Below, in pieces: positions 1 through 64,000 of a stretch of DNA of 64,000 bases (the stretch's first letter is position 1; each line of letters starts with the position of its first letter). Both the position numbers and the translations under genes were made by a program. This stretch comes from Paraflavitalea devenefica. Its GTDB lineage: Bacteria > Bacteroidota > Bacteroidia > Chitinophagales > Chitinophagaceae. Where the stretch lies: the NCBI RefSeq assembly GCF_011759375.1, contig NZ_JAARML010000001.1, positions 1,116,001-1,180,000 of the forward strand. Reading direction: 5' to 3'. The notes beneath the pieces were generated by a model that saw nothing but the letters and a program-made list of their open reading frames with translations, was not told the DNA's origin and made no database searches.

Positions 1-2629
1 CTTTGTTGTTAAGGGTGGTAATATTGCCGCTAATAGTATATCCGACCTTGTTATACAGTTTGTCGCTCCAGGATGCGGATGCTTCTATGCCGTTGTTTTG
101 CACCTCTCCTGCATTGGTGATGCCAGGTTTAGTTCCCCCAATACCCGGGAATATGGTCAATAAATTCTTGGTCAGCTTATTAAAATAATTTGCCTCCACG
201 CGCAGCCTGTTCTTCAGTGTTGTAAATTCAACGCCGCCTTCTATCGAAGTAACCGTTTCCCATTTTAAATTCGGGTCAGCTAAATAGGCCGGCGTATAAG
301 CAGGGATCAGGTTACCTCCAAATACAGCAGTCGCACCGCTTATTAATTGCGGATAAAATGGATAATGTACATCCACATATTGGTTCCCCAATACGCCCCA
401 GGAAGCTTTTACTTTCAGGTAGTCGAATATCTTCTGGTCCGCCATGAAATCTTCGCGGCTCATTTCCCAGGCAGCTCCTACAGCAATAAAGTTCTGGTAC
501 CTGTTATCTGGAGAGATCTCTGAAGAACCGTCCCTGCGGAAAGAAGCATTCAGCATGTACTTTCCCTTATAGTTATACAGCGCCCTGAATAACATGGACA
601 CGGTGGCCTGCTCCCATTGCAGGGGTTTTGGATTGCCAAATATGTCATCACCAGGAGATATGCCTGAAACCCTGGAAGCGGCGTCGCCAAAGAAGTTATC
701 CAGGTACCAGAACCGCTTGTCATAAGGTATGGGCGTTCCATTGGCTGGCTGCTTTACCCGGCCATTTGTTTCCGAATAGCTGCTAAAGTAGGTGGTGAAA
801 CCTCCCATGGCTGTTAAAGAATGATCACCAAAATTCTTTTTGAAGGTCAGCAGGTATTCCTGCTGGTATTTGGAAAACTTATTTTCCTTTTGATATACTT
901 CTGACTGCGTAAATCCGGCGTAAGGAGCCACAGAGGTATCTTCTGCACCGTATACATTGATGATAGGCGTGTATTTCCGCTGATCATTAAAGCCGAGGTC
1001 GCCATAGAAAGTAGCCCTGAATGTTAAATAACGCAGGAAGTTTATTTCAGCAAAAACACTTCCGATCGCCCTGTATTCCCTGGAAATATCGGTGTATTTA
1101 TAAGCATCTATCAGCAGGGGATTCCCGATCTGAGGGCCGCCGATCTCATTGGGCAACTTGTTATAAACACCGTACTCTGTATTAAACGGCTCTACAATCG
1201 GCGTTGCATTAACGGCTGCCGAATAATCATGCAGTTGAGGCAGGCTTGCCCTGTAACCATTTAAACTAAATCCAACTTTGATCGCTTTTGATATTCTTAG
1301 TTCGTCGCTTATGTTCAACAGGATCTTATCCAGCTTTTCGTATTTGATCAATCCCTCTTCCCGGATATAACCGATGCCCATGTAAAACTTATTCTTCTCT
1401 GTACCGCTGCTGATGCTGAGGTTATTGGAGGTGATGATGGGATTATCTTTTGAGATCAGGTCAATCCAGTCTGAGTTGCCGGTAAACCTATCATAATAAG
1501 CGAAAGGCGCCGTTCCCTGTAAAGACCGCTGCTCATTAAAGAGTGTTTTAAATCCATTGGCATCTGTAAGCTCAATCTTATCTACTATTTTCTTGAAGCC
1601 TATAGAAGAGTTAAGATTAATAGTAGTTACACCGGTCTTTGCCTTTTTGGTAGTAACGATGATCACACCATTGGCACCGCGGACCCCAAAGATGGCCAGG
1701 GAGGAAGGGTCTTTTAAAACTTCTATGGATTCTATGTCGGAAGGATTAATAAAGTTGATATTATCATTCAACAGTCCATCTACCACATACAGCGGTTTTG
1801 TTTGAAAGCGGCTGATGGTACCCCGTATCCTTATATCCGGCTCTTGTCCGGGCCTGCCATTGTTTACCACAGAAAGACCCGACACCTTACCCTGCAGGGA
1901 GGCTACGGGGTTGGTATTGGGCTTATCGGCCACTTCTTTACCCGCTACTTTAACAATAGAACCGGCGAGGTCTCTTTTACTGGCAGTACCATAACCAATG
2001 ACCACTACCTGTTCCAACTGGGCATTGGATGATTTCAACTCTACATTGATCACCGTTTGTCCCGCGACCGCAATTTCCTGGGAAATATATCCCACAGCAG
2101 AGAAAATAAGGGTGGCATTGTCGGGCACGGTGATGGAGAAGGCCCCGGTAGCATCAGTAGAGGTGCCTGCATTACTGCCTTTCACCCGTACCGACGCACC
2201 TGCTATGGCAGTACCGGTAGAGTCGGTAACGCGACCGGTAACCTGGGCGGGCAATATGACGGTGTTCATCTGTTTCAACACTACGAGGTTGGTGTTCAGT
2301 ACCTCATAGGTTAAAGAGGTATTTTGTAGTATCCTGTTTATCACGGATAAAACCTCTTCGTTGACAGCAGTAATAGTTACTTTCTGATCTGAGGGGAGCA
2401 GACTTTGATTGTATAGAAAACGATAGCTGGTCTTTTTTTCAATGGCCGACAGTACTTTTTTAATGTCGGCAGATTGCATGTTTAGGGTGACCCGGGATTG
2501 GGAATAAACACCGGCTGACACATGCAGGCAACTGACCAGGAGAATGGCAACCGTTAATTTCATGATAAATGCAAGCTTTAAAAGGTTAGGCTCCCCGAAG
2601 AAATCGGGAAAAGTCCTTATTTTTTTCAT
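1..2629 (-). CDS. SusC/RagA-family TonB-linked outer-membrane receptor (STN type), partial
   Basis: The reading frame stays open from an ATG at 2629 to the left edge (876 codons seen), so the C-terminus is missing; the family usually has 1000-1150 residues. After a signal segment (second possible ATG at 2563, inside the extended leader typical of the family) come an STN domain (about residues 45-120), a carboxypeptidase-D-like domain with the motif VTGRVTDSTGTAIAGASV, and a TonB plug with VVVIGYG, SLQGKVSGL and IRIRG. The rest reads as alternating beta-barrel sequence. Family members import glycans or other large ligands across the outer membrane with a SusD lipoprotein; a SusD gene would lie beyond the left edge. 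The STN domain and the FecR and sigma genes just upstream indicate trans-envelope signalling control. The substrate cannot be told. Confidence 0.95.
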   Translation of the reverse strand, partial: MKKIRTFPDFFGEPNLLKLAFIMKLTVAILLVSCLHVSAGVYSQSRVTLNMQSADIKKVLSAIEKKTSYRFLYNQSLLPSDQKVTITAVNEEVLSVINRILQNTSLTYEVLNTNLVVLKQMNTVILPAQVTGRVTDSTGTAIAGASVRVKGSNAGTSTDATGAFSITVPDNATLIFSAVGYISQEIAVAGQTVINVELKSSNAQLEQVVVIGYGTASKRDLAGSIVKVAGKEVADKPNTNPVASLQGKVSGLSVVNNGRPGQEPDIRIRGTISRFQTKPLYVVDGLLNDNINFINPSDIESIEVLKDPSSLAIFGVRGANGVIIVTTKKAKTGVTTINLNSSIGFKKIVDKIELTDANGFKTLFNEQRSLQGTAPFAYYDRFTGNSDWIDLISKDNPIITSNNLSISSGTEKNKFYMGIGYIREEGLIKYEKLDKILLNISDELRISKAIKVGFSLNGYRASLPQLHDYSAAVNATPIVEPFNTEYGVYNKLPNEIGGPQIGNPLLIDAYKYTDISREYRAIGSVFAEINFLRYLTFRATFYGDLGFNDQRKYTPIINVYGAEDTSVAPYAGFTQSEVYQKENKFSKYQQEYLLTFKKNFGDHSLTAMGGFTTYFSSYSETNGRVKQPANGTPIPYDKRFWYLDNFFGDAASRVSGISPGDDIFGNPKPLQWEQATVSMLFRALYNYKGKYMLNASFRRDGSSEISPDNRYQNFIAVGAAWEMSREDFMADQKIFDYLKVKASWGVLGNQYVDVHYPFYPQLISGATAVFGGNLIPAYTPAYLADPNLKWETVTSIEGGVEFTTLKNRLRVEANYFNKLTKNLLTIFPGIGGTKPGITNAGEVQNNGIEASASWSDKLYNKVGYTISGNITTLNNK

Positions 2630-2812
2630 ACTTTAAGCATTGAAAAGGGTTATTAAATGGTACCTGCAACTTTCCGAGGGTTGTTAGCATACCGAGACTT
2701 TTTTCAATCACAAACGGGATTCCGCGCCAACGGAGTCCTGTTTGCTTTTATGCAGTTTTCTTATGTACTGTTGATCGGGAGCATTGGCAGCGTTGTTTTT
2801 CGTTAGTAATTG

Positions 2813-3943
2813 TTATCGGGATATGATAATTGTTTTGCCCTGAAATGTATAATTGAATGTATTGGCGTTGACAGTAGCGGTTATTTTGAGCGCCCGCATC
2901 GCATCTTCTATCGTTTCGCTCTCAAATGCCCCGGTAAAGCGCATCGTGGCCGTTTTCTCTTCTTTAAAAATGATGGACACGCCATACCAGCGTTCCATTT
3001 TCAGCGCGAGGTCTTTGAAAGCTTCATCTTCAAATACCAGCTTATTATCGAGCCAGGAAGTTTCTACAATGGAGCTATCCTCTTTCTGATAGGTCAGGTG
3101 CTTTATAGCCACCAGGGGTTCCAGGCTTGCTTTTTGTGAGCGGGGGCCATTGCTCACAGACAGGAAAGTATCCCTGTTGGCGACTACTATTTTTTCATTG
3201 GGTTTGAGGATGATCTTTTCCAATGGCCTGTCTTTCAGCGATACTTCAATACTACCATGAATGAGGGCGGCTTCGGTGGCCTTGTCATTGGGATATGACT
3301 TCACATTAAACCGTGTGCCGAGTACTTTTACATCCATTTTTTCCGTGTGAATGATGAAAGGTTTCTTTTCGTTCCTCACTACATCAAAGTATCCCTCACC
3401 GGTGAGCGTTACTTCACGCCTGGAGCCGTTAAATTCTTTATCATAGGTAAGTTTGCTGCCGGCATTGAGCCATACATGGGTGCCATCAGGCAGTTGCACG
3501 CGGGTCCTGGAGCCCTGCCGGGTGATGATCTCACTGGGCGGGCTTTTTTCGGCCAAGGCAGTCATTTTTGTGGACGCAGGAGACTTCCACCAATAAAAAA
3601 AACATGCCACAGCGATCATGGTTACGCCTGCCGCTGCTAACAGCACGGACCGGCGCCTGGAAGGTTTACGCGATCCTTCCAGTAATAAGGCATTATCATC
3701 CGGCGCCTGACCGATCGGGATACCCATTTCCTGCATACGGGCAATATGTTGCCGGTAACTGGTATCCAGGGATGCCTGGTCCTGTGACTGCGCCTGATAT
3801 TGCCACAGGTCGGCAATGGTCTGGATAGAGACATGTAAGTCAGGATGGGTACGTAATAGCTGTTCCAGTTCCCCCAATTCTTCTTCAGAGGCTTCGCCCG
3901 CGAGTTTCCGCGCCATCAATTCCCAAATTCGTTCAGTAGACAT
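2813..3943 (-). CDS. FecR-family anti-sigma factor
   Basis: 376 residues. The cytoplasmic N-terminus resembles other FecR proteins (WELMARKLAGEASEEELGEL). One membrane span lies near residues 98-116 (LLAAAGVTMIAVACFFYWW). The periplasmic FecR domain follows (about 140-240, with RVQLPDGTHVWLNAGSKL and VKVLGTRFNVKSY), then a C-terminal DUF4974 domain (about 300-376) of the kind that contacts the STN domain of SusC receptors. Known role of the family: it holds the paired ECF sigma factor inactive until the receptor signals. It lies between the sigma gene (394 bp upstream) and the SusC gene (183 bp downstream), all on the minus strand. The 394-bp gap from the sigma gene is longer than usual and holds a repeat array. 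Confidence 0.95.
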   Translation of the reverse strand: MSTERIWELMARKLAGEASEEELGELEQLLRTHPDLHVSIQTIADLWQYQAQSQDQASLDTSYRQHIARMQEMGIPIGQAPDDNALLLEGSRKPSRRRSVLLAAAGVTMIAVACFFYWWKSPASTKMTALAEKSPPSEIITRQGSRTRVQLPDGTHVWLNAGSKLTYDKEFNGSRREVTLTGEGYFDVVRNEKKPFIIHTEKMDVKVLGTRFNVKSYPNDKATEAALIHGSIEVSLKDRPLEKIILKPNEKIVVANRDTFLSVSNGPRSQKASLEPLVAIKHLTYQKEDSSIVETSWLDNKLVFEDEAFKDLALKMERWYGVSIIFKEEKTATMRFTGAFESETIEDAMRALKITATVNANTFNYTFQGKTIIISR

Positions 3944-4123
3944 AAGGCGGTTGGTTGCTTGTCGGTTTTTTAGTTGTTATCTAATTAAGGAGCCGGGATT
4001 TGGGAGAATCCCCTAAAAGGCGGGGAAAAAAAATTTAAGCGGGATAAGTTTGGCAGGGAACACCCCGAACGGGAGGGAAGGCGGGCACCCCGGTGGGCGG
4101 GGGTATGTCACAGTATGCTCAAC

Positions 4124-4257
4124 GAAGTGCCTGGGAATGGTCAGGGAATGGTCTAAGAGTGGTCAGGGAATGGTACAGCCTTAGTACTATCTTGGAGCTA
4201 TTCCAGAACTATCTCAGCGCTATCTCAGACCATTCTCTGAGCATTCAACTACCTTAT
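4124..4257. repeat. Inverted pair of degenerate 11-nt tandem repeat arrays
   Basis: This is the main content of the 394-bp gap between the sigma and FecR genes. Four units start every 11 nt at 4135, 4146, 4157 and 4168 (GAATGGTCAGG, GAATGGTCTAA, GAGTGGTCAGG, GAATGGTACAG); a weaker unit starts at 4124. After a 2-nt break, units at 4181, 4192, 4203, 4214, 4225 and 4236 carry the same motif on the other strand (reverse complements GATAGTACTAA, AATAGCTCCAA, GATAGTTCTGG, GATAGCGCTGA, GAATGGTCTGA, GAATGCTCAGA). The best inverted match is 4141-4154 with 4227-4240 (13 of 14). The period is about one DNA helical turn. A similar structure lies at 34161-34282. No gene is supported here. Confidence 0.8.
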
Positions 4258-4337
4258 GTGCCGGCTTTCCTCCGACTATGCACCGAGGTAAAGGCGCACT
4301 TACTAAGGGTTGGCAGGTGAGAGGATGACCATTAAGA

Positions 4338-4910
4338 TCAGAAGCGGATGACCTTTTTCAGGTTCACATTGATGGCTTTGCCAATTTTCTGGAGGGCTAT
4401 GGCGAGTTGGTTATCAATGGTTTTGACAGAAATGCCGAGGATTTCGGCCACTTCCTTGTACCGGAGGCCGTCTTCCTTGATGAGTTTAAACACCAGTTTA
4501 CAGCGGGGGGGCAGGTGGCTGATGGCCTGTTCCACGCGGGCCATCATTTCGGCGGTCATCATGAGCTGTTCGGGATTGTTGTACTGGCTTTCGAGCTCTA
4601 CATGGAGCTCGTCAATGGTGATGGCTACCTGTTTTTGCTGTTTAAGCAGGTATTTGAGGGCTGCATTTTTGGTGCTTATATAGAGGTATACTTTCAGGTT
4701 ATTGATCTCTTCGAGGGTGGCCCGCCGCTGCCAGATGCTGATAAAGACGTCGGAGACGATTTCCTCGGCCATTTCATTGGAATGGCAAAAGGTATTGGCA
4801 AACCGGAGCAGGGGTTTATAAAACAGGCAGAACAGCTCTTTATAAGCAGCTTCGTCGTCGTAGAGGGCTATACGACGCTGGATTTCCCTGATGTATGCAA
4901 GCTTAGACAT
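4338..4910 (-). CDS. RNA polymerase ECF-type sigma-70 factor
   Basis: 190 residues, the usual ECF length. Region 2 lies at about residues 25-65 (FCLFYKPLLRFANTFCH, EEIVSDVFISIWQRR). Region 4 lies at about 125-180 with a helix-turn-helix (LPPRCKLVFKLIKEDGLRYK, EVAEILGISVKTIDNQLAIA). It belongs to the Bacteroidota family-1 group of ECF sigma factors that pair with FecR and SusC. It is first in the minus-strand triad with FecR and the SusC receptor, so it probably transcribes that receptor locus when the receptor signals. The next gene upstream is divergent (tRNA at 5089). Confidence 0.95.
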   Translation of the reverse strand: MSKLAYIREIQRRIALYDDEAAYKELFCLFYKPLLRFANTFCHSNEMAEEIVSDVFISIWQRRATLEEINNLKVYLYISTKNAALKYLLKQQKQVAITIDELHVELESQYNNPEQLMMTAEMMARVEQAISHLPPRCKLVFKLIKEDGLRYKEVAEILGISVKTIDNQLAIALQKIGKAINVNLKKVIRF

Positions 4911-5012
4911 AGCAACCGCTATTTAAAGACTACCTGTTTCGCAGTATCGCTGCCTACACAAGGTAAATCAAAAAATAAAGCAGATTTCTTCCCCATAGTT
5001 ACTGAATTTCTC

Positions 5013-5020
5013 TAATTTTG
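5013..5020 (+). promoter_or_regulatory. Candidate -7 element for the tRNA(CAU)
   Basis: TAATTTTG matches the Bacteroidota -7 consensus TAnnTTTG. It lies about 69 nt before the tRNA, comparable to the arrangement before tRNA-Asn further right. No clear -33 TTTG was seen, so this is only a candidate. Confidence 0.35.
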
Positions 5021-5088
5021 CCACTCGCCGGAAATACCGGTTATTGCAGGATAGTTCTTTTATTCATAATATTTGCCTCGTAAGAGGA

Positions 5089-5162
5089 GGGCCCTTAGCT
5101 CAGTCGGTTAGAGCACCTGACTCATAATCAGGGGGTCGTTGGTTCGATACCAACAGGGCCCA
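5089..5162 (+). tRNA. tRNA with CAU anticodon (Met elongator or Ile2)
   Basis: A full cloverleaf can be drawn. Acceptor GGGCCCT pairs with AGGGCCC (discriminator A at 5162), the D arm contains TAGCTCAGTCGGTTAGAGCA, the anticodon stem is CCTGA/TCAGG around a CTCATAA loop, and the T arm is TTGGTTCGATACCAA. The anticodon is CAU. The acceptor and the ACTCATAATC stretch resemble tRNA-Ile2, whose C34 is changed to lysidine by TilS, but an elongator Met tRNA cannot be excluded from sequence alone. CCA is not encoded. Confidence 0.93.
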
Positions 5163-5174
5163 CACTGCTACAAA

Positions 5175-5203
5175 GCCCATGGCATATGCTATGGGCATTT
5201 TTT
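5175..5203 (+). terminator. Rho-independent terminator after tRNA(CAU)
   Basis: GCCCAT at 5175-5180 pairs with ATGGGC at 5191-5196, the central part pairs further, and a run of T follows. It starts 12 nt after the tRNA end. Confidence 0.8.
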
Positions 5204-5214
5204 TAACCTTAACC

Positions 5215-5243
5215 TTTCATTAACCACTGGTAGGATACATTTG
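5215..5243 (+). promoter_or_regulatory. Promoter of the outer-membrane barrel gene
   Basis: The -7 box TACATTTG at 5236-5243 matches TAnnTTTG. A TTTC at 5215-5218 sits 17 nt upstream in the -33 position. The gene starts at 5264. Confidence 0.5.
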
Positions 5244-5263
5244 ACCAATTATTTATTCTCGGT

Positions 5264-6016
5264 ATGAAAAAAATCCTGACGCTTTTTATTGCCCTGGCCT
5301 CTATGACTGCTGTTATGGCCCAGGACTCCACAACTACTGCCGCGCCCGCCAAAAAGAAGAAAAGGGACTGGAGTAAAGTGAGCCTTTCCAACCGGCCAAA
5401 CGACCATTTTATGCTGCAGTTGGGATACAATGGCTGGTCACAAATACCAGATACGATCAATACAAAAGGTCTTTCCCGCAGCTTCAACATGTATTTCATG
5501 TTCGACCTGCCCTTTAAGACCGATCCCCGCTTCAGCGTAGGTATTGGCGCTGGTATAGGCTCTGACAATATGTATTTGGACAAGATGGAGATTGATATTA
5601 CCGGCCGAAGGGCCAATGAGCTTGGCTTCAGGGACATGTCGGATACCAACCATTTTAAGAAGTATAAACTGAACACGACTTTCCTGGAAGCACCGGTTGA
5701 GCTGCGTTTTGTTGCCAATCCTGAAAATTCGAACAGAAGCTGGAAGATTGCCATTGGCGGTAAGGTGGGCACACTGCTGAGCGCTCATGTGAAAGGGAAG
5801 ACTTTACAGAGCAGCAGCGGCAATACCATCAACGCTTATACGATGAAAGAGAAATCCAAGCGCTATTTCAACGGTACCCGCCTGAGTGTTACCGGCCGGA
5901 TAGGCTATGGCGCCCTGGGCCTCTATGGCAGCTACCAGGTGAATGCCTTTGTAAAAGAGGGTTATGGCCCCGATGTTCGGCCTTTCCAGATTGGCCTGAC
6001 CTTGAGCGGATTGTAA
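5264..6016 (+). CDS. Outer-membrane beta-barrel protein
   Basis: 250 residues. A cleavable signal peptide (MKKILTLFIALASMTAVMAQ) is followed by a Lys-rich linker (PAKKKKRDW) and then alternating hydrophobic/polar strands rich in glycine and aromatics, such as HFMLQLGYNGW, FSVGIGAGIG, ALGLYGSYQVNAF and PFQIGLTLSGL at the very end. This is the pattern of the small Bacteroidota porin-like barrel family (OMP_b-brl type). It is probably an outer-membrane protein of unknown function. It is a single gene with its own promoter and terminator. Confidence 0.85.
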   Translation: MKKILTLFIALASMTAVMAQDSTTTAAPAKKKKRDWSKVSLSNRPNDHFMLQLGYNGWSQIPDTINTKGLSRSFNMYFMFDLPFKTDPRFSVGIGAGIGSDNMYLDKMEIDITGRRANELGFRDMSDTNHFKKYKLNTTFLEAPVELRFVANPENSNRSWKIAIGGKVGTLLSAHVKGKTLQSSSGNTINAYTMKEKSKRYFNGTRLSVTGRIGYGALGLYGSYQVNAFVKEGYGPDVRPFQIGLTLSGL

Positions 6017-6070
6017 AAGCGCCGGAAAACCGGAAGATTTCGCTGCACACACATAACTTAATATATTTAA

Positions 6071-6099
6071 AGGGAACAGTGAAAGCTGTTTCCTTTTTT
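6071..6099 (+). terminator. Rho-independent terminator
   Basis: GGGAACAG pairs with CTGTTTCC (one G-U pair) around a TGAAAG loop, followed by TTTTTT. It lies 55 nt after the barrel-protein stop and before hflX. Confidence 0.8.
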
Positions 6100-6133
6100 G
6101 TTTTCAGGACAAGTCGCCAGCCATTATAATGGC

Positions 6134-6141
6134 TATTTTTG
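6134..6141 (+). promoter_or_regulatory. -7 promoter element of hflX
   Basis: TATTTTTG matches TAnnTTTG exactly and lies 20 nt before the TTG start, which implies a very short leader. A good -33 box is not visible. Confidence 0.45.
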
Positions 6142-6160
6142 CACACAAATATTTTAATCG

Positions 6161-7348
6161 TTGCTAGAGAACAAGAACATTATTCAGAAAGAGGAGAAAG
6201 CAGTATTGGCCGGACTGGTCTATAAAACCCAGACGGAAGAACAGGTGAAAGAGTACCTGGAAGAGCTGGCCTTCCTGGCCGAAACAGCCGGCGCCACGGC
6301 TGTTAAACGCTATATACAGAAGCTGCCCCATCCCGACAGCAAGACTTTCCTCGGAAAAGGGAAACTGGAAGAGATCAAGAATTTTGTTACCGGGCGTGAT
6401 ATTAACCTGATCATTTTTGATGATGAGCTTACGGGCTCGCAAATCACGAATATTGAAAAGGCACTCGGCATTAAGGTGATTGACCGGTCGGACCTGATCC
6501 TGGACATTTTTGCCCGCCGGGCCAAAACAGCCCAGGCGAAAACACAGGTGGAACTGGCGCAATACCAATACCTGCTGCCCCGCCTGAAAGGGATGTGGAA
6601 ACACCTGGAGCGTCTTGGTGGTGGTATTGGTACCAGGGGACCCGGTGAAACGGAAATTGAAACGGACCGCCGGATCGTAAAGGACAAGATCGCCCTGCTG
6701 CGGAGGCGGCTGAGCGAAATAGACAAACAGGCTTTTGTACAGCGCAAAGACCGGGGAGAGTTCATACGGGTATCTCTGGTGGGGTATACGAATGTGGGCA
6801 AGTCGACCATTATGAACCTGCTCAGCAAGAGCGATGTATTTGCCGAAAATAAATTGTTTGCCACCCTCGAAACGACCACCCGCAAGGTGGTGTTTGAAAC
6901 CACGCCCTTTCTGCTGAGTGATACGGTTGGCTTTATCCGTAAACTGCCGCACCACCTGGTGGAAAGCTTTAAAAGCACCCTGGATGAGGTGCGCGAAGCA
7001 GATATCCTGCTGCATGTGGTGGATATTTCCCATCCTCAATACGAAGACCAGATCGGCGTTGTAAATTCTACCTTACAGGAGCTGGGCGCTTATGATAAAC
7101 CGGTGATCACCATTTTCAATAAGATGGACCTGTATGAGAAAAATACTTTTGATCCCTGGCTGGAAGATGAGGTGAAGGTAGAGATCGTTAAGGAACTAAA
7201 AGAGCGTTGGGAAAATACCCTGCAGGGCAATTGTGTTTTCATTTCGGCACTGGAGAGAAGAAACATGGAAGAGCTGCGGACCACGATCCTGAACAAGGTG
7301 AAGGAATTGTACCAGATAAGGTACCCTTATAAGACTACGTATTTATGA
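6161..7348 (+). CDS. hflX: GTPase HflX (ribosome-splitting factor)
   Basis: 395 residues, normal for HflX. The N-terminal HflX domain (to about residue 190) ends in the glycine-rich GGIGTRGPGETEIETDRR. The G domain has G1 LVGYTNVGKST, G3 DTVGFIRKLPHHLVESF and G4 NKMD. HflX binds the 50S subunit and splits stalled or idle ribosomes in the cytoplasm, mainly under heat or antibiotic stress. The start is TTG at 6161: a TAA lies in frame just before it at 6155-6157, and no ATG occurs in frame until well into the conserved domain. Rieske-type and phosphatase genes follow on the same strand. Confidence 0.97.
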   Translation: MLENKNIIQKEEKAVLAGLVYKTQTEEQVKEYLEELAFLAETAGATAVKRYIQKLPHPDSKTFLGKGKLEEIKNFVTGRDINLIIFDDELTGSQITNIEKALGIKVIDRSDLILDIFARRAKTAQAKTQVELAQYQYLLPRLKGMWKHLERLGGGIGTRGPGETEIETDRRIVKDKIALLRRRLSEIDKQAFVQRKDRGEFIRVSLVGYTNVGKSTIMNLLSKSDVFAENKLFATLETTTRKVVFETTPFLLSDTVGFIRKLPHHLVESFKSTLDEVREADILLHVVDISHPQYEDQIGVVNSTLQELGAYDKPVITIFNKMDLYEKNTFDPWLEDEVKVEIVKELKERWENTLQGNCVFISALERRNMEELRTTILNKVKELYQIRYPYKTTYL

Positions 7349-7361
7349 TTCATACCTGAGC

Positions 7362-7718
7362 ATGGTGGAGAAAAAATACAACTGGCATAAAATTGCGGAG
7401 AGTGAGGCGGAACTGGTGATGAGTGATCATCATATTGCCGTAGCAGAAGTGAAAGGAAAAAAGATCTGCATCGGCAAACATCAGCAGGAATGGTTTGGCT
7501 TTGCCTATAAATGTCCACATGCAGGTGGTATTTTAGCAGATGGCTATATTGATGCAGCGGGCAATGTGGTATGCCCGCTGCACCGTTATAAATTCAGTCT
7601 GAAGAACGGCCGCAATACCAGCGGTGAAGGATATTATCTCAAAACATATCCCATTGAACAGCGCGAAGATGGTTTGTTTATCGGTCTCCCCGATCAGGGC
7701 TTGTTCAATCTGTGGTGA
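7362..7718 (+). CDS. Rieske [2Fe-2S] domain protein
   Basis: 118 residues forming a single Rieske domain. The cluster ligands are visible as C51-P-H53 and C71-P-L-H74, with the usual spacing. There is no signal peptide or membrane span, so it is probably a cytoplasmic ferredoxin of the kind that feeds oxygenases or nitrite-reductase-like enzymes, but no such partner is nearby. It starts 14 nt after the hflX stop and may be co-transcribed with it. Confidence 0.93.
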   Translation: MVEKKYNWHKIAESEAELVMSDHHIAVAEVKGKKICIGKHQQEWFGFAYKCPHAGGILADGYIDAAGNVVCPLHRYKFSLKNGRNTSGEGYYLKTYPIEQREDGLFIGLPDQGLFNLW

Positions 7719-7860
7719 GTTCTGTGCTACATTAACCCAGCGTTACCTTATTGCTATCTTTCCTCATTACCAACGGCCTTTAACTGCACCTTAATTTACC
7801 GGTGACATTCTGTTAATACATATACCTGATTTTTGAAGTGCTCATCACAAAAACAGGTCT

Positions 7861-8463
7861 ATGAGTTTCTGGGAGATCCTTGAGGCTATTGATAAAAACG
7901 TTTTCACCTTTATAAACGTTGCCGCATCCGCACCCTGGCTCGACGGATTTATGAAATTGCTTCGCAATGCTCCTGTCTGGATACCACTCTATGCTTTTAT
8001 GGTTTATTGGGTGATACGATTTGGCAGGCCTTACGCCTGGCAATTCATATTGTTAACCATTATCACTTTCGCCTTTAATGATTTCGTGAGCGCCAAGGTG
8101 CTGAAACCGTGGATTGAGCGGCCAAGACCTTGTTATGACGCTGAGTTGTCATTGGTGATGCGTAACCTGGTAGGTTGCGGAGGGCGGTATGGGTTTCCTT
8201 CTTCACATGCAGCCAATCATTTTGGACTGGCTATGTTCTGGTTTTATAGTATTCAGCTCATCCGTGGTCAACGATGGCATTGGTTATGGGGATGGGCCTT
8301 TATGATCGGCTATGCACAGGTGTATGTAGGCAAGCATTATCCTTTGGATATTGTGGGAGGCGCTGTTATGGGCATCATCAGCGGGGGACTGCTGGCCAGG
8401 TTGTTCCAGGTGTGGTGTTTTCCGCAAAGCTTTACTACCTTCCGTTTCCAATCTAATCAATGA
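7861..8463 (+). CDS. PAP2-family membrane phosphatase
   Basis: 200 residues with several membrane spans. The three PAP2 motifs are present: KVLKPWIERPRP (K-x6-RP), FPSSHAANHF (PSxH), and YVGKHYPLDIVGG (H-x3-D). Enzymes of this family dephosphorylate lipid phosphates such as undecaprenyl pyrophosphate or phosphatidic acid. The stop overlaps the start of the next gene, a GT39 glycosyltransferase that should use a polyprenyl-phosphate sugar donor, so a role in polyprenyl-phosphate recycling or lipid A modification is a reasonable inference. Confidence 0.93.
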   Translation: MSFWEILEAIDKNVFTFINVAASAPWLDGFMKLLRNAPVWIPLYAFMVYWVIRFGRPYAWQFILLTIITFAFNDFVSAKVLKPWIERPRPCYDAELSLVMRNLVGCGGRYGFPSSHAANHFGLAMFWFYSIQLIRGQRWHWLWGWAFMIGYAQVYVGKHYPLDIVGGAVMGIISGGLLARLFQVWCFPQSFTTFRFQSNQ

Positions 8464-10148
8464 TGATGGCGAACCTCCCGGCGCTCCCCGCACTTGAAAA
8501 AAAGTGGTTATCCTTTTTTATTGCACTGGCAGTATTGGTGAACTTCAGCGGCCTCTTTGTAACAATCATGGCGCCCGATGCGGCAATCTATGCTGCTATT
8601 TCAAAGAACATGCTGTTACGCAATAATTACTGGGAGCTCTTTTTAGAGGGTAATGACTGGCTCGACAAACCGCACTTTCCCTTTTGGGTCACCGCCCTGT
8701 TCTTTAAAGTCTTTGGTGTTCATACCTGGTCATACAAATTGCCCGGCATTTTATTCGTCATGCTAGGCGCCTGGTATACCTGGCGTTTTGCCCGTGAACA
8801 ATTCAATGAGACGATCGCCTGGTGGTCGGTTTTTATTTTTCTCACCGCCGAACATATTATTCTCTCCAATAATGATGTGCGGGCCGAGCCCTTCTTATCG
8901 GGCCTGATCATGGCGGCCATTTATCATTTTTATAAGGCAACAGTACCCAAAGGATTCGGGCACCTGGTGGCAGGAAGCTTTTTTGCCGCCTGTGCGGCGA
9001 TGACCAAGGGGCCATTTACGCTGATCCCAATCGGCGGAGCTGTCATCGTGCACCTGGTACTTTGCAAGCAATGGAAACAACTCTTTCACCTAAAGTGGGT
9101 TGCTGCTGTTATCCTGACCTTCATTTTTCTATTCCCGGAATTGTATAGCCTCTGGTATCAGTTTGATGCGCATCCGGAGAAGGTGGTATTTGGACAGACC
9201 GGCGTTTCGGGTATCCGATTCTTTTTCTGGGACAGCCAGTTTGGCCGGTTCATGAATACAGGCCCCATTAAAGGTAGCGGTGATGTTTTTTTCTTTGTGC
9301 ACACCTTACTGTGGGCTTTTCTGCCCTGGTCGTTACTGATGTATTATGCTCTATTCCGGAAGATAAAAACTACCTGGAAAAAAGACCCACAGCAACCGGT
9401 GGAGTTTTATACGCTGGGAGGCAGCTTGCTGCTGCTGCTTATCTTTTCTTTCTCAAGGTTCCAGTTGCCACATTATGCCAATATTATTTTCCCTTTACTG
9501 GCTATCATTACGGCCCAATACCTGCCGGTGTTACCAACAAAGGCAATTCGCTTCTTTACCATTACGCAGTACATCATACTGGTGGTATCGGTATTGTTGA
9601 TGATCGCCTTGCAGGTATTTTACCAGCCGGCCATGCCTTTTTGGGGATTGGCAGTTGTTATTGTCGTTTTACCGGGGCTCTTGTTTTTCCTTCCACGTTG
9701 GCTTCACACAACCAAGTTTAAGCTGCTGTTGTATCGTTGCGGATTGGGCATTATCATTTTGAACCTCTACCTGAATTGGTTTTTCTATCCTGATCTTTTA
9801 CATTACCAAGCCAGCAGTGAAGCTGCTTTTTACCTGAATAAAAACTTCCCCGACAGTGCTGTAGTAAGCCTCGATCCACTTCCCAGTGCTTTGGAATTTT
9901 ATGTACACAATTCTTTTATCAAGAAAGATACGGCTACTGTTAAGGCTTCGTCGCCCCGTACGCAGCATGGCTTGTGGTATCTGTCGCAACAGGACCTGAC
10001 GCTGTTACAACAGCATAATTATCGTTATGAAATTCTTAAAGCGTGGGATTATTTCCACGTAACCCGTCTCACCCTGTCATTCATTAATAAAAATACGCGA
10101 ACCCGGGAACTGAGGAAACAATACCTGATCAGGGTATTGCCTTACTGA
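8460..10148 (+). CDS. GT39-family glycosyltransferase (ArnT-like)
   Basis: 562 residues. The N-terminal GT39/ArnT region carries the first-loop acidic residue in MAPDAAIYAAISKNML and the segment NDWLDKPHFPFWVTALFF; about a dozen hydrophobic spans and a soluble C-terminal domain follow. Such enzymes transfer a sugar from polyprenyl phosphate to lipid A or protein on the outer face of the inner membrane. The ATG overlaps the stop of the PAP2 gene by 4 nt, so the two are translationally coupled. The last 72 nt overlap the opposing GT9 gene. Confidence 0.93.
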   Translation: MMMANLPALPALEKKWLSFFIALAVLVNFSGLFVTIMAPDAAIYAAISKNMLLRNNYWELFLEGNDWLDKPHFPFWVTALFFKVFGVHTWSYKLPGILFVMLGAWYTWRFAREQFNETIAWWSVFIFLTAEHIILSNNDVRAEPFLSGLIMAAIYHFYKATVPKGFGHLVAGSFFAACAAMTKGPFTLIPIGGAVIVHLVLCKQWKQLFHLKWVAAVILTFIFLFPELYSLWYQFDAHPEKVVFGQTGVSGIRFFFWDSQFGRFMNTGPIKGSGDVFFFVHTLLWAFLPWSLLMYYALFRKIKTTWKKDPQQPVEFYTLGGSLLLLLIFSFSRFQLPHYANIIFPLLAIITAQYLPVLPTKAIRFFTITQYIILVVSVLLMIALQVFYQPAMPFWGLAVVIVVLPGLLFFLPRWLHTTKFKLLLYRCGLGIIILNLYLNWFFYPDLLHYQASSEAAFYLNKNFPDSAVVSLDPLPSALEFYVHNSFIKKDTATVKASSPRTQHGLWYLSQQDLTLLQQHNYRYEILKAWDYFHVTRLTLSFINKNTRTRELRKQYLIRVLPY

Positions 10149-11366
10149 AGCTCCTTTTTCCGTAAGGTATTGACGCAGGCGGGCGCTCACCCACGCTGGT
10201 TGTATACCTGTGATACAGGGTCTGTCGGTGCAACTTGTTTTCCGGTGATTGGCCGCGCTGACGCAGGGGGAACAGGGTAAGCCCAGGTAAAAGGGTTCTG
10301 CATTACCCAGCGGACCGTACAGGGCAGGCGTTTCAGGGCCAAACAATACAAATATCTTTAAGGGTGTTACCGAAGCGAAATGCGCAGGGCCTGAATCATT
10401 GGTAAGCATACAAGTACTGAGGGTATACAAGGGAACCAGTTCTTCAAACAGGAAGATGCCGGCTGAATTGACACACTTTTCATGACCCACCTTATTTACT
10501 ACCTGTTGCACATATTCTTTTTCAGCTGCCGCGCCGGTAGCAATGATCAATACGTTGTGAAAGCTGGCCAGCAGTTCGCGCGCCGCCGCTGCAAAATTTT
10601 CCTGCGGCCACCTTCTCTGCGGTAACAGATCAGAGGCATTGGCATTTAATAAAACAATGGCTTCTCCATTCCAGGCAGGGTACAAGTTCCTGATCTTTTC
10701 CTGCACGGCCGTAAGCGCCTTGCTTTCAACTGCCGCCTGTGTGAGCTTTAATTCATCTTTGGATACCGGTGGTGTAGCGTAAGGAGTTGAATAGCGGTCT
10801 AATGCCTTATTGACCAGCGAAACAAAATTAACTGCTATGTGCACATGTGCATTGTACCGCACCGGCCTGTTGATAAGGTTGGCCCTGTATAACCCTTCAT
10901 CGTGATAGCTGGCAAAGCCAATGCGGTGGAGGGCGCCACTAAAAAAGCTCAGCAGTGCTGTAAAACGGGAAAATAGCTCCAGGTCAATAACGGTTGTTAT
11001 TTTCTTTGCACGGCACCAGGCAATAAAACGGATAATATCTTTGAGAAGTGTGTAGAAATTACCGGGGTCCATCGTAAAAATATTACCGGCCGGTATGGTG
11101 TTGAGGATGTTGAGGCTTTTGACATTATTCTTAAAAATAACAAAGTAGAGTTCCGCCTCCCCTTCCTGCTGCAATTTGCGCATGGCAGGATCTACAATGA
11201 CTGCACTGCCCATTTCGGATAATTCGATGAACAAGACCCTGCGGATATCAGGCTTACCCCGCCGGGGCCTCCGCAAGAGATCAGTGATCCAAACAAAGGG
11301 ACTGATTATAAAACATAAGGGGATGCCTGCCCTTATGTCAATGATTCGCATGGTATCTATCTTCAT
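10077..11366 (-). CDS. GT9-family (heptosyltransferase-like) glycosyltransferase
   Basis: 429 residues. The N-terminal half has the GT9 start VLFIELSEMGSAVIVDPAM; the C-terminal half has the donor-binding region NDSGPAHFASVTPLKIFVLFGPETPALYGPLG in which the acidic residue and SGPAHFA loop are typical. A Cys-rich segment (PCSPCVSAANHRKTSC) follows, as in many GT9 proteins. It probably adds a sugar to lipopolysaccharide core. It faces the GT39 gene and their 3' ends overlap by 72 nt. Confidence 0.92.
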   Translation of the reverse strand: MKIDTMRIIDIRAGIPLCFIISPFVWITDLLRRPRRGKPDIRRVLFIELSEMGSAVIVDPAMRKLQQEGEAELYFVIFKNNVKSLNILNTIPAGNIFTMDPGNFYTLLKDIIRFIAWCRAKKITTVIDLELFSRFTALLSFFSGALHRIGFASYHDEGLYRANLINRPVRYNAHVHIAVNFVSLVNKALDRYSTPYATPPVSKDELKLTQAAVESKALTAVQEKIRNLYPAWNGEAIVLLNANASDLLPQRRWPQENFAAAARELLASFHNVLIIATGAAAEKEYVQQVVNKVGHEKCVNSAGIFLFEELVPLYTLSTCMLTNDSGPAHFASVTPLKIFVLFGPETPALYGPLGNAEPFYLGLPCSPCVSAANHRKTSCTDRPCITGIQPAWVSARLRQYLTEKGASVRQYPDQVLFPQFPGSRIFINE

Positions 11367-11447
11367 AGAAACATTCTGTTAATCAAGCAGCAGTTCCCAA
11401 AGCACAAAATTAGTACGCCTGATTGCCGGGGAGCGGGCAGGTAGATT

Positions 11448-11465
11448 ATAAGATTATTATCTTAT
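11448..11465 (-). terminator. Hairpin after the hybrid kinase gene
   Basis: ATAAGAT at 11448-11454 and ATCTTAT at 11459-11465 form a perfect 7-bp stem with a 4-nt loop, 33 nt beyond the kinase stop. It is AT-rich and has no strong T tract, so terminator function is uncertain. Confidence 0.35.
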
Positions 11466-11497
11466 GATAGATGATACGATGTGTTATTAAAGAATTG

Positions 11498-14479
11498 TTA
11501 ACGATGGGCTACGTTCTCTTTGTCTATTTCCATTTTGATCATCGGCGCTACATGGTAGTAGGCCGCTATGGATTCATTGATCATGGGCAGCACGTCCTGT
11601 AGTTTTTTTTGTGTGCGGGCATTGTTTTCGATAGCCGCCATTTTTGCATGCAGGTCTTTCACCCGGATAATGCCCAGACTGCTTTTGAGCTTATGGGCTA
11701 ATTCGTAGACAGCCTCCCAATCTTCCTTGATGGATAATTGTTTTAGCTCTTCCAGTCCCGAAGGCACGGTGTTTTCAAAGACCCTGTATATTTCACCGAT
11801 GACTTTGGAATCATTTATTTGCAGCAACATGGAAATGTCAAAGACAGGATGATCCGCTTCAGCCGTAATGACAGCCTGCTGGTCATCCACTGCTTCTTTC
11901 CTGCTCAGGAGGTATTTTTCCAGGCAACGCTGCAGTTCTTCCGGTGCAAAGGGCTTGGCTACATAATCGTTGGCGCCGATTTGCAGGCAACGTTGTTTTT
12001 CATTGCGCAATACACTGGCCGTTAACACGACGATGGGTACTGTTAGTTTTAGTTGCCGGCGGATATAATCGGTAGCCTGGAAGCCATCCATCAAAGGCAT
12101 GTGGAGGTCCATAAGGACGAGGTGGGTGGTATTTTTCTTCAGCCACTGAATAGCCTCTTTCCCATTGCCCACTACCGATACGGTAAGATTGTATTGCTGC
12201 AGGTTGTATTCCAATACCCGTTGATTCACTTCATTGTCTTCCACAATGAGCACATGCTTGCCGGTGTAATCCTCCCGTGTATGCGACTCTGCTGCCGGTT
12301 TTTCCCCTCCGTGCACGACCTCTTTTTCCGTGCTGATACCAAAGGGAAGTGAAATGGAAAAAGTGGTGCCCACGCCGGGCTTGCTGGTAACATGTACGCT
12401 GCCACGTTGTAATTCCACCAGCCGTTTGGTAATCGCCAGGCCAAGGCCCGTACCGCCGAAGCGACGGGTGGTATCGGAGGATGCCTGCGAGAAACTTTCA
12501 AAGATGAGCGGTAGCTGTTTTTCATCTATACCAATACCTGAGTCGCTTACCTGGAAACAAAGAACTACCCGCCGGGGGGCTTGCTCCTGTACGTTTATTT
12601 CGAGTGTTACATATCCATGTTCCGTAAACTTGATGGCATTGCTGAGCAGGTTGGTTAAGATCTGGCTCAACCGGTGCGGATCACCGGTGAGGTGATGCGG
12701 CACTGCCGGATGCAGGAGCGTGGAAAAGCTGAGCTTTTTTTCCGATGCCTTAATCCTGAAGGCGGTATTGAGTGTTTTTATGATCTCTTCCAGGTGGAAC
12801 GGTATTTTTTCAATACTGATCTTTCCGGCTTTGATCTTAGACAGGTCGAGGATATCATTGATGAGCACGAGCAGGTTGTCGGACGACTGTTTGATCATTT
12901 GTACGTACTCCTGCTGGTGCTGCTGTAAAGGGGTTTGCATCAGGAGGCTGGTCATGCCAATAATGCCATTCATGGGGGTGCGTATCTCATGGCTCATATT
13001 GGCCAGGAATTGCTCCTGCAGGGCTTCGGCCGTCTCTGCTTTTTGCCGGGCAGCAATCATGTCCTGCCGCGATTTCACCATTTCTGTAATGTCTTTCATG
13101 AATCCGCTCACCCCCAGCAACTGGTTGTCCTGGTCAAAGAGCGGGAACTTGATGGTCAGCAGGTGATGGTCGCCATCGGGCAGGTGCAATACATCTTCCA
13201 GTTCTACCGGCTTACGGGTTTCAATCACTTGCCGGTCGGCGGCGATGTATCGCTCCGTAGAGCTTTCCTTTCCATCTATATCGGCTACTGTTTTACCAAT
13301 GACCATCTCATCGGTAAGGCCGAATATCTGCCGGAACTGGCGATTGACGAGCAGGTAGCGGCCCTGCAGGTCTTTTACATAAATAATGAGCGGAGCGTTA
13401 TCGAGGATGGCCTGTATGCGGTATTGGTATTCTTTCTGTTCTTCTTCTATTTTTTGCAATTTCTGCCGCACCAACTCCTGCTCCGTCACATCTTTCACCA
13501 CACACTGAAAGCCCTGTACCCGGCCGTCTTTGTCGAGCAATATAACGTCCTGCTCCACCCAGCGGGTACCATTGTTTTTAAATTGTATGGGGAAAATGAG
13601 GGTGGTTTCACGTATACGGTTGACAAACTGTTGCCGGTATTTCTCTGCCACCTTCGGGATCCAATCGGGTGGTATCAGCACAGAGAAATGCTTGCCCAGC
13701 AATTCTTCAGGGGAGTATCCCGTCAACGCTTTTACCTGCTGACTGATAAAGGTAAAATTGCCCTGGATATCGGCTGTATAGGTAATGACACCGGCATTTT
13801 CCACAAACTGGCGATACCTGGTCTCGCTCTTTTGCAGCTCTTCCTCTGCTTTGCGGCGCAGCAGGATGTCGCGGTTGAGGCGAACGAGCAGGATGATGAT
13901 GAATACGAGCACCATGAGTGCGCCGATGATGGCTGTTTGTACAGATTGATGGCCTGCCTCCTGGTTGCGGACGATGCTGGCGCCGAGTAGTTTCTGTTGA
14001 TCGGCTTTCATTTGTTCCAGCACGACGGAGATCCTGTCCATTATGTTTTTGCCTTTGAGGCTGGCGGTGAGCTGCATGGCGCTGTCGTAGGAGACTTTGC
14101 GTGCATGGACGATCAGTTGCTGGAATTGTTCTTTTTCATGGAGTAGTTGCCTGAGTTGCTGTAGCCGGACCACCTGTTGGGGATTATCGGCCAGGAGCCG
14201 GCTGGCCTGTTCCAGGCTGGAGCGTATGATTTTGTTGTAATTGGGCAGGTGGGCGATGAACACGTAATCGCCGGTGATGGTATACCCCCTGACGGCGGAT
14301 TCTTTGGAGGTGATGAGGATCTGTACACTGTCCAGTGCTTTGATGACATCATTGTTGTGGGAGAGCCACTGCTGGGAGTCGCGGGCGCGGAGGCGGTCCT
14401 TCCAGGCAGACCAAATAAAGAATGCTACCCCCGCGAGGACGATGGAGAGCACAAACAGTATTGGCCTGTATGTCTTCAT
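11498..14479 (-). CDS. Hybrid sensor histidine kinase (CHASE3-PAS-PAS-HK-REC-HPt)
   Basis: 993 residues in one chain. An N-terminal membrane span (about 8-25), an extracytoplasmic CHASE3-like helical domain (about 35-175) and a second span (about 178-199) are followed by two PAS domains (about 215-335 and 345-465), the HisKA dimerisation domain with H497 in MSHEIRTPMNG, the HATPase domain, a receiver with D791 in LVLMDLHMPLMDG, and an HPt domain with H929 in AHKLKSS. All phosphorelay residues are present, so it should run a complete internal relay. No output regulator is adjacent, so the target is unknown. Confidence 0.97.
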   Translation of the reverse strand: MKTYRPILFVLSIVLAGVAFFIWSAWKDRLRARDSQQWLSHNNDVIKALDSVQILITSKESAVRGYTITGDYVFIAHLPNYNKIIRSSLEQASRLLADNPQQVVRLQQLRQLLHEKEQFQQLIVHARKVSYDSAMQLTASLKGKNIMDRISVVLEQMKADQQKLLGASIVRNQEAGHQSVQTAIIGALMVLVFIIILLVRLNRDILLRRKAEEELQKSETRYRQFVENAGVITYTADIQGNFTFISQQVKALTGYSPEELLGKHFSVLIPPDWIPKVAEKYRQQFVNRIRETTLIFPIQFKNNGTRWVEQDVILLDKDGRVQGFQCVVKDVTEQELVRQKLQKIEEEQKEYQYRIQAILDNAPLIIYVKDLQGRYLLVNRQFRQIFGLTDEMVIGKTVADIDGKESSTERYIAADRQVIETRKPVELEDVLHLPDGDHHLLTIKFPLFDQDNQLLGVSGFMKDITEMVKSRQDMIAARQKAETAEALQEQFLANMSHEIRTPMNGIIGMTSLLMQTPLQQHQQEYVQMIKQSSDNLLVLINDILDLSKIKAGKISIEKIPFHLEEIIKTLNTAFRIKASEKKLSFSTLLHPAVPHHLTGDPHRLSQILTNLLSNAIKFTEHGYVTLEINVQEQAPRRVVLCFQVSDSGIGIDEKQLPLIFESFSQASSDTTRRFGGTGLGLAITKRLVELQRGSVHVTSKPGVGTTFSISLPFGISTEKEVVHGGEKPAAESHTREDYTGKHVLIVEDNEVNQRVLEYNLQQYNLTVSVVGNGKEAIQWLKKNTTHLVLMDLHMPLMDGFQATDYIRRQLKLTVPIVVLTASVLRNEKQRCLQIGANDYVAKPFAPEELQRCLEKYLLSRKEAVDDQQAVITAEADHPVFDISMLLQINDSKVIGEIYRVFENTVPSGLEELKQLSIKEDWEAVYELAHKLKSSLGIIRVKDLHAKMAAIENNARTQKKLQDVLPMINESIAAYYHVAPMIKMEIDKENVAHR

Positions 14480-14656
14480 GGATATATTGTGTGTCAGAGG
14501 TTATGTTAAGCTATAGGAAAGGTATTAAATAAAAACTTACTGTAATCTGTTTTTGAGAAGGTTAGGGAAAAATACTTAGGCCGAAAGGGGCGAATGCCCT
14601 GCAATAATTAATGCTAAAAAATTTCTATAATGGGTGCGATGAAAAGTAAAATTCCC

Positions 14657-14664
14657 TATTTTTG
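14657..14664 (+). promoter_or_regulatory. -7 promoter element upstream of tRNA-Asn
   Basis: TATTTTTG matches TAnnTTTG and lies about 100 nt before the tRNA. A -33 box is not clear. Confidence 0.4.
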
Positions 14665-14764
14665 CAACCCCTTAGGGAAGATGAACAGGAAGGGAGCTAA
14701 ACTCCTGACAGTCATCCCCGGAGCGGGCGCCAGCCAGGGCGAAAATAAGCTGGCAAAGACATAT

Positions 14765-14838
14765 TCCTCCTTAGCTCAGTTGGTTAGAGCATCTGACTGT
14801 TAATCAGAGGGTCGCTGGTTCAAGTCCAGCAGGGGGAG
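14765..14838 (+). tRNA. tRNA-Asn (GTT)
   Basis: Acceptor TCCTCCT pairs with AGGGGGA (one T-G pair), the D arm contains TAGCTCAGTTGGTTAGAGCA, the anticodon stem is TCTGA/TCAGA with loop CTGTTAA, and the T arm is GCTGGTTCAAGTCCAGC. The anticodon GTT reads Asn. CCA is not fully encoded. An AT-rich accessory block starts just beyond its terminator. Confidence 0.97.
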
Positions 14839-14862
14839 CAACTGATAATCAGCAAGTTTAGA

Positions 14863-14886
14863 GGCTACCGAAAGGTAGCCTTTTAA
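14863..14886 (+). terminator. Rho-independent terminator after tRNA-Asn
   Basis: GGCTACC-GAAA-GGTAGCC: a perfect 7-bp stem with a GAAA tetraloop, followed by TTTT, 24 nt after the tRNA. Confidence 0.88.
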
Positions 14887-15034
14887 TTTTCAAACACTTC
14901 GGGGAAGAACGTTGTAAATAGCATTATGGGCATCGCTCTGGGCTATAAATTGCCAAATCGGAATTACAAATCATTGAACAAAAAATGTACTTGTAGCCGT
15001 GAAATACTAAGATTGCAACACTGCCATATTTAGA

Positions 15035-16138
15035 TTAGCGCTTCACTGGCAGTTGATATTTTTTTATTTGATCGTAGCCGAATTTAGAAAGAATAGCCTC
15101 TACTCCCGGCCTTACTTGTACTGCCCGATCTGTGAATTGATAACTTTCCCCCTTTTTTGAAATGCCAATATTTCTAATTTCCAGCCTGATTTTACATTCC
15201 GTTTCACCTTGTCTTATAAGTTGTCCCTCTTGTTCATCTTTATTAGCTTTGATCGTAAGCGGAAAAATACCAGATATAGGTTGGTTTGCTTTTGCGAATC
15301 TGAAAGAAGCTTTAGATATTTTTTCTAAATAGGATTTACTTACTCTTTCATTACAAAATATTAGTGAGTCGCAATTTAGAAATTGAAGAAGATTAAGCTC
15401 ATCTACCTCTTTTGAGTTGACAATAGAAAGAAAATTGTCTCGCTTATCGCCAACTTTATAGATTGAGTTATCGTAAAATAGCAGCATGATAGTGGGATCA
15501 AGTGGCCAAAAAAGTTGCAGCCCGACTAATCCATAACCAGTAATCGCGCCGTTCCATTTTTTTTGCTCCAGAAATTGATTATACTTAACAATCGGGTTAT
15601 CGCTCGATAGAAATGGAGTATCCGTGTTATTGATGAGTAGCTTTAATTTGAGATCTACACAAGCCTCATAACACATATCTAAATGACTTAAGGCCATTTT
15701 AATGGCATCTTCTTTACTTGTCATCTGATCGGTTTCAATTTCTACACGTCCATCGCTCATCTCATGGAGTGTTTCTCTAAGTTTTTTGCCGCTCGCCAAA
15801 ATTCCAGATGATTCAATAGGATTTCTAAGAGTCATTAATGTAACAAAATATAGAATGGTAAAATGCTCCTTGGCTCCATGCCTCGGGATCATTTTACTAC
15901 TTATAACTTGCTGAAGGATTGGCGCGGTCTCGGATTCAATATCTCCTAATGCATTCTCTATTTTCCCATCCTTCCCGTAAAAATAGGGGCTAGTCCCTTG
16001 TGTCTTGAGTTTAGAACTTGGTATAAAAAGCTCCTTACTTGTTACAAATACGCCAATTTGCTTACCCTCTTTATTTAAAGAGAAATTTCTGAGATAAAAT
16101 TTGGGGGTGTAGTGCTGATTACGATAGTCTGATCCCAT
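15035..16138 (-). CDS. DUF4238 domain-containing protein
   Basis: 367 residues, a normal length for DUF4238. The signature NQHYTPKFYLRNFS is at residues 7-20, and the central part has the typical FLSSDNPIV segment. The function of the family is unknown; members occur scattered in genomes, often in accessory or defence-rich regions. The gene is AT-rich compared with the flanking core genes and stands alone between the tRNA-Asn terminator and a region of repeat remnants. Confidence 0.85.
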   Translation of the reverse strand: MGSDYRNQHYTPKFYLRNFSLNKEGKQIGVFVTSKELFIPSSKLKTQGTSPYFYGKDGKIENALGDIESETAPILQQVISSKMIPRHGAKEHFTILYFVTLMTLRNPIESSGILASGKKLRETLHEMSDGRVEIETDQMTSKEDAIKMALSHLDMCYEACVDLKLKLLINNTDTPFLSSDNPIVKYNQFLEQKKWNGAITGYGLVGLQLFWPLDPTIMLLFYDNSIYKVGDKRDNFLSIVNSKEVDELNLLQFLNCDSLIFCNERVSKSYLEKISKASFRFAKANQPISGIFPLTIKANKDEQEGQLIRQGETECKIRLEIRNIGISKKGESYQFTDRAVQVRPGVEAILSKFGYDQIKKYQLPVKR

Positions 16139-16254
16139 TTTAAATTTTGGTTTTCATTTATTTAAGGTCCGGAGAAAGATGTATAATAACAAATATAGAG
16201 ACTGATATTACTCAATTAATTAAAGATTAATTACAGATGAAGGCAATGATCATA

Positions 16255-16341
16255 TTACTCAGGCAAGTCGGCAAAAGCCTCCAAATCTTGGGCTAATTGG
16301 TTCAACAACTGTCCAGTTAGGAGAGCCAGGTAGTCTACAAG
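16255..16341 (-). pseudogene. Short peptide-coding tail, copy 1
   Basis: On the minus strand this stretch encodes 28 residues ending LTGQLLNQLAQDLEAFADLPE then TAA, preceded in frame by a stop and with no ATG. A diverged copy lies at 18336-18437 in the same orientation. Of 11 codons that differ over the 22 aligned, 9 are synonymous, which is the mark of protein-coding selection. It is therefore probably the remnant 3' end of a gene, perhaps left at an integration site. The parent gene is not recognised. Confidence 0.45.
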
Positions 16342-16344
16342 TTA

Positions 16345-16369
16345 AAAGGTCGCTTCGGCGGCCTTTTTA
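16345..16369 (-). terminator. Bidirectional UUCG-type terminator
   Basis: AAAGGTCGC-TTCG-GCGGCCTTT (16345-16366): a 9-bp stem with one G-T pair and a TTCG tetraloop, with T runs on both sides. On the minus strand it lies 102 nt beyond the end of the DUF4145 frame. Confidence 0.75.
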
Positions 16370-16467
16370 TTTTACCCCAAATTTAGGAGTGATTGGAGAT
16401 GCAGAAATTACAAGAGCTGATTTTGCAAGGTAAAATTTACAGATAGATACAATATTGTTTCGGATTT

Positions 16468-17076
16468 CTATTGAGCCTTACTTTTTGCAATCCTTTCCTT
16501 GAATTTATCGAATTTGTCCTTGAATGAAAAAGTGAAGTCTAAAATTGCTATAGTAAAATCGAGTATGTCTTTCGCATCAATTTCAGAGAATTTAGAATCG
16601 ATATTGTGTGCAGCTTCATTTCCCACCAAGCGGAGTTGATTAGCCCATTCATATAACTATTCATTTATTGCTCCTTCTTCTTTTAACTTTTTTATTGCTC
16701 TATCGAGATTTTTTTCCTTCACACCCTTCTCAATGCAAAACCCTTCAAGTGTTCTTCTGCACATAATTACTGTCGCAGTAAACGAGCCAGATTTATAACA
16801 TTGAATACATTCTTTGAGGGAATCTAGAATCTTAAATGGTATAACTGGGTTAATATAAAATAAGTTAGCCGGGTAAATTTTAATAGGGCTGCTCCAATCA
16901 ATTTCCCCAGCACTCATACCATATTCCTGACTGGCTAAAATAGGAGAATGACATTGAGGACATTTACAGAACGTATATTGAGTCGAATCAACCCAATCGT
17001 ATGGATTTTCATCGACGTAAGAAATGAGCACTTCTGCTTTTACCACTGCAGAACAAGTATCACACTCTAATAACAT
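16468..17076 (-). pseudogene. DUF4145 protein gene interrupted by an in-frame TAG
   Basis: The first part (17076-16657, 139 residues) has a zinc-ribbon-like CDTC...CPQC segment and the start of a DUF4145 domain (CIQCYKSGSFTATVIMCRRT). It stops at TAG (16657-16659), but the same frame continues for 62 more codons with clear DUF4145 sequence (LYEWANQLRLVGNEAAH) to a TAG at 16468. A single base change would explain the stop. The whole would be 202 codons. It is most likely a recent nonsense pseudogene; stop readthrough or a sequencing error are the alternatives. DUF4145 occurs alone and in restriction-like proteins. It lies 58 nt downstream of the Fic gene on the same strand. Confidence 0.8.
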
Positions 17077-17133
17077 TGTTATATTTTTTTAATTCTTTTT
17101 TTCTAAATATCTTTCTGATCACGCTTGCTTTCT

Positions 17134-18213
17134 TTAGGCCTTAGTAGCATACCATGTGCCTTTGCCTTCGCCCTCTTGTCGCAGATAGTTTTTTTCAACC
17201 AACGATTCCAGATGTTTTTTAACGGTATTTCTGTTTGCATTCGTAAATGCAACGATTTCCTTTACGGTGATGCGGTCCCTTGATTTGGCCAGTTCGAGAA
17301 TCTGTACAGATAATTCAGGCAATTGGCCCATTAACAGTTTTTCCCGTTCCAATTTCACTTCAAGACGCTGTTTGTGTCTTTGCAAGGCACGCAGGAAAAA
17401 CAATATCCAGGGCTGCCAGTTGGGGTTTTCGGATTTGAGTGTTCCTTGTGTTTGGCGAAGGGAAAGATAATAGCCCTCCTTGCTCTGCTCGATCACGGCC
17501 TCAAGGGAACTATATGGCACGTAAGCGTAGCCGTATTTCAATAGAAGATAAGTTGTCAAAACCCGTGACAATCTACCATTGCCATCCTGGAACGGATGGA
17601 TTGCCAAAAATTCCACGACAAAAATTGATGTGATAAGCAAAGGGTGTAATTTTTTCTCTGAATAGGTCTCCGTTACCCAGCTTATCAATTTTTCCATGCG
17701 CAAGGGCGTTTCAAAAGGGCTGGCAGTTTCAAATACGATCCCGAGGCTTTTGCCATCGGGACTAAAGGCTTCGACATGGTTAGGTGATTTTTTATATCGC
17801 CCCCTATGCCATTCATCTTTTTCACTGTATTGCAGTAATTCTGCGTGCAATTGCTGGATATAGCTTTCGGAGAGTGGGATAATATCATAATTTTGGAAGA
17901 TCAGCGTCATTACACCGGAATACCCGGCAACTTCCTGTTCATCCCGTGTCGAAAATTGCTGGATAGATAGATTGCTTAAAAGTTTTTCAACTTCCTTATC
18001 GCTGAGCTTACTGCCCTCTATACGAGTGGAAGATCCGATACTTTCAATAGTTGCAACTTGCTTCAAGGCGCTTAATTGCTCAGGTGCAAGCTGGCCCAAA
18101 GCTCGCCAGGCTCCTTTAAACTCATCGATCTCCGCAATAAGAGAAAGAATTTCAGGTGTGATCTTCAGGGATTCAATATCCATATTCATACCCATAAATA
18201 TCCATAAAGTCAA
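17134..18213 (-). CDS. Fic-family AMPylase with N-terminal inhibitory motif and C-terminal winged helix
   Basis: 359 residues. The core has the full Fic motif HPFQDGNGRLSR (H206), so nucleotidyl transfer (usually AMP to a protein hydroxyl) should be possible. The N-terminal Fic_N region has an inhibitory [ST]xxxEG motif at S62-E66-G67, so it belongs to the self-inhibited class with the inhibitory helix in front of the Fic fold. The C-terminal part (about 290-359) looks like a winged helix (ITVKEIVAFTNANRNTVKKH), suggesting DNA binding. The first ATG is at 18213, but ATG codons at 18195, 18189 and 18183 are equally possible because the start lies within a repeat array; MDIESLKITPEIL at 18183 looks the most natural. 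The array is a candidate operator. Confidence 0.93.
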   Translation of the reverse strand: MTLWIFMGMNMDIESLKITPEILSLIAEIDEFKGAWRALGQLAPEQLSALKQVATIESIGSSTRIEGSKLSDKEVEKLLSNLSIQQFSTRDEQEVAGYSGVMTLIFQNYDIIPLSESYIQQLHAELLQYSEKDEWHRGRYKKSPNHVEAFSPDGKSLGIVFETASPFETPLRMEKLISWVTETYSEKKLHPLLITSIFVVEFLAIHPFQDGNGRLSRVLTTYLLLKYGYAYVPYSSLEAVIEQSKEGYYLSLRQTQGTLKSENPNWQPWILFFLRALQRHKQRLEVKLEREKLLMGQLPELSVQILELAKSRDRITVKEIVAFTNANRNTVKKHLESLVEKNYLRQEGEGKGTWYATKA

Positions 18214-18258
18214 TCAATATCCATAAAATTATCCATAAATATCCATATTGGGGGAAGC
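18177..18258. repeat. TATCCATA repeat array at the Fic gene start
   Basis: Six exact TATCCATA boxes begin at 18177, 18199, 18218, 18230, 18240, plus a TACCCATA variant at 18189 (five exact in the listed positions besides the variant). The spacing 12, 10, 19, 12, 10 shows a 41-bp unit of three boxes that is duplicated. The array covers the upstream region and the first codons of the Fic gene, so it could be an operator bound by the winged-helix part of the Fic protein itself. Confidence 0.75.
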
Positions 18259-18335
18259 GATTAGAATGTCAATATTAAAATGCACAGTTTTTTTATATAA
18301 AAACAGGCCTCTGCCCTAAGGATTGACCCAATTGG

Positions 18336-18437
18336 TCAATTTGCCATCTCCGGCAAATCAGCAAAAGCCTCTAAATCCTTAGCCAACTGGTTCAATAACT
18401 GTCCGGTTAGGGGAGCAAGCAAACAAGCAGCTACACG
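18336..18437 (-). pseudogene. Short peptide-coding tail, copy 2
   Basis: Minus-strand reading of 33 residues containing LAPLTGQLLNQLAKDLEAF and ending in ADLPEMAN then TGA, preceded in frame by a stop and with no ATG. It is the partner of the copy at 16255-16341: nearly all differences between the copies are synonymous. It probably marks the remnant 3' end of a gene. The two copies flank the DUF4145 and Fic genes. Confidence 0.45.
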
Positions 18438-18460
18438 CTATTCGCTTGTAACTGCTTGTT
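18422..18460. terminator. Hairpin near the peptide-tail remnant
   Basis: AACAAGCAG (18422-18430) and CTGCTTGTT (18452-18460) form a perfect 9-bp stem with a further TACA/TGTA pairing inside. There is no T run, so it may be a weak terminator or a protein site. Confidence 0.35.
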
Positions 18461-18475
18461 GTATTTAACGGTATG

Positions 18476-18527
18476 TTTACTTAACAAATGTGGATTAAAT
18501 CCATTATCTTTACTTTTGTTAAGTAAA
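18476..18527 (+). promoter_or_regulatory. PadR operator-promoter: 13-bp perfect inverted repeat
   Basis: TTTACTTAACAAA (18476-18488) and TTTGTTAAGTAAA (18515-18527) are perfect inverted repeats separated by 26 bp. The right arm overlaps a -7 box TACTTTTG (18511-18518) and ends 7 nt before the padR-type start codon. PadR proteins usually bind such repeats and repress their own operon, so this is a strong candidate for autoregulation. Confidence 0.7.
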
Positions 18528-18533
18528 TCAACA

Positions 18534-18863
18534 ATGAAACATCATTCCCTAGGTGAATTCGAAGAGCTCGTTCTTCTTATGGTAGCTGCGCTGCACGATG
18601 AAGCATACGGCGTCAGCATTCATGAAAATCTCGAATTAAAATCATCAAAGACAGTAAATATCAGTGCTATTCATGTTGCATTAAAACGTCTCGAGGAAAA
18701 GGCCTTTGTTAAATCAAGGTTTGGCGGCATTACAGAAGATCGTGGTGGAAGGCGAAAGAAGTTTTACGTGATTACCGCCCTGGGCAAACGAGTACTCGAT
18801 AATCAATACGAGCTTCGTACCAGTATCTATAATCAAATTCCTAAAATTTCCTTTAGCCGATGA
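18534..18863 (+). CDS. PadR-family transcriptional regulator
   Basis: 109 residues when started at the ATG at 18534, which gives the usual PadR N-terminus (MKHHSLGEFEELVLLMVAAL); the frame is open further upstream, but that part would run through the promoter. The winged helix includes AIHVALKRLEEKAFVKSRFG and the wing with GGRRKKFYVITALGKRVL. The family forms dimers and represses transporter operons. The stop overlaps the start of the following permease by 4 nt, a pairing that is common in this bacterial family. Confidence 0.93.
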   Translation: MKHHSLGEFEELVLLMVAALHDEAYGVSIHENLELKSSKTVNISAIHVALKRLEEKAFVKSRFGGITEDRGGRRKKFYVITALGKRVLDNQYELRTSIYNQIPKISFSR

Positions 18864-21544
18864 AGCCCGCTCCTCCAAAAGGTCCGTTAATGTTCCTTCG
18901 CTGGTTTTGTCGCGAAGATTACCTTGATGAGATAGAAGGAGATATCGTTGAACTGTTTAATCGCCAGTACCAGCAATCACCGGGCAAAGCTAAACGACAA
19001 TTCACCTGGAATGTTATCCGCCATTTAAGACTGGAATTTATAAAACCATTCAGGCTTGCTAAACAAACTAATTCCCGTGATATGTTCCGCACTTATTTAA
19101 AGGTAAGCTCGAGAAACCTGCTTAAACACAAATTCTTTTCTTTTATTTCTGTTGCAGGACTTGCCATCGGGTTATGCGTCTGTATGCTGATCATCCAGTA
19201 TGTAAATGCGGAGCTGAGTGTTGACCGTTTCCATACAAAACTGGATAAGCTGTACAAGGTGGTGAATGACCGTTACCAGCAGGGTTCACGGGTGCAGCAC
19301 AGCGCCATGACTTATTCTGGAATTGGTAAGGCCATGAAAGAGGAGATACCTGAAGTAGAGACATACTGCCGTGTGACGCCTTACAGGGTGGAGGTTATTT
19401 CATGGTCGGATAAAAAAATAGCTGACCAGCGCACCATTGCAGTGGATGCATCTTTCCTTTCCATGTTCACCTACCCGCTGCTTGCAGGTGATCCGCAGAG
19501 CGCTTTGCGGGAACCCAACAGTATCATTGTTTCGGAAAAAATGGCAAGGGAACAGCTCGGCGTGAAAGAGCCGCAATCTTTGCTTGGGCAGATAATGGTA
19601 TTCGATACGGATTCTCTTCCCTATAAAATAACAGGTATCAGCAAGGACATACCCGGTAATTCACAGTTGCACTTCGATCTCCTGCTATCGTATGTTTCAC
19701 TATACAGCCAGAGCGGCAACAACCAGTTTACCCAAGCCGATCATGATTTTACAAGACCTTCTTTCTGGCAATACATCCAGTTGAAGGAAGGCGCCGATCA
19801 TAAAACAGTAGAACGGAAATGGGCGGGGCTAAACACAAAATATTTTCCCAAGGCTGCCGCCTCCGGTATAAGAGAAGTTTTTTACCTGCAACCTTTAGAA
19901 AAAGCCTATCTCTATTCCGATTTTGAATATGAGATCGGCAGAACGGGCAATTACCGTATTGTATGGAGCCTGCTGGTGATCGCATTGTTCATACTGGTGC
20001 TGGCCTGGATGAACTATATCAATCTGTCTACTGCCAGGTCAATGGAAAGGGCAAAAGAAGTGGGTATAAGGAAAGTGACAGGTGCGTCGAGGCTGGAACT
20101 GATCAAGCAATTCCTGACCGAAGCACTGTTGATAAACATCATTGCGATAATCATAGCGGTTTGCCTTACCCTGTTGCTGCAGAATGTGTTTAACGAATTG
20201 GTGAACCGTGAACTTTCTATCGGTATGCTGTTTTCAAAACAAACTGCCAATACCGGCATTACCACCCTGTTTGTGCTGTTTTCAGTTGCAGGTATTTTCT
20301 TATCCGGATTTTATCCTGCATTTGTCCTGTCTGCGTACAAACCGATGAAAGTATTGAAGGGAAAGTTTACACGATCTGTTTCTGGTGTATTTCTCAGGAA
20401 AAGCATGGTTACTACACAATTTGCCATCAGCATATTGCTGATGATTGGTTCTTTTGTTGTGTACAGGCAACTCCGGTTCATGACCAGCCAATCGCTGGGA
20501 TATAATATGGAGCAGATGCTGATCCTTCGAAAACCGGTACTGAGCAATGCGGGGGAAGCGTTCATGACCCATGCGGATGGATTTATCAATACGGTGCAAC
20601 AGCTTGCGCATGTGAAAGGTGCTGCCGTTTCAGGCCGAATACCTGGGGACGAAGTGTTTAAGATCAACAATGTGAGCAGGACGGATATTGCTGTGAAAAG
20701 CCAGGGCACCATGGCAAATATGGGTGTGGACCTGCGTTTCATCAACCTGTACCAGATGAAGTTGCTGGCAGGCAGGAATTTTTCTCTACTGGATTATAAT
20801 GCAGACTTCGCCAAACTGGATAACCTGATCATCAATGAAACCGCTTTACGGCAATTGGGTTTTGCGTCGCCCGAGGAAGCGGTCGGTAAATCGGTAATGG
20901 CATTCAACCGCACATGGGAGATTATTGGTGTTGTAGCAGACTTTCACCAAAAATCATTGAAAAGCGGTATTGAACCGGTATTGCTATTGCCCAACCTGCT
21001 GGGACGGTACAGCCAGTTCTCCGTAAAAGTAGATCCACAGCATTTACCCGAAACGATCGAAGCCATTCAGAAAGTATATGCCAGCTATTTCCCCGGGAAT
21101 GTTTTTGATTATTATTTCCTCGATGAAAAGTTCAACAGGCAATACAGCAACGATTATCTGTTCGGCAAAGTATTCAGCCTGTTTGCAGCATTGGCCATAT
21201 TGATTGCCTGTTTGGGATTATCCGGGTTATCGTTGCTCACTTCTACCCAGCGTACCAGGGAGATCGGCATACGAAAAGTGCTGGGCGCTTCCGCAACCAG
21301 CATCGTATTGCTGCTGTCGAAGGATTTTATCAAACTGGTGCTGCTCGCGATCATCATCGCTTCACCTGTTGCCTGGTATATGATGCATCTTTGGCTGCAG
21401 GATTTTGTTTATCGTATTGATATCAGTTGGTGGATATTTGCATCGGCAGGTTTGTTGTCACTGGTTATTGCATTGCTGGTAATCGGTTTCCACACGGCAC
21501 GATCAGCAATCGCCAATCCCACCAAAAGCCTCAGGGCCGAATAA
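18860..21544 (+). CDS. FtsX/MacB-type permease with permease prefix domain
   Basis: 894 residues. The N-terminal part (about 1-75, PKGPLMFLRWFCREDYLDEI, EGDIVELF) is the prefix domain found in permeases coupled to PadR-type regulators. Then come a first membrane span, a MacB-type periplasmic domain, an FtsX block near 375-490 and a second periplasmic domain and FtsX block to the end (STQRTREIGIRKVLGA). Known relatives export peptides, antibiotics or signals, or act mechanically. No ATPase gene is adjacent, so it must borrow one or act alone. It is coupled to the PadR gene, which probably controls it. Confidence 0.93.
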   Translation: MKPAPPKGPLMFLRWFCREDYLDEIEGDIVELFNRQYQQSPGKAKRQFTWNVIRHLRLEFIKPFRLAKQTNSRDMFRTYLKVSSRNLLKHKFFSFISVAGLAIGLCVCMLIIQYVNAELSVDRFHTKLDKLYKVVNDRYQQGSRVQHSAMTYSGIGKAMKEEIPEVETYCRVTPYRVEVISWSDKKIADQRTIAVDASFLSMFTYPLLAGDPQSALREPNSIIVSEKMAREQLGVKEPQSLLGQIMVFDTDSLPYKITGISKDIPGNSQLHFDLLLSYVSLYSQSGNNQFTQADHDFTRPSFWQYIQLKEGADHKTVERKWAGLNTKYFPKAAASGIREVFYLQPLEKAYLYSDFEYEIGRTGNYRIVWSLLVIALFILVLAWMNYINLSTARSMERAKEVGIRKVTGASRLELIKQFLTEALLINIIAIIIAVCLTLLLQNVFNELVNRELSIGMLFSKQTANTGITTLFVLFSVAGIFLSGFYPAFVLSAYKPMKVLKGKFTRSVSGVFLRKSMVTTQFAISILLMIGSFVVYRQLRFMTSQSLGYNMEQMLILRKPVLSNAGEAFMTHADGFINTVQQLAHVKGAAVSGRIPGDEVFKINNVSRTDIAVKSQGTMANMGVDLRFINLYQMKLLAGRNFSLLDYNADFAKLDNLIINETALRQLGFASPEEAVGKSVMAFNRTWEIIGVVADFHQKSLKSGIEPVLLLPNLLGRYSQFSVKVDPQHLPETIEAIQKVYASYFPGNVFDYYFLDEKFNRQYSNDYLFGKVFSLFAALAILIACLGLSGLSLLTSTQRTREIGIRKVLGASATSIVLLLSKDFIKLVLLAIIIASPVAWYMMHLWLQDFVYRIDISWWIFASAGLLSLVIALLVIGFHTARSAIANPTKSLRAE

Positions 21545-21576
21545 AAAACATCATTATATAATTCAAAACGATTATT

Positions 21577-22278
21577 ATGTTTTTATCAACGTTCTCCCTG
21601 CTGCGCGGCACGATCATGGGTATATTGCTATCGTTCTCTTCCTGCCTGCTGATTGCCCAGCAAACGCTTTTCGAAAACCATAGCCTGGAACCGGTGCAGG
21701 TGAATATTTCGATTACAACCATCGATGGCAAGAAAGCGGTAAGGGTATCAGGGGACTCAGCTGCCCAGGGGGGAGCCAATCTGCCCACATTCGCGCGACT
21801 CACCAGCACTGATAATTTCAGCAACGGGACCATTGAAGTAATGCTGTTAAGCCGGCTGCTGCCCATCGCGGGTGTTAATGCGAGAGGCTTTATCGGTCTG
21901 GCATTCAGGATTAATAAGGACAACAGCCGGTTTGAATCCATTTACATCAGGCCCACCAACGGAAGGGCAGAGGACCAGCTTCGCAGAAACCATTCCACGC
22001 AATATTTTTCCTACCCTGATTATAAGTTTGACAGACTTCGAAAAGAAGCAGAAGGAAAATATGAATCCTATGCCGACATGGGACTGAATGAGTGGATCAA
22101 AATGAAGATTGTGGTAAAGGATGCTCAGGCCAAACTTTACCTGAACGATAACCCGCAGCCGGTCCTGATCGTGAACGACTTAAAGCTGGGCGCGGTCAAC
22201 AGCGGCGCCATTGGTCTTTGGGTAGATGGGGGTACGGATGCCTTTTTCCGGGATATTAAAGTGGTAAAAGAAAATTAG
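21577..22278 (+). CDS. Secreted LamG/DUF1080-like protein
   Basis: 233 residues with an N-terminal signal segment (about to residue 28; a second ATG at 21616 lies inside it). The remainder looks like a beta-sandwich of the concanavalin/DUF1080 type (GFIGLAFRINKDNSRFESIYI, WIKMKIVVKDAQAKLYLND, GAIGLWVDGGTDAFFRDIKV at the end). Such domains bind or cleave carbohydrate; no catalytic residues can be named. It follows the permease gene by 32 nt on the same strand and could be in its operon. Confidence 0.7.
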   Translation: MFLSTFSLLRGTIMGILLSFSSCLLIAQQTLFENHSLEPVQVNISITTIDGKKAVRVSGDSAAQGGANLPTFARLTSTDNFSNGTIEVMLLSRLLPIAGVNARGFIGLAFRINKDNSRFESIYIRPTNGRAEDQLRRNHSTQYFSYPDYKFDRLRKEAEGKYESYADMGLNEWIKMKIVVKDAQAKLYLNDNPQPVLIVNDLKLGAVNSGAIGLWVDGGTDAFFRDIKVVKEN

Positions 22279-22364
22279 TTTGAACCGTATTCGCACTGAA
22301 ACACTCACGCGCGATCGATAACGGCGTTCTTATCCTTGAATATCAGCCGACACGTTGACCCTGG

Positions 22365-24173
22365 TTACTTCACTTTTACGAATTTCAAATTTTTAACCCC
22401 AAAATTTGAAATGGTGAAGCCGGTCACGGCCTTCTTTGCATTTCTCAGAAACTCTATTTCAAATGCAAAGGTTTCGGGGCCTGAACCTGAAAATTTATTG
22501 TCGCCCACCCGCTTCAATTCAATATCGCTCAACTTAAGATGGGTCATGATAAGTGCATCGCCGCGTACAACGAACGTATAGCTGGCGCTTAGTTCATCGC
22601 TATAATACCCGCCGGCAAAGTCCTTTAGGTTATCGGGGTACGTCGTTATAGGTTTGACTATTGATTGGTTGGGTGCAGGAGCAGATGGCTTTTCCTCTAT
22701 CAACTTGTCTTTTATATAAAATTCAGCGATCTGCCACCTCGCATTTAATCTTTCGTTGTGTTCATCGTTACTCAGGGCAATGATGGCAAGACGGTGGTCA
22801 GGGAAACGACCCATGAATGTCCGGAAAGCGGCAGCATGCCCACCATGCGTGATCATAGGAACTCCTTTGTGACTGCTTAAATTTTGTCCTTTCGCGTGAA
22901 AGACTGTATCTCCATCACCAAATACCCTCAATACTACTTTCTGGCCATTGTCGAGGTAGGATACTTCGTTGAAGGCTTTCATCATTGCAGGTGTTCCCAC
23001 TACAGGAGTTTCAAAATTCAATTGCCATTTTACCAGGTCTTCCACCGTCGTCAGCAAATTGGAAGGGCCGGGATTGGAAGTGTTCAATGGTTTATGGTGA
23101 TACCTTCCATTGATCAACTCATAGGATTCGGCTTTATTCTTTACCACTGTTTCATGGTTGTCACAAAACCCGGTACTCGTCATCCCAAGCGGTTTAAATA
23201 TTCTTTCATTTGTATATGCGGCAAATGATCTGCCTGTTACCCGGTGAATGATCTCAGCGAGCAGAGTATACCCCGTATTGCAATAGCCGAATGCACTGCC
23301 CGGCGCAAAGTTCAAGTTTTTCTGCCTGATCACCAGTTTCAGAATTTGTTCTGTAGTAGAAATGTCGCCCGACTTGTTCCCTGTTAATGATCCTACTGCA
23401 GCCTGGTCGCGTAAGCCGCTTGTATGTGCGAGCAGATGTTTAATCTTTATTACTTTGCCATAGTCAGGTAATTCAGTAATGTATTTTCTCACATCATCTT
23501 CGAGCGAGATCCTGCCTTCATCTGCCAGCAGGTAAATCGCGAAAGCTGTAAATTGTTTTGATACCGAAGCGATATTAAAAACGGTTTGTGGCGTGATGGG
23601 TATGTCATGATCCAGGTCGGCCATTCCATATCCTTTCCTGAATACAACTTTCCCGTCCTTTACGATTGCGACCGCCGCGCCGGGCGTTTGCCAATTATAG
23701 GATGCGAACAGCGAATCTATTTTCCTCCCGGCCTCGACATTTTCGTCACCCATTATTTTCGGTGTCCGGGTCGATACCTTGTCTGCAATCATCCAGCCTT
23801 CGTCCGTTTTCATCAAATTGAAATAGTCCGTAAACAGGTCCTTTTCCGTGCCGATCTCCACCTTGGCACTTCCCATATTGTTGGTGATATCGATGGATAC
23901 GATGCGGGTCGCCAGATTTTTGGGCCTTGGATGTGGCTTGAACAATGCCAGGTATTGGTTCCTTGTGTATTCCGTGAATTTCCCGCCCCCGTAGTTTTTC
24001 AGGTGGCAGGACGCATGCATGGCCTTGCCCACCTTTACCGTATCGCCGGTTGCCCAGCCGTCAAAGTAAAGCTCGATCGTCTTTTCAATCAGTTGTTTTT
24101 CAGTATATGGTCCTTGCGAGCGTGCGGGAAAACAGGCGGAAACCAAGCTAAAAATCAGGGCTATTTTCTTCAT
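22365..24173 (-). CDS. Serine hydrolase (beta-lactamase class C fold) with N-terminal NTF2-like domain
   Basis: 602 residues with a signal peptide (about 1-19). Residues 22-140 form an NTF2/lumazine-binding-like domain (LIEKTIELYFDGWATGDTVK). The class C/DD-peptidase domain follows with S203-V-S-K206 (SxxK), Y297-C-N299 (YxN) and the HGG box in MITHGGHAAAF. A C-terminal beta domain ends the protein. Such proteins are periplasmic esterases, peptidases or peptidoglycan hydrolases; the substrate is unknown. A perfect 11-bp inverted repeat at 22383-22411 lies within the last codons. Confidence 0.93.
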   Translation of the reverse strand: MKKIALIFSLVSACFPARSQGPYTEKQLIEKTIELYFDGWATGDTVKVGKAMHASCHLKNYGGGKFTEYTRNQYLALFKPHPRPKNLATRIVSIDITNNMGSAKVEIGTEKDLFTDYFNLMKTDEGWMIADKVSTRTPKIMGDENVEAGRKIDSLFASYNWQTPGAAVAIVKDGKVVFRKGYGMADLDHDIPITPQTVFNIASVSKQFTAFAIYLLADEGRISLEDDVRKYITELPDYGKVIKIKHLLAHTSGLRDQAAVGSLTGNKSGDISTTEQILKLVIRQKNLNFAPGSAFGYCNTGYTLLAEIIHRVTGRSFAAYTNERIFKPLGMTSTGFCDNHETVVKNKAESYELINGRYHHKPLNTSNPGPSNLLTTVEDLVKWQLNFETPVVGTPAMMKAFNEVSYLDNGQKVVLRVFGDGDTVFHAKGQNLSSHKGVPMITHGGHAAAFRTFMGRFPDHRLAIIALSNDEHNERLNARWQIAEFYIKDKLIEEKPSAPAPNQSIVKPITTYPDNLKDFAGGYYSDELSASYTFVVRGDALIMTHLKLSDIELKRVGDNKFSGSGPETFAFEIEFLRNAKKAVTGFTISNFGVKNLKFVKVK

Positions 24174-24289
24174 CGAATTTTCAGTTTAGCCAAAGGTGCG
24201 GTTTCCCGTTTTTATGAGGAATTAAAGGCCTAAGACATTAGTACGGATTTATAAAACTGGACAGATTTCCTGTATGTACGCATTGGTTG

Positions 24290-24496
24290 TCAAGCCTTTA
24301 TTTTTTTGAAGGCGGCAAAAAAGGTCGACTTCGAGTTAAATCCCACCGCGTCACCAACGGCCTCTATGGTAAAATTTGTCTGCTCCGGCAGCATTTTGCA
24401 GGCCGCATTGACCCGGTATTCATTCAAAAAAAGGTAAAGTTCTTTTGCAGATTGTCATTCAGCATCCGGGACAGCCGGTGGCCAGAAACGTTAAGT
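24290..24496 (-). pseudogene. Truncated AraC-family regulator, frameshifted
   Basis: On the minus strand the C-terminal AraC helix-turn-helix can be read in two pieces: HRLSRMLNDNLQKNFTFF in one frame, then LNEYRVNAACKMLPEQTN, FTIEAVGDAVGFNSKSTFF and AAFKKIKA in the next, ending TGA at 24290. The frame changes at a run of T in TTTTTTTG. Everything N-terminal of the DNA-binding domain is missing. It is a decayed relic upstream of the serine hydrolase, possibly of its former regulator. The remainder of the gap to 24732 shows only a weak hairpin near 24539 and no supported gene. Confidence 0.7.
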
Positions 24497-24732
24497 TAAT
24501 AAAAAGGGGTTCACTAAACTAGGATCCCTTATTTATTGAAAAAGCCGCCCCTTATGGTGCAGCTTTGTTATAAGCACAGGTCATGGCTATTCTGTATCGG
24601 AAAGACTCTTCTTCAATTTGGCCAACGCTTCAAGCCATTGAAGCAAAGGGATTTATTTCATCTGACATGGCAAAAAATAACAGTATTACCCAATAGGAGT
24701 GAGAATGACTTTGTTTAAATAGACCTAATTCG

Positions 24733-25596
24733 TTAGAATTTCCCATTGTTGTTTTTCCAATCTTCCCTTGCAGGGATTTCTTGTACTACGTCCCAATGTT
24801 CTGCTATTTTTCCATTCTCTACTCTAAAGAGATCATAAAAGGAAGTCGGCTTCCCTGAAATTGAACCCTCGGTTACTGTTAGTACAAAATTGCCCTCACC
24901 AAGTACTTTATGTACCTTCTCGTATTTCGTTATAATACCCAGTTTTGCTCTTTCTGCCATTCCTTTTGCTAATCCGGATAAACCATCACTTGCTTTAGAG
25001 TTATGGTTTATGTATCTGTCGCCATCAAAGAACTTTGCCAACTCTCCCATTCCCTGGCCGGAGACCAAAATGCTCATTGCATTTTTTACCAACGTTTTAT
25101 TTTCCTCGGTCTTATTCAAATCAGCAATTGCTGTTGGTCCATCGGTCATTGTATGGCCACCGGGGTTTGCATTTTCAGGTTTCTCCTGTAAGTTGTCCCA
25201 ATGTTCTACAATCTTTCCATCTTCAAAACGAAAAATATCAAAGCCGATCTTAGGGCCAAAGAAATTATATTCAGTATGCACAAAAACAAATGGCCCATCT
25301 TCAAAAACCCGTACTGTATTCACTTTTGCTGATTTAGGGGGAAGCTGCTGTAACAATTTGCCAAAGCCTGCCAACCCATCTTCCGCTGCTAAATTGTGCT
25401 GAATGTATTTGTGAGGATTGATGTAACCTACAGGTTCCGTTGCTCCTGTTTCAATTGACTTTAAAAGGTCAACTACTTTTTGTTTGTTTCCCATCTGATT
25501 TAAGTTTTTTGTTGTTGAAACGGATTTTCTTGTGGTCGTGCAGGCAGCTAAACAAACTATTATTATCACAGCTGCACTTATTAGTATATTCTTCAC
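24733..25596 (-). CDS. Lipoprotein with two SnoaL/NTF2-like domains
   Basis: 287 residues. The N-terminus is a lipoprotein signal (MKNILISAAVIIIVCLAAC, lipobox LAAC). Two repeats of a SnoaL-like fold follow (about 40-145 and 160-280); both contain a D[IL]FR[FV]E[DN]GKI[AV]EHWD segment and a Y[IV]xHN segment, so they arose by duplication. SnoaL-like folds bind small hydrophobic ligands or act as cyclases; here the function is unknown. A divergent-type neighbour arrangement is not seen: the AraC regulator gene upstream is on the same strand and may control it. Confidence 0.88.
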   Translation of the reverse strand: MKNILISAAVIIIVCLAACTTTRKSVSTTKNLNQMGNKQKVVDLLKSIETGATEPVGYINPHKYIQHNLAAEDGLAGFGKLLQQLPPKSAKVNTVRVFEDGPFVFVHTEYNFFGPKIGFDIFRFEDGKIVEHWDNLQEKPENANPGGHTMTDGPTAIADLNKTEENKTLVKNAMSILVSGQGMGELAKFFDGDRYINHNSKASDGLSGLAKGMAERAKLGIITKYEKVHKVLGEGNFVLTVTEGSISGKPTSFYDLFRVENGKIAEHWDVVQEIPAREDWKNNNGKF

Positions 25597-25678
25597 GTTG
25601 TTGATGTTTAATTACAACGCAAAGATGCCATGGTAATGAAGGATGGAAAAGGTAGAAATGGTCCTTTGAATGATACTT

Positions 25679-26551
25679 TTAGTCCAACCTGAGATTCTCC
25701 CGAAATTCAGTAGGCGTCGTCAGGGCGTGTTTTTTGAAGTATTTAATAAAGTTAGTCGGCTCTTCAAAACCCAAAGAAAAGCCAACCTCTTTTATGCTTT
25801 CGTTGGTATGTGCCAATAGTCTTTTGGCTTCCAGCATTATTCTGTCATCAATTATTTCTTTTGGTGTTTTACCCAAAACCTTTGTTGTAGCCTGGTTAAG
25901 GCGTTTCTCTGTAATAAGGATCTGTCTGGCATAATAACTGACCTGTTTTTGCTCTTTATAATGTGCTTCCAAAAGGTCTTTAAACAACATTACATAATCA
26001 AGGTCAGCACCTTTTTTAATTTCAGTAAATCCTTGTGTTCGCCTTATTCTTTCTGCATGCAAAAGGAAATTATGCAGCAGGTTTTGTAAGATGTCTTCCT
26101 GAAAATTGTCTTTTGTGTGATTGAGCTCCCCGATCATTTGCTGCACTAAACCGGCAAACAATTGTATTTGCTTTTGAACCTGTATTTGCGACACTGAAAG
26201 CAGGTCGTTAAACAAAATAGTATTCCTCAAATACCTGGTGTCTATTTCTGTTTGACAGTAAAAGCTATCGGTAAACAGGATAGAAATACCTTCAAAAGGT
26301 GTTTTGTCGGCCAATTGTTTTACCACGTCTTTATTTAAAAACAAAACAGTGTTTGGCTGTATATGGACAGCTTTAAAGTCGACCCAAAGTGTTGGATTGC
26401 CATTTTGAAACCAAATTATTTGATAGAACCCGGTGCGGTGTACGGTGGTTAGGATGTCGAAGTTTCGTTTGTAGAATTTAGACAAGTCCACAATTTCAAA
26501 TTCTTGTGGAAGTCCTTTTTTGAAGTTGTATGTTTTGATTTCTGTAGTCAT
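25679..26551 (-). CDS. AraC-family transcriptional regulator
   Basis: 290 residues. The N-terminal cupin-like sensing part (about 30-110, including FYQIIWFQNGNPTLWVDF) is followed by a helical linker and a C-terminal double helix-turn-helix (about 195-290) with AHTNESIKEVGFSLGFEEPT and NFIKYFKKHALTTPTEFREN. Family members activate genes in response to a small ligand. It is followed on the same strand by the SnoaL-like lipoprotein, 82 nt downstream, a likely target. Confidence 0.93.
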   Translation of the reverse strand: MTTEIKTYNFKKGLPQEFEIVDLSKFYKRNFDILTTVHRTGFYQIIWFQNGNPTLWVDFKAVHIQPNTVLFLNKDVVKQLADKTPFEGISILFTDSFYCQTEIDTRYLRNTILFNDLLSVSQIQVQKQIQLFAGLVQQMIGELNHTKDNFQEDILQNLLHNFLLHAERIRRTQGFTEIKKGADLDYVMLFKDLLEAHYKEQKQVSYYARQILITEKRLNQATTKVLGKTPKEIIDDRIMLEAKRLLAHTNESIKEVGFSLGFEEPTNFIKYFKKHALTTPTEFRENLRLD

Positions 26552-26693
26552 TCGCAGGTTGCTTCTACAATTACCGCTATCACAGCAATATATATAACTT
26601 TTTGCACCTGCTTAGATTATTCCGGAACATTAAACAGAAAGATAGCGCTTCGCTGTACCCGCCCACGTAACCATGGAACGGGCTTACCAACAA

Positions 26694-26726
26694 AAAAGCC
26701 GCCTGGTTAATAACCGGCGGCTTTCT
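26694..26726. terminator. Strong bidirectional terminator
   Basis: AAAGCCGCC and GGCGGCTTT pair around an inner GGTT/AACC, with A and T runs outside. It lies between the AraC start and the T9SS gene end and best serves the T9SS gene, 48 nt beyond its stop. Confidence 0.8.
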
Positions 26727-26773
26727 ACTGGGCGAGTGCAATATGCTACTATGTAAATCGGTATCCCAATGTT

Positions 26774-28090
26774 TTACCTGACCTGCAACTTCTGGCTGGT
26801 CACTGTGTAGGTACTGGTATTTGTCAGTTCTACCACATACATCCCACGCTTAAGGTCACTTATTCCGACGCCGCTACCACCAGCATTGTTGATTACTTTG
26901 ACCACCCTGCCCGACATATCAACAATCCGGATGGTCATGGTTGCCTGGTTCGCCCAGGCAATATACACAGTACCTGTGCTGGATGCGGGCTGCGGATAAA
27001 TGGCGATGCCATCATTGCTTTTTCCGATCGTTACCGGAACAATGGTACTTAGCCGGTAACTACCGGTTTGCTTAACTGCCTTTATCCGGTAATACACACG
27101 GTTGGTTGTATAGCCCATCATTGATGGGTACAACAGGTCGTTGTACTTATAAGTTCTGGACTGGTTCACCGCTGTGACAGTTGCTTTATGAATCGTTTCA
27201 AAAGTGGTCCCGTTGGTGCTTTTCTGCACTTCATAATACAGTACATCCGACTCGTCATCCACGGTCCAGGAAACAGCTACTTCATCAGTGTTTACTCTGG
27301 CCACCAGATCAATCCGGCTTAATGCCAGCAGTACGTCGGGACAGGCGATCGCATTGGCGCCCGTGAAAGGGATCGTTTCCAAAACAATATCGTCAATGTA
27401 ATAATCATTGCCACTGTTGTTGCTGAGCCCATTAGCCATATAAACAATTACATCCCGGCCCATGCTGGCGCAGGAGGCAGGAAAGGTAAATTCGTACACG
27501 ATCTGCTGCCAGCTTCCGGCGGAACCAAAAAAGGGAGAAGTATACGATCCCAAGATATCGGCATCTTCCGGATCAAGGAGCTGCATAGACACCATCGAGG
27601 AAGGATTCACGAGGTACATCCAGGCCGATAAACGGTACGTGTTACCGGGAGTCAGGGTGGCTGTCCGGCGATAGAAACCGTCCAGGATGGTTCCTGCATT
27701 AATTGCCAGCACAGCTCCATTCAGGTCACCTGTATGGTCTGCATTGCCATTGGGCGTAGCAGGATTGTTGGCGCCACCCCAGGTGTTACCGATGGGTTCG
27801 GGTCCGGTCCAGAACCACCAGCCGGGTACAGGCCATGCGTCGCGTATATTGGCCGGAGCAATCACTGCATAGCAATTGTTTTCTATCTGTTTTTGGTTGG
27901 TGGTGCCATTGGGATCTGCCCAGGTATAAGAGCCAGAAGGCATATATGGCGAAGTTTGCCGGGTAGTTGTCTGGCCGAAGGTTTCATTAAAAACGACCTG
28001 CGCAGAACTTTGTAAAACAATACCTACCAACAAAAGGGTAAGCGTAACGGATAAACGGGTACGGATCATCACTTGCAATTTGGGCACCAA
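26774..28090 (-). CDS. Secreted protein with T9SS type A sorting domain
   Basis: 438 residues. The signal peptide is clearest from the second ATG at 28069 (MIRTRLSVTLTLLLVGIVLQ); the first ATG is at 28090. Residues about 35-240 look like a carbohydrate-binding jelly roll (GNTYRLSAWMYLVNP, DDIVLETI), then a short Ig-like domain, and the last 75 residues are a type IX secretion sorting domain (IAIYPQPAS...MTIRIVDMSGRVV...LKRGMYVVEL...QKLQVR). It is therefore exported by T9SS to the cell surface or medium. The ligand is not known. A 14-bp palindrome (28092-28105) touches the start. Confidence 0.88.
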   Translation of the reverse strand: MVPKLQVMIRTRLSVTLTLLLVGIVLQSSAQVVFNETFGQTTTRQTSPYMPSGSYTWADPNGTTNQKQIENNCYAVIAPANIRDAWPVPGWWFWTGPEPIGNTWGGANNPATPNGNADHTGDLNGAVLAINAGTILDGFYRRTATLTPGNTYRLSAWMYLVNPSSMVSMQLLDPEDADILGSYTSPFFGSAGSWQQIVYEFTFPASCASMGRDVIVYMANGLSNNSGNDYYIDDIVLETIPFTGANAIACPDVLLALSRIDLVARVNTDEVAVSWTVDDESDVLYYEVQKSTNGTTFETIHKATVTAVNQSRTYKYNDLLYPSMMGYTTNRVYYRIKAVKQTGSYRLSTIVPVTIGKSNDGIAIYPQPASSTGTVYIAWANQATMTIRIVDMSGRVVKVINNAGGSGVGISDLKRGMYVVELTNTSTYTVTSQKLQVR

Positions 28091-28091
28091 T

Positions 28092-28105
28092 CAGCATATA
28101 TGCTG
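28092..28105. promoter_or_regulatory. 14-bp palindrome at the T9SS gene start
   Basis: CAGCATATATGCTG is a perfect palindrome just before the first ATG of the T9SS cargo gene. It could be an operator or a leader hairpin. Confidence 0.3.
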
Positions 28106-28326
28106 CCAGAATCTAATACATTAAAAACCATATAAGTAAAAGTTTGCACTTATCTCAAATGCTCCCTTTTTTGGAAAGAAAGTCCCTGTTAGAGAAAATG
28201 ACTGGCAAACTCAATCACGCCGGAAAAAGGGCAAAGAATGTTAACTAAGCAGTAAGCAAATAGATTATGCAGAATAAAAATGTATTCTGTACGGCCTGAT
28301 AGCTAATTTTAGGTAAAGACCCGCCA

Positions 28327-28752
28327 ATGAAAAAAGAAAACAACCCTGAAATTAAAAACGGATCCCTGATCATCTCGGTTATGCTGGCAGTGAGCAATGT
28401 GCCTGCGGCAGTAGTTTGGTACCAAAAGGCGCTTGGTGCAAATCTGTTGTGGAGCTTAGGTTCAGTGGCAGGCCTGGAGGTGGCGGGTGCCACTTTTTTC
28501 CTGGGGGAACCCGCTAATAACGGCTGGGAGAGTCCTGCCCAATTGGGTATTACAACAACACGGATAGAGGTATTTTGCGATGACCCAGACACATTTATTG
28601 AACGTGCCGTGCAGGCAGGAGCCAATGGTAGCCGGGACCCTGTTAGAAATCATGAAGCTCCCTGGGGCACTCACAGGCAAGGAGGTTTTATTGATCCGTT
28701 TGGACATATATGGCTGGTTGGCGACAGGTCGCCTTTAAACAGGTTTCCGTAA
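28327..28752 (+). CDS. VOC-family (glyoxalase-like) protein
   Basis: 141 residues with the babab VOC fold: VMLAVSNVPAAVVWYQKALG, a central FFLGEPANNG segment, RIEVFCDDPDTFIERAV and the closing GFIDPFGHIWLVGD. VOC proteins include glyoxalases, dioxygenases and antibiotic-binding proteins; the metal ligands are not all clear, so no reaction is proposed. It is a single gene divergent from the T9SS cargo gene. Confidence 0.88.
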   Translation: MKKENNPEIKNGSLIISVMLAVSNVPAAVVWYQKALGANLLWSLGSVAGLEVAGATFFLGEPANNGWESPAQLGITTTRIEVFCDDPDTFIERAVQAGANGSRDPVRNHEAPWGTHRQGGFIDPFGHIWLVGDRSPLNRFP

Positions 28753-28822
28753 CTGACTGTAACCCCCACCCCAAAGTGGTACGATTTTTTCTTACCATTG
28801 CCCAGAAAACTCCACCAACCTT

Positions 28823-29557
28823 ATGATCCGGGTAATGATCATTGATGATGAACCGGCTATCCGTAAAGATACCCAGTCCCTGCTGCAGCAACAGCCGGAT
28901 TTTGTGGTAGTAGCCGCCTGCGGTAGTGTACAGGAAGCCAACATCATCATCCCGGCTACACAGCCCGACCTGCTCCTGCTCGATATACAATTACTCGACG
29001 GCACCGGCTTCGATATCCTCCAGTCCCTGCAATCGCCCTGCAAAGTTATCTTTATCACCGCTTATCATGATTATGCCCTCAAGGCTATTAAATACGGGGC
29101 GCTCGACTACCTTCTGAAGCCCCTCGATGAAGAAGAGCTCAAAGCAGCCCTTGAAAAAGTACGCCAATCCGGTATCAGCCAGCCGCAGCCCGACCAGCTT
29201 GCCATCGCACGACAGTCGTTCCAGCAGGGCGGACTACACAACCGCATCGTGCTGCGCTCCCAGCAATACCTGAAAGTAGTGCCCTTCGAAGAGATCATTT
29301 ACTGCCACAGCGATACCGGCTATACCACGTTCTTTCTCACCGGCGACCGAAAGATCGTGGTATCCAAATCCATTAAGGAATACGAAGAGTTGCTGCCGGC
29401 CTATTTTATGCGTCCGCACCAGTCCTACCTCGTCAACCACCATTTTATTGATACCTATCATAAAGACGGATACCTCGTATTGAGGAACAATACCGAAATA
29501 CCCGTATCCACCCGTCGCAAAGATTTTGTCATTGAATACCTCACCGGTGTTCGCTAA
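28823..29557 (+). CDS. LytTR-family response regulator
   Basis: 244 residues. The receiver domain (about 1-120) has the acidic pocket D8-D9, the phosphorylation site D54 (LLLDIQLLDG) and the K in YLLKPLDE. The C-terminal LytTR DNA-binding domain (about 140-244) includes YLKVVPFEEIIYCHSDTGY and VNHHFIDTYHKDGYLVL. It is followed by its sensor kinase gene, so the two form a two-component system. Known LytTR pairs in Bacteroidota control secretion or surface genes. Confidence 0.95.
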   Translation: MIRVMIIDDEPAIRKDTQSLLQQQPDFVVVAACGSVQEANIIIPATQPDLLLLDIQLLDGTGFDILQSLQSPCKVIFITAYHDYALKAIKYGALDYLLKPLDEEELKAALEKVRQSGISQPQPDQLAIARQSFQQGGLHNRIVLRSQQYLKVVPFEEIIYCHSDTGYTTFFLTGDRKIVVSKSIKEYEELLPAYFMRPHQSYLVNHHFIDTYHKDGYLVLRNNTEIPVSTRRKDFVIEYLTGVR

Positions 29558-29573
29558 TGCCATTATAACCCTT

Positions 29574-31505
29574 ATGAATATATTTCGCACCATCATTGCC
29601 TCCATTGGTCTATGCCTGTTGGCGGCCGCCTGCCGTAATGCCTCCTACCCAACACCGCCGGCATCCCGGCAGGCGGCAGCAGATTCATTGGTCAAGTTCA
29701 TGTACGCCACCATCAACCCGCACTTCGTTGACGAAAATGTATCCGCCTCCCGCAGGATCCTCGACAGCCTGGCTCCTGTTGTAAAACAATATGATCATTA
29801 CTCCTTTACCTGTGCCTGGCTGCGCTTTATGGGCATGCAATACCTGCTGGAGAAAAAATACGACAGCTCACTGATCAATTATCGGCAGGCGCTGGCCATA
29901 GCTACTGAGAAAGACACCACCCTTAAGCAAGTGGTGGCCGCCAAAACCCAGCTCTCTGAACTGTTTAAGGAAAGAAAACAGCTTGATTCAGCACTTGTTT
30001 ATGCCAGGGAGGCGTATTACCTCGCCAAGAAGGTAGACACCAGCGGACTACCGATGATCCTCCTGAAATTAACTACTGTTTATTTTGATATCGGTGATAT
30101 GGCGGCATTGCGCAATTATCTCTTTGAAGGTTTTAGATTAAGCGCCAATAAACCCAAATACCGCCTGGCCTTTGCCAACAATATTGCCACTTATTATGAT
30201 AATCTCAGGGAAACAGACTCCTCCCTGCAGTTTTATAAAGATTTTGTAGAGAACGATTCCAGCTTATCCAACTCCTGGTACGACGCCATAAAATACGAGA
30301 ACTTTGGTATCCAGCTTACGCGGAAAGACAAGCTGGAAGAAGGTTTGCAATACCAGCTCAAAGCTTTAGCGATCAACCGCAAATTGGACCGGCTGGATGG
30401 CGCCACCCTGTTTAATACCGCCGTAACTTATAGTAAGCTGCACCGGTTCGACACGGCAGCCACCTACCTCGATCAGGCCCTGGAACTTGCCACGAAAGAA
30501 AAAGACCTGGAGACGATTACCTCCATCTGGCGACGCAGGTCCAGCAACCTCAGCATGCAGCAACGCTACCGCGAAGCACTCGATGCACTCGATTCTTCCT
30601 ATACCCATTATGAACTGGAAGTAGATTCTTCACTGGCCACCAAAGCCCGCGAACTGGAAACACAGTACGCCGTGAAAGCGAAAGATGATGAAATACACAC
30701 ACTGGCTTTCTCCAACGAGGCCAACCGGAAGATTGGCCGGCAACAGCAATGGATCATTATAATCCTCGCCAGTGCCTTTGCATTACTCGGCATTCTGGGC
30801 TTTATGTTCTGGCGCCGCCGGAAGCTCGCGGAGAAGTTAAAACAAACATCCCTCGAACAGCGGCTGTTGCGCAGCCAGATGGAACCGCATTTTATTTTCA
30901 ATACTTTGTCCGTATTGCAAAGCTTTATACGGAACAACGAAGGCGAAAAAGCGATCCGTTACCTCAACCAGTTTGCCAGACTGCTGCGGGTTACACTCGA
31001 AAATTCACGGGAAAGCTTTGTCCCTCTGAAAGAGGAAGTAACTGCGCTGGAAAACTACCTGAGCCTGCAGGCGATGCGGTTTGAAGGAAGCTTTGATTAC
31101 CACGTTCATGTATATGACGGGTACGAAGAAGATGAACTTATGATACCCCCCATGCTCCTGCAGCCCTTTGTTGAAAATGCCATCCTGCATGGTATGAAAC
31201 AGCTTAACCGCAAAGGACATATAGAAGTGACCATCTCCAGGGAACTGCATGTGTTGCGTTGTGTGATTGATGATAACGGAGCAGGTATACAAGCATCCCC
31301 GGTTCCGCCACAGAAGCGCTCGCTATCTACCATGATCACGCAGGAAAGACTGGCCATCCTCAGCAGGCAAACCAGGCAACCCGCCAGCATCTCCATTATA
31401 GATAAAAGCCAGGAACAATCTCCCGGCACCCGCGTGGTGCTCCACATTCCCTTCCGGAAAACGTTACCATTCAGCGGATCGCGTGAAAAAGCCAGCGAAT
31501 TTTAA
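29574..31505 (+). CDS. TPR sensor histidine kinase (His_kinase family), lipoprotein-type N-terminus
   Basis: 643 residues from the ATG at 29574 (a frame from 29526 overlaps the previous gene and is less likely). The N-terminus reads as a lipoprotein signal (ASIGLCLLAAAC), then a helical TPR region (about 60-370) follows, a single membrane span (IIIILASAFALLGILGFMFW), the His_kinase box with EPHFIFNTLSVLQSF and the HATPase region with QPFVENAILHG and DDNGAGI. It should phosphorylate the LytTR regulator just upstream. The lipid anchor combined with a membrane span is notable. Confidence 0.93.
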   Translation: MNIFRTIIASIGLCLLAAACRNASYPTPPASRQAAADSLVKFMYATINPHFVDENVSASRRILDSLAPVVKQYDHYSFTCAWLRFMGMQYLLEKKYDSSLINYRQALAIATEKDTTLKQVVAAKTQLSELFKERKQLDSALVYAREAYYLAKKVDTSGLPMILLKLTTVYFDIGDMAALRNYLFEGFRLSANKPKYRLAFANNIATYYDNLRETDSSLQFYKDFVENDSSLSNSWYDAIKYENFGIQLTRKDKLEEGLQYQLKALAINRKLDRLDGATLFNTAVTYSKLHRFDTAATYLDQALELATKEKDLETITSIWRRRSSNLSMQQRYREALDALDSSYTHYELEVDSSLATKARELETQYAVKAKDDEIHTLAFSNEANRKIGRQQQWIIIILASAFALLGILGFMFWRRRKLAEKLKQTSLEQRLLRSQMEPHFIFNTLSVLQSFIRNNEGEKAIRYLNQFARLLRVTLENSRESFVPLKEEVTALENYLSLQAMRFEGSFDYHVHVYDGYEEDELMIPPMLLQPFVENAILHGMKQLNRKGHIEVTISRELHVLRCVIDDNGAGIQASPVPPQKRSLSTMITQERLAILSRQTRQPASISIIDKSQEQSPGTRVVLHIPFRKTLPFSGSREKASEF

Positions 31506-31591
31506 AAAGGTACAGGCGTTTCTGAATTCTCCGTTTTTTCGCTTTTGTGCTGTGGTATGTTTGCTTTATCAATCAACCACAAAACGCAAAT

Positions 31592-32164
31592 ATGAAAAAA
31601 CACACGCTCAGCCTGCTGCTCGCTATCTGCATGATGGTTTTCTACTCCTGCAGCTCCGGTGGCGGCAAAGCCTTTGAAACAACGGAGGGAATGGCGGATA
31701 TCACCGGCCAGCTCGACGATGAATTTGGAAAAGATGCCAGTTACACCAGCGTAATTCTCAGCTATCATAAAGACATTGGTACGATGGTCTCAGCTACCGG
31801 CACCAAGGACCCGGCTTCCAAAAAACTGATCGAAAAACATAGAGCCAATAAAGGTTGGGAAGACCGTTCAGAGATCACCCTCGAAATTGAAGGGGATGCC
31901 AAACCGTCTGACTTCATGTTTACCCTGAAAGATGTAGACAACCTGAAGAAGGTACCTGAGATGGTGAAACTGTCCGTAGACAAGATAAAGAAAGAGAAGA
32001 ATTTTGATGTAGTGGTAGAGAGCGTGAATGTGAGTGCGCCAAGCAGGATCAATAGCCCTGAAGATAAACTACGCTACCTGATCAATTGCGCGCCTCCCAA
32101 TGGCGGCACGAAGTTTACCATGATCTTCGACAATACCGGGAATTTCCAAAAGATGTTGTACTAA
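31592..32164 (+). CDS. Putative lipoprotein of unknown function
   Basis: 190 residues from the ATG at 31592, which gives a lipoprotein signal (MKKHTLSLLLAICMMVFYSC). The frame is open further upstream, but the extra residues do not look like a signal. The mature part is charged and mixed alpha/beta; no family was recognised. It lies 86 nt after the sensor kinase gene. Confidence 0.75.
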   Translation: MKKHTLSLLLAICMMVFYSCSSGGGKAFETTEGMADITGQLDDEFGKDASYTSVILSYHKDIGTMVSATGTKDPASKKLIEKHRANKGWEDRSEITLEIEGDAKPSDFMFTLKDVDNLKKVPEMVKLSVDKIKKEKNFDVVVESVNVSAPSRINSPEDKLRYLINCAPPNGGTKFTMIFDNTGNFQKMLY

Positions 32165-32173
32165 TCTTGCCCA

Positions 32174-32227
32174 TACAGCCAGGTATACAGCCAAAGTATA
32201 GCCGTAAAATTTTTACCCCCTACAGCC
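32174..32227. repeat. TAYAGCC direct repeats
   Basis: TACAGCC at 32174, 32186 and 32221 and TATAGCC at 32197, spaced 12, 11 and 24 nt, that is in near helical phase, between the lipoprotein gene and the next small gene. It could be a regulator site, a guess. Confidence 0.3.
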
Positions 32228-32261
32228 CTGCCGCTTTTTTAAAGCTTAAATCCTTCCAATT

Positions 32262-32603
32262 ATGACCTTACAACTCTCCGGTGCAACTCCTACTGTCAAT
32301 GAGCTGCACACCATCATCAAAAAGCACCTCGACGGAAAATACACCTGTGATGTGGTGCACGACCGCTGGTCGCTCAATTTTTCCGGGCCTAAACAATGTG
32401 TGCTGATCAAAAAATCGGGCATGATCGGCGTGGGCGTTTTTGTGAACGAAAAAAAGAAAATCGTTGATGTAGACGGCATTGTTCCCAACCAGATCCTGGA
32501 CAGGGTGGTTTTTGGCAACTTTATCACCCGGTTACTGCTGGTATCTTCCTGGAACAAACTGGAAGCAGAAGTAGCCGATGTACTAAACGAAAAATTATCC
32601 TGA
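32262..32603 (+). CDS. Small protein of unknown function
   Basis: 113 residues, no signal peptide or membrane span. The sequence is mixed alpha/beta, with strands around WSLNFSGPKQCVLIKKSG and IGVGVFVNEKKKIVDVDGIV and an amphipathic C-terminal helix. No family was recognised. It is first of three closely spaced plus-strand genes (gap of 22 nt to the next), so it is probably co-transcribed with the DUF1266 gene. Confidence 0.7.
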   Translation: MTLQLSGATPTVNELHTIIKKHLDGKYTCDVVHDRWSLNFSGPKQCVLIKKSGMIGVGVFVNEKKKIVDVDGIVPNQILDRVVFGNFITRLLLVSSWNKLEAEVADVLNEKLS

Positions 32604-32625
32604 TACCCTATCTCCCCGAACCGGT

Positions 32626-33093
32626 ATGTTTTCCTTTTTTAGAAAGAAAGAAAAGCCCCTGGCTCCAACGCATGATTTCGCCTCACTTATCAACAGGCGG
32701 GCAGAAGATTTCAGGGCTTTCTATGCAGAACGGTTCGGGGAAAAGCTTAACTACCAGTACAAGAGTCTGTACCTTATAGATACCATCGTTGGGGAAGCCC
32801 GTGTGAGCGCCGCCACCATTGACCGAAAACAATGGCTGGCGACGCATGCGGGCGCTTATGTATACCGCGTTGCTTCTTTAAGGCTGGCGCATTTCCAGTA
32901 CCTGTGGTATCACCCACTTGATCAGCCGATGATGGTAGTAGGCATGCCGGATTACCGGATCACTTTATTGGGCCAACAGGCCGTACAACAACGGCTGGAA
33001 GCCATATTTGAACCAACCCTGTATCAACTCTACACCAATTTTGAGCATGCCCTGGTATATGCAAAGCCGGGTGATGACCTCTTATTTGTCTAA
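32626..33093 (+). CDS. Protein of unknown function
   Basis: 155 residues, cytoplasmic by appearance, starting MFSFFRKKEKPLAP. It is rich in aromatics and has helices and strands (YQYKSLYLIDTIVGEARVSA, RVASLRLAHFQYLWYHP). No family was recognised. It sits between the small gene at 32262 and the DUF1266 gene at 33129, all on the plus strand with short gaps. Confidence 0.7.
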   Translation: MFSFFRKKEKPLAPTHDFASLINRRAEDFRAFYAERFGEKLNYQYKSLYLIDTIVGEARVSAATIDRKQWLATHAGAYVYRVASLRLAHFQYLWYHPLDQPMMVVGMPDYRITLLGQQAVQQRLEAIFEPTLYQLYTNFEHALVYAKPGDDLLFV

Positions 33094-33128
33094 AGATTAT
33101 ATAACCGGCAGGCAACTTCCCAACAGAT

Positions 33129-34076
33129 ATGGTCAATCTGTATGGTATGGATTTTGCCTTCCAACACAAACCATTAGTCATGAATCAAAACGCCATTGAG
33201 CAATATTTACAGTCGCTGAAAGCCATGGGGTTGAGCGACGAAGCGATCGCTATGTACCGCCAGCAGATGGAACAATCCATGCAGCTTTCCAGCCAGTGGG
33301 CCAGTCAACTGAACCAGTTTGGCCAAAACATCCAGCAGTTCAATGCGATGTTTACCGGCGATAACAGCGATGACAACGCTCCCGCCGATGCGCAGACCCT
33401 CCTGCTTAACCCCGACAGCACACTCACACCCGAAGAACAATGGGCCATCGCCTGTGGCGCTGATCTTGCCCTGTTGAACGGGCAATACCTCAATGATCTT
33501 ACTACCGGCTTTACAAAACAGGAATGCCGGGAGCTGCTCTCCGAATGGTGGGATATTGACAGCAAAGAAGAAGTGCTCGATATGATCAACTGGTTGTTCC
33601 AGGAAGGCCACCGTATACAATATGATATCATCTGGCAGGCCATGAATGCGGTCTCTATCAAGGAAAGCAAGGCCTTTCTGCGGGAACATGTGGTGGCCAA
33701 TCAAATGGAAGAAGAAGCTGCCATGCAACGTCTTCGCAATATGCGCGACGCCATCGAACTTTTCCAGCAACATGAATTGATCGGCAAAGGCACGCAGCCT
33801 GAAATGCTGATCTGGGATTATGCGCGCATCATCAATCTTTCCAGGGGCAGTTTTGATGCCGGCTATCTCTCCCGCGAAGAAGCCCTCGACATTATCCTGC
33901 GCTGCGTGGAACCCATCCGGAAAATGTATACTTCCTGGAAACAACTATCGGTTTCCTACCAGTTTGCCCGCTGTGTCTGGAACGGGGTTGATGAAGACAT
34001 ATTTGAAGACATGATGGCTGGTATGGAGGTATTGCTTACCGATCCCAATAGCCCCTGGGTGAAAATGCCGTGGTGA
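33129..34076 (+). CDS. DUF1266 domain-containing protein
   Basis: 315 residues from 33129; a start at 33180 (MNQNAIEQYLQSLKAMGLSD) is equally possible. The C-terminal two thirds match DUF1266: TPEEQWAIACGADLALLNGQ, a central helix with LSEWWDIDSKEEVLDMINWL, and WDYARIINLSRGSFDAGYLS followed by SWKQLSVSYQFARCVW. The family (as in E. coli YbeU/YbeR) has no known function. Position suggests one transcription unit with the two small genes upstream. Confidence 0.85.
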   Translation: MVNLYGMDFAFQHKPLVMNQNAIEQYLQSLKAMGLSDEAIAMYRQQMEQSMQLSSQWASQLNQFGQNIQQFNAMFTGDNSDDNAPADAQTLLLNPDSTLTPEEQWAIACGADLALLNGQYLNDLTTGFTKQECRELLSEWWDIDSKEEVLDMINWLFQEGHRIQYDIIWQAMNAVSIKESKAFLREHVVANQMEEEAAMQRLRNMRDAIELFQQHELIGKGTQPEMLIWDYARIINLSRGSFDAGYLSREEALDIILRCVEPIRKMYTSWKQLSVSYQFARCVWNGVDEDIFEDMMAGMEVLLTDPNSPWVKMPW

Positions 34077-34160
34077 GATAAATGGCTCGTCAAGAAGGGA
34101 TTCACATAATGAACAGGCTTTCAATCATTTCCGTTTATGGAAAAAATTTAGAAAAAAGTG

Positions 34161-34282
34161 AACCTTTTCAAAACTCGTTCAAAGCATGTGTCAACCATGT
34201 GTGAAACATGTGTCTTTCATTGGAGAAAGTACCCTTTTGACACATGGTTGGCACAAGGATGACACAAGGTTTATAGAAGGAT
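34161..34282. repeat. Second inverted pair of 11-nt repeat arrays
   Basis: Left-hand units CATGTGTCAAC, CATGTGTGAAA and CATGTGTCTTT start at 34185, 34196 and 34207, preceded by weaker units from 34161. Right-hand units GACACATGGTT, GGCACAAGGAT, GACACAAGGTT and TATAGAAGGAT start at 34239, 34250, 34261 and 34272 and carry the motif on the other strand. CAACCATGTGT (34192-34202) and ACACATGGTTG (34240-34250) are perfect complements. The period and layout match the array at 4124-4257, but the motif differs. It lies between the convergent DUF1266 and LLM genes. Confidence 0.75.
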
Positions 34283-34297
34283 AGCGCCGGGAAGCTG

Positions 34298-35344
34298 CTA
34301 TTTGACGGGGGTCGCAGCCAACTCTTTTCTGATGACCGGCGCGACCTGTGTACCAAACAGCTCAATGGAACGCATCATTTGTTTGTGCGGTACTGAACCC
34401 ACACTCATCTGTGCCAGAAAACGGGTATTGTGGAAGAGTTCATACTGATACATGATCTTATCAATGATCTCCTGTGGACTGCCTACCAGCAAAGAACCAC
34501 GTTTACCACGCATGACTTCAAACTGTCCGCGTGACATGGGGCCCCATCCTCTTTCCCGACCTATCCGGCTCATAATATCCGCATAAGAAGGAAAGAATAC
34601 ATCGGCAGCCTGCTGTGAAGTGTCTGCAATAAACACATGCGAATTAATACTTACCTGCAACGTTTCCGGGCTGTGCCCGGCCTGTTGCGCAGTATCCCTG
34701 TAAAGCTGTATCAGTGGCGCAAAGCGATGCGGTTCACCACCAATAATGGCCAGGGCCAGTGGTACGCCAAGGTTTCCTGCACGCATAATGGATTCGGGCG
34801 TACCGCCTACAGCTATCCAGATGGACAGTTTATCCCGGTATGGACGGGGATATACACCAAGATTATTGATAGCAGGCCGATGCTTCCCCTTCCAGGTGAT
34901 CTTCTCTTTTTCATTCAGTTTAAGCAACAGGTCCAGCTTTTCGGTAAACAGTTCATCATAATCCCTGAGATCATATCCAAAAAGCGGAAATGATTCTATA
35001 AAGGAGCCGCGGCCCGCCATTATCTCGGCCCTGCCGCCCGACAGCAGGTCAAGGGTAGCAAAATCCTGGAACACACGCACAGGATCATCTGAACTTAAAA
35101 CGGTCACGGCGCTGGAAAGCTTTAAGCGCTTTGTTCTGGCAGCAGCGGCGGCCAATACCACAGCAGGAGAAGAAACCAGGTATTCTACACGATGATGTTC
35201 TCCTATCGCAAATACATCCAGCCCTACCTGTTCGGTAAGCTCCACTTCTTCCAGGAGGTCTTGCATACGCTGGTAAGCACTGATCATTTTGCCTGTTACC
35301 GGATCGGGGAGATTATCTACGAATGTGCAAATACCTAATTCCAT
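34298..35344 (-). CDS. LLM-class flavin-dependent oxidoreductase
   Basis: 348 residues with the bacterial-luciferase-like TIM barrel: the start [38 protein letters not shown] near residue 45, the [17 protein letters not shown] segment and the [19 protein letters not shown] segment. Such enzymes use reduced flavin with oxygen on small organic substrates. It is a single gene. Only the 11-nt array separates it from the convergent DUF1266 gene. Confidence 0.93.
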
Positions 35345-35430
35345 AGTTTTTATATTGACTGCTGCTGAGGTGCTGTAATAACACCTGTAGCGCTAAATTG
35401 TTATGCCAGTAGTGTTGCTATTAATAATAA

Positions 35431-35451
35431 ATGGAGCCATAAAGACTCCAT
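35431..35451 (-). terminator. Candidate terminator of the ABC exporter operon
   Basis: ATGGAG (35431-35436) and CTCCAT (35446-35451) form a 6-bp stem, followed on the minus strand by an AT-rich tail. It lies 150 nt after the permease stop. Confidence 0.4.
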
Positions 35452-35600
35452 CTATTTGTTTTTATCAATAAGCCGACGATAAAACTTTTATGATGCAACT
35501 GCATTTATTTGGTTGCGACCTTTAATTAATTAACGCTTCAAGCTGTATTTTGTTCGCACCCATTTGCCACCTCTCTACAAAGATGTTGATTCTTATAGGA

Positions 35601-38162
35601 TTACACTTCCCTTCGCAGCACTTCCAACGGCGGCCTGTTCACCACACTGCGGCTGTTAAAGATCCCTATGAGAATGGTAAGCAGCGAAATGGCCACAAAC
35701 AGGATAATAACCGGCCACCAATCGGGTGAGAAAGGTGTTTTAAAGCTATAGCGCGCCAGCGCCCAGCTACCCGCCAGTGATAAAAGGATGCCGGTAGCAG
35801 CTGCCAGTGCTCCCAGGAAGAAATATTCCAGGGCAGTGATGGCCAGTATCTGCCTACGGCTGGCGCCCAGTGTGCGCAACAGCACACTTTCCTGCATACG
35901 CTGGTATTTGCTGATGAGTACGGAAGCAATGAGCACAATTAATCCCGTGATAATGCTAAAGCCGGCCATAAAACGAATCACAAAACCGATCTGGCTGAGC
36001 ACATCATCCAGCACTTTTAATATCAGGTGCAGGTCAATGATGGAAATATTGGGATAATGGCGCACAACGGCCTGCTGAAAACGGGCTGATACTTCCGGTG
36101 AAGGTACCCGTGTAATGAGCACATGGAATTGCGGAGCAGGTTCCAGCACACCCGGCGGAAACACTACCCGGAAATTGGTTTGCACCCGTTGCCAGTCTAC
36201 CTTCCGCATACTGCCGATCACTGTTGGCACCAGCGTGCCTTGTACATTGAAGAGTATGCTGTCTCCCATCTTTACATTGATGCGTTGCGCATATTGCTCT
36301 TCCATGGAGATCGGCACTACCTCGCCGGGAAACTTAACAGGACCCGAAAGCTTGCCGGCCGTCAGCTTTTCAGAGTCGGTAAGCGAATCCCGGTAGGTAA
36401 CACGGAACTCCCATTCAAAAGCACGTTCTGATATTTTGGAAGCGGTATCTTTTCTAACGTCTGCAGCGGTCTTTCCATTAATGGCTTCAATACGCATGGT
36501 AACGATAGGCACCTGTTGCAGAACAGGCAACTGATATTGTTTCGCCAAAGCAGCTACCGAATCTTTCTGGCTACTTTGGATATCGAACAGTACCATATTG
36601 GGCTGACTGCCGCTACCAGTGAGGCTGACGCGATTGATGAGCATGCTTTGAATAAAATACAGCGTGCTGATGAAGAGTGCTCCTAACCCGATGGTAGTGA
36701 TGAGAATGATCGTTTGATTATTGGGACGATAGAGGTTGGCAAAGCCTTGTCGCCACAGGTAGCTCCAGGAAGCAGGGAAGAAGCGACGAACGAGCCACAT
36801 AAGGAGTCGCGCAATCCCTGCCAGCACCAGGAAGGCCGTGAGTATGCTGATGGTAAACACGATGGCCTGCATCCAGCTATGTACCTGCCACCAGGTAAAC
36901 ACTACAATGAAAGAAAGAATGAGGATATACACCAGCCATTTGAGCGGATCGCGGAAAGAACGTGTAGGCTCAAAGGATAACCGGAGCGTATACAAGGGCG
37001 ATACATTACGGACCGAAAGCAATGGCAGCAGTCCAAAGAGCGCTGCTATAATGGCGCCGAGGGCAATGCCCTTTCCGATGGATGGCCAGGAGATGCCGGC
37101 CGTTATTTCAATGGGTAGGAAGTCTTCCAGTACCGTGGGCAATACCTGCTGAATGAGCGTACCAACGATGGCGCCCAGTATAGATCCGATGATACCAATA
37201 CCCACAATCTGAATAAGGTAAATAAGAAATGCCTGGCCAGAGTTTACACCCAAACAGCGGAGGATGGCAATAGAGCTGATCTTTTCCCGTATATAAATAT
37301 GAATGGCGCTGGCTACACCAATGCAACCCAGTAACAGGGCAATAAAACTGATGAGGGTAAGAAACTCATTCACGTCTTCAAAAGAGCGGCCGGTATTTCT
37401 TTTGCGCTCTTCCACCGTATCGTAATCGAGCCCTGCCTTTTCAAGACGGCCTTCTATAGATTCTACTGTTGTGGGTACCTGTGATGGATGGTTGTATTTA
37501 TAATAGAAGTTAACACCTACACGGCTGCCTCTTTGTATGAGCCCCGTTTGATCCAGGTATTTCAGGGGAATATAGACGGGCGGCGCTACAGTGGTGGAGA
37601 GGCCTGTGCGGCCCGGTGCTTTATTGAGTGTTCCTGCAATGGCAAATGACACATCACCAATCAGTATGGAGTCGCCCACCTTTGCATTGAACTGCAACAT
37701 AAGGGTTTTATCTACCAGCGCCTGCTGTTGTGCCCGGAATCTTTTGCCGGCTGCAACAGGCGTGGTTTCCAGGGCTCCATAATACGGGAAATCTCCCTGC
37801 AGTGCGCGGACCTGTACGAGGCGGGTTCCCTGGCTTTTGGTGAAATAGATCATCGAAGCGAATGTGCGCTCTTCAGACCGTTGGTCGCCCAATGAATCCA
37901 GTAAGGGACGGATGTTCTTATTGATGGGCTTGTTGCTTTCTATTACAAGATCGGCGCCAACAAGGGTCTGCGCCTGTTTGTCAATGTCTTTACGCACATT
38001 ATCGCCCAGGGAAAAGGTAGCAACGAGGGCAGCAATACCCAATATGATAGAGGAGATGAAGAGCAGCAGGCGGGAACGGTTGCGGCGGCTATCCCGCCAG
38101 GCCATCAGGAGGAGCCACCTCAGATTGAGCTTCTTTTTATAGATAAATCTTTCTCTATCCAT
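35601..38162 (-). CDS. ABC exporter permease, YbbP-like (two FtsX domains)
   Basis: 853 residues. One span near residues 30-48 is followed by a long periplasmic domain, an FtsX block at about 260-375, two more spans near 405-450, a second periplasmic domain and a terminal FtsX block (RTLGASRRQILAITALEYFF). This layout, with 8 to 10 spans and two MacB-like units, is that of the YbbP/LolC-E class. It lies 63 nt after its ATPase gene, on the same strand, so the two should form one transporter. Relatives move lipoproteins or lipids, but the substrate is not known. Confidence 0.93.
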   Translation of the reverse strand: MDRERFIYKKKLNLRWLLLMAWRDSRRNRSRLLLFISSIILGIAALVATFSLGDNVRKDIDKQAQTLVGADLVIESNKPINKNIRPLLDSLGDQRSEERTFASMIYFTKSQGTRLVQVRALQGDFPYYGALETTPVAAGKRFRAQQQALVDKTLMLQFNAKVGDSILIGDVSFAIAGTLNKAPGRTGLSTTVAPPVYIPLKYLDQTGLIQRGSRVGVNFYYKYNHPSQVPTTVESIEGRLEKAGLDYDTVEERKRNTGRSFEDVNEFLTLISFIALLLGCIGVASAIHIYIREKISSIAILRCLGVNSGQAFLIYLIQIVGIGIIGSILGAIVGTLIQQVLPTVLEDFLPIEITAGISWPSIGKGIALGAIIAALFGLLPLLSVRNVSPLYTLRLSFEPTRSFRDPLKWLVYILILSFIVVFTWWQVHSWMQAIVFTISILTAFLVLAGIARLLMWLVRRFFPASWSYLWRQGFANLYRPNNQTIILITTIGLGALFISTLYFIQSMLINRVSLTGSGSQPNMVLFDIQSSQKDSVAALAKQYQLPVLQQVPIVTMRIEAINGKTAADVRKDTASKISERAFEWEFRVTYRDSLTDSEKLTAGKLSGPVKFPGEVVPISMEEQYAQRINVKMGDSILFNVQGTLVPTVIGSMRKVDWQRVQTNFRVVFPPGVLEPAPQFHVLITRVPSPEVSARFQQAVVRHYPNISIIDLHLILKVLDDVLSQIGFVIRFMAGFSIITGLIVLIASVLISKYQRMQESVLLRTLGASRRQILAITALEYFFLGALAAATGILLSLAGSWALARYSFKTPFSPDWWPVIILFVAISLLTILIGIFNSRSVVNRPPLEVLRREV

Positions 38163-38190
38163 TATTTGAATTTCAGAATTTGAACATTAC

Positions 38191-38209
38191 TCCGAAGGAG
38201 TCCTTCGGA
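38191..38209. repeat. Perfect palindrome between ATPase and permease genes
   Basis: TCCGAAGGA (38191-38199) and TCCTTCGGA (38201-38209) are perfect inverted repeats with a 1-nt centre, in the 63-bp gap between the two ABC genes. It could adjust expression of the permease relative to the ATPase. Confidence 0.4.
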
Positions 38210-38225
38210 CTGGTTTCAGGATGCC

Positions 38226-38906
38226 TTAATTCCGTTCATCGCCCACAAGGTGGCCACCTTTAATCCTGATGATCCGTTTTGTTTGGGCGGCCAGTTCCAG
38301 GTTGTGGGTAACAATAATGAGGGTAGTACCCGCTTCCTGGTTAAGGTCAAAGAGCAGCTTGATGACTTTATCACTCGTCTCCGCATCGAGGTTACCGGTA
38401 GGTTCATCGGCAAACAATATGCGGGGATTGTTGGAGAAGGCGCGGGCCAGCGACACACGCTGCTGTTCGCCACCTGAAAGCTGCGTAGGGTAATGGTGTA
38501 TGCGATCGGCCAGACCTACTTTGTCCAGCAGCTCAACAGCGCGTGGGCGTATATTCTTTTCGCCCCGCAATTCCAGTGGCACCATCACATTTTCGAGGGC
38601 GGTCAGGGTGGGCAATAGCTGGAAATTCTGGAAAATGAACCCTACATAGCGGTTGCGCACCTGTGCACGTTCGTCCTCACTTAGCTCATTGAGCCGGATA
38701 TTATTGAGTTCCACAGCCCCGTTACTGGCACGGTCGAGGCCAGCGCATAGGCCAAGCAGGGTGGTTTTTCCACTGCCGGAAGGCCCCACAATGGATAGAG
38801 TAGACCCTGCTTCCACAGAAAAGTTAATATCATTCAATACCTGCAGGGTATGGCCGCCACCCTGGTAAGTTTTGCTTAAATTCCGGATATTCAGAATAGT
38901 CTCCAT
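38226..38906 (-). CDS. ABC exporter ATPase, YbbA/LolD-like
   Basis: 226 residues, the usual length. Walker A is GPSGSGKT at 41-48, the signature is LSGGEQQRVSLARAF, and Walker B is ILFADEPTGNLD. The short YbbA/LolD/MacB-type ATPases pair with FtsX-type permeases, here the following gene. The gene starts divergently from the TesA-like esterase gene. Confidence 0.95.
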   Translation of the reverse strand: METILNIRNLSKTYQGGGHTLQVLNDINFSVEAGSTLSIVGPSGSGKTTLLGLCAGLDRASNGAVELNNIRLNELSEDERAQVRNRYVGFIFQNFQLLPTLTALENVMVPLELRGEKNIRPRAVELLDKVGLADRIHHYPTQLSGGEQQRVSLARAFSNNPRILFADEPTGNLDAETSDKVIKLLFDLNQEAGTTLIIVTHNLELAAQTKRIIRIKGGHLVGDERN

Positions 38907-39075
38907 AAGTTTGTTTATATAGTCGTGCCTGCCAGATTTATATTACTGTTGGAATACAAAATTTACAGGCATTGTTATTGAGGAATCACTGTGGGCTCTG
39001 AAAATACACCATTAAACGAACATAAAAGAGCAGTACATGTTTAACGGAATCCTAATTCGGGCGATAAATTATTAT

Positions 39076-39765
39076 ATGTTGAAAATATTGCTGATAAGCG
39101 GTTTTACGGGTATGCTGGCATTCGCGGGCTGTAAGGACAAACCGGCCGCAAAGGATACTACCGGCCCTGCTTCCTCAAAAACAACGGAAGCTACTGCCCC
39201 AGCGGCTCCCGACTCAGCCAAACACATTGTGTTTTTTGGGAATAGCCTTACAGCAGGTTATGGCCTGGACCCTTCGGAAGCATTTCCCGCTGTGATACAG
39301 GAAAAGATAGATTCGTTGAAACTGCCTTATAAGGTAGTCAATGCCGGGCTGAGTGGTGAAACTACAGCGGGCGGCAAAGGCCGGATTGACTGGCTGTTGC
39401 AGCAGCCGCTGGATGTGTTTGTACTGGAACTGGGCGGTAATGATGGATTGCGTGGTATACCTGTAAGTGAGACCGGCAAGAATTTACAAGACATTATTGA
39501 CCGGGTAAAAGCAAAATACCCCCAGGCCAAAATACTACTGGCAGGCATGCAGGTACCACCCAATATGGGCAGCAAGTATGCCGGCGAGTTCAGGGCAGTG
39601 TTCCGTTCGCTGGCCGACAAGAATAAGCTCCCACTAGTACCCTTTCTACTGGAAGGGGTGGGTGGCATTCCGGAGCTGAACCAGCCGGATGGTATTCATC
39701 CTACCGCACGGGGGCATAAGATCGTGGCAGAGAATGTGTGGGAAATGCTGAAGGTGATGCTATGA
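39076..39765 (+). CDS. GDSL/SGNH esterase, TesA-like lipoprotein
   Basis: 229 residues from the ATG at 39076, which gives a lipoprotein signal (MLKILLISGFTGMLAFAGC, lipobox AFAGC); the frame extends upstream to 39037. The SGNH blocks are present: GNSLTAGYGLDP with S57, the Gly of GLSGETTAGG, GGND in block III, and DGIHPTARGH with the catalytic Asp and His. Such enzymes are periplasmic thioesterase/lysophospholipase-type hydrolases. Its head-to-head position next to YbbA/YbbP-type genes is the same as in proteobacterial tesA loci. Confidence 0.92.
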   Translation: MLKILLISGFTGMLAFAGCKDKPAAKDTTGPASSKTTEATAPAAPDSAKHIVFFGNSLTAGYGLDPSEAFPAVIQEKIDSLKLPYKVVNAGLSGETTAGGKGRIDWLLQQPLDVFVLELGGNDGLRGIPVSETGKNLQDIIDRVKAKYPQAKILLAGMQVPPNMGSKYAGEFRAVFRSLADKNKLPLVPFLLEGVGGIPELNQPDGIHPTARGHKIVAENVWEMLKVML

Positions 39766-39959
39766 TATGGGTGTCATCCCGCAGGAATAAGGCAATAGAG
39801 AAACACCCTTTTAGAGCCCTTTGGCTACAAATACAAAGAAACCGGTTGGTTACACAACTATTTTTCTTTCCCCACCGCTAATAGCATAAAATCCACATTT
39901 GTCCACGGCTGATTGCCGTTCCGAATACATGCTTAGATTTGCCGCTACACCATTTGTGA

Positions 39960-41435
39960 ATGACGCATCCGTTTTTTACCTATCAGAAATTCATTAAGGA
40001 TACTGTGACGCTGAAGTTGTTGCGAACCGGTAACGCGTCGTTGATCCTCAGCTTTTTACATACTGCTTTCAAAGATGCTGATAAGATCTATATCAGCAAT
40101 GCCGACCTGATCCAGCACCTGGCCAATTACCTGCAAGAGATTGATTATACAGATGCTGACCAGGAAACAGCGGTGCGCGAGCTGGGCTATTCGTATGAAG
40201 ACAAAGCCCGCAGTTATATTAACCGCTGGACAGATGAGGCCTACCTGCACAATTTTATAGATGATGGCAGCAAGCAGGTGATGTATCAACTGAGCCGGCA
40301 TACGGTAAAGGCTTTCCAGATATATGATCTTTTACAGGAAAGAGAATTTGTAGGAACGGAAAGCAAGTTTGAGGACCTGTTCCGCAAGTTGCAGGAACTG
40401 GTAACGAACAGCAACAGCAATCCTGATGAGCGCATTCTACAGTTAGAAAAAGAGAAGAAGGAGCTGCAGCAACAGATCAATGAAATACGCCGCAGCAATA
40501 CTGCCGCCACTTTTGAAGGCTACCAGGTAAAGAGCCGCTGGGAAGAGATTGTGCGATTGAGCAATGAGTTGACTGGTGACTTCAAGGAAGTAGAGGATAA
40601 TTTCAAGAATATTTACCGGCAGATCAGCCTGGAACATGCAGACGCAAAGCTGACCAAGGGCCAGTTACTGAAGCTGACTTTTGATGCATTGGATGAATTA
40701 AGGAATAATGATCAAGGCAAGAGCTTTTATGCCTTCTGGATGTTTTTGATGAATGATGAGAAGCAGGAAGAACTGAACCAGTTGACCGATGCCGTGTACC
40801 GGGTGCTGGAAACACACCAGGTGACAACAGAACATCAAAGTCTGCGCAAGCTGAAAACGCGGCTGCACTATGCCGCCAGGAAGGTGCTGGATACGAATGA
40901 GCTGCTGGGCTATAAACTGAGCAGGATCGTAGCAGAAAAAGAACAGGCAGATAGAAGAGCTTTAAAGGAAACCCTGCAACAGATCTTCCAGATGGCCATC
41001 CAGCGCATTGAAAAGCCGGTACCAGAAAGGGCCTTTTATATTACCGTAGATGACCGTCCGGAAATTAAGATGCCGCTGGAAAGAAAGCCTGGCGAGAAAC
41101 CGGTAGAAAGCAAGTTTGATGCAGCACCCAAAGTAGCCACCCTGCAACTGGATGCAGCAACAGCATTGAATGGATTGTATGGTGATGAGATGATTGACAA
41201 AGGTTTGTTGCTGCAAAACATACAGGCACTGTTGAAAAAACAGTCGCAGGTGACTTTGAAGCAGGTAGTGGAAACCTATCCGTTGAAAAAAGGGCTGGCC
41301 GAGTTGCTGGCTTATATTACGCTGATACAACAGTATGACAAGCATGCCGTGAGCGATGAGGCAACAGAAGACATCCTGTTCGATGCAGCGCAGAAGAAAC
41401 ATTTACGCTTACCTCAAATTATATTCAATAAATGA
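39960..41435 (+). CDS. mksF: DUF3375 protein, MksF/JetA-type kleisin subunit
   Basis: 491 residues. The N-terminal region matches DUF3375/JetA (VTLKLLRTGNASLILSFLH, EDKARSYINRWTDEAYLHNF) and is followed by a coiled coil near 155-185 and a helical C-terminus. In known complexes this is the MukF-like kleisin that closes the ring of the SMC-like ATPase. It is first of three overlapping genes (DUF3375, DUF4194, MukB-like). The stop overlaps the next start by 4 nt. Confidence 0.88.
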   Translation: MTHPFFTYQKFIKDTVTLKLLRTGNASLILSFLHTAFKDADKIYISNADLIQHLANYLQEIDYTDADQETAVRELGYSYEDKARSYINRWTDEAYLHNFIDDGSKQVMYQLSRHTVKAFQIYDLLQEREFVGTESKFEDLFRKLQELVTNSNSNPDERILQLEKEKKELQQQINEIRRSNTAATFEGYQVKSRWEEIVRLSNELTGDFKEVEDNFKNIYRQISLEHADAKLTKGQLLKLTFDALDELRNNDQGKSFYAFWMFLMNDEKQEELNQLTDAVYRVLETHQVTTEHQSLRKLKTRLHYAARKVLDTNELLGYKLSRIVAEKEQADRRALKETLQQIFQMAIQRIEKPVPERAFYITVDDRPEIKMPLERKPGEKPVESKFDAAPKVATLQLDAATALNGLYGDEMIDKGLLLQNIQALLKKQSQVTLKQVVETYPLKKGLAELLAYITLIQQYDKHAVSDEATEDILFDAAQKKHLRLPQIIFNK

Positions 41436-42013
41436 GTGTGACATTACTACCCTATGCCAGGGCCATTGTGCAATTGCTGAGAGGCCCGGTATATAGTGAT
41501 GACCAGGAATACTGGAACAGCCTGCTGAAATACCAGGTGGAAATTACCCAGCATTTTAGCGGGCTGGGGCTGGATACGGTGATCCAGAAAGAAGATGGCT
41601 ATGCTTTTATCCGGCAGGCAGAGTTGGATGATAAAGGCACAACGATTGGTTTGATCAGCCGCCGGCCATTGACGTATGAAGTGAGCCTGTTGTGTGTGCT
41701 GCTGCGCAAGCTGCTGGACGATTTTGAGATCAGCAATACCGATAATAAACGTTTTTACCTGAAGCGAAAGCAACTACGGGCCGAGCTGGAAACTTTTTTC
41801 AAAGAAAAGAGCAATAAGGTAAAGCTGCTGAAGGACCTGGACAGTTATATTAACCAGGTGCTGGACCTGGGTTATATCAAGGTAACGGAAAATGATGAGC
41901 AATACCGGGATGAGGATACGTTTGAAGTGCGCACGATCATCAAGGCGCGGTTTAGCAATGATGTATGCCTGGATTTTTTAAATCAACTGAAAGAAGATGT
42001 TAAGTCTGTTTAG
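41432..42013 (+). CDS. mksE: DUF4194 protein, MksE/JetB-type subunit
   Basis: 193 residues, a normal length for MksE/JetB. The typical segment with SRRPLTYEVSLLCVLLRKLL is followed by the winged-helix part (YINQVLDLGYIKVTENDEQY). In the complex this subunit binds the kleisin and DNA. The start overlaps the stop of mksF and the end overlaps the start of the ATPase by 17 nt, so translation of the three is coupled. Confidence 0.88.
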   Translation: MSVTLLPYARAIVQLLRGPVYSDDQEYWNSLLKYQVEITQHFSGLGLDTVIQKEDGYAFIRQAELDDKGTTIGLISRRPLTYEVSLLCVLLRKLLDDFEISNTDNKRFYLKRKQLRAELETFFKEKSNKVKLLKDLDSYINQVLDLGYIKVTENDEQYRDEDTFEVRTIIKARFSNDVCLDFLNQLKEDVKSV

Positions 42014-45000
42014 TACTGATAGCGGCAAGGCTGGTTTCCGTTTGCATAAGATGCAATTGTACAACTGGGGCACGTTTGACGGCTCCATTTATACGATCAG
42101 CCCGGAAAGTGAAAACAGTTTGCTGACGGGCGCCAATGGAAGTGGCAAGACCACACTGGTGCATGCCATGCTTACTTTACTGGCAGCGGAACGCCGGATG
42201 CGTTCTTTTAACCAAAGCGCTGAAGGGAAGACCAAGAACGAACGAAGTGAGGAAAGCTATGTGCTGGGTGAGTATGGGGAGGAAACGGACGGCGAAACTG
42301 GTATACAAACAGCCCAGCGGCTACGCAATGACAAAACAAAGACTTATTCTATTGTACTGGGCACTTTTAAGAATGAAGAGCGGTTTGTGACCCTGGTGCA
42401 ATGCCGCTGGTTCAGTGGCGCCGAGTTAAAGAAGAGTTTTATCATCGCCCATGCGGAATTGAATATACAGGAAGATTTCCGGCATTTTGATGCCCAAGGC
42501 AACTGGAAGAAGGTATTGCGGCAACGTTTTCCCAAGCGGGGCAGCAGGGACCTGATCGAATTTTTTGATGGTCCGAAGGAGTATAGTCAGAAGGTGCGGC
42601 ATTATTTCGGTATGCGGAGTGAGAAGGCGCAAATGTTGTTCAACCAAACGATCAGCCTGAAGATATTGGGTAGCCTGGATGATTTCATCCGTAACCAGAT
42701 GCTGGAAGAGAATGATATGGAGCAAGAGTTTCTCAATCTGAAGGAGCAGTTCAAAACACTTAGTGATACGCATACAGCCATCGAGAAAACCGTAAAGCAG
42801 ATCGAGCTGCTGCAACCGGTGCAAACACTGCACCAGAAAGAGCAGGAGTTAAAAAAGCAATCTGATTATTACGAGAACCTGCAACAAATACAGCCCTATT
42901 ATTTTGCTGCGTTGGAAAGCAAGCTATTGACGGGTGTAATAGAAGAGGCGAACCAGCAGCTTGGCACCGCCAAAAAGAAGAAACAGGAGCTGGACAATCA
43001 TATTGCGGGAACTGATGAGCGGGAAAGAAAGATTGATAGCGATATCCGCAATAGCGATACGGGCCGGCAAATTGCTGACATGGAGCGGGAGCTGCGCCTG
43101 CTGGAAGTAAAGAAAGCCCAACAGTTGGAACAGAGTGAAGCACTGAATGAATGGCTGCGCACGGCAGGGTTTGGTGTAAATCCTTCCAAACTGGAGCTGG
43201 ACCGGTACAAGGAAAAGGCAGCGCAGCAGCAAGCGTCGCTGGATAATGACCTGGCCATAGCCCGGCGAAAGTTGTATAATGCGGAAGATGTGGTAGCGGT
43301 ACAACAACGGGAATATGACCAGCTTGAAAAAGAGATTGACTTATTACGCCGCCAGAAGAACAATATCACAGGACGGGTAGCGCAGATACGGGCAGAGATA
43401 CTGGAGCATTGTGGCGCTTCGGCAGATGAAATCCCTTTTATAGGAGAACTGATACAGGTATTGCCCGAAGAAAGCAAATGGGAACCGGCACTGGAAAACC
43501 TGCTGCATGGTTTTGCCTTGCGCATGATCATCCCCACACAATATTACCAGCAGGCTACGAGCTTTATTAATGAGAATGACCTGCGGGGCCGCATTGTATA
43601 TCACCATTATCATAAGGATGAAGGCCTGGGCCGGATGATGAAGGCCGATAAAGAAAGCATTCTGCATAAGCTGGAAATAAAAGAAGATTCGCCCTATGGC
43701 AACTGGGTATATGAGCAACTGTTACAATCTTACAATTATGCCGCTATACAAAATGTAAAGCAGTTGCAGCAATATGACCGGGCCATTACGATGCAGGGAC
43801 TTACCAAGAACAAGCACCGGCATGAAAAGAATGACAGTCCGGAAGCAAAGCGCCGCCAGCAGTATGTACTGGGTTGGGACAATACCGCCAAGATCAAATC
43901 GCTGGTGAAGGACCTGGCCGAACTGGAAAAAAATATGGAGGAAAGCAAGCGGCAGGGCAAGAAGCTGGAAGCGCAGATCAGGGAGCTGGAGCAAAAGCAG
44001 GGAATGCTGCGTCAAATTGTAAGCATTAAGGAGTTTGAAGCAATAGACTGGAAAAGCACCAGCACAACGATACAGCAACAAACCAAACAATTACAGGAAT
44101 TACAGAAAGGCAATAAGGCGTTGGATGCCTTACGCAAGCAGCAACAGTTATTACGCGAGGAACTGCGGCAACTGAAACAGGAAAATGAAGCCCTGGCAGA
44201 GAAGATGGGTGGTTTAAAGAATAAGGTGGAAGCCTGGAACCTGGCAGTACAACGCTCGGAGGATATCCAACGACGCTATGCGGCCACAGATATTCAAGAA
44301 TACCTGCCATTGGTGGAGCATTATGTAAAGGAAGAGATTGACTATACCATTGACCTGGATGTACTGGACAAAGTGCAGAACCAGGTGCGGACAGCCATCC
44401 GCAATAAAGCAAAGGTATACACGGAAGATGTGCAAACGGTTACCCGCCAATTGGAACAAGCCATGCGAAAATTCAAGAACCCGGATGATGCCGCTTTGCA
44501 CCAACAATTCCCCGATTGGAAGAACAGTACGTTTACCCTGAGTGACAGCGCTGAATTTGTAGCTGAGTATATTGTATTGCTGCATAAACTGCAACAGGAA
44601 GAACTGAAAGAGCAGCAGCAACGGTTCAAGAAGTACCTGAATGAGGAAATGATCAACCGGATGAGCAGCTTTAAGGAAAACCTGGATGCAGAGGCCGCCA
44701 AGATCAAGGACAATATCGGTAAGCTGAACCAGGCATTGAAGAATATCACTTACCGGCAAAACCCGCAAACGTTTATACAGCTTGACTGCAAGGAAGAGCT
44801 GAACCAACAGATCAAGGATTTCAAGTACCAGCTTAATAACTGGAAGCCCAACCTGGCAGAATACCAGCGCACACAGGATGACAGTATCCTGGAAAACAGT
44901 TTTGTGAAGATAAAAACCCTACTGGACGATCTTACGAAGCAGGAAAGCTGGCGCCGTGAAGTGCTGGATGTACGGAACTGGCTGAAGTTTACCGCCAAAG

Positions 45001-45428
45001 AGATTAAGGCCGAAGACAAACAAACGGTACATCGCAGCTATACCGGCACCGAAAAGCTGAGCGGTGGTGAGCAGGCCCAGCTTACGTATACGATCCTTGG
45101 TTCGGCCATTGCGCACCAGTTTGGCATTCACAGTGAAGGATATGAAACCCGCTCATTCCGGTTTATTTGTGTGGATGAGGCCTTCAGCAGGCAGGATGAA
45201 GAAAAAGCACGCTATCTGATGGACCTTTGCCGGCAGCTTCACCTGCAACTAATGGTAGTATCGCCTGCCAAGGCGGATGAGGTGAAGATTGTGGAGCCTT
45301 ATATTTCCAAAGTGCATTTTGTGTACCGCCGAAATCACCGGGACAGTGTGGTGTATGATATGAGTATTATGCAGTTTCAGGAGAATAGGGAGAAGTATAT
45401 GAGTAAGAAGAAAGTGGTGAGTAATTAA
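41997..45428 (+). CDS. mksB: MukB/SbcC-like SMC ATPase, MksB/JetC
   Basis: 1143 residues with the two halves of an ABC ATPase joined by long coiled coils: Walker A GANGSGKT at 45-52; coiled coils about 260-420 and 640-780; a hinge-like middle; then the signature KLSGGEQAQLTYTILGSAIA and Walker B FICVDEAFSRQDEEKARYL. This is MksB/JetC of the MksBEF/Wadjet family, which loops or condenses DNA; with the JetD/MksG nuclease it destroys plasmids. No nuclease gene follows: a RmuC gene converges with it after 5 nt. A chromosome condensin role is therefore the first guess. Confidence 0.9.
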   Translation: MLSLFSTDSGKAGFRLHKMQLYNWGTFDGSIYTISPESENSLLTGANGSGKTTLVHAMLTLLAAERRMRSFNQSAEGKTKNERSEESYVLGEYGEETDGETGIQTAQRLRNDKTKTYSIVLGTFKNEERFVTLVQCRWFSGAELKKSFIIAHAELNIQEDFRHFDAQGNWKKVLRQRFPKRGSRDLIEFFDGPKEYSQKVRHYFGMRSEKAQMLFNQTISLKILGSLDDFIRNQMLEENDMEQEFLNLKEQFKTLSDTHTAIEKTVKQIELLQPVQTLHQKEQELKKQSDYYENLQQIQPYYFAALESKLLTGVIEEANQQLGTAKKKKQELDNHIAGTDERERKIDSDIRNSDTGRQIADMERELRLLEVKKAQQLEQSEALNEWLRTAGFGVNPSKLELDRYKEKAAQQQASLDNDLAIARRKLYNAEDVVAVQQREYDQLEKEIDLLRRQKNNITGRVAQIRAEILEHCGASADEIPFIGELIQVLPEESKWEPALENLLHGFALRMIIPTQYYQQATSFINENDLRGRIVYHHYHKDEGLGRMMKADKESILHKLEIKEDSPYGNWVYEQLLQSYNYAAIQNVKQLQQYDRAITMQGLTKNKHRHEKNDSPEAKRRQQYVLGWDNTAKIKSLVKDLAELEKNMEESKRQGKKLEAQIRELEQKQGMLRQIVSIKEFEAIDWKSTSTTIQQQTKQLQELQKGNKALDALRKQQQLLREELRQLKQENEALAEKMGGLKNKVEAWNLAVQRSEDIQRRYAATDIQEYLPLVEHYVKEEIDYTIDLDVLDKVQNQVRTAIRNKAKVYTEDVQTVTRQLEQAMRKFKNPDDAALHQQFPDWKNSTFTLSDSAEFVAEYIVLLHKLQQEELKEQQQRFKKYLNEEMINRMSSFKENLDAEAAKIKDNIGKLNQALKNITYRQNPQTFIQLDCKEELNQQIKDFKYQLNNWKPNLAEYQRTQDDSILENSFVKIKTLLDDLTKQESWRREVLDVRNWLKFTAKEIKAEDKQTVHRSYTGTEKLSGGEQAQLTYTILGSAIAHQFGIHSEGYETRSFRFICVDEAFSRQDEEKARYLMDLCRQLHLQLMVVSPAKADEVKIVEPYISKVHFVYRRNHRDSVVYDMSIMQFQENREKYMSKKKVVSN

Positions 45429-45433
45429 TAGCG

Positions 45434-46855
45434 TTACTGTTCGTTTTCTTCTTCTCCGGTAGTAGCATCCATTACATCCCCTAAAAGGCCGGAGGATTGG
45501 TCTTTGGGAAGTTCCTGGACATTGCGAAGCTTTCTTTCGATAGCGCGGGAGCGGGCACCGGCTTGCTCTATGACGTTGCTGGCTTCCTGTAGTTTCTTTT
45601 GCGTTTTCTCCAGTATGCCGCCGAAGTTGCCAAACTCTGTTTTGACGGCTCCGAGGAGTTGCCATACTTCACTGGACCGCTTCTCAATAGCCAACGTACG
45701 GAAGCCCATCTGGAAGCTGTTCAGCAAAGCTGATAAAGTGGTGGGGCCAGTAATGATGATCTTATATTCCCGCTGTAAGGACTCAAACAATCCAGGTGTA
45801 CGTAATACTTCTGCGTAGAGACTTTCGAAAGGCAGAAAAAGGATAGCAAAATCAGTAGTATTAGGGGGGTCTATGTACCGGGAAGCAATATCAAGCGCAC
45901 ATTTCCTGATGCCTTTGACAAAACTCTTACGGTGTTCTTCTATTAATTCGGGCACAGCTTTATCGTATGCTTCCAATAACAACTCAAAGTCTTCTTTAGG
46001 GAATTTGGAATCAACAGGCAGCCACACTATTTTTTCCTTGTCTCCCTTGCCGGGCAGTTTAACGGCAAATTCCACCAGTGCGTTAGATCCTTCTTTGGTT
46101 TTTACGTTTTTGGCGTACTGATCGGGCGTAAGGATCTGATCAAGGATACTTTCGAGCTGGTATTCGCCCAGCACACCACGGGATTTTACATTGGAAAGTA
46201 CCCGCTTAAGATCGCCCACGCCGGTAGCCAGTTGCTGCATGTCACCCAATCCCTTGTGCACGGCTTCCAGTCGTTCGCTGACGAGTTTAAATGATTCGCC
46301 GAGGCGGCTTTCGAGTGTTTTCTGCAATTTCTCATCCACCGTAGTGCGCATTTCTTCCAGTTTCTTTTCGTTGCCGGACTGGAGCTCGGTCAGTTTCTTT
46401 TCCAGCGTTTCTCTTAGCTGATCCAATCTTTGCGAGGTGGCGGTATTCTGATCGGCTTGCTTATTAAGGAGTGCAAAGAAGTTCTCTTTTTGGGTAGTGT
46501 TAAAGTCGGTCAGGGACCTTGAGAAAACCTCCAGTTGCTCTTTTTGGCGGGCGGCATTTTCTTTCATGGAATTTGACAACTGATCGCCGAAAGCCTGCAA
46601 TGCTTTGGAGAGTTCTTCACGGGTATCCCTGTTGGTGGCATTGGCTTCTGTTCTGTTGACGCTGATCTCTGTTTTTACAGCAGTTTCTATGCGACCAACC
46701 TCCCCGGCAAACGCATCCATTTTATAACGGATGTCGGAAAGCTGGCTGTTCTCTTTGGAACCGGTTGCTTTTAATAGCAGTATGATAACGATGATCAGCA
46801 GGCCTATAGCTATTGCGAGGAGTATCCAGGTGATTGTCATTGGTAGTAATTTCAA
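45434..46855 (-). CDS. rmuC: DNA recombination protein RmuC
   Basis: 473 residues. An N-terminal membrane span (WILLAIAIGLLIIVIILLLK) is followed by a long coiled coil (about 45-190) and the RmuC domain with GVLGEYQLESILDQILTPDQY, LPGKGDKEKIVWLPVDSKFP and LFLPFESLYAEVL. RmuC is thought to limit recombination at DNA inverted repeats and has a nuclease-like fold. It faces the MksB gene with a 5-nt gap. It may start at 46855 or at the second ATG, 46840. Confidence 0.95.
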   Translation of the reverse strand: MKLLPMTITWILLAIAIGLLIIVIILLLKATGSKENSQLSDIRYKMDAFAGEVGRIETAVKTEISVNRTEANATNRDTREELSKALQAFGDQLSNSMKENAARQKEQLEVFSRSLTDFNTTQKENFFALLNKQADQNTATSQRLDQLRETLEKKLTELQSGNEKKLEEMRTTVDEKLQKTLESRLGESFKLVSERLEAVHKGLGDMQQLATGVGDLKRVLSNVKSRGVLGEYQLESILDQILTPDQYAKNVKTKEGSNALVEFAVKLPGKGDKEKIVWLPVDSKFPKEDFELLLEAYDKAVPELIEEHRKSFVKGIRKCALDIASRYIDPPNTTDFAILFLPFESLYAEVLRTPGLFESLQREYKIIITGPTTLSALLNSFQMGFRTLAIEKRSSEVWQLLGAVKTEFGNFGGILEKTQKKLQEASNVIEQAGARSRAIERKLRNVQELPKDQSSGLLGDVMDATTGEEENEQ

Positions 46856-46871
46856 TTGGATTCAACGATAT

Positions 46872-46887
46872 TACGTTTTTAAACGTA
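46872..46887. promoter_or_regulatory. Small inverted repeat in the rmuC / propeller-gene spacer
   Basis: TACGTTT and AAACGTA surround two T in the 64-bp spacer between the divergent genes. It may be a regulator site; no evidence beyond symmetry. Confidence 0.25.
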
Positions 46888-46919
46888 TATATTTACAAAT
46901 ATCCTCAACGTTGCTGTTT

Positions 46920-48128
46920 ATGAAAAAAGGAATCTTATTCCTGTGCCTGCTACCCGTTATCGTTTGTAAGGCGCAAATTAAAACCGGAAGGTTACTCTGG
47001 AAATACCCTACCCAAAACAAGGTTGTAACCACTCCTTTTGTGGATAGCACTTTTGTTTACTATGGCAGTGAGGATGGTTATTTCTATTGTAATTCGATCA
47101 GCGATGGGCGCTTGTTATGGAAATATGCTACAGGACAGCCCATCCGGTCGTCAGCTACCGTTGCAGCCGGTAAAGTATTCTTTGGATGTGAAGATGGCCG
47201 GGTATACGCTCTGGACGCCCATAAAGGCATCTTACAATGGAAGTTTGCCACCAAAGGTGAACGCCGTTATGATCTGTGGGACTATTACCGGTCTTCACCC
47301 GTTTATTATAAAGGAAGGCTATATGTAGGAAGTGGCGATGGCAATGTATACGCCATTGATGCCAGGAATGGCAAGGAATTATGGCATTATGCTACAGGAG
47401 ATGTTGTACATGCTGACCCGGCAGTAAGTAATGACACACTATTTATCGGCGGTTTTGACGGAAACTTTTATGCATTGCATGGAGCAACCGGTGCATTGAT
47501 CTGGAAGTTTAAGACTATCGGAGACCGTTTCTTTCCCAAAGGAGAAATACAGAAAGCAGCTCTTGTAACAAAAGATGCTGTTTATTTCGGCAGCAGGGAT
47601 TATAATATTTACGCACTCAATAAGTCGACAGGTATAGGCCTGTGGAATATGAAGGAGTATGGCAGTTGGGTTATTGCTACCCCCATGGAAAAGGGCGGCA
47701 AGTTATTCTTCGGCACTTCTGACTCGCATGCGTTTTATTCGCTGAATAATTTCTATGGCGAGGTACAATGGAAAGCCCGGCTACCTTTACGATCGTACAA
47801 TACGCCCGTAGCTTATGATACTTTAATTTTTTCAGGCTGTTATGATGGCTGCCTCTATGGGTTTGGTGAAAAAGGCGGACAAATTGAATGGCGGTTTCAG
47901 ACAGCGGGGAGCAGCAGGAATTATTTTACGGTATTTGATTCAACCGGGCATTTCAGAAAAGATTTTACCTTATATGGCAACGATTCAATCACCCTGGCTT
48001 CTGAGCAAAAGATTATGGGGCTGGGGGCAATCCTATCCACTCCGGCTGTTAAGGGTGGAGTGTTATATTTCGGAAGTACCGATGGGCATTTGTATGCGGT
48101 GCGGATAGATGAGGATAGGCGGCAATAA
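46920..48128 (+). CDS. Secreted PQQ-type beta-propeller protein
   Basis: 402 residues from the ATG at 46920, which gives a signal peptide (MKKGILFLCLLPVIVCKAQ); the longer frame from 46731 would overlap rmuC. It consists of about eight repeats of the PQQ/BamB type, each with a phrase like VYALDAHKGILQWKF, VYAIDARNGKELWHYATGD or FYALHGATGALIWKFKT. It is probably a periplasmic or secreted scaffold propeller; the dehydrogenase residues are not seen. The promoter region lies between it and the divergent rmuC. Confidence 0.9.
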   Translation: MKKGILFLCLLPVIVCKAQIKTGRLLWKYPTQNKVVTTPFVDSTFVYYGSEDGYFYCNSISDGRLLWKYATGQPIRSSATVAAGKVFFGCEDGRVYALDAHKGILQWKFATKGERRYDLWDYYRSSPVYYKGRLYVGSGDGNVYAIDARNGKELWHYATGDVVHADPAVSNDTLFIGGFDGNFYALHGATGALIWKFKTIGDRFFPKGEIQKAALVTKDAVYFGSRDYNIYALNKSTGIGLWNMKEYGSWVIATPMEKGGKLFFGTSDSHAFYSLNNFYGEVQWKARLPLRSYNTPVAYDTLIFSGCYDGCLYGFGEKGGQIEWRFQTAGSSRNYFTVFDSTGHFRKDFTLYGNDSITLASEQKIMGLGAILSTPAVKGGVLYFGSTDGHLYAVRIDEDRRQ

Positions 48129-48130
48129 AA

Positions 48131-48156
48131 AACCCGCCTTACAGCGGGTTGGTATA
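48131..48156 (-). terminator. Terminator of the 53-aa gene
   Basis: AACCCGC and GCGGGTT pair (7 bp, 6-nt loop). On the minus strand the stem is followed by TTTTTTATT. It lies 23 nt beyond the stop of the small gene at 48173 and also just after the propeller gene stop. Confidence 0.75.
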
Positions 48157-48172
48157 ATAATGTATGTTGGGT

Positions 48173-48334
48173 CTATGCTTCCTTCAATAGTTTCATAAAT
48201 AGGGCAGCCTGCTCTTTGGTTTTTATTACCTGGTGCAGGGAAGAACTTACCGCCACCTTGGCTTCGGCCTTTTTGCCACTTGATTTGGCTTTCCTGGTAA
48301 GTGCCGCTACTTTTCGTTCTATTGTCTTTTCCAT
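48173..48334 (-). CDS. Small Lys-rich protein (53 residues)
   Basis: An ATG at 48334 opens a 53-codon frame with a TAG at 48173. The product begins MEKTIERKVAALTRKAKSSG and ends FMKLLKEA; it is Lys-rich in its first half (charge about +8) and amphipathic in the second. It lies 43 nt after the DUF6934 gene on the same strand and just before a good terminator, so it is probably a real co-transcribed gene. Function unknown; a small partner for DUF6934 is an inference. Confidence 0.6.
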   Translation of the reverse strand: MEKTIERKVAALTRKAKSSGKKAEAKVAVSSSLHQVIKTKEQAALFMKLLKEA

Positions 48335-48377
48335 GATCTTCAAATTTACGGAGTTTTTCTGGTTTTTTACACTGCCG

Positions 48378-48944
48378 TCACTGCGGTTGTTTTAGATTGA
48401 AAATGAAGTAGTTGTACATGTGGTCCTGGGATATCAGCGCTCCTTTCTCAATTCTGAAGGGGTAAGGTATGATGTCCTCAAAATCAAAAGGATTGTCATA
48501 TTGGGTTTTACCAAAGCGGGTTATGCGCACAAAGTATTTAACGCCAAACATGCGGAAGTGTTGGTGCAGGTAGTTAAAATTTCTTTGCAAGGCCCGGTAG
48601 TAGAAGTAAGCGCGGGCATTATCCGATCCATCAATGCCCAAATAATGATCGGGGTTGGTTCTTAGATACGCGAGGGCAGAGAATAAGATGGTGGAAAATA
48701 CTTTTGAATAATCGGTGTGTGTAAGCTCGGCTTTATCGTCAATTTTCCCTTTGGAATTTTGTGGCCCGAAGGAAAGGTTGTAGACATTGGGCAGCAGCGC
48801 ATGCGACTGGTTGCTGATCTTCACCAGCAAGGGTAAAGACCGGCCACTGTCCAGCTTTGTTTTAAAAGAGCTGACTCTCAGGTCCTCTGATATGTTATCA
48901 ATTTCATATAGGTTATTGAAATCTATTTTGGGAGAAGCGGCCAT
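48378..48944 (-). CDS. DUF6934 family protein
   Basis: 188 residues. The core of the family is clear: LAYLRTNPDHYLGIDGSDNA, RAYFYYRALQRNFNYL and MFGVKYFVRITRFGKTQYDN. DUF6934 is found only in Bacteroidota-like genomes, mostly in accessory positions, often next to a very short gene, as here. No function is known; the pattern resembles toxin-antitoxin pairs, which is a guess. Confidence 0.82.
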   Translation of the reverse strand: MAASPKIDFNNLYEIDNISEDLRVSSFKTKLDSGRSLPLLVKISNQSHALLPNVYNLSFGPQNSKGKIDDKAELTHTDYSKVFSTILFSALAYLRTNPDHYLGIDGSDNARAYFYYRALQRNFNYLHQHFRMFGVKYFVRITRFGKTQYDNPFDFEDIIPYPFRIEKGALISQDHMYNYFIFNLKQPQ

Positions 48945-49020
48945 AGATAAATTTTTGGTAAGCCAATGGTATATGCGAACATAATAATTTTAATTAAATT
49001 TAGACACTTAATGACCTCTT

Positions 49021-51816
49021 ATGTCCCTTTTTACCTATTCCTGCCAACGTGCTACTGTTACCCTTATTATTTGCCTGTTTTTTAGCGCTATCACTCATGC
49101 ACAAGTATGGCAATGGGGCCGCTCGCCCGTGGTAGGAGGAGGCACTACTGCCTTCTTTTTGAGAACGGCCGTTACCAGCAAAGGGCATACCCTGGCATTT
49201 GAGGGGTTTGGCAATAAGGGTATTTTCTGGATGTTTGATGAATTTGGCGGACTCCAATGGAAGAGAACGCTCACAGGCGCCAGTTCTGCGGAAGCAGTAA
49301 GTATGCAGGAATTTGCTTTGGATGGCCAGGATAATATATACATACTGTCCCGTCCCATCCTCAAAATTGATTCAACGACTATCGGTACGCCGGAGCCTTA
49401 TGCGCTTACTAAATTAAGTCCATTGGGAAGGTTTATCTGGAGTAAGCAGATAACCATGGACGAGAATGCAGGTTTATCACGCAAACTGGAGGTGCAGGGT
49501 GACCAGGTGTTTTTTACTGCAGAGACGGATGCCGACATTAGTTATGAAGGCGTTACTTATGCCAGTAATAACAGCTACCGGGGAACCAGTTTTGTTTTTG
49601 CACTCGATACAGCAGGTCACACAAAATGGGTGAAGCGCATTTATGTTCCCGCCAGCAACCTGTGTGGCAGTACCGGGACGTACCCGATCAACCTCAGCAT
49701 CAATAAAAACAAGCAGGTACTTTTTACCTGTGTAGCGAGTAGTGTACGCCAGTTATATATAGATAATGAGCTGGTAATTGATTCACCGGTATGCAAGACG
49801 GAGATCTTTTTTGCTTCTGTGCTGGATGGCCTTACGGGAAATGTGGTGTGGGCCCGGATAGTTCCATTTGATACCCTTGCGGTAACACCTAATTCCTACA
49901 GTAATACTATTAATTTCCCTAACCGGGGTGGGTTGCTGCTGGATAACGGTTATGCCGCTTTTTTTACTTCCGGGAAACGTGATACACTAAATGCCCCGCG
50001 GGCTACGGTCAGTGCGTATTCACAAAGCTGCCTCCTGGATGCGAGCGGTGAAACTGTACAGGTAAGCAATCTGGGCGCTTTTAATAATGACCTATACGCG
50101 ATCACGTACCTGGCTAAGGATAGTAATAATAATATTTATTCAGCCGGTTCGGTATTTCCCACTTCAAATGACCTGACCAATTTTACCGGTATTTTCGAAT
50201 TAAGGAAGCATAACCCGTTGTTTGAACCCACCTGGAAAAAGCAAATATTGTATTCAGGTCCACGGCCTACTACGCGGGTTCAGTCATTCAGCTACGGCTA
50301 TCGCGGGGGAGCGGTGATTGTGGATGCCAGTTCAGAATCGGGCAGTTCCAAGTTGCTGCTGGGCAGCGAAAGTTTTATGATACCCGTTACCCCACGATAC
50401 CTGCTGGCGCGTATTGCAGACTCGGTGAATGTCATGAGCGGGTATGTTTATTTTGATCTGAATAAGAATAATGTGTACGATACAGATGAACCGGCGGGAG
50501 CTAATATGGCCATCAGCAGCGCCAGCGGAGATACGCTGTACACTTTCACTGACCGGCAGGGTTGGTTTTTTATTCAATTGCCAGGCTTAGGCACCCATAC
50601 GTTTACTGTCAGGAAACCGAATGGAGAATACAGCTATTTCAGTGTTACGCCTGCCAGCTATAATACACATTTCAGCACTTACGGAAATTTTGCCAATCAG
50701 AATTTTGCTTTTCAAGCTACACAATCAGTCGCTGACGGAAAGTTGTCTATTACCTATTACGGCATACCGCGACCCAATGGCAACATTACTACGAAGGTGG
50801 TCATTAATAATGCGGGTACTACGCCACTTTCGGGCAGTTACCGGGTAAGTAAGGCTACCAATAAGCTAAGCTATGTTCAAAGTGCCGTAGCCCCGACAAG
50901 TGTGCAGGCAGATACCCTAACCTACAGCTTTAGCCTGCCGGCGCTGACAGAGACTGCTAATCTCATTGACTGGAAAGTAAGTCAGACTGCCACGCTTACT
51001 GATACATTTGTTATAAGAGCAGCGCTTCAAAGCAGCACTGCCGGTGAATTGCCCGGCAATAACCAGGACAGTACTTTCATACCAGTGCGCACTTCTTACG
51101 ATCCCAACGATAAGCAGGTATTTCCTTTTACTGCTGTGGACCATGATTCGGCCTTTGTGCAGAAAGAGTACCTGGAATATGTGATACGCTTCCAGAATAC
51201 GGGTAATGACACTGCTTTCACTATTGCCATTAAGGATACCTTAGGGCCCAAGCTTGACCTGAACACTTTCCAGTTGGTATCGGCTTCCCATCCCATGCAG
51301 GTGCAATGGGAATCTCCCCGTACAGCTATTTTTTATTTCCCCAATATCCTGTTGCCGGATTCCACTACGAATGAGCGTCGCAGCCATGGATATGTACGTT
51401 TCCGCATTAAGCCGGTAGCAGGGGTAACACTCACAGACAGTATTTATAACAAAGCGGCCATTTATTTTGACTATAATCCACCAGTAATCACCAATACGGT
51501 GCGGTCTACTTTTGCCAAAAGAGCGCCTGTAGTTACTGGTGTTGGCGACATAGCGAACCTGTCAAAAAACATGACGCTCTATCCTAACCCGGTGAAGGAA
51601 GAACTGATCTGTAAGATCGTTAAACACCAACCTGGTGAAGTGCTTACTGTTTCCTTATATAATATACAGGGAAGTCAGGTACTTCAACAGGTGAAAAAGG
51701 TGACAGGGCCTGAAACGTTGATTCCTCTGCCAGCCAGTAGCCTGTCTCCGGGCATTTATGTACTGCAGGCCATCGGGAAGTCGGGCCAGTATATCAAACT
51801 GTTTGTAAAGGAATAA
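49021..51816 (+). CDS. Secreted protein with SdrD-like, DUF7619 and T9SS sorting domains
   Basis: 931 residues with a signal peptide (LIICLFFSAITHAQ at about residues 15-28). The N-terminal 430 residues are beta-propeller-like. Near 475-530 lies an SdrD_B-like unit with SGYVYFDLNKNNVYDTDEPA, a probable Ca-binding turn. A DUF7619 conserved region follows (YDPNDKQVFPFTAVDHDSAF, IYNKAAIYFDYNPPVITNTV). The last 75 residues are a T9SS type A sorting domain (MTLYPNPVKEEL...LSPGIYVLQAIG). It should be exported by T9SS and probably attached to the cell surface. Substrate or partner unknown. Confidence 0.9.
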   Translation: MSLFTYSCQRATVTLIICLFFSAITHAQVWQWGRSPVVGGGTTAFFLRTAVTSKGHTLAFEGFGNKGIFWMFDEFGGLQWKRTLTGASSAEAVSMQEFALDGQDNIYILSRPILKIDSTTIGTPEPYALTKLSPLGRFIWSKQITMDENAGLSRKLEVQGDQVFFTAETDADISYEGVTYASNNSYRGTSFVFALDTAGHTKWVKRIYVPASNLCGSTGTYPINLSINKNKQVLFTCVASSVRQLYIDNELVIDSPVCKTEIFFASVLDGLTGNVVWARIVPFDTLAVTPNSYSNTINFPNRGGLLLDNGYAAFFTSGKRDTLNAPRATVSAYSQSCLLDASGETVQVSNLGAFNNDLYAITYLAKDSNNNIYSAGSVFPTSNDLTNFTGIFELRKHNPLFEPTWKKQILYSGPRPTTRVQSFSYGYRGGAVIVDASSESGSSKLLLGSESFMIPVTPRYLLARIADSVNVMSGYVYFDLNKNNVYDTDEPAGANMAISSASGDTLYTFTDRQGWFFIQLPGLGTHTFTVRKPNGEYSYFSVTPASYNTHFSTYGNFANQNFAFQATQSVADGKLSITYYGIPRPNGNITTKVVINNAGTTPLSGSYRVSKATNKLSYVQSAVAPTSVQADTLTYSFSLPALTETANLIDWKVSQTATLTDTFVIRAALQSSTAGELPGNNQDSTFIPVRTSYDPNDKQVFPFTAVDHDSAFVQKEYLEYVIRFQNTGNDTAFTIAIKDTLGPKLDLNTFQLVSASHPMQVQWESPRTAIFYFPNILLPDSTTNERRSHGYVRFRIKPVAGVTLTDSIYNKAAIYFDYNPPVITNTVRSTFAKRAPVVTGVGDIANLSKNMTLYPNPVKEELICKIVKHQPGEVLTVSLYNIQGSQVLQQVKKVTGPETLIPLPASSLSPGIYVLQAIGKSGQYIKLFVKE

Positions 51817-51824
51817 AGACTCCC

Positions 51825-52421
51825 TTATTTGCCTGCCACGACTGCTTTCTCAGCTTCTTTACAGATGGCTGCTTTATGCAGTATGAGTTTTTCACCGGCT
51901 GTATCGAATGAAACTTCTATCCAGCCATTGTACCGTTTGCCTTCCTTGACGACCTGGATGGCCAGGTATTGATGACTAACCTGTTTCCAAGCGCCTTCCC
52001 AGTAAGGCTGACCGCTTTCCGGTGTGTTTTTCATCGCCATTTCCACCTGCGCTACCTGGTACCAGGTATGACCGGGATAATTGCTTACCGGTATCACATC
52101 GCCCGATTTAAAAGCCGGCGACCCATTGGCATCGTCCACTAATAATAGGCTATGGATGTAAGAACCGGCAAAGAATAATACTTCATCCTCACGCTCTACA
52201 GGATCACCAATATACCAGGTGGAAAAGCCAATGTCGGCAGCTCCATCCTTGTTGAGGTCAATTACCTGCGCCTGCTGGAATTTAAGTTCACGGTTTTGCA
52301 GGTCGGTATAGATCATTTCGGGTTGGGGTTTGACGGGTTTGGAAGGCGCGGGAGCGCCGTCTTTTTTACAGCCTGCCAGTGATAAGGCGGCCAGCACCAA
52401 TGCATACACTACTGATTTCAT
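51825..52421 (-). CDS. Putative lipoprotein of unknown function
   Basis: 198 residues. The N-terminus is a lipoprotein signal (MKSVVYALVLAALSLAGC). After a Pro-rich linker (PAPSKPVKPQPE) comes a compact domain with a DLNKDGAADIGF segment that resembles a Ca-binding FG-GAP/EF-type loop, and several beta strands. No family beyond this was recognised. It converges with the T9SS gene and is divergent from the lipoprotein gene at 52615. Confidence 0.75.
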   Translation of the reverse strand: MKSVVYALVLAALSLAGCKKDGAPAPSKPVKPQPEMIYTDLQNRELKFQQAQVIDLNKDGAADIGFSTWYIGDPVEREDEVLFFAGSYIHSLLLVDDANGSPAFKSGDVIPVSNYPGHTWYQVAQVEMAMKNTPESGQPYWEGAWKQVSHQYLAIQVVKEGKRYNGWIEVSFDTAGEKLILHKAAICKEAEKAVVAGK

Positions 52422-52525
52422 GACTATATTATTTTATGCAATTAACAATGAAAAACAGGTGGCCGTTGCAGGGGGTGGATGAGCTGGCAAAAAACCGTCA
52501 TGAGTTGAGATTTACGAAGCGATCC

Positions 52526-52539
52526 AGGTGAATTCACCT
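52526..52539. promoter_or_regulatory. 14-bp palindrome between divergent lipoprotein genes
   Basis: AGGTGAATTCACCT is a perfect palindrome midway between two divergent starts (52421 and 52615). Symmetry and position suggest an operator; the regulator is unknown. Confidence 0.35.
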
Positions 52540-52614
52540 ATCCATAAAGCGTTATAACCACCTTGTAAAAGCATGCTGATTGAAGAAATTTTGTGGCAGC
52601 TAAACCAACCAGCT

Positions 52615-54693
52615 ATGAGCAATACGTTTTCAATTTTCGTTTTGTTGTTAGTCATATTATTACAGTTAACGGCCTGCGGCCCGGCCATTAAAAAGTTTGT
52701 GAATGAAAAGTATCCACCGGTTTCTTCTATTGAAAAAGCGACTACCTCTGTAAAAAATAGTTTGGAGGAACTGGAAAGATTGCCGGCTGTAGACCTGGGT
52801 GTGCGGCTGGACGAGGTTTTCCTGGATTCTTTGTTAAATAGTTATTTCCGTACCCGTTTTTCTGCCATCCCTGATCTGGGTATTCCCCAGATTGAAAAGC
52901 TAGAACTGGTCCGGCCTCCGGATTTTACGCTCAGCAAACAGGAACTTATTGTAGGCCTTTCTTTACAATTTACACCACAGGAAAACAAGTATGTAAAGCA
53001 TGTATGGATTGATTTTAGCGGGCAGGTATCGCCTTCCATGCATAAGGATAGTTTAAAACTGGAGCTTTCTTTCAGTAAGATCTTTATCTCCAAACTGAAA
53101 TTAAAAAGGTGTTTGTTCCTGGGACGTGTTGCGAAGCAAGCCGTTAACAGTTTATGCGCCAGCTTCATGAATAATATCAACGGGCAATTAAAAACTTTCG
53201 CTATTAAGATTAATTACCCGCCCTTTCCTGAAGTGCCTCTTTCTTCGCTGGTAGGGCAGGATGAACACCTCACGGTGACGAATGATTACACATTTAAGCT
53301 GTCGAGAAAAACCCTGCATCCGGTAATACTTATAAAACCCGGCAGTATTAATATTTTAGCGGGTGTGGATGAAAAGAAAGAAGCAGGAGCGATCACCGCC
53401 AATAGCCTAAAGGTTGCCAGGACTGCATTACCGGAAGTGCCCCAACCTAATTATATTATGGTGAACCGTAGTGCAGCAGCAGTTAGTGCACAGCGGGCTG
53501 GTCTTTCCAAGGCAGCCGCGCTGCCAGGAAACGCTAACGATGTACAGTTAATATCTATAGCCCGTATTAATAGCAGCCAGGTCACTACCACTGAATTTGA
53601 TGATCTGTTCAACCGCTTTGATGAAGCATTTACTACGTCCTGGAATGGTCACCTGGATGCTTTGCCCGATGCCGGTACCATGAACAGCTCTGTAGCACTT
53701 TCTTACCATGTGCTTGCGAGGATAACGGATGAGCTTTTCAGGGATGCGCAATTTGGACTTCGTTATTCGTTGAATATAGATGCTCCTTTTAAAGAACAAA
53801 CTATTGACCTGGGTGAGATCCCCAAGCCCGACTGCGGGGCGATCACTTTTCAGTGCAACTTTAATAATTGCTCCAATGTAATAAGCAATTGCGGAAGTTG
53901 TAAATGGTATAATGTTGGTTGCCAGGCACGCTGGGCGGCCTGCCAGGCATTAAATGGCGTGAAGTATGCAGCCTGCCAGGCATCCAATGCCGCCAAGGCT
54001 ACCTGGTGTGCGGGTGAGCTGGTGGCCCGTAAAACATTGTGCTTTGCCGAGATCGCAGGTATTTTTATTTACGATAATCTTATCAGGGATGTGGGCAAGT
54101 TCGGCGGCTTTGCCAAAGCCAATGGTACTATTAATGGTACGATCAGTGAGGTGGTTCCCGGCGGCATCAGCAGTTTAGGCTTAAATGGCCAGTTGAATGC
54201 CCGGGCAAATGCGGAGGTAGGTATAAGGTTTACGCCATCAGGCATTCTTGGTCATCTTATTTGTTTCTTCCCACTGAATGAAACGATCCGGCTGAATAAT
54301 ATTACCGTGAACCAGGCCATCCAATTAAGGTCTGCCATTGAAAGGCAGACCCTGGCAGCAGACAATTGCCAGCTCACCTTCACTTTCCAGAAAATGTCTA
54401 TCCCCATCCAACTTTCCGAGCCTTTACTGTTGGAGATACTCAGGCATCCCATGTTGTCGGTGAATTGCGGATTCAGTATAGGGCTGGGCATTACTGTTAC
54501 GGCGGTGCTGGCACTTGCCGGTAATGAAAAGTTTAAGATTTACCTGAACCTTGCCTTACTGGGGAGGTATGTAGTGGATGTAGAGAAAGCATTTTCCATC
54601 AAGATCCCCTCTATTCCCCTGGAAGCGCTTAACCAACAGGTATTGTTGTCGCCTTCCTGGGGTGCTAAAAGTCTGGTATTTACTAAAAAATAA
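52615..54693 (+). CDS. Large lipoprotein with a Cys-rich segment, unknown family
   Basis: 692 residues from the ATG at 52615, which gives a lipoprotein signal (LLLVILLQLTAC); a start at 52573 is also open. The body is mixed beta-rich sequence. A striking Cys-rich part lies around residues 408-475 (FQCNFNNCSNVISNCGSCKW, ARWAACQALN, YAACQASNAAKATWCAGELV) with about 14 Cys; it looks like a disulfide-bonded or metal-binding insert. No family was recognised. A TPR gene follows after 5 nt, so the two probably work together. Confidence 0.75.
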   Translation: MSNTFSIFVLLLVILLQLTACGPAIKKFVNEKYPPVSSIEKATTSVKNSLEELERLPAVDLGVRLDEVFLDSLLNSYFRTRFSAIPDLGIPQIEKLELVRPPDFTLSKQELIVGLSLQFTPQENKYVKHVWIDFSGQVSPSMHKDSLKLELSFSKIFISKLKLKRCLFLGRVAKQAVNSLCASFMNNINGQLKTFAIKINYPPFPEVPLSSLVGQDEHLTVTNDYTFKLSRKTLHPVILIKPGSINILAGVDEKKEAGAITANSLKVARTALPEVPQPNYIMVNRSAAAVSAQRAGLSKAAALPGNANDVQLISIARINSSQVTTTEFDDLFNRFDEAFTTSWNGHLDALPDAGTMNSSVALSYHVLARITDELFRDAQFGLRYSLNIDAPFKEQTIDLGEIPKPDCGAITFQCNFNNCSNVISNCGSCKWYNVGCQARWAACQALNGVKYAACQASNAAKATWCAGELVARKTLCFAEIAGIFIYDNLIRDVGKFGGFAKANGTINGTISEVVPGGISSLGLNGQLNARANAEVGIRFTPSGILGHLICFFPLNETIRLNNITVNQAIQLRSAIERQTLAADNCQLTFTFQKMSIPIQLSEPLLLEILRHPMLSVNCGFSIGLGITVTAVLALAGNEKFKIYLNLALLGRYVVDVEKAFSIKIPSIPLEALNQQVLLSPSWGAKSLVFTKK

Positions 54694-54698
54694 TTTGT

Positions 54699-56102
54699 AT
54701 GAGCAAGGTTATTACACTATTGAGCACAATATTTACTTTATTGGCCTGCGGCGTTTCTATGATTGCCCCGGCACAGGGCACCTCCACTGACGAGGCCAGT
54801 TTGAAACAAAGAGCGGCGGCTTATGTAACCGGCCGGAAGCTGGATTCAGCCCTGTATTTCGGTAAAAAGCTGAGCGAACTATATCCTACTGCCGGCAATT
54901 ACCTGCTCACGGGCAGTGTATACGAGTTACGGAACGATAGAACCAATGCGGATAAGTTGTATAGTAAGGCCATTGAGGTAGCCGGCAAGGAACTTTACAA
55001 GGTATATTCGGACCTGGGATTGGTAATGCTGAAAAGAAGGGATACGGTAAAAGCCATGAGCTATGAATATGCCTCCCTTGGCTTGTACAGCAGTCAGCCA
55101 GACGTACATTATTTCCTGGGCGGGCTGCATGAGGTGCGGAACACGGTTGATTCTGCCAATTATCATTTTACCCAGGCCTGGCTCCTGGACAGCACCAATT
55201 CGGTTTATCTTAAAAAGATGTACGCCATTACTTATCCGGCAGGTAATGTAGCTACCGCATTGCGCTACCTGGAAAAAGCCCTGGTTATGGACCCAACAGA
55301 TAAGGAGGCACGCAGTACGCTGGTGTACGGGTACCTGGAAGTGGATGCCTTTGACAAGGCCCTGGTGCTGTTGAAAAAGAAGATGGGCGATACGCTGGCC
55401 GGAGATGTGGATTATTTTAACCTGGCCAGGTGTTACCTGAACCTGGGGGATACAGCCAATGGCGTACCGGCCCTGCAACAGGCCATTGCCTTAAGTCCGG
55501 CAGTCAATACTACTTATTATGATGAGCTGGTCAATGTACTGGCGGCACAGGGTCAACATAAGAATATGCTGGAAGTATATGTTGCGGGTGCGGCGGCTGG
55601 TATGGAAGGCTATCAACAATGGCTGTCAGCCTACGGAGAAGCCATCACCGAAATGAAACGCATTTATAAGGCCATGGATACTACGAATACCACTACCAGT
55701 TTGTATCAATTGGGGAAGCTTTACCTTTCTGTACAGGATTATACCAATTCCCTGAAAGTGTTGCAGGACTATCAGACGGCAGGGGGACAGCCTTCTGACA
55801 GTTTGTTTTCCCTGTTAGCGATAGGCTATTTGTCGCTGAACCATTATGCCCAGGCCAGGGAGGCTATTGATAAAGCGCTGGCGACTTCGCCGGGCAATGA
55901 AGATTATCGGTTGTTATTGCTTTCCATCCTGTACCGGATGAAAGATTATAAAGAGGTCATTGCGGCTATTGATGGCACCCAGGTATTGCAACAAAAGGGG
56001 AAGGCTATGGATGCGCCTGTAAAGCGGTATTTGTTATTTAAATCACATTTGGCGCTGGGCCATGTGAAAGAGGCGGCCTTGTACTATACAACCCAATTCT
56101 GA
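54699..56102 (+). CDS. Secreted TPR-repeat protein
   Basis: 467 residues with a signal peptide (about 1-25). The mature part is a helical array of tetratricopeptide-like repeats with typical phrases (ALRYLEKALVMDPTDKEARS, VDYFNLARCYLNLGDTANGV, AREAIDKALATSPGNEDYRL). TPR arrays bind other proteins. It starts 5 nt after the large Cys-rich lipoprotein gene, so it may be an accessory scaffold for it. Confidence 0.85.
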   Translation: MSKVITLLSTIFTLLACGVSMIAPAQGTSTDEASLKQRAAAYVTGRKLDSALYFGKKLSELYPTAGNYLLTGSVYELRNDRTNADKLYSKAIEVAGKELYKVYSDLGLVMLKRRDTVKAMSYEYASLGLYSSQPDVHYFLGGLHEVRNTVDSANYHFTQAWLLDSTNSVYLKKMYAITYPAGNVATALRYLEKALVMDPTDKEARSTLVYGYLEVDAFDKALVLLKKKMGDTLAGDVDYFNLARCYLNLGDTANGVPALQQAIALSPAVNTTYYDELVNVLAAQGQHKNMLEVYVAGAAAGMEGYQQWLSAYGEAITEMKRIYKAMDTTNTTTSLYQLGKLYLSVQDYTNSLKVLQDYQTAGGQPSDSLFSLLAIGYLSLNHYAQAREAIDKALATSPGNEDYRLLLLSILYRMKDYKEVIAAIDGTQVLQQKGKAMDAPVKRYLLFKSHLALGHVKEAALYYTTQF

Positions 56103-56146
56103 AAGAACGACCTATATTAAAGCACTTTGCGGTATAGATTCAGGAG

Positions 56147-56200
56147 GGGTGGAAAGCGGATAAGCATGTTATAGGGGCTATTTCGCTTTCCATCCTTATT
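56147..56200. terminator. Hairpin between the convergent TPR and 123-aa genes
   Basis: GGGTGGAAAGCG (56147-56158) pairs with CGCTTTCCATCC (56184-56195), 12 bp with one G-T pair, followed by TTATTTTGATT. It lies between two convergent stop codons. Confidence 0.6.
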
Positions 56201-56209
56201 TTGATTGTA

Positions 56210-56581
56210 TTATTCTTCTACAGGGCTGTTTTCTTCCGGTTCCGCAGTGGGTAATGGTACGGGGTGCTTGGTTTTGTTGGTGATGAGCAGTACAAATTTG
56301 GTGGTGAGGGTAATCTCGTAGGTGTTGTGTTTGAAGAGGTATTTGGTATCATTATTCTCCAGGAGTACGGAGGCGAGGTCGCGCGCGAGCTGGATGCCGC
56401 CGATGGTATTACCGGCTTTACCCTCTTCGAAGATGATAGTGAATTTGTACCCGGCTTTCCGGGCGATGCCCAGTTTTTCAAAATCAATACGGTTGAGCGC
56501 CAGTTCCTGGTCGGCCGTAATGGATTTTTTCAGCAGGATCTTAATGATAGGCAGGTACTTAGCCCAAACTTGTGTGTACAT
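56210..56581 (-). CDS. Protein of unknown function (123 residues)
   Basis: Begins MYTQVWAKYLPIIKILLKKS, a helical start, followed by a beta-rich core (KFTIIFEEGKAGNTIGGIQL, NTYEITLTTKFVLLI) and an acidic tail (TAEPEENSPVEE). No signal peptide or membrane span. No family was recognised, but such small proteins occur in this bacterial family. It is a single gene, the last before the AT-rich island. Confidence 0.65.
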   Translation of the reverse strand: MYTQVWAKYLPIIKILLKKSITADQELALNRIDFEKLGIARKAGYKFTIIFEEGKAGNTIGGIQLARDLASVLLENNDTKYLFKHNTYEITLTTKFVLLITNKTKHPVPLPTAEPEENSPVEE

Positions 56582-57333
56582 TCTATTCGTTGTTTTTTAC
56601 TTGTTTAGCATGCTGGCAGGCAGGCGTTTTGGGTGCGGCAGGGCGCAGAGAGCATTTTCAGGATAGGTGCAGCTACTGCAAAGGTGCGTATAAATACGGC
56701 AAAAAACGAATCCAGCAGGAGAAATAAATATTTGTAAGTGTGGAGGATAGAGGAATTTACTCCATTTTAGAGGAACAAGGCGTCATTTAGGCCGTATTTG
56801 TCCTGTATAGTGGTTGGCCGTTCTACGGGGACAATTAGCTTCTCCTGGAAGCGTGCAGGCGACTTACAGTCTGATTGAGCAGAATGTAGATGGGGTGCGA
56901 TCATTTTATTTCTTTTGCATTTAAGTAAACTCTGTTTTATTAGTTTCCAGCAACAGGTAGGAGGCCTGGCAAGTACCCATAGGTACTAACACATACCATC
57001 GTATCTTCCCGTTCATCAGGCCCATAGTATTTTCATAGGCAAGGGGGCTCTAAAACATTTGACCGATCATCTTTTCAGCTTGAACAATGGATCTTTTCTG
57101 AAGATAAATACACCATTATTGGGTAATTTTCAAATTTCGTGTACATTGCTTCACGTTAGGATTTCGTCCATTATGAAAATTGCGTTGGATATAACCCGAC
57201 TGAAAACATGCTTATTTGAAGCAACAATCGCAATTAAAGACATAAGTCACATTTTTTAGGGATTTCTGCACATTTCTAATTTGTTTAGTAGCAACACTTT
57301 TTATAGATTAATTTTGTCACTATCTTAACTGAT
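56582..57333. other. Gene-poor boundary of the AT-rich island
   Basis: This 752-bp stretch holds no gene I can support. Base composition becomes AT-rich from about 57.0 kb. Reading frames at 56767-56904 (minus, 45 codons) and 57059-57259 (plus, 66 codons) are possible but show no recognisable sequence. It probably marks where the island with the sulfur-modification genes joined the chromosome; no direct repeat or integrase was found to define the junction. Confidence 0.5.
57280..57316 (+). promoter_or_regulatory. Candidate promoter of the Ssp-like operon
   Basis: TTTG at 57280-57283 and TAATTTTG at 57309-57316 (TAnnTTTG) with a 25-nt spacer, slightly long. The first gene starts 18 nt downstream. 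Confidence 0.4.
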
Positions 57334-58215
57334 ATGAAACTTCAATTTTCTGGGCACGAATCGTTTATTTGCAAACACTTTTGGCTTAAAAAGGGGTATG
57401 ATTTTGTCATTGGGAAAGGAAATTTTAATGCCGAATCTGCTGTTATTGAATTAGGCGTTGGTAAGAACATGGTAACCTCTATTTCTTATTGGTTAAAATC
57501 ATTTGGAATAGTGGATCATCAATCCCAAGTTACCCAATTGGGAGATTTTCTTTTTCATGACAAACAGGGCGTAGATCCATATATCGAAAGTTTAGCCACT
57601 ATTTGGCTATTACATTACTCATTACTAAAAACCAGTAAAGCTTCAATTTATACTCTTTTTTTTAATGAATTCCGTAAGGGCAGGGTGGATTTTACCAAAG
57701 AACAATTCCTAAACTTCATCAAAAGAAGAATGGAAGATGATGAACAGAGTTTTAATGAAAAAACGGTGGGATCGGATCTCAGTGTCTTTATCCGAAATTA
57801 TTTAAACCCTACGTATAAAGACACCAAAATTGACATCGAAGAAGATTTCTCAGGGCTGCTTATTGACTTAGATTTAATACGCTCATTTAAATCAGAAAAT
57901 GCTGAAGGTAGAATAGTAGATTGGTTTCAAATTGAGAATAAGTTACAGATTGACTTACCTTCAGAAATAGTGCTGTTTGCAATATTGGACAATGAAATGT
58001 ATGGAAAATCTATTCCTTTTAAAGAACTGCTAGTAGGTGATAATTCCCCAGGAGTTGTATTTGCATTAAGTGAAGAAGGCTTATTCAATAAAATAGAGAC
58101 GATCGTTAAGGATTATAAGGGTATAGTTTATACTGAAACAGCAGGAATAAGGGAACTCCAAATTAAAAGAACACTAAATAAGTGGGAAATACTGCATGGC
58201 TACTTCAAAAATTAA
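57334..58215 (+). CDS. sspB: DUF4007 protein, SspB-like
   Basis: 293 residues. The DUF4007 signature is clear at the N-terminus: MKLQFSGHESFICKHFWLKK (F-x-GHE-x-F) and ELGVGKNMVTSISYWLKSFG. The rest is helical with a C-terminal part that looks like a winged helix. In the phosphorothioation system SspABCD the second protein is a DNA-nicking nuclease that I recall as DUF4007; the assignment here is by domain and order, not by a search. The end overlaps the next gene by 20 nt. Together with the ATPase and PP-loop genes it makes an Ssp-like module. Confidence 0.75.
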   Translation: MKLQFSGHESFICKHFWLKKGYDFVIGKGNFNAESAVIELGVGKNMVTSISYWLKSFGIVDHQSQVTQLGDFLFHDKQGVDPYIESLATIWLLHYSLLKTSKASIYTLFFNEFRKGRVDFTKEQFLNFIKRRMEDDEQSFNEKTVGSDLSVFIRNYLNPTYKDTKIDIEEDFSGLLIDLDLIRSFKSENAEGRIVDWFQIENKLQIDLPSEIVLFAILDNEMYGKSIPFKELLVGDNSPGVVFALSEEGLFNKIETIVKDYKGIVYTETAGIRELQIKRTLNKWEILHGYFKN

Positions 58216-61200
58216 ATTTTCACCTTCCGTTAATATCATTCGAGACAGTAATTATTTAATTAATTACATTCCAACACCTAATGCCGTCCAATCATTCAAC
58301 ACTATCCTAAACAATGCAATAACAGGGATTAAGTCGCACGTCTTGATTGGTTCATTTGGAACAGGAAAGTCATCATTTTTACTGGCATTTAAACAAACGT
58401 TAGAAGGGAATAAGGTCCATTTTAAAGGATTCGATAAGTTAATAAAGCAAGTCCCTAAGTATGAATTCTTTCCCGTAATAGGAGAGTTTTTATCCCTTGA
58501 ATCCTATTTCGCCAAAGAATTTAATTTAGGAAAAGGGTATACCGCCAATGACGTTATTAAAGCATTAGACAAGCACTTTAAATCTATTAAGAAGAAAGGT
58601 AAAGGATTGGCGATTATAGTGGATGAATTTGGCAAGTTCTTAGAATTTGCAGCTAAAAACAACCCTGAATCCGAGTTATACTTTATTCAGCTTTTGGCTG
58701 AATGGGTCAATGATAGTGATAATGATACCCTACTAATAACAACCCTACACCAAGATTTTAGCGCTTACGCATTACACTTAAATAAATTACAAAGACAGGA
58801 ATGGGATAAGGTGAAAGGTCGTTTGAAAGATGTTGCTTTCAACGAACCTGTAGAGCAATTACTTTATTTAGCTTCAGAGCGCATCAATGAAAAATTTCCA
58901 TCAAAATCATTTGACAAGAATTTTGATAAACTTTTTGACTGCATAAAAGAAGCAAAAGCTTTTCCTTTAAAGGATTACCTGGAAAAGGAATTTGCACAAA
59001 AGTTATACCCATTTGATATACTCTCAGCCGCCGTATTGACTCTCGCTTTACAAAAATATGGACAAAATGAAAGAAGCCTATTTTCTTTTATTGAATCTAA
59101 CGATCATTTAGGGATCAATGAGTTTAGTTCAAAAAATAAAACATACTTCAGCATATCCCAAGTTTATGATTATTTATTAAACGGTTATTACTCCTTTCTG
59201 ACCACAAAATACAATCCGCATTATACACAATGGTCTGCTATTAGAAAGGCGCAAGAACGTTTAGAAGGCCTCTTTACAGATACGCTTTCGCAAAAACAGG
59301 CCGGCGATTTAGTAAAACTCATCGGTTTACTCAATATCTTTTCTCCGGCCTCAGCCAAACTTGAACGCCGGTTTTATTACAATTATGCCAAGCTTGCTAT
59401 GGGCCTAAAAAATCCTGAAGGCCTTTTAAAAGAATTGGAAAGCAAAAAAATCGTCAGATATGTGAATCATAGCCTTAGGTATATTTTATTTGAGGGTACG
59501 GATCTTGATATTGAATTGGCAATAGATGATGCAGGAAGATTGATAGAGAAATTGACTAATGTGGTTGATCATCTCAACCAATATTTTGAGTTTCCCTTTA
59601 TAGCTGCTAAATCAGTTTATTATGAAATAGGAACTCCTCGCTTCTTTCAATTCAAATTGACAGATGAGCCTATTAAATTAATTCCTGAAGGGGAGGTTGA
59701 CGGATTCATAAATCTTCTTTTTTCAGAGGATTCGAAAATTATCAAAAAAATAGAAGACATTTCATCCAAGTGTGAAGAAGCTATTTTATATGGCTATTAT
59801 AAAAATACTGCTGACATTAAAACTATATTATTTGAGATTCAGAAAATAAAAAAAGTTATTGAAAACAATCAAGATGACAGAACTGCCATAAAACTTTTAA
59901 ATGAAGAATTGTCGATTAAAATTAAGCTACTTAATCATTATGTCTTTGACAATCTATATACAGATAAAGGCACCATCACTTGGTTTTTTAAAGGAAAGAA
60001 AATCAAGTTAAATAGCCGACAACATTTTAATCAGCAGCTTTCGAAGATTTGTGAAGAGATATACCCATATACACCTATTTATAAGAATGAGTTAATCAAT
60101 AAAACGAAAATATCCGGGCAGATAGCTACAGCGAGAAAAAGATTAATTGAAAAGCTTTTATCTCAAGTACAAGAAGAAAATCTAGGATTTAAAGAATCTG
60201 AATTCCCACCAGAGAAGTCTATCTATTTGACACTTTTACGAAGTACTGGAATACATCAAGCTCTCGAAGGAGTTGGTGTTTTGGAAAAACCAATAGACTC
60301 GTCATTTACAGAACTCTGGGACGCTTGTGCTCAATTTATGCTAAGTACGAAAGGGAAGGAAAGAAATCTTGAAGAACTTATTTCCCTCTTATCTAAACGC
60401 CCTTTTAAGTTAAAACAAGGTTTCATAGATTATTGGGTTCCGGTCTTTCTTTTAGTTAACAATGATGAATATGCTTTGTTTGAAAGCGGCAGCTATATAC
60501 CTGAACTTACTTCAGATATTTTAGAATTAATCAACAAGCGTCCTAGTTTCTTTCAATTAAAGGCTTTTGATGTTGCTGGTGTTAAACTACAATTGTTTAA
60601 TAGATACCGCGTGTTGCTAAATCAAGTGGAACATCAAAAACCTACCAACAAAACTTTTATTCAGACTATTAAGCCTTTCTTAATCTTTTATAAGGATTTA
60701 CCTGAATATTCAAAGAAAACTAACAGATTAGATAAAAAAACGATTGCATTAAGGCAGGTAATAGCTAGTGCGAAAGATCCAGAAAAGGCATTTTTTAATG
60801 ACTTCCCTACTGCCCTAGGGTATAGCCTACAAGAATTACAGAAGTCCCCAATACAGGCTGAAGCTTTTATTAAAGATATGCAAGAGGCTATTCGTGAGCT
60901 TAGAACCTCGTTCGATGCAGTGGTAGACAGATTTGAAAACTATTTGACAAAGGAGTTAATAGGCAGCAGTTCACCCTTTCCCGATTATAAACAGGATATA
61001 AAAGCAAGATTCAAAAAGCTAAAAGCGCATTTATTGCTTAATCACCAAAAGTCGTTTTATACACGCGTACAATCCACTTTAGATGATAGGAAAGCGTGGT
61101 TAAATTCTATTGCACAGAGTTGCATTGGTAAACCATTGACATCGATAACTGATGAGGAAGAGAAATTATTATATGATAAATTAAAAGATCTGGTATATGA

Positions 61201-61441
61201 ACTGGATAACCTTTGTGAAATAAGCCAAGCAGACATTAATGAGGATAATGAAGAGGTATTAAAACTTGAAGTCACAAGCTTTGTGCAAGGGCTAAACAAA
61301 AATCTTATCCGGATTCCGAAAACAAAAACAAAAGAGGTTGATAATAAGGTAACCGAAATAAAGGGAATTTTAGGAGCGGATAAAAAGATTAATGTAACCA
61401 TATTAGCTAAACTATTACAGGAGTTGCTGAACCATGAATAA
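58196..61441 (+). CDS. sspC: Large P-loop ATPase, SspC-like
   Basis: 1081 residues. Walker A is GSFGTGKS at 52-59 and Walker B is GLAIIVDEFGKFLE, D143-E144, with a sensor-like TTLHQDFSAYA after it, so the N-terminal 250 residues form an AAA/STAND-like NTPase domain. A long helical region follows and ends in coiled-coil sequence. In Ssp modules the large ATPase powers the modification complex. Translation is coupled at both ends by overlaps of 20 nt and 8 nt. Base use is AT-rich, unlike the core genes to the left. Confidence 0.72.
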   Translation: MATSKIKFSPSVNIIRDSNYLINYIPTPNAVQSFNTILNNAITGIKSHVLIGSFGTGKSSFLLAFKQTLEGNKVHFKGFDKLIKQVPKYEFFPVIGEFLSLESYFAKEFNLGKGYTANDVIKALDKHFKSIKKKGKGLAIIVDEFGKFLEFAAKNNPESELYFIQLLAEWVNDSDNDTLLITTLHQDFSAYALHLNKLQRQEWDKVKGRLKDVAFNEPVEQLLYLASERINEKFPSKSFDKNFDKLFDCIKEAKAFPLKDYLEKEFAQKLYPFDILSAAVLTLALQKYGQNERSLFSFIESNDHLGINEFSSKNKTYFSISQVYDYLLNGYYSFLTTKYNPHYTQWSAIRKAQERLEGLFTDTLSQKQAGDLVKLIGLLNIFSPASAKLERRFYYNYAKLAMGLKNPEGLLKELESKKIVRYVNHSLRYILFEGTDLDIELAIDDAGRLIEKLTNVVDHLNQYFEFPFIAAKSVYYEIGTPRFFQFKLTDEPIKLIPEGEVDGFINLLFSEDSKIIKKIEDISSKCEEAILYGYYKNTADIKTILFEIQKIKKVIENNQDDRTAIKLLNEELSIKIKLLNHYVFDNLYTDKGTITWFFKGKKIKLNSRQHFNQQLSKICEEIYPYTPIYKNELINKTKISGQIATARKRLIEKLLSQVQEENLGFKESEFPPEKSIYLTLLRSTGIHQALEGVGVLEKPIDSSFTELWDACAQFMLSTKGKERNLEELISLLSKRPFKLKQGFIDYWVPVFLLVNNDEYALFESGSYIPELTSDILELINKRPSFFQLKAFDVAGVKLQLFNRYRVLLNQVEHQKPTNKTFIQTIKPFLIFYKDLPEYSKKTNRLDKKTIALRQVIASAKDPEKAFFNDFPTALGYSLQELQKSPIQAEAFIKDMQEAIRELRTSFDAVVDRFENYLTKELIGSSSPFPDYKQDIKARFKKLKAHLLLNHQKSFYTRVQSTLDDRKAWLNSIAQSCIGKPLTSITDEEEKLLYDKLKDLVYELDNLCEISQADINEDNEEVLKLEVTSFVQGLNKNLIRIPKTKTKEVDNKVTEIKGILGADKKINVTILAKLLQELLNHE

Positions 61442-62540
61442 GAAGGTTAGACACGTATTAGGGATATCTGGAGGAAAGGATAGCGCTGCGTTAGCTATCT
61501 ATTTACATAATCTTTACCCAGAACTTGATATTGAATATTATTTCTGTGATACTGGGAAAGAATTGGCAGAAACTTATACACTTGTAGATAATTTAGAAAA
61601 TTATTTAGGCAAAACAATTAATAGATTAAAAGCTGCAGCCAAGAGCAGCCAGGAGCCATTTGATCACTTTTACAATTTATTCGGCGGATATCTCCCTTCT
61701 TCTAATGCCCGCTGGTGTACAAAGTATCTCAAATTGGATCCTTTCGAAACTTTTGTTGGCGATGCGCCTGTAGTTTCCTACGTAGGAATAAGAGGAGATG
61801 AAGACAGAGAAGGTTATATTTCCCGAAAGCCGAATATTCAATCCATTTTTCCTTTCAGGAGAAACATATGGAGTGAAGATGTTATAAGCAAAGTAATAAA
61901 GAATGACAATATTGCTACGCTTAGTGAGATATATAGTTTCTACTTCCCAAAAGATAAAATAAGAAGATGTCTTGAAATTATCAACGAACCCCTTTCGCTT
62001 AAATTCAATCAAGAACAGAAACTCGATTTGCTATTAGGCCAAAATATTACATTCTTTAATCAGGCTGTTCATGAGTTTTTAAAGACAACTAATTACCCAT
62101 TAGCCAACACCCCGCATTTTCCCCTTTTAGAGAATGAGGATGTGTTAGTAAGAGATGATATTTTCAGAATCTTACGAGAAAGCGGCGTAGGCGTCCCCAA
62201 TTACTATGAGAAAATAGTTTTTAAGCATAACGGTAAGATTGGTGAATATGCTCGTAGCCGCTCTGGCTGTTATTTTTGTTTTTTTCAACAAAAAATTGAA
62301 TGGGTATGGCTTTACGAGCAACATCCTGAACGATTTAAACTTGCTATGCAATATGAAAATGAAAAGGAGGGGTTTACTTGGAACCAAAATGAAAGCCTAT
62401 CTGACCTAATACAACCGGAAAGAATTGATATCATTAAAGAAGAGTATTTGAACAAACCCAAAACTAAAACTAAGTCTCCTTATTTGCTGGATATTCTGGA
62501 TGATACAGAATCGGAAGGATGCGCAGCATGCTTTATTTAA
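61434..62540 (+). CDS. sspD: PAPS-reductase-like PP-loop enzyme, SspD/DndC-like
   Basis: 368 residues. The PP-loop is ISGGKDSAAL with S12-G-G-K-D-S17, so it should bind ATP and activate an atom for transfer. Cysteine pairs or singles in RWCTKYLKL, SGCYFCFFQ and GCAACF (at the C-terminus) could hold an iron-sulfur cluster, as in DndC. Enzymes of this kind put sulfur into the DNA backbone. It is third in the operon, overlapping the ATPase gene by 8 nt and the opposing DGQHR gene by 8 nt at the 3' end. A cysteine desulfurase partner (SspA/IscS) is not in the window. Confidence 0.8.
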   Translation: MNKKVRHVLGISGGKDSAALAIYLHNLYPELDIEYYFCDTGKELAETYTLVDNLENYLGKTINRLKAAAKSSQEPFDHFYNLFGGYLPSSNARWCTKYLKLDPFETFVGDAPVVSYVGIRGDEDREGYISRKPNIQSIFPFRRNIWSEDVISKVIKNDNIATLSEIYSFYFPKDKIRRCLEIINEPLSLKFNQEQKLDLLLGQNITFFNQAVHEFLKTTNYPLANTPHFPLLENEDVLVRDDIFRILRESGVGVPNYYEKIVFKHNGKIGEYARSRSGCYFCFFQQKIEWVWLYEQHPERFKLAMQYENEKEGFTWNQNESLSDLIQPERIDIIKEEYLNKPKTKTKSPYLLDILDDTESEGCAACFI

Positions 62541-63774
62541 GTAATCGTAAAATTGATCTAACCTTAGAAGGAGAATCAATTGCTAAGCTTGAAGCATATC
62601 CTTCTTTTAACTTTGTTAATTCTTTTTTTGTCAATATGTCATTGTCAAATTGATACAATAAAATCAATTCTGTTAAAGAAGAAGTATTCATAACCATTTT
62701 CTTTTCGATAGGATTCCATAATACGTAAACCCAGGGTCTATTATGAATTTCGAAATTGAATTTATTATATCTTTCAAATATTTTTTTAAACCCAATGTTA
62801 TGCTGATTATTAATTCGTAATGAGGCTTTGATGAAAGGAAGAAATCCTACTGGCCTAAATAATAGATTACCTCCGGTTTCACCGTTTCTAAAATCATCGG
62901 AAAAGTCTTTTTTCTTTCTTAAGTATTCTTTTATTACTGTTAAAGTTTTGAAAGAATCCCAATAACTGATACAATAATTCTTGAATGAGTTATAAACCTC
63001 ATCCGTAGGCCGAAATTTGAGAAGTTCTGCTAACCGCTCTTTTGTGATTTTTGTTCCACTCTTAATAAACATAAAGTTTTTGAAAATTTCAACATTTGCT
63101 TGGTATAGCGTTATAATTGATGTTATAGCATCTTTATTATTATTTGGAATTGCTTTTTGTTTTGCATAAACAACCCGGGTTCCTGTAAATAAATCATATT
63201 CATCTAGCAACTCCCTGGTTACAATCGCTGCCGAATCATCTTCATCCAATGCGATAATGTCATCATCACTTACAGGTTTCGCATACCTGTTTAAAGTAGT
63301 AAACAACCTTCTAGTCTTTTTCTTTCCATGCTCATCATTCTTGTGCCCAATAAAAATAACGCCAACTTGCTCATTTGACAAATCGGGTCTCTCCAATAAG
63401 GCAGCCTTAATCCCTTCCACTCGATGTTGTCCATCTACCGGAAATATCTTATGTGAACCAGGGAACTCCAGAAGGCCCATTTTATAAGTCTCCAATTCAT
63501 CATACTTGAATTCAATTTCTCGCCAATTAGGATAATCATCATAAACGGCAAGAACTAATGAATTAAAAAAAAGTTCCCCTTGCTTGAGGATATACTCCTT
63601 TATACTTAAATAATTGCCAGTTATACTTCTTTGAATCAAATCTCTCAACGTTTCACTTTTATGAAGTTGATCATCAATTTTTGAAACATAGTCATTCACC
63701 TGTTTAAATGTCAGTGTTGTCACATAATAGTCCCATGAACCAATTTTTGCTTTAAGCGCAGGTATTTTCATCAT
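62533..63774 (-). CDS. DGQHR-domain protein, DndB-like
   Basis: 413 residues. The namesake motif D114-G-Q-H-R118 is present in FPVDGQHRVEGIKAAL, with the second conserved block TRRLFTTLNRYAKPVSDDD. The N-terminus (IPALKAKIGSWDYYVTTLTF) also looks like DndB. DndB represses the dnd operon in known systems, so a regulator for the opposing sulfur-modification genes is one role; DNA- or nucleotide-binding in defence is another. It converges with the sspD-like gene and is coupled (4-nt overlap) to the gene running in from the right edge. Confidence 0.82.
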   Translation of the reverse strand: MMKIPALKAKIGSWDYYVTTLTFKQVNDYVSKIDDQLHKSETLRDLIQRSITGNYLSIKEYILKQGELFFNSLVLAVYDDYPNWREIEFKYDELETYKMGLLEFPGSHKIFPVDGQHRVEGIKAALLERPDLSNEQVGVIFIGHKNDEHGKKKTRRLFTTLNRYAKPVSDDDIIALDEDDSAAIVTRELLDEYDLFTGTRVVYAKQKAIPNNNKDAITSIITLYQANVEIFKNFMFIKSGTKITKERLAELLKFRPTDEVYNSFKNYCISYWDSFKTLTVIKEYLRKKKDFSDDFRNGETGGNLLFRPVGFLPFIKASLRINNQHNIGFKKIFERYNKFNFEIHNRPWVYVLWNPIEKKMVMNTSSLTELILLYQFDNDILTKKELTKLKEGYASSLAIDSPSKVRSILRLLK

Positions 63775-64000
63775 TCAAATGCTTTAATTGCTTGTTTAAT
63801 TACTTTATCAGGAATTAAATCATTCATCGGTAAAACTAATGAGTTAATAATATCCCTTTCGATATTTTTTATTTCTTCATTATCATCAAGTGGATAGAAT
63901 GCTAAATATAACTCTTTACCCCAATAATGAATCATTCGATAGATTTTTGGCCTTTCATCATTATTGGAGTACTTCTGAAAATATTCTTTTACTCTTTTCC
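63771..64000 (-). CDS. 3' end of an unidentified gene, coupled to the DGQHR gene (partial)
   Basis: The last 75 codons of a minus-strand gene that begins beyond the right edge. The visible C-terminus includes RPKIYRMIHYWGKELYLAFY, IERDIINSLVLPMNDLIPD and ends AIKAFE. The phrase I-E-R-D-I-I-N-S-L-x-x-P-x-N resembles the closing helix of GIY-YIG nucleases, which would suit a restriction partner, but the catalytic part is out of view, so this is a hint only. Its TGA (63771-63773) overlaps the ATG of the DGQHR gene. Confidence 0.7.
   Translation of the reverse strand, partial: KRVKEYFQKYSNNDERPKIYRMIHYWGKELYLAFYPLDDNEEIKNIERDIINSLVLPMNDLIPDKVIKQAIKAFE

Follow-up and report, generated by a model that had tools for sequence, protein, structure and literature searches.

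In two described phosphorothioate (PT) systems, SspABCD-SspE and DndBCDE-DndI, the modification genes are accompanied by a ParB/Srx-fold NTPase coupled to a nuclease. Both SspE (PMC9646914) and DndI (PMC11662687) are fusions of a DUF262 NTPase, carrying a DGQQR motif, with an HNH nuclease, and the DUF262 DGQQR domain is a homologue of the DGQHR domain (PMC4619093). SspABCD-SspFGH joins sspBCD to a separate multi-gene restriction arm (PMC8092258). In a 2021 survey, 2,211 of 2,678 sspBCD loci (about 84%) lacked sspE and sspFGH; the survey did not decide between orphan loci and restriction partners yet to be found (PMC8092258).

The Paraflavitalea devenefica locus combines sspBCD with a facing operon that, read beyond the edge of the window (the whole 64,000-nucleotide stretch analyzed), has the order GHKL ATPase, GIY-YIG nuclease, DGQHR protein (Table 1). 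It resembles the SspE and DndI systems in associating PT modification genes with a predicted ParB/Srx-fold NTPase and a nuclease. It differs from them in using a DGQHR protein as the putative switch and a GIY-YIG rather than an HNH nuclease, in encoding the two by separate genes, and in the additional presence of a GHKL ATPase. The separate multi-gene arm beside sspBCD recalls SspFGH, but the island proteins appear unrelated to those components.

Table 1. Genes of the modification operon and the facing operon, numbered on the scale of the window (C1, genome coordinates)
Gene	Product	Length (aa)	Position	Strand	Profile match
sspB	DUF4007 protein, first gene of the modification operon	293	57334..58215	+	Pfam PF13182, 241 bits; PADLOC SspB, E 3.4e-107
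sspC	Large P-loop ATPase	1081	58196..61441	+	PADLOC SspC, 1352 bits over 1042 residues, E 0
sspD	PAPS-reductase-like PP-loop sulfurtransferase	368	61434..62540	+	PADLOC SspD, 308 bits, E 2e-92; PF01507
DGQHR gene	Predicted ParB/Srx-fold NTPase reader/switch	413	62533..63774	-	Pfam DndB PF14072, 103 bits
GIY-YIG gene	GIY-YIG nuclease, truncated by the window edge	175	63771..64000 (full, 63771-64298 = C1:1179771-1180298)	-	
GHKL gene	GHKL ATPase, upstream in the DGQHR/GIY-YIG operon, outside the window	807	64301-66724 = C1:1180301-1182724	-	

The modification operon and its island

A sequence-only reading of the window had proposed that three coupled genes for DUF4007, ATPase, and PP-loop proteins follow the SspB-SspC-SspD order, and the profile search that it asked for confirmed this (Table 1). 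The three genes form a single operon, with overlaps of 20 nt between sspB and sspC and 8 nt between sspC and sspD. SspB matched the solved SspB structure 6juf (E 5e-14), the SspC sequence contains both Walker A (GSFGTGKSS) and Walker B (IIVDE) motifs, and SspD scored under the DndC cut-off in the profile search. No cysteine desulfurase (SspA) was found at the locus among the ORFs of the window and its extension, as the earlier reading had noted. The desulfurase expected of an Ssp system is represented elsewhere in the genome by IscS-like genes (C1:571029 and C2:435723), and IscS can stand in as the cysteine desulfurase (PMC8092258). At the sequence level, an Ssp-type DNA sulfur modification system on a defense island is supported.

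The AT-rich island described from the window was also confirmed. Its G+C content is 30-36%, versus 45-49% in the flanks, and it extends from ~57,200 to 68,700, 4.7 kb past the window end. Extension to the right of position 64,000, proposed as a search for effectors, uncovered the rest of the GIY-YIG gene and the GHKL gene, followed in the same island by genes for a C5 cytosine methylase and an HNH protein. The latter, considered as a possible PT-dependent McrA-type enzyme, has weak matches to NF045808 (64 of 180 bits) and to the solved HNH endonuclease 6yex. The absence of SspE from the locus held: in Pfam searches, neither domain of the SspE/DndI-type fusion of DUF262 (DGQQR) and a DUF1524 HNH nuclease was found there, and the only DUF262 gene of the genome is unlinked. 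Inspection of the ORFs within the island identified no FtsK-like (SspH-type) protein. No tRNA gene indicative of tRNA-linked insertion was found in the two 20-kb stretches around the island. A search of 20 relatives for the genes that border the island on its left and right could show no empty site, because in the nearest genome the two do not lie side by side and the one on the right is a member of a large family of paralogues.

Proteins of the facing operon

The DGQHR gene is convergent with sspD, which it overlaps by 8 bp, and a 4-nt overlap with the preceding GIY-YIG gene accounts for the coupling to a further gene that had been noted in the window. The sequence-only reading had recognized the DGQHR motif and viewed the locus as Ssp-type modification mixed with a Dnd-type partner. 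The motif was borne out: in addition to the Pfam match (Table 1), the protein passes the cut-off of NCBIfam TIGR03187 (98 bits; cut-off 58.85). The QR, DGQHR, and FxxxN motifs are invariant in 20 relatives, as found in the DGQHR/ParB-Srx superfamily, and DGQHR itself is retained in 30 of 30. The Ssp half of the proposed mixture stands, but the partner is not DndB. It shares the PF14072/DGQHR domain with DndB, yet it scores only 62 bits against the DndB equivalog TIGR03233 (curated cut-off, 328) and falls in a separate clade (SH-aLRT 94). These results, with its coexistence with true dndB genes (see below), ruled out DndB as its identity.

The 175-aa protein is assigned a GIY-YIG fold on the basis of a structural model. 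The signature residues (G, Y, Y, G, R, Y, E, and N) are invariant in 15 homologues with 20-69% identity, and the catalytic Tyr, Tyr, Arg, Glu, and Asn are also intact in the island's own protein. In VIA-align, a model of the Flavihumibacter homologue, 66% identical to the island protein, matched T4 EndoII (Z 10.0), UvrC (Z 8.3), and I-TevI (Z 7.0). Foldseek gave no significant match with this model, so the assignment relies on VIA-align and the signature residues. GIY-YIG (URI) nucleases have been reported close to PT genes near Dnd cores (PMC10853773); in the accessible part of that report, they are boundary, stand-alone backup nucleases, and pairing with DGQHR or Ssp is not described.

The N, G1, and G2 motif residues of the GHKL protein are invariant or near-invariant, and residues 46-465 matched the GHKL plus transducer fold of Hsp90, MORC, MutL, and TopoVI-B (Z up to 19.7). 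This architecture, and its setting, resemble those of the MORC/paraMORC GHKL ATPases of restriction-modification operons, for which DNA looping has been proposed (PMC2292703). As far as the available text of that study goes, those operons instead contain an SF2 helicase and a methylase, with no mention of Ssp or DndB.

Recurrence, pairing, and exchange of the cassette

The layout had not been recognized as a standard one, and the gene-order count showed it to be recurrent. Among 50 GHKL relatives with at least 51% identity and full 10-kb flanks, 49, from several phyla, lie beside sspBCD, and the one that does not is a decayed copy. The interval between GHKL and sspBCD behaves as an exchangeable cassette. 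It holds GIY-YIG and DGQHR genes in P. devenefica and, in relatives, DUF262 together with a kinase, SIR2, or HEPN protein, or else other genes. Two Aquimarina loci (L152 and L156) have flanks with ~93.6% DNA identity and unrelated cassettes. On the GHKL tree, the GIY-YIG+DGQHR label switched 14 times, compared with 14.7 for shuffled labels, and 3 of 26 sspB-bearing Bacteroidota genomes carry the pair.

The pair itself is a single unit. GIY-YIG directly precedes DGQHR, abutting or overlapping it, in all 16 distinct GHKL-linked loci, and their distances are correlated (rho 0.79), whereas neither GIY-YIG (0.00) nor DGQHR (0.05) tracks GHKL; the two proteins thus co-evolve with each other and not with GHKL. 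All GHKL-linked GIY-YIG loci adjoin sspBCD except two, both on contigs shorter than 9 kb. GHKL is not always needed, since the pair also occurs beside Ssp genes in three loci without this family (L071, L019, and L020).

The pair adjoins sspBCD on alphaproteobacterial plasmids, and in Rhizobium K1/93 it adjoins three genes, one of them FtsK-like, beside sspBCD. It is also found at three dnd operons (DndC, 447 bits, and DndD, 397 bits, in one of them), and two of these, on a Rhizobium NXC14 plasmid and a Salmonella Infantis ICE, are complete and retain their own dndB. The separate clade and this coexistence indicate that the DGQHR protein, which is paired with GIY-YIG in all loci seen, is one of the two halves of a portable nuclease module rather than a Dnd regulator that has strayed. 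The pair further occurs as cargo of P2-like prophages, between the portal and gpA genes. A prophage-borne pair was found in E. coli. No SspBC or Dnd genes were near the pair in two P2-like prophages or in two further phage contigs, one of them Firmicutes-like, so the pair may act there without PT or through the marks of the host.

A proposed mechanism and its alternatives

The GIY-YIG+DGQHR pair is likely a portable two-gene restriction effector for sulfur-marked DNA, in which DGQHR would read the mark and gate the nuclease. SspBCD, with a housekeeping cysteine desulfurase replacing SspA, would label self-DNA with PT, and the facing operon would serve as the attack arm. The DGQHR protein, as the switch, would sense PT, and the GIY-YIG protein would nick or cut unmarked phage or plasmid DNA. 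With switch and nuclease separate, where SspE and DndI fuse their two domains, the pair would be a split counterpart of those effectors. In SspE, residue Y30 serves in PT sensing, and stimulation of the NTPase by PT-DNA is expected of this class of effector. GHKL, the constant partner within this Ssp branch, is a predicted dimeric clamp, gated by ATP, of the MutL, MORC, or Hsp90 type and probably licenses or loads the effector in the adjacent slot.

An abortive response is an unlikely alternative, in which attack on the sulfur machinery or another phage trigger would be sensed via GHKL and the GIY-YIG nuclease would damage the DNA of the host itself. In its favor, other loci fill the slot with SIR2, kinase, and HEPN proteins, which are typical of suicidal systems, GHKL stays on as the partner throughout, and backup nucleases have been proposed at Dnd loci in the part of PMC10853773 available; however, the pair also occurs without this GHKL and with Dnd, and its ParB/Srx-plus-nuclease design is like that of SspE and DndI, which read PT and spare self. 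The missed equivalog cut-off and separate clade argue against a DndB-like regulatory role, in which the protein would repress sspBCD or restrain sulfur incorporation and the neighboring nuclease would be incidental, as do the operons with the pair and their own dndB, the co-evolution with GIY-YIG, and the replacement of the cassette by effector enzymes in relatives. DndB is a published regulator (PMC4507180) with the same domain, and the DGQHR gene is oriented toward sspBCD, but we consider this role improbable. It is more doubtful still that the pair assists modification rather than restriction, for example by nicking DNA for sulfur insertion: a nick is plausible in single-strand insertion and the pair is PT-linked in Ssp and Dnd alike, but most sspBCD loci lack it and unrelated enzymes occupy the slot elsewhere. 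A chance juxtaposition of separate systems in a defense island, suggested by the C5 methylase and HNH genes of type II restriction-modification kind, is scarcely credible given the conserved GHKL-sspBCD neighborhood in several phyla and the repeated occurrence of the pair next to Ssp and Dnd genes across unrelated genomes.

For the restriction effector favored here, partnership with both Ssp and Dnd means that one effector appears compatible with two sulfur-marking machineries, which would bear on what the reader recognizes. More tentatively, and with the case nearly balanced, SspBCD and GHKL could constitute a general platform in which one fixed slot accepts alternative effectors, among them the GIY-YIG nuclease, SIR2, Ser/Thr kinase, HEPN RNase, and three-gene sets without an assigned role. 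If so, a DNA backbone mark would control chemically different immune outputs, comparable to effector exchange in CBASS. The near-identical Aquimarina loci with differing cassettes offer a natural experiment on effector swapping. GHKL and its cassettes, including GIY-YIG+DGQHR, are concrete candidate partners for a share of the partnerless sspBCD loci in several phyla.

The ssp genes and the operon that faces them

The window ends inside an AT-rich island of 11.5 kb (30-36% G+C vs 45-49% around it) in a host genome of 8.7 Mb. The overlapping plus-strand genes had been assigned as sspB, sspC and sspD, in that order, in the sequence-only reading, and PADLOC profile scores bore this out (356, 1352 and 308 bits, respectively); SspB was additionally matched by a solved SspB structure. 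Convergent with sspD (8-bp overlap) is the gene for a 413-aa DGQHR protein. The proposed check of the DNA right of the window placed it as the final gene of an operon, preceded by genes for a GHKL ATPase (807 aa) and a 175-aa protein (GIY), with a 2-nt gap between GHKL and GIY and a 4-nt overlap between GIY and DGQHR.

Coordinates of the features discussed (L-numbers are handles for individual loci; L003 is the DNA right of the window in the studied genome)
Feature	Coordinates	Strand	Setting
sspB	57334-58215	+	window
sspC	58196-61441	+	window
sspD	61434-62540	+	window
DGQHR gene	62533-63774	-	window
GIY gene	to 64298 (window-scale)	-	across right edge of window
GHKL gene	64301-66724 (window-scale)	-	right of window
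C5 cytosine methylase	L003:3966-4853 (window-scale from 66965, outside window)		right end of island
HNH protein	L003:4882-5658 (window-scale to 68657, outside window)		right end of island
252-aa protein	L003:6249-7004		right border of island
~210-aa protein and nucleoside deoxyribosyltransferase-like protein	L024:12806-13820		adjoining sspD
975-aa protein	L083:12377-15304		directly downstream of GHKL
975-aa protein	L133:12469-15393		directly downstream of GHKL
975-aa protein	L138:12482-15406		directly downstream of GHKL
GIY, DGQHR, 594-aa protein and dndBCDE	L203:8321-17219		Salmonella Infantis SARB27
GIY and DGQHR	L202:6001-7682		prophage, E. coli JNEC-KY180
Short GIY, DGQHR, dGTPase-like protein	L198:9655-12556		phage contig

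The Dnd-type DGQHR partner proposed earlier was retained as a domain assignment (98 vs a cut-off of 58.85 bits) but not as DndB, which was ruled out by a score below the equivalog cut-off (62 vs 328 bits) and by a tree separating pair-type DGQHR proteins from three true DndB proteins (SH-aLRT 94 and 97). Its QR, DGQHR and FxxxN motifs were invariant across 20 relatives; the same motifs connect DGQHR domains with DUF262, the NTPase domain of GmrSD (PMC4619093), which likewise serves SspE and DndI for sensing.

For the 175-aa protein, Pfam gave only a trace GIY-YIG signal (E 0.046), and Foldseek alone found no significant match to the predicted structure, which was well modelled over residues ~40-150. 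When 15 relatives were aligned (20-69% identity to the first sequence), the few invariant positions included the GIY-YIG signature (G67, Y69, Y87, G89, R102, Y106, E147, and N159). Structural alignment returned T4 endonuclease II (Z 10.0), the UvrC GIY-YIG domain (8.3), I-TevI (7.0), and R.Eco29kI (6.6); except for a single glutaredoxin (6.8), no clearly unrelated fold scored above 3.6. By signature residues and fold, the protein is a GIY-YIG nuclease. The GHKL protein has intact N, G1, and G2 boxes, and its GHKL and transducer module (residues 46-465) resembled Hsp90, MORC3, Topo VI-B, and MutL in fold comparison (Z up to 19.7). No PADLOC model matched the GHKL or GIY protein.

The C5 methylase and HNH protein are probably a separate type II restriction-modification pair. 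The HNH protein gave a subthreshold score (64/180 bits) to the NCBI phosphorothioate (PT)-DNA-binding restriction endonuclease model, and HNH relatives also occur immediately upstream of GHKL in L024/L155 and L127. The 252-aa protein is one of a large family of paralogues, with 29 matches in its own genome and 13-20 in congeners.

Recurrence of GHKL beside ssp and exchange of cassettes

When one genome per species was searched, GHKL relatives with 51-73% identity turned up at 80 loci, spread over Bacteroidota, Poribacteria, Nitrospirota, Planctomycetota, Gammaproteobacteria, and other groups. Of the 50 loci with complete 10-kb flanks, 49 had two or more ssp genes; the background was SspB in 26/395 Bacteroidota genomes. 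The layout, previously taken as nonstandard, recurs in several phyla. The sole exception, L097, is probably a remnant: it retains a desulfurase gene and a GHKL gene with a divergent and shortened end, 96.7% identical to the ssp-linked GHKL of L085. Relatives below ~40% identity showed no Ssp link.

Of the 79 loci with ssp genes, 56 had a recurrent cassette between GHKL and the ssp operon, and 17 had one elsewhere nearby. GIY+DGQHR made up the cassette at 16 distinct loci. DUF262 was paired with a protein kinase at 13, with SIR2 at 5 (a further locus had both this set and GIY+DGQHR), and elsewhere with HEPN or another partner. The remaining cassettes were a second GHKL protein together with a GIY-YIG protein recognised by Pfam, and two-gene and three-gene sets without assigned function. 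On the GHKL tree, the ten cassette types needed 34 changes; the GIY+DGQHR label needed 14 (11 forced by well-supported branches), vs 14.7 for shuffled labels. The SspC tree, which carried long-branch warnings, was concordant on cassette exchange. Two Aquimarina loci (L152 and L156) share ~93.6% DNA identity through GHKL and through sspBCD, with unrelated cassettes (2 kb vs 3.7 kb) between these flanks, and their relative L146 has GIY+DGQHR at the same place. Across the GIY+DGQHR loci, these two proteins co-varied (Spearman 0.79) and neither followed GHKL (0.00 and 0.05), so the pair travels as one unit, independent of GHKL.

A different gene pair, for the ~210-aa protein and the nucleoside deoxyribosyltransferase-like protein (Pfam E 1e-12), adjoins sspD in L024, L064, L082, L093, and L155. 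The 975-aa protein occurs in three unrelated loci, and a relative lies near a dnd operon in L169.

The pair beside dnd operons and in phages

One Bacteroidota genome has the order DndC (447 bits), DndD (397 bits; both above cut-off), GIY, DGQHR, and a DndE-HerA fusion. A plasmid of Rhizobium NXC14 carries GIY (E 2e-33) and DGQHR (E 2e-111) adjoining dndBCDE and a desulfurase gene. In Salmonella Infantis, GIY (8.5e-38), DGQHR (5.7e-93), and a 594-aa protein converge on dndBCDE within an integrative conjugative element, in the facing layout of the studied locus; the 594-aa protein, with a DGQQR motif, is read from its sequence as DndI-like. A regulatory role for the pair's DGQHR is argued against by the operons' own dndB in Rhizobium and Salmonella. 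The pair also adjoins ssp without this GHKL in three loci (L071, L019, and L020) and hence does not require GHKL.

The pair was also located in P2-like prophages, with the portal gene on one side and gpA on the other; among 5,426 complete genomes of E. coli, two contained most of the query sequence. A PAPS-reductase-like gene sits next to gpA in many P2-like prophages. Phage contig IMGVR_UViG_3300037424_001491 (L193/L195) carries GIY (short frame), DGQHR, GHKL, Dam-like methylase, amidase, and terminase genes, with no ssp genes within reach. Phage-borne pairs leave room for action without PT genes of their own, and the pair may be able to work in this way. The L198 set lies behind an amidase gene on a contig that is Firmicutes-like by gene content.

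A proposed two-gene effector

In SspE and DndI, a ParB/Srx-fold NTPase senses PT and hydrolysis alters conformation, whereupon the nuclease domain attacks unmarked DNA and releases self-DNA (PMC9646914; PMC11662687). The pair is predicted to carry the same two functions split over two genes, with a nuclease of different fold: by analogy, DGQHR would be the PT-sensing NTPase and GIY-YIG the nuclease acting on unmarked DNA. That toxin-like enzymes alternate with the pair in the same place speaks for an effector and against a helper in modification. GHKL, a predicted ATP-gated clamp, may serve to load or license the effector, which would fit the looping suggested for MORCs of restriction-modification operons (PMC2292703).

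Among the open-access papers searched, none placed SspBCD and GHKL together and only six mentioned DGQHR; prior notice may exist in subscription papers, preprints, or supplementary tables. Comparative surveys from 2024 and 2026 (PMC10853773, PMC12839542) mention DUF4007/SspB and, at the borders of Dnd loci, GIY-YIG (URI) nucleases, and their consulted portions contain neither the GIY+DGQHR pair nor the GHKL-Ssp link. PT-based restriction is already known, and the pair is a testable candidate for the restriction partner in a share of the sspBCD loci that have none assigned.
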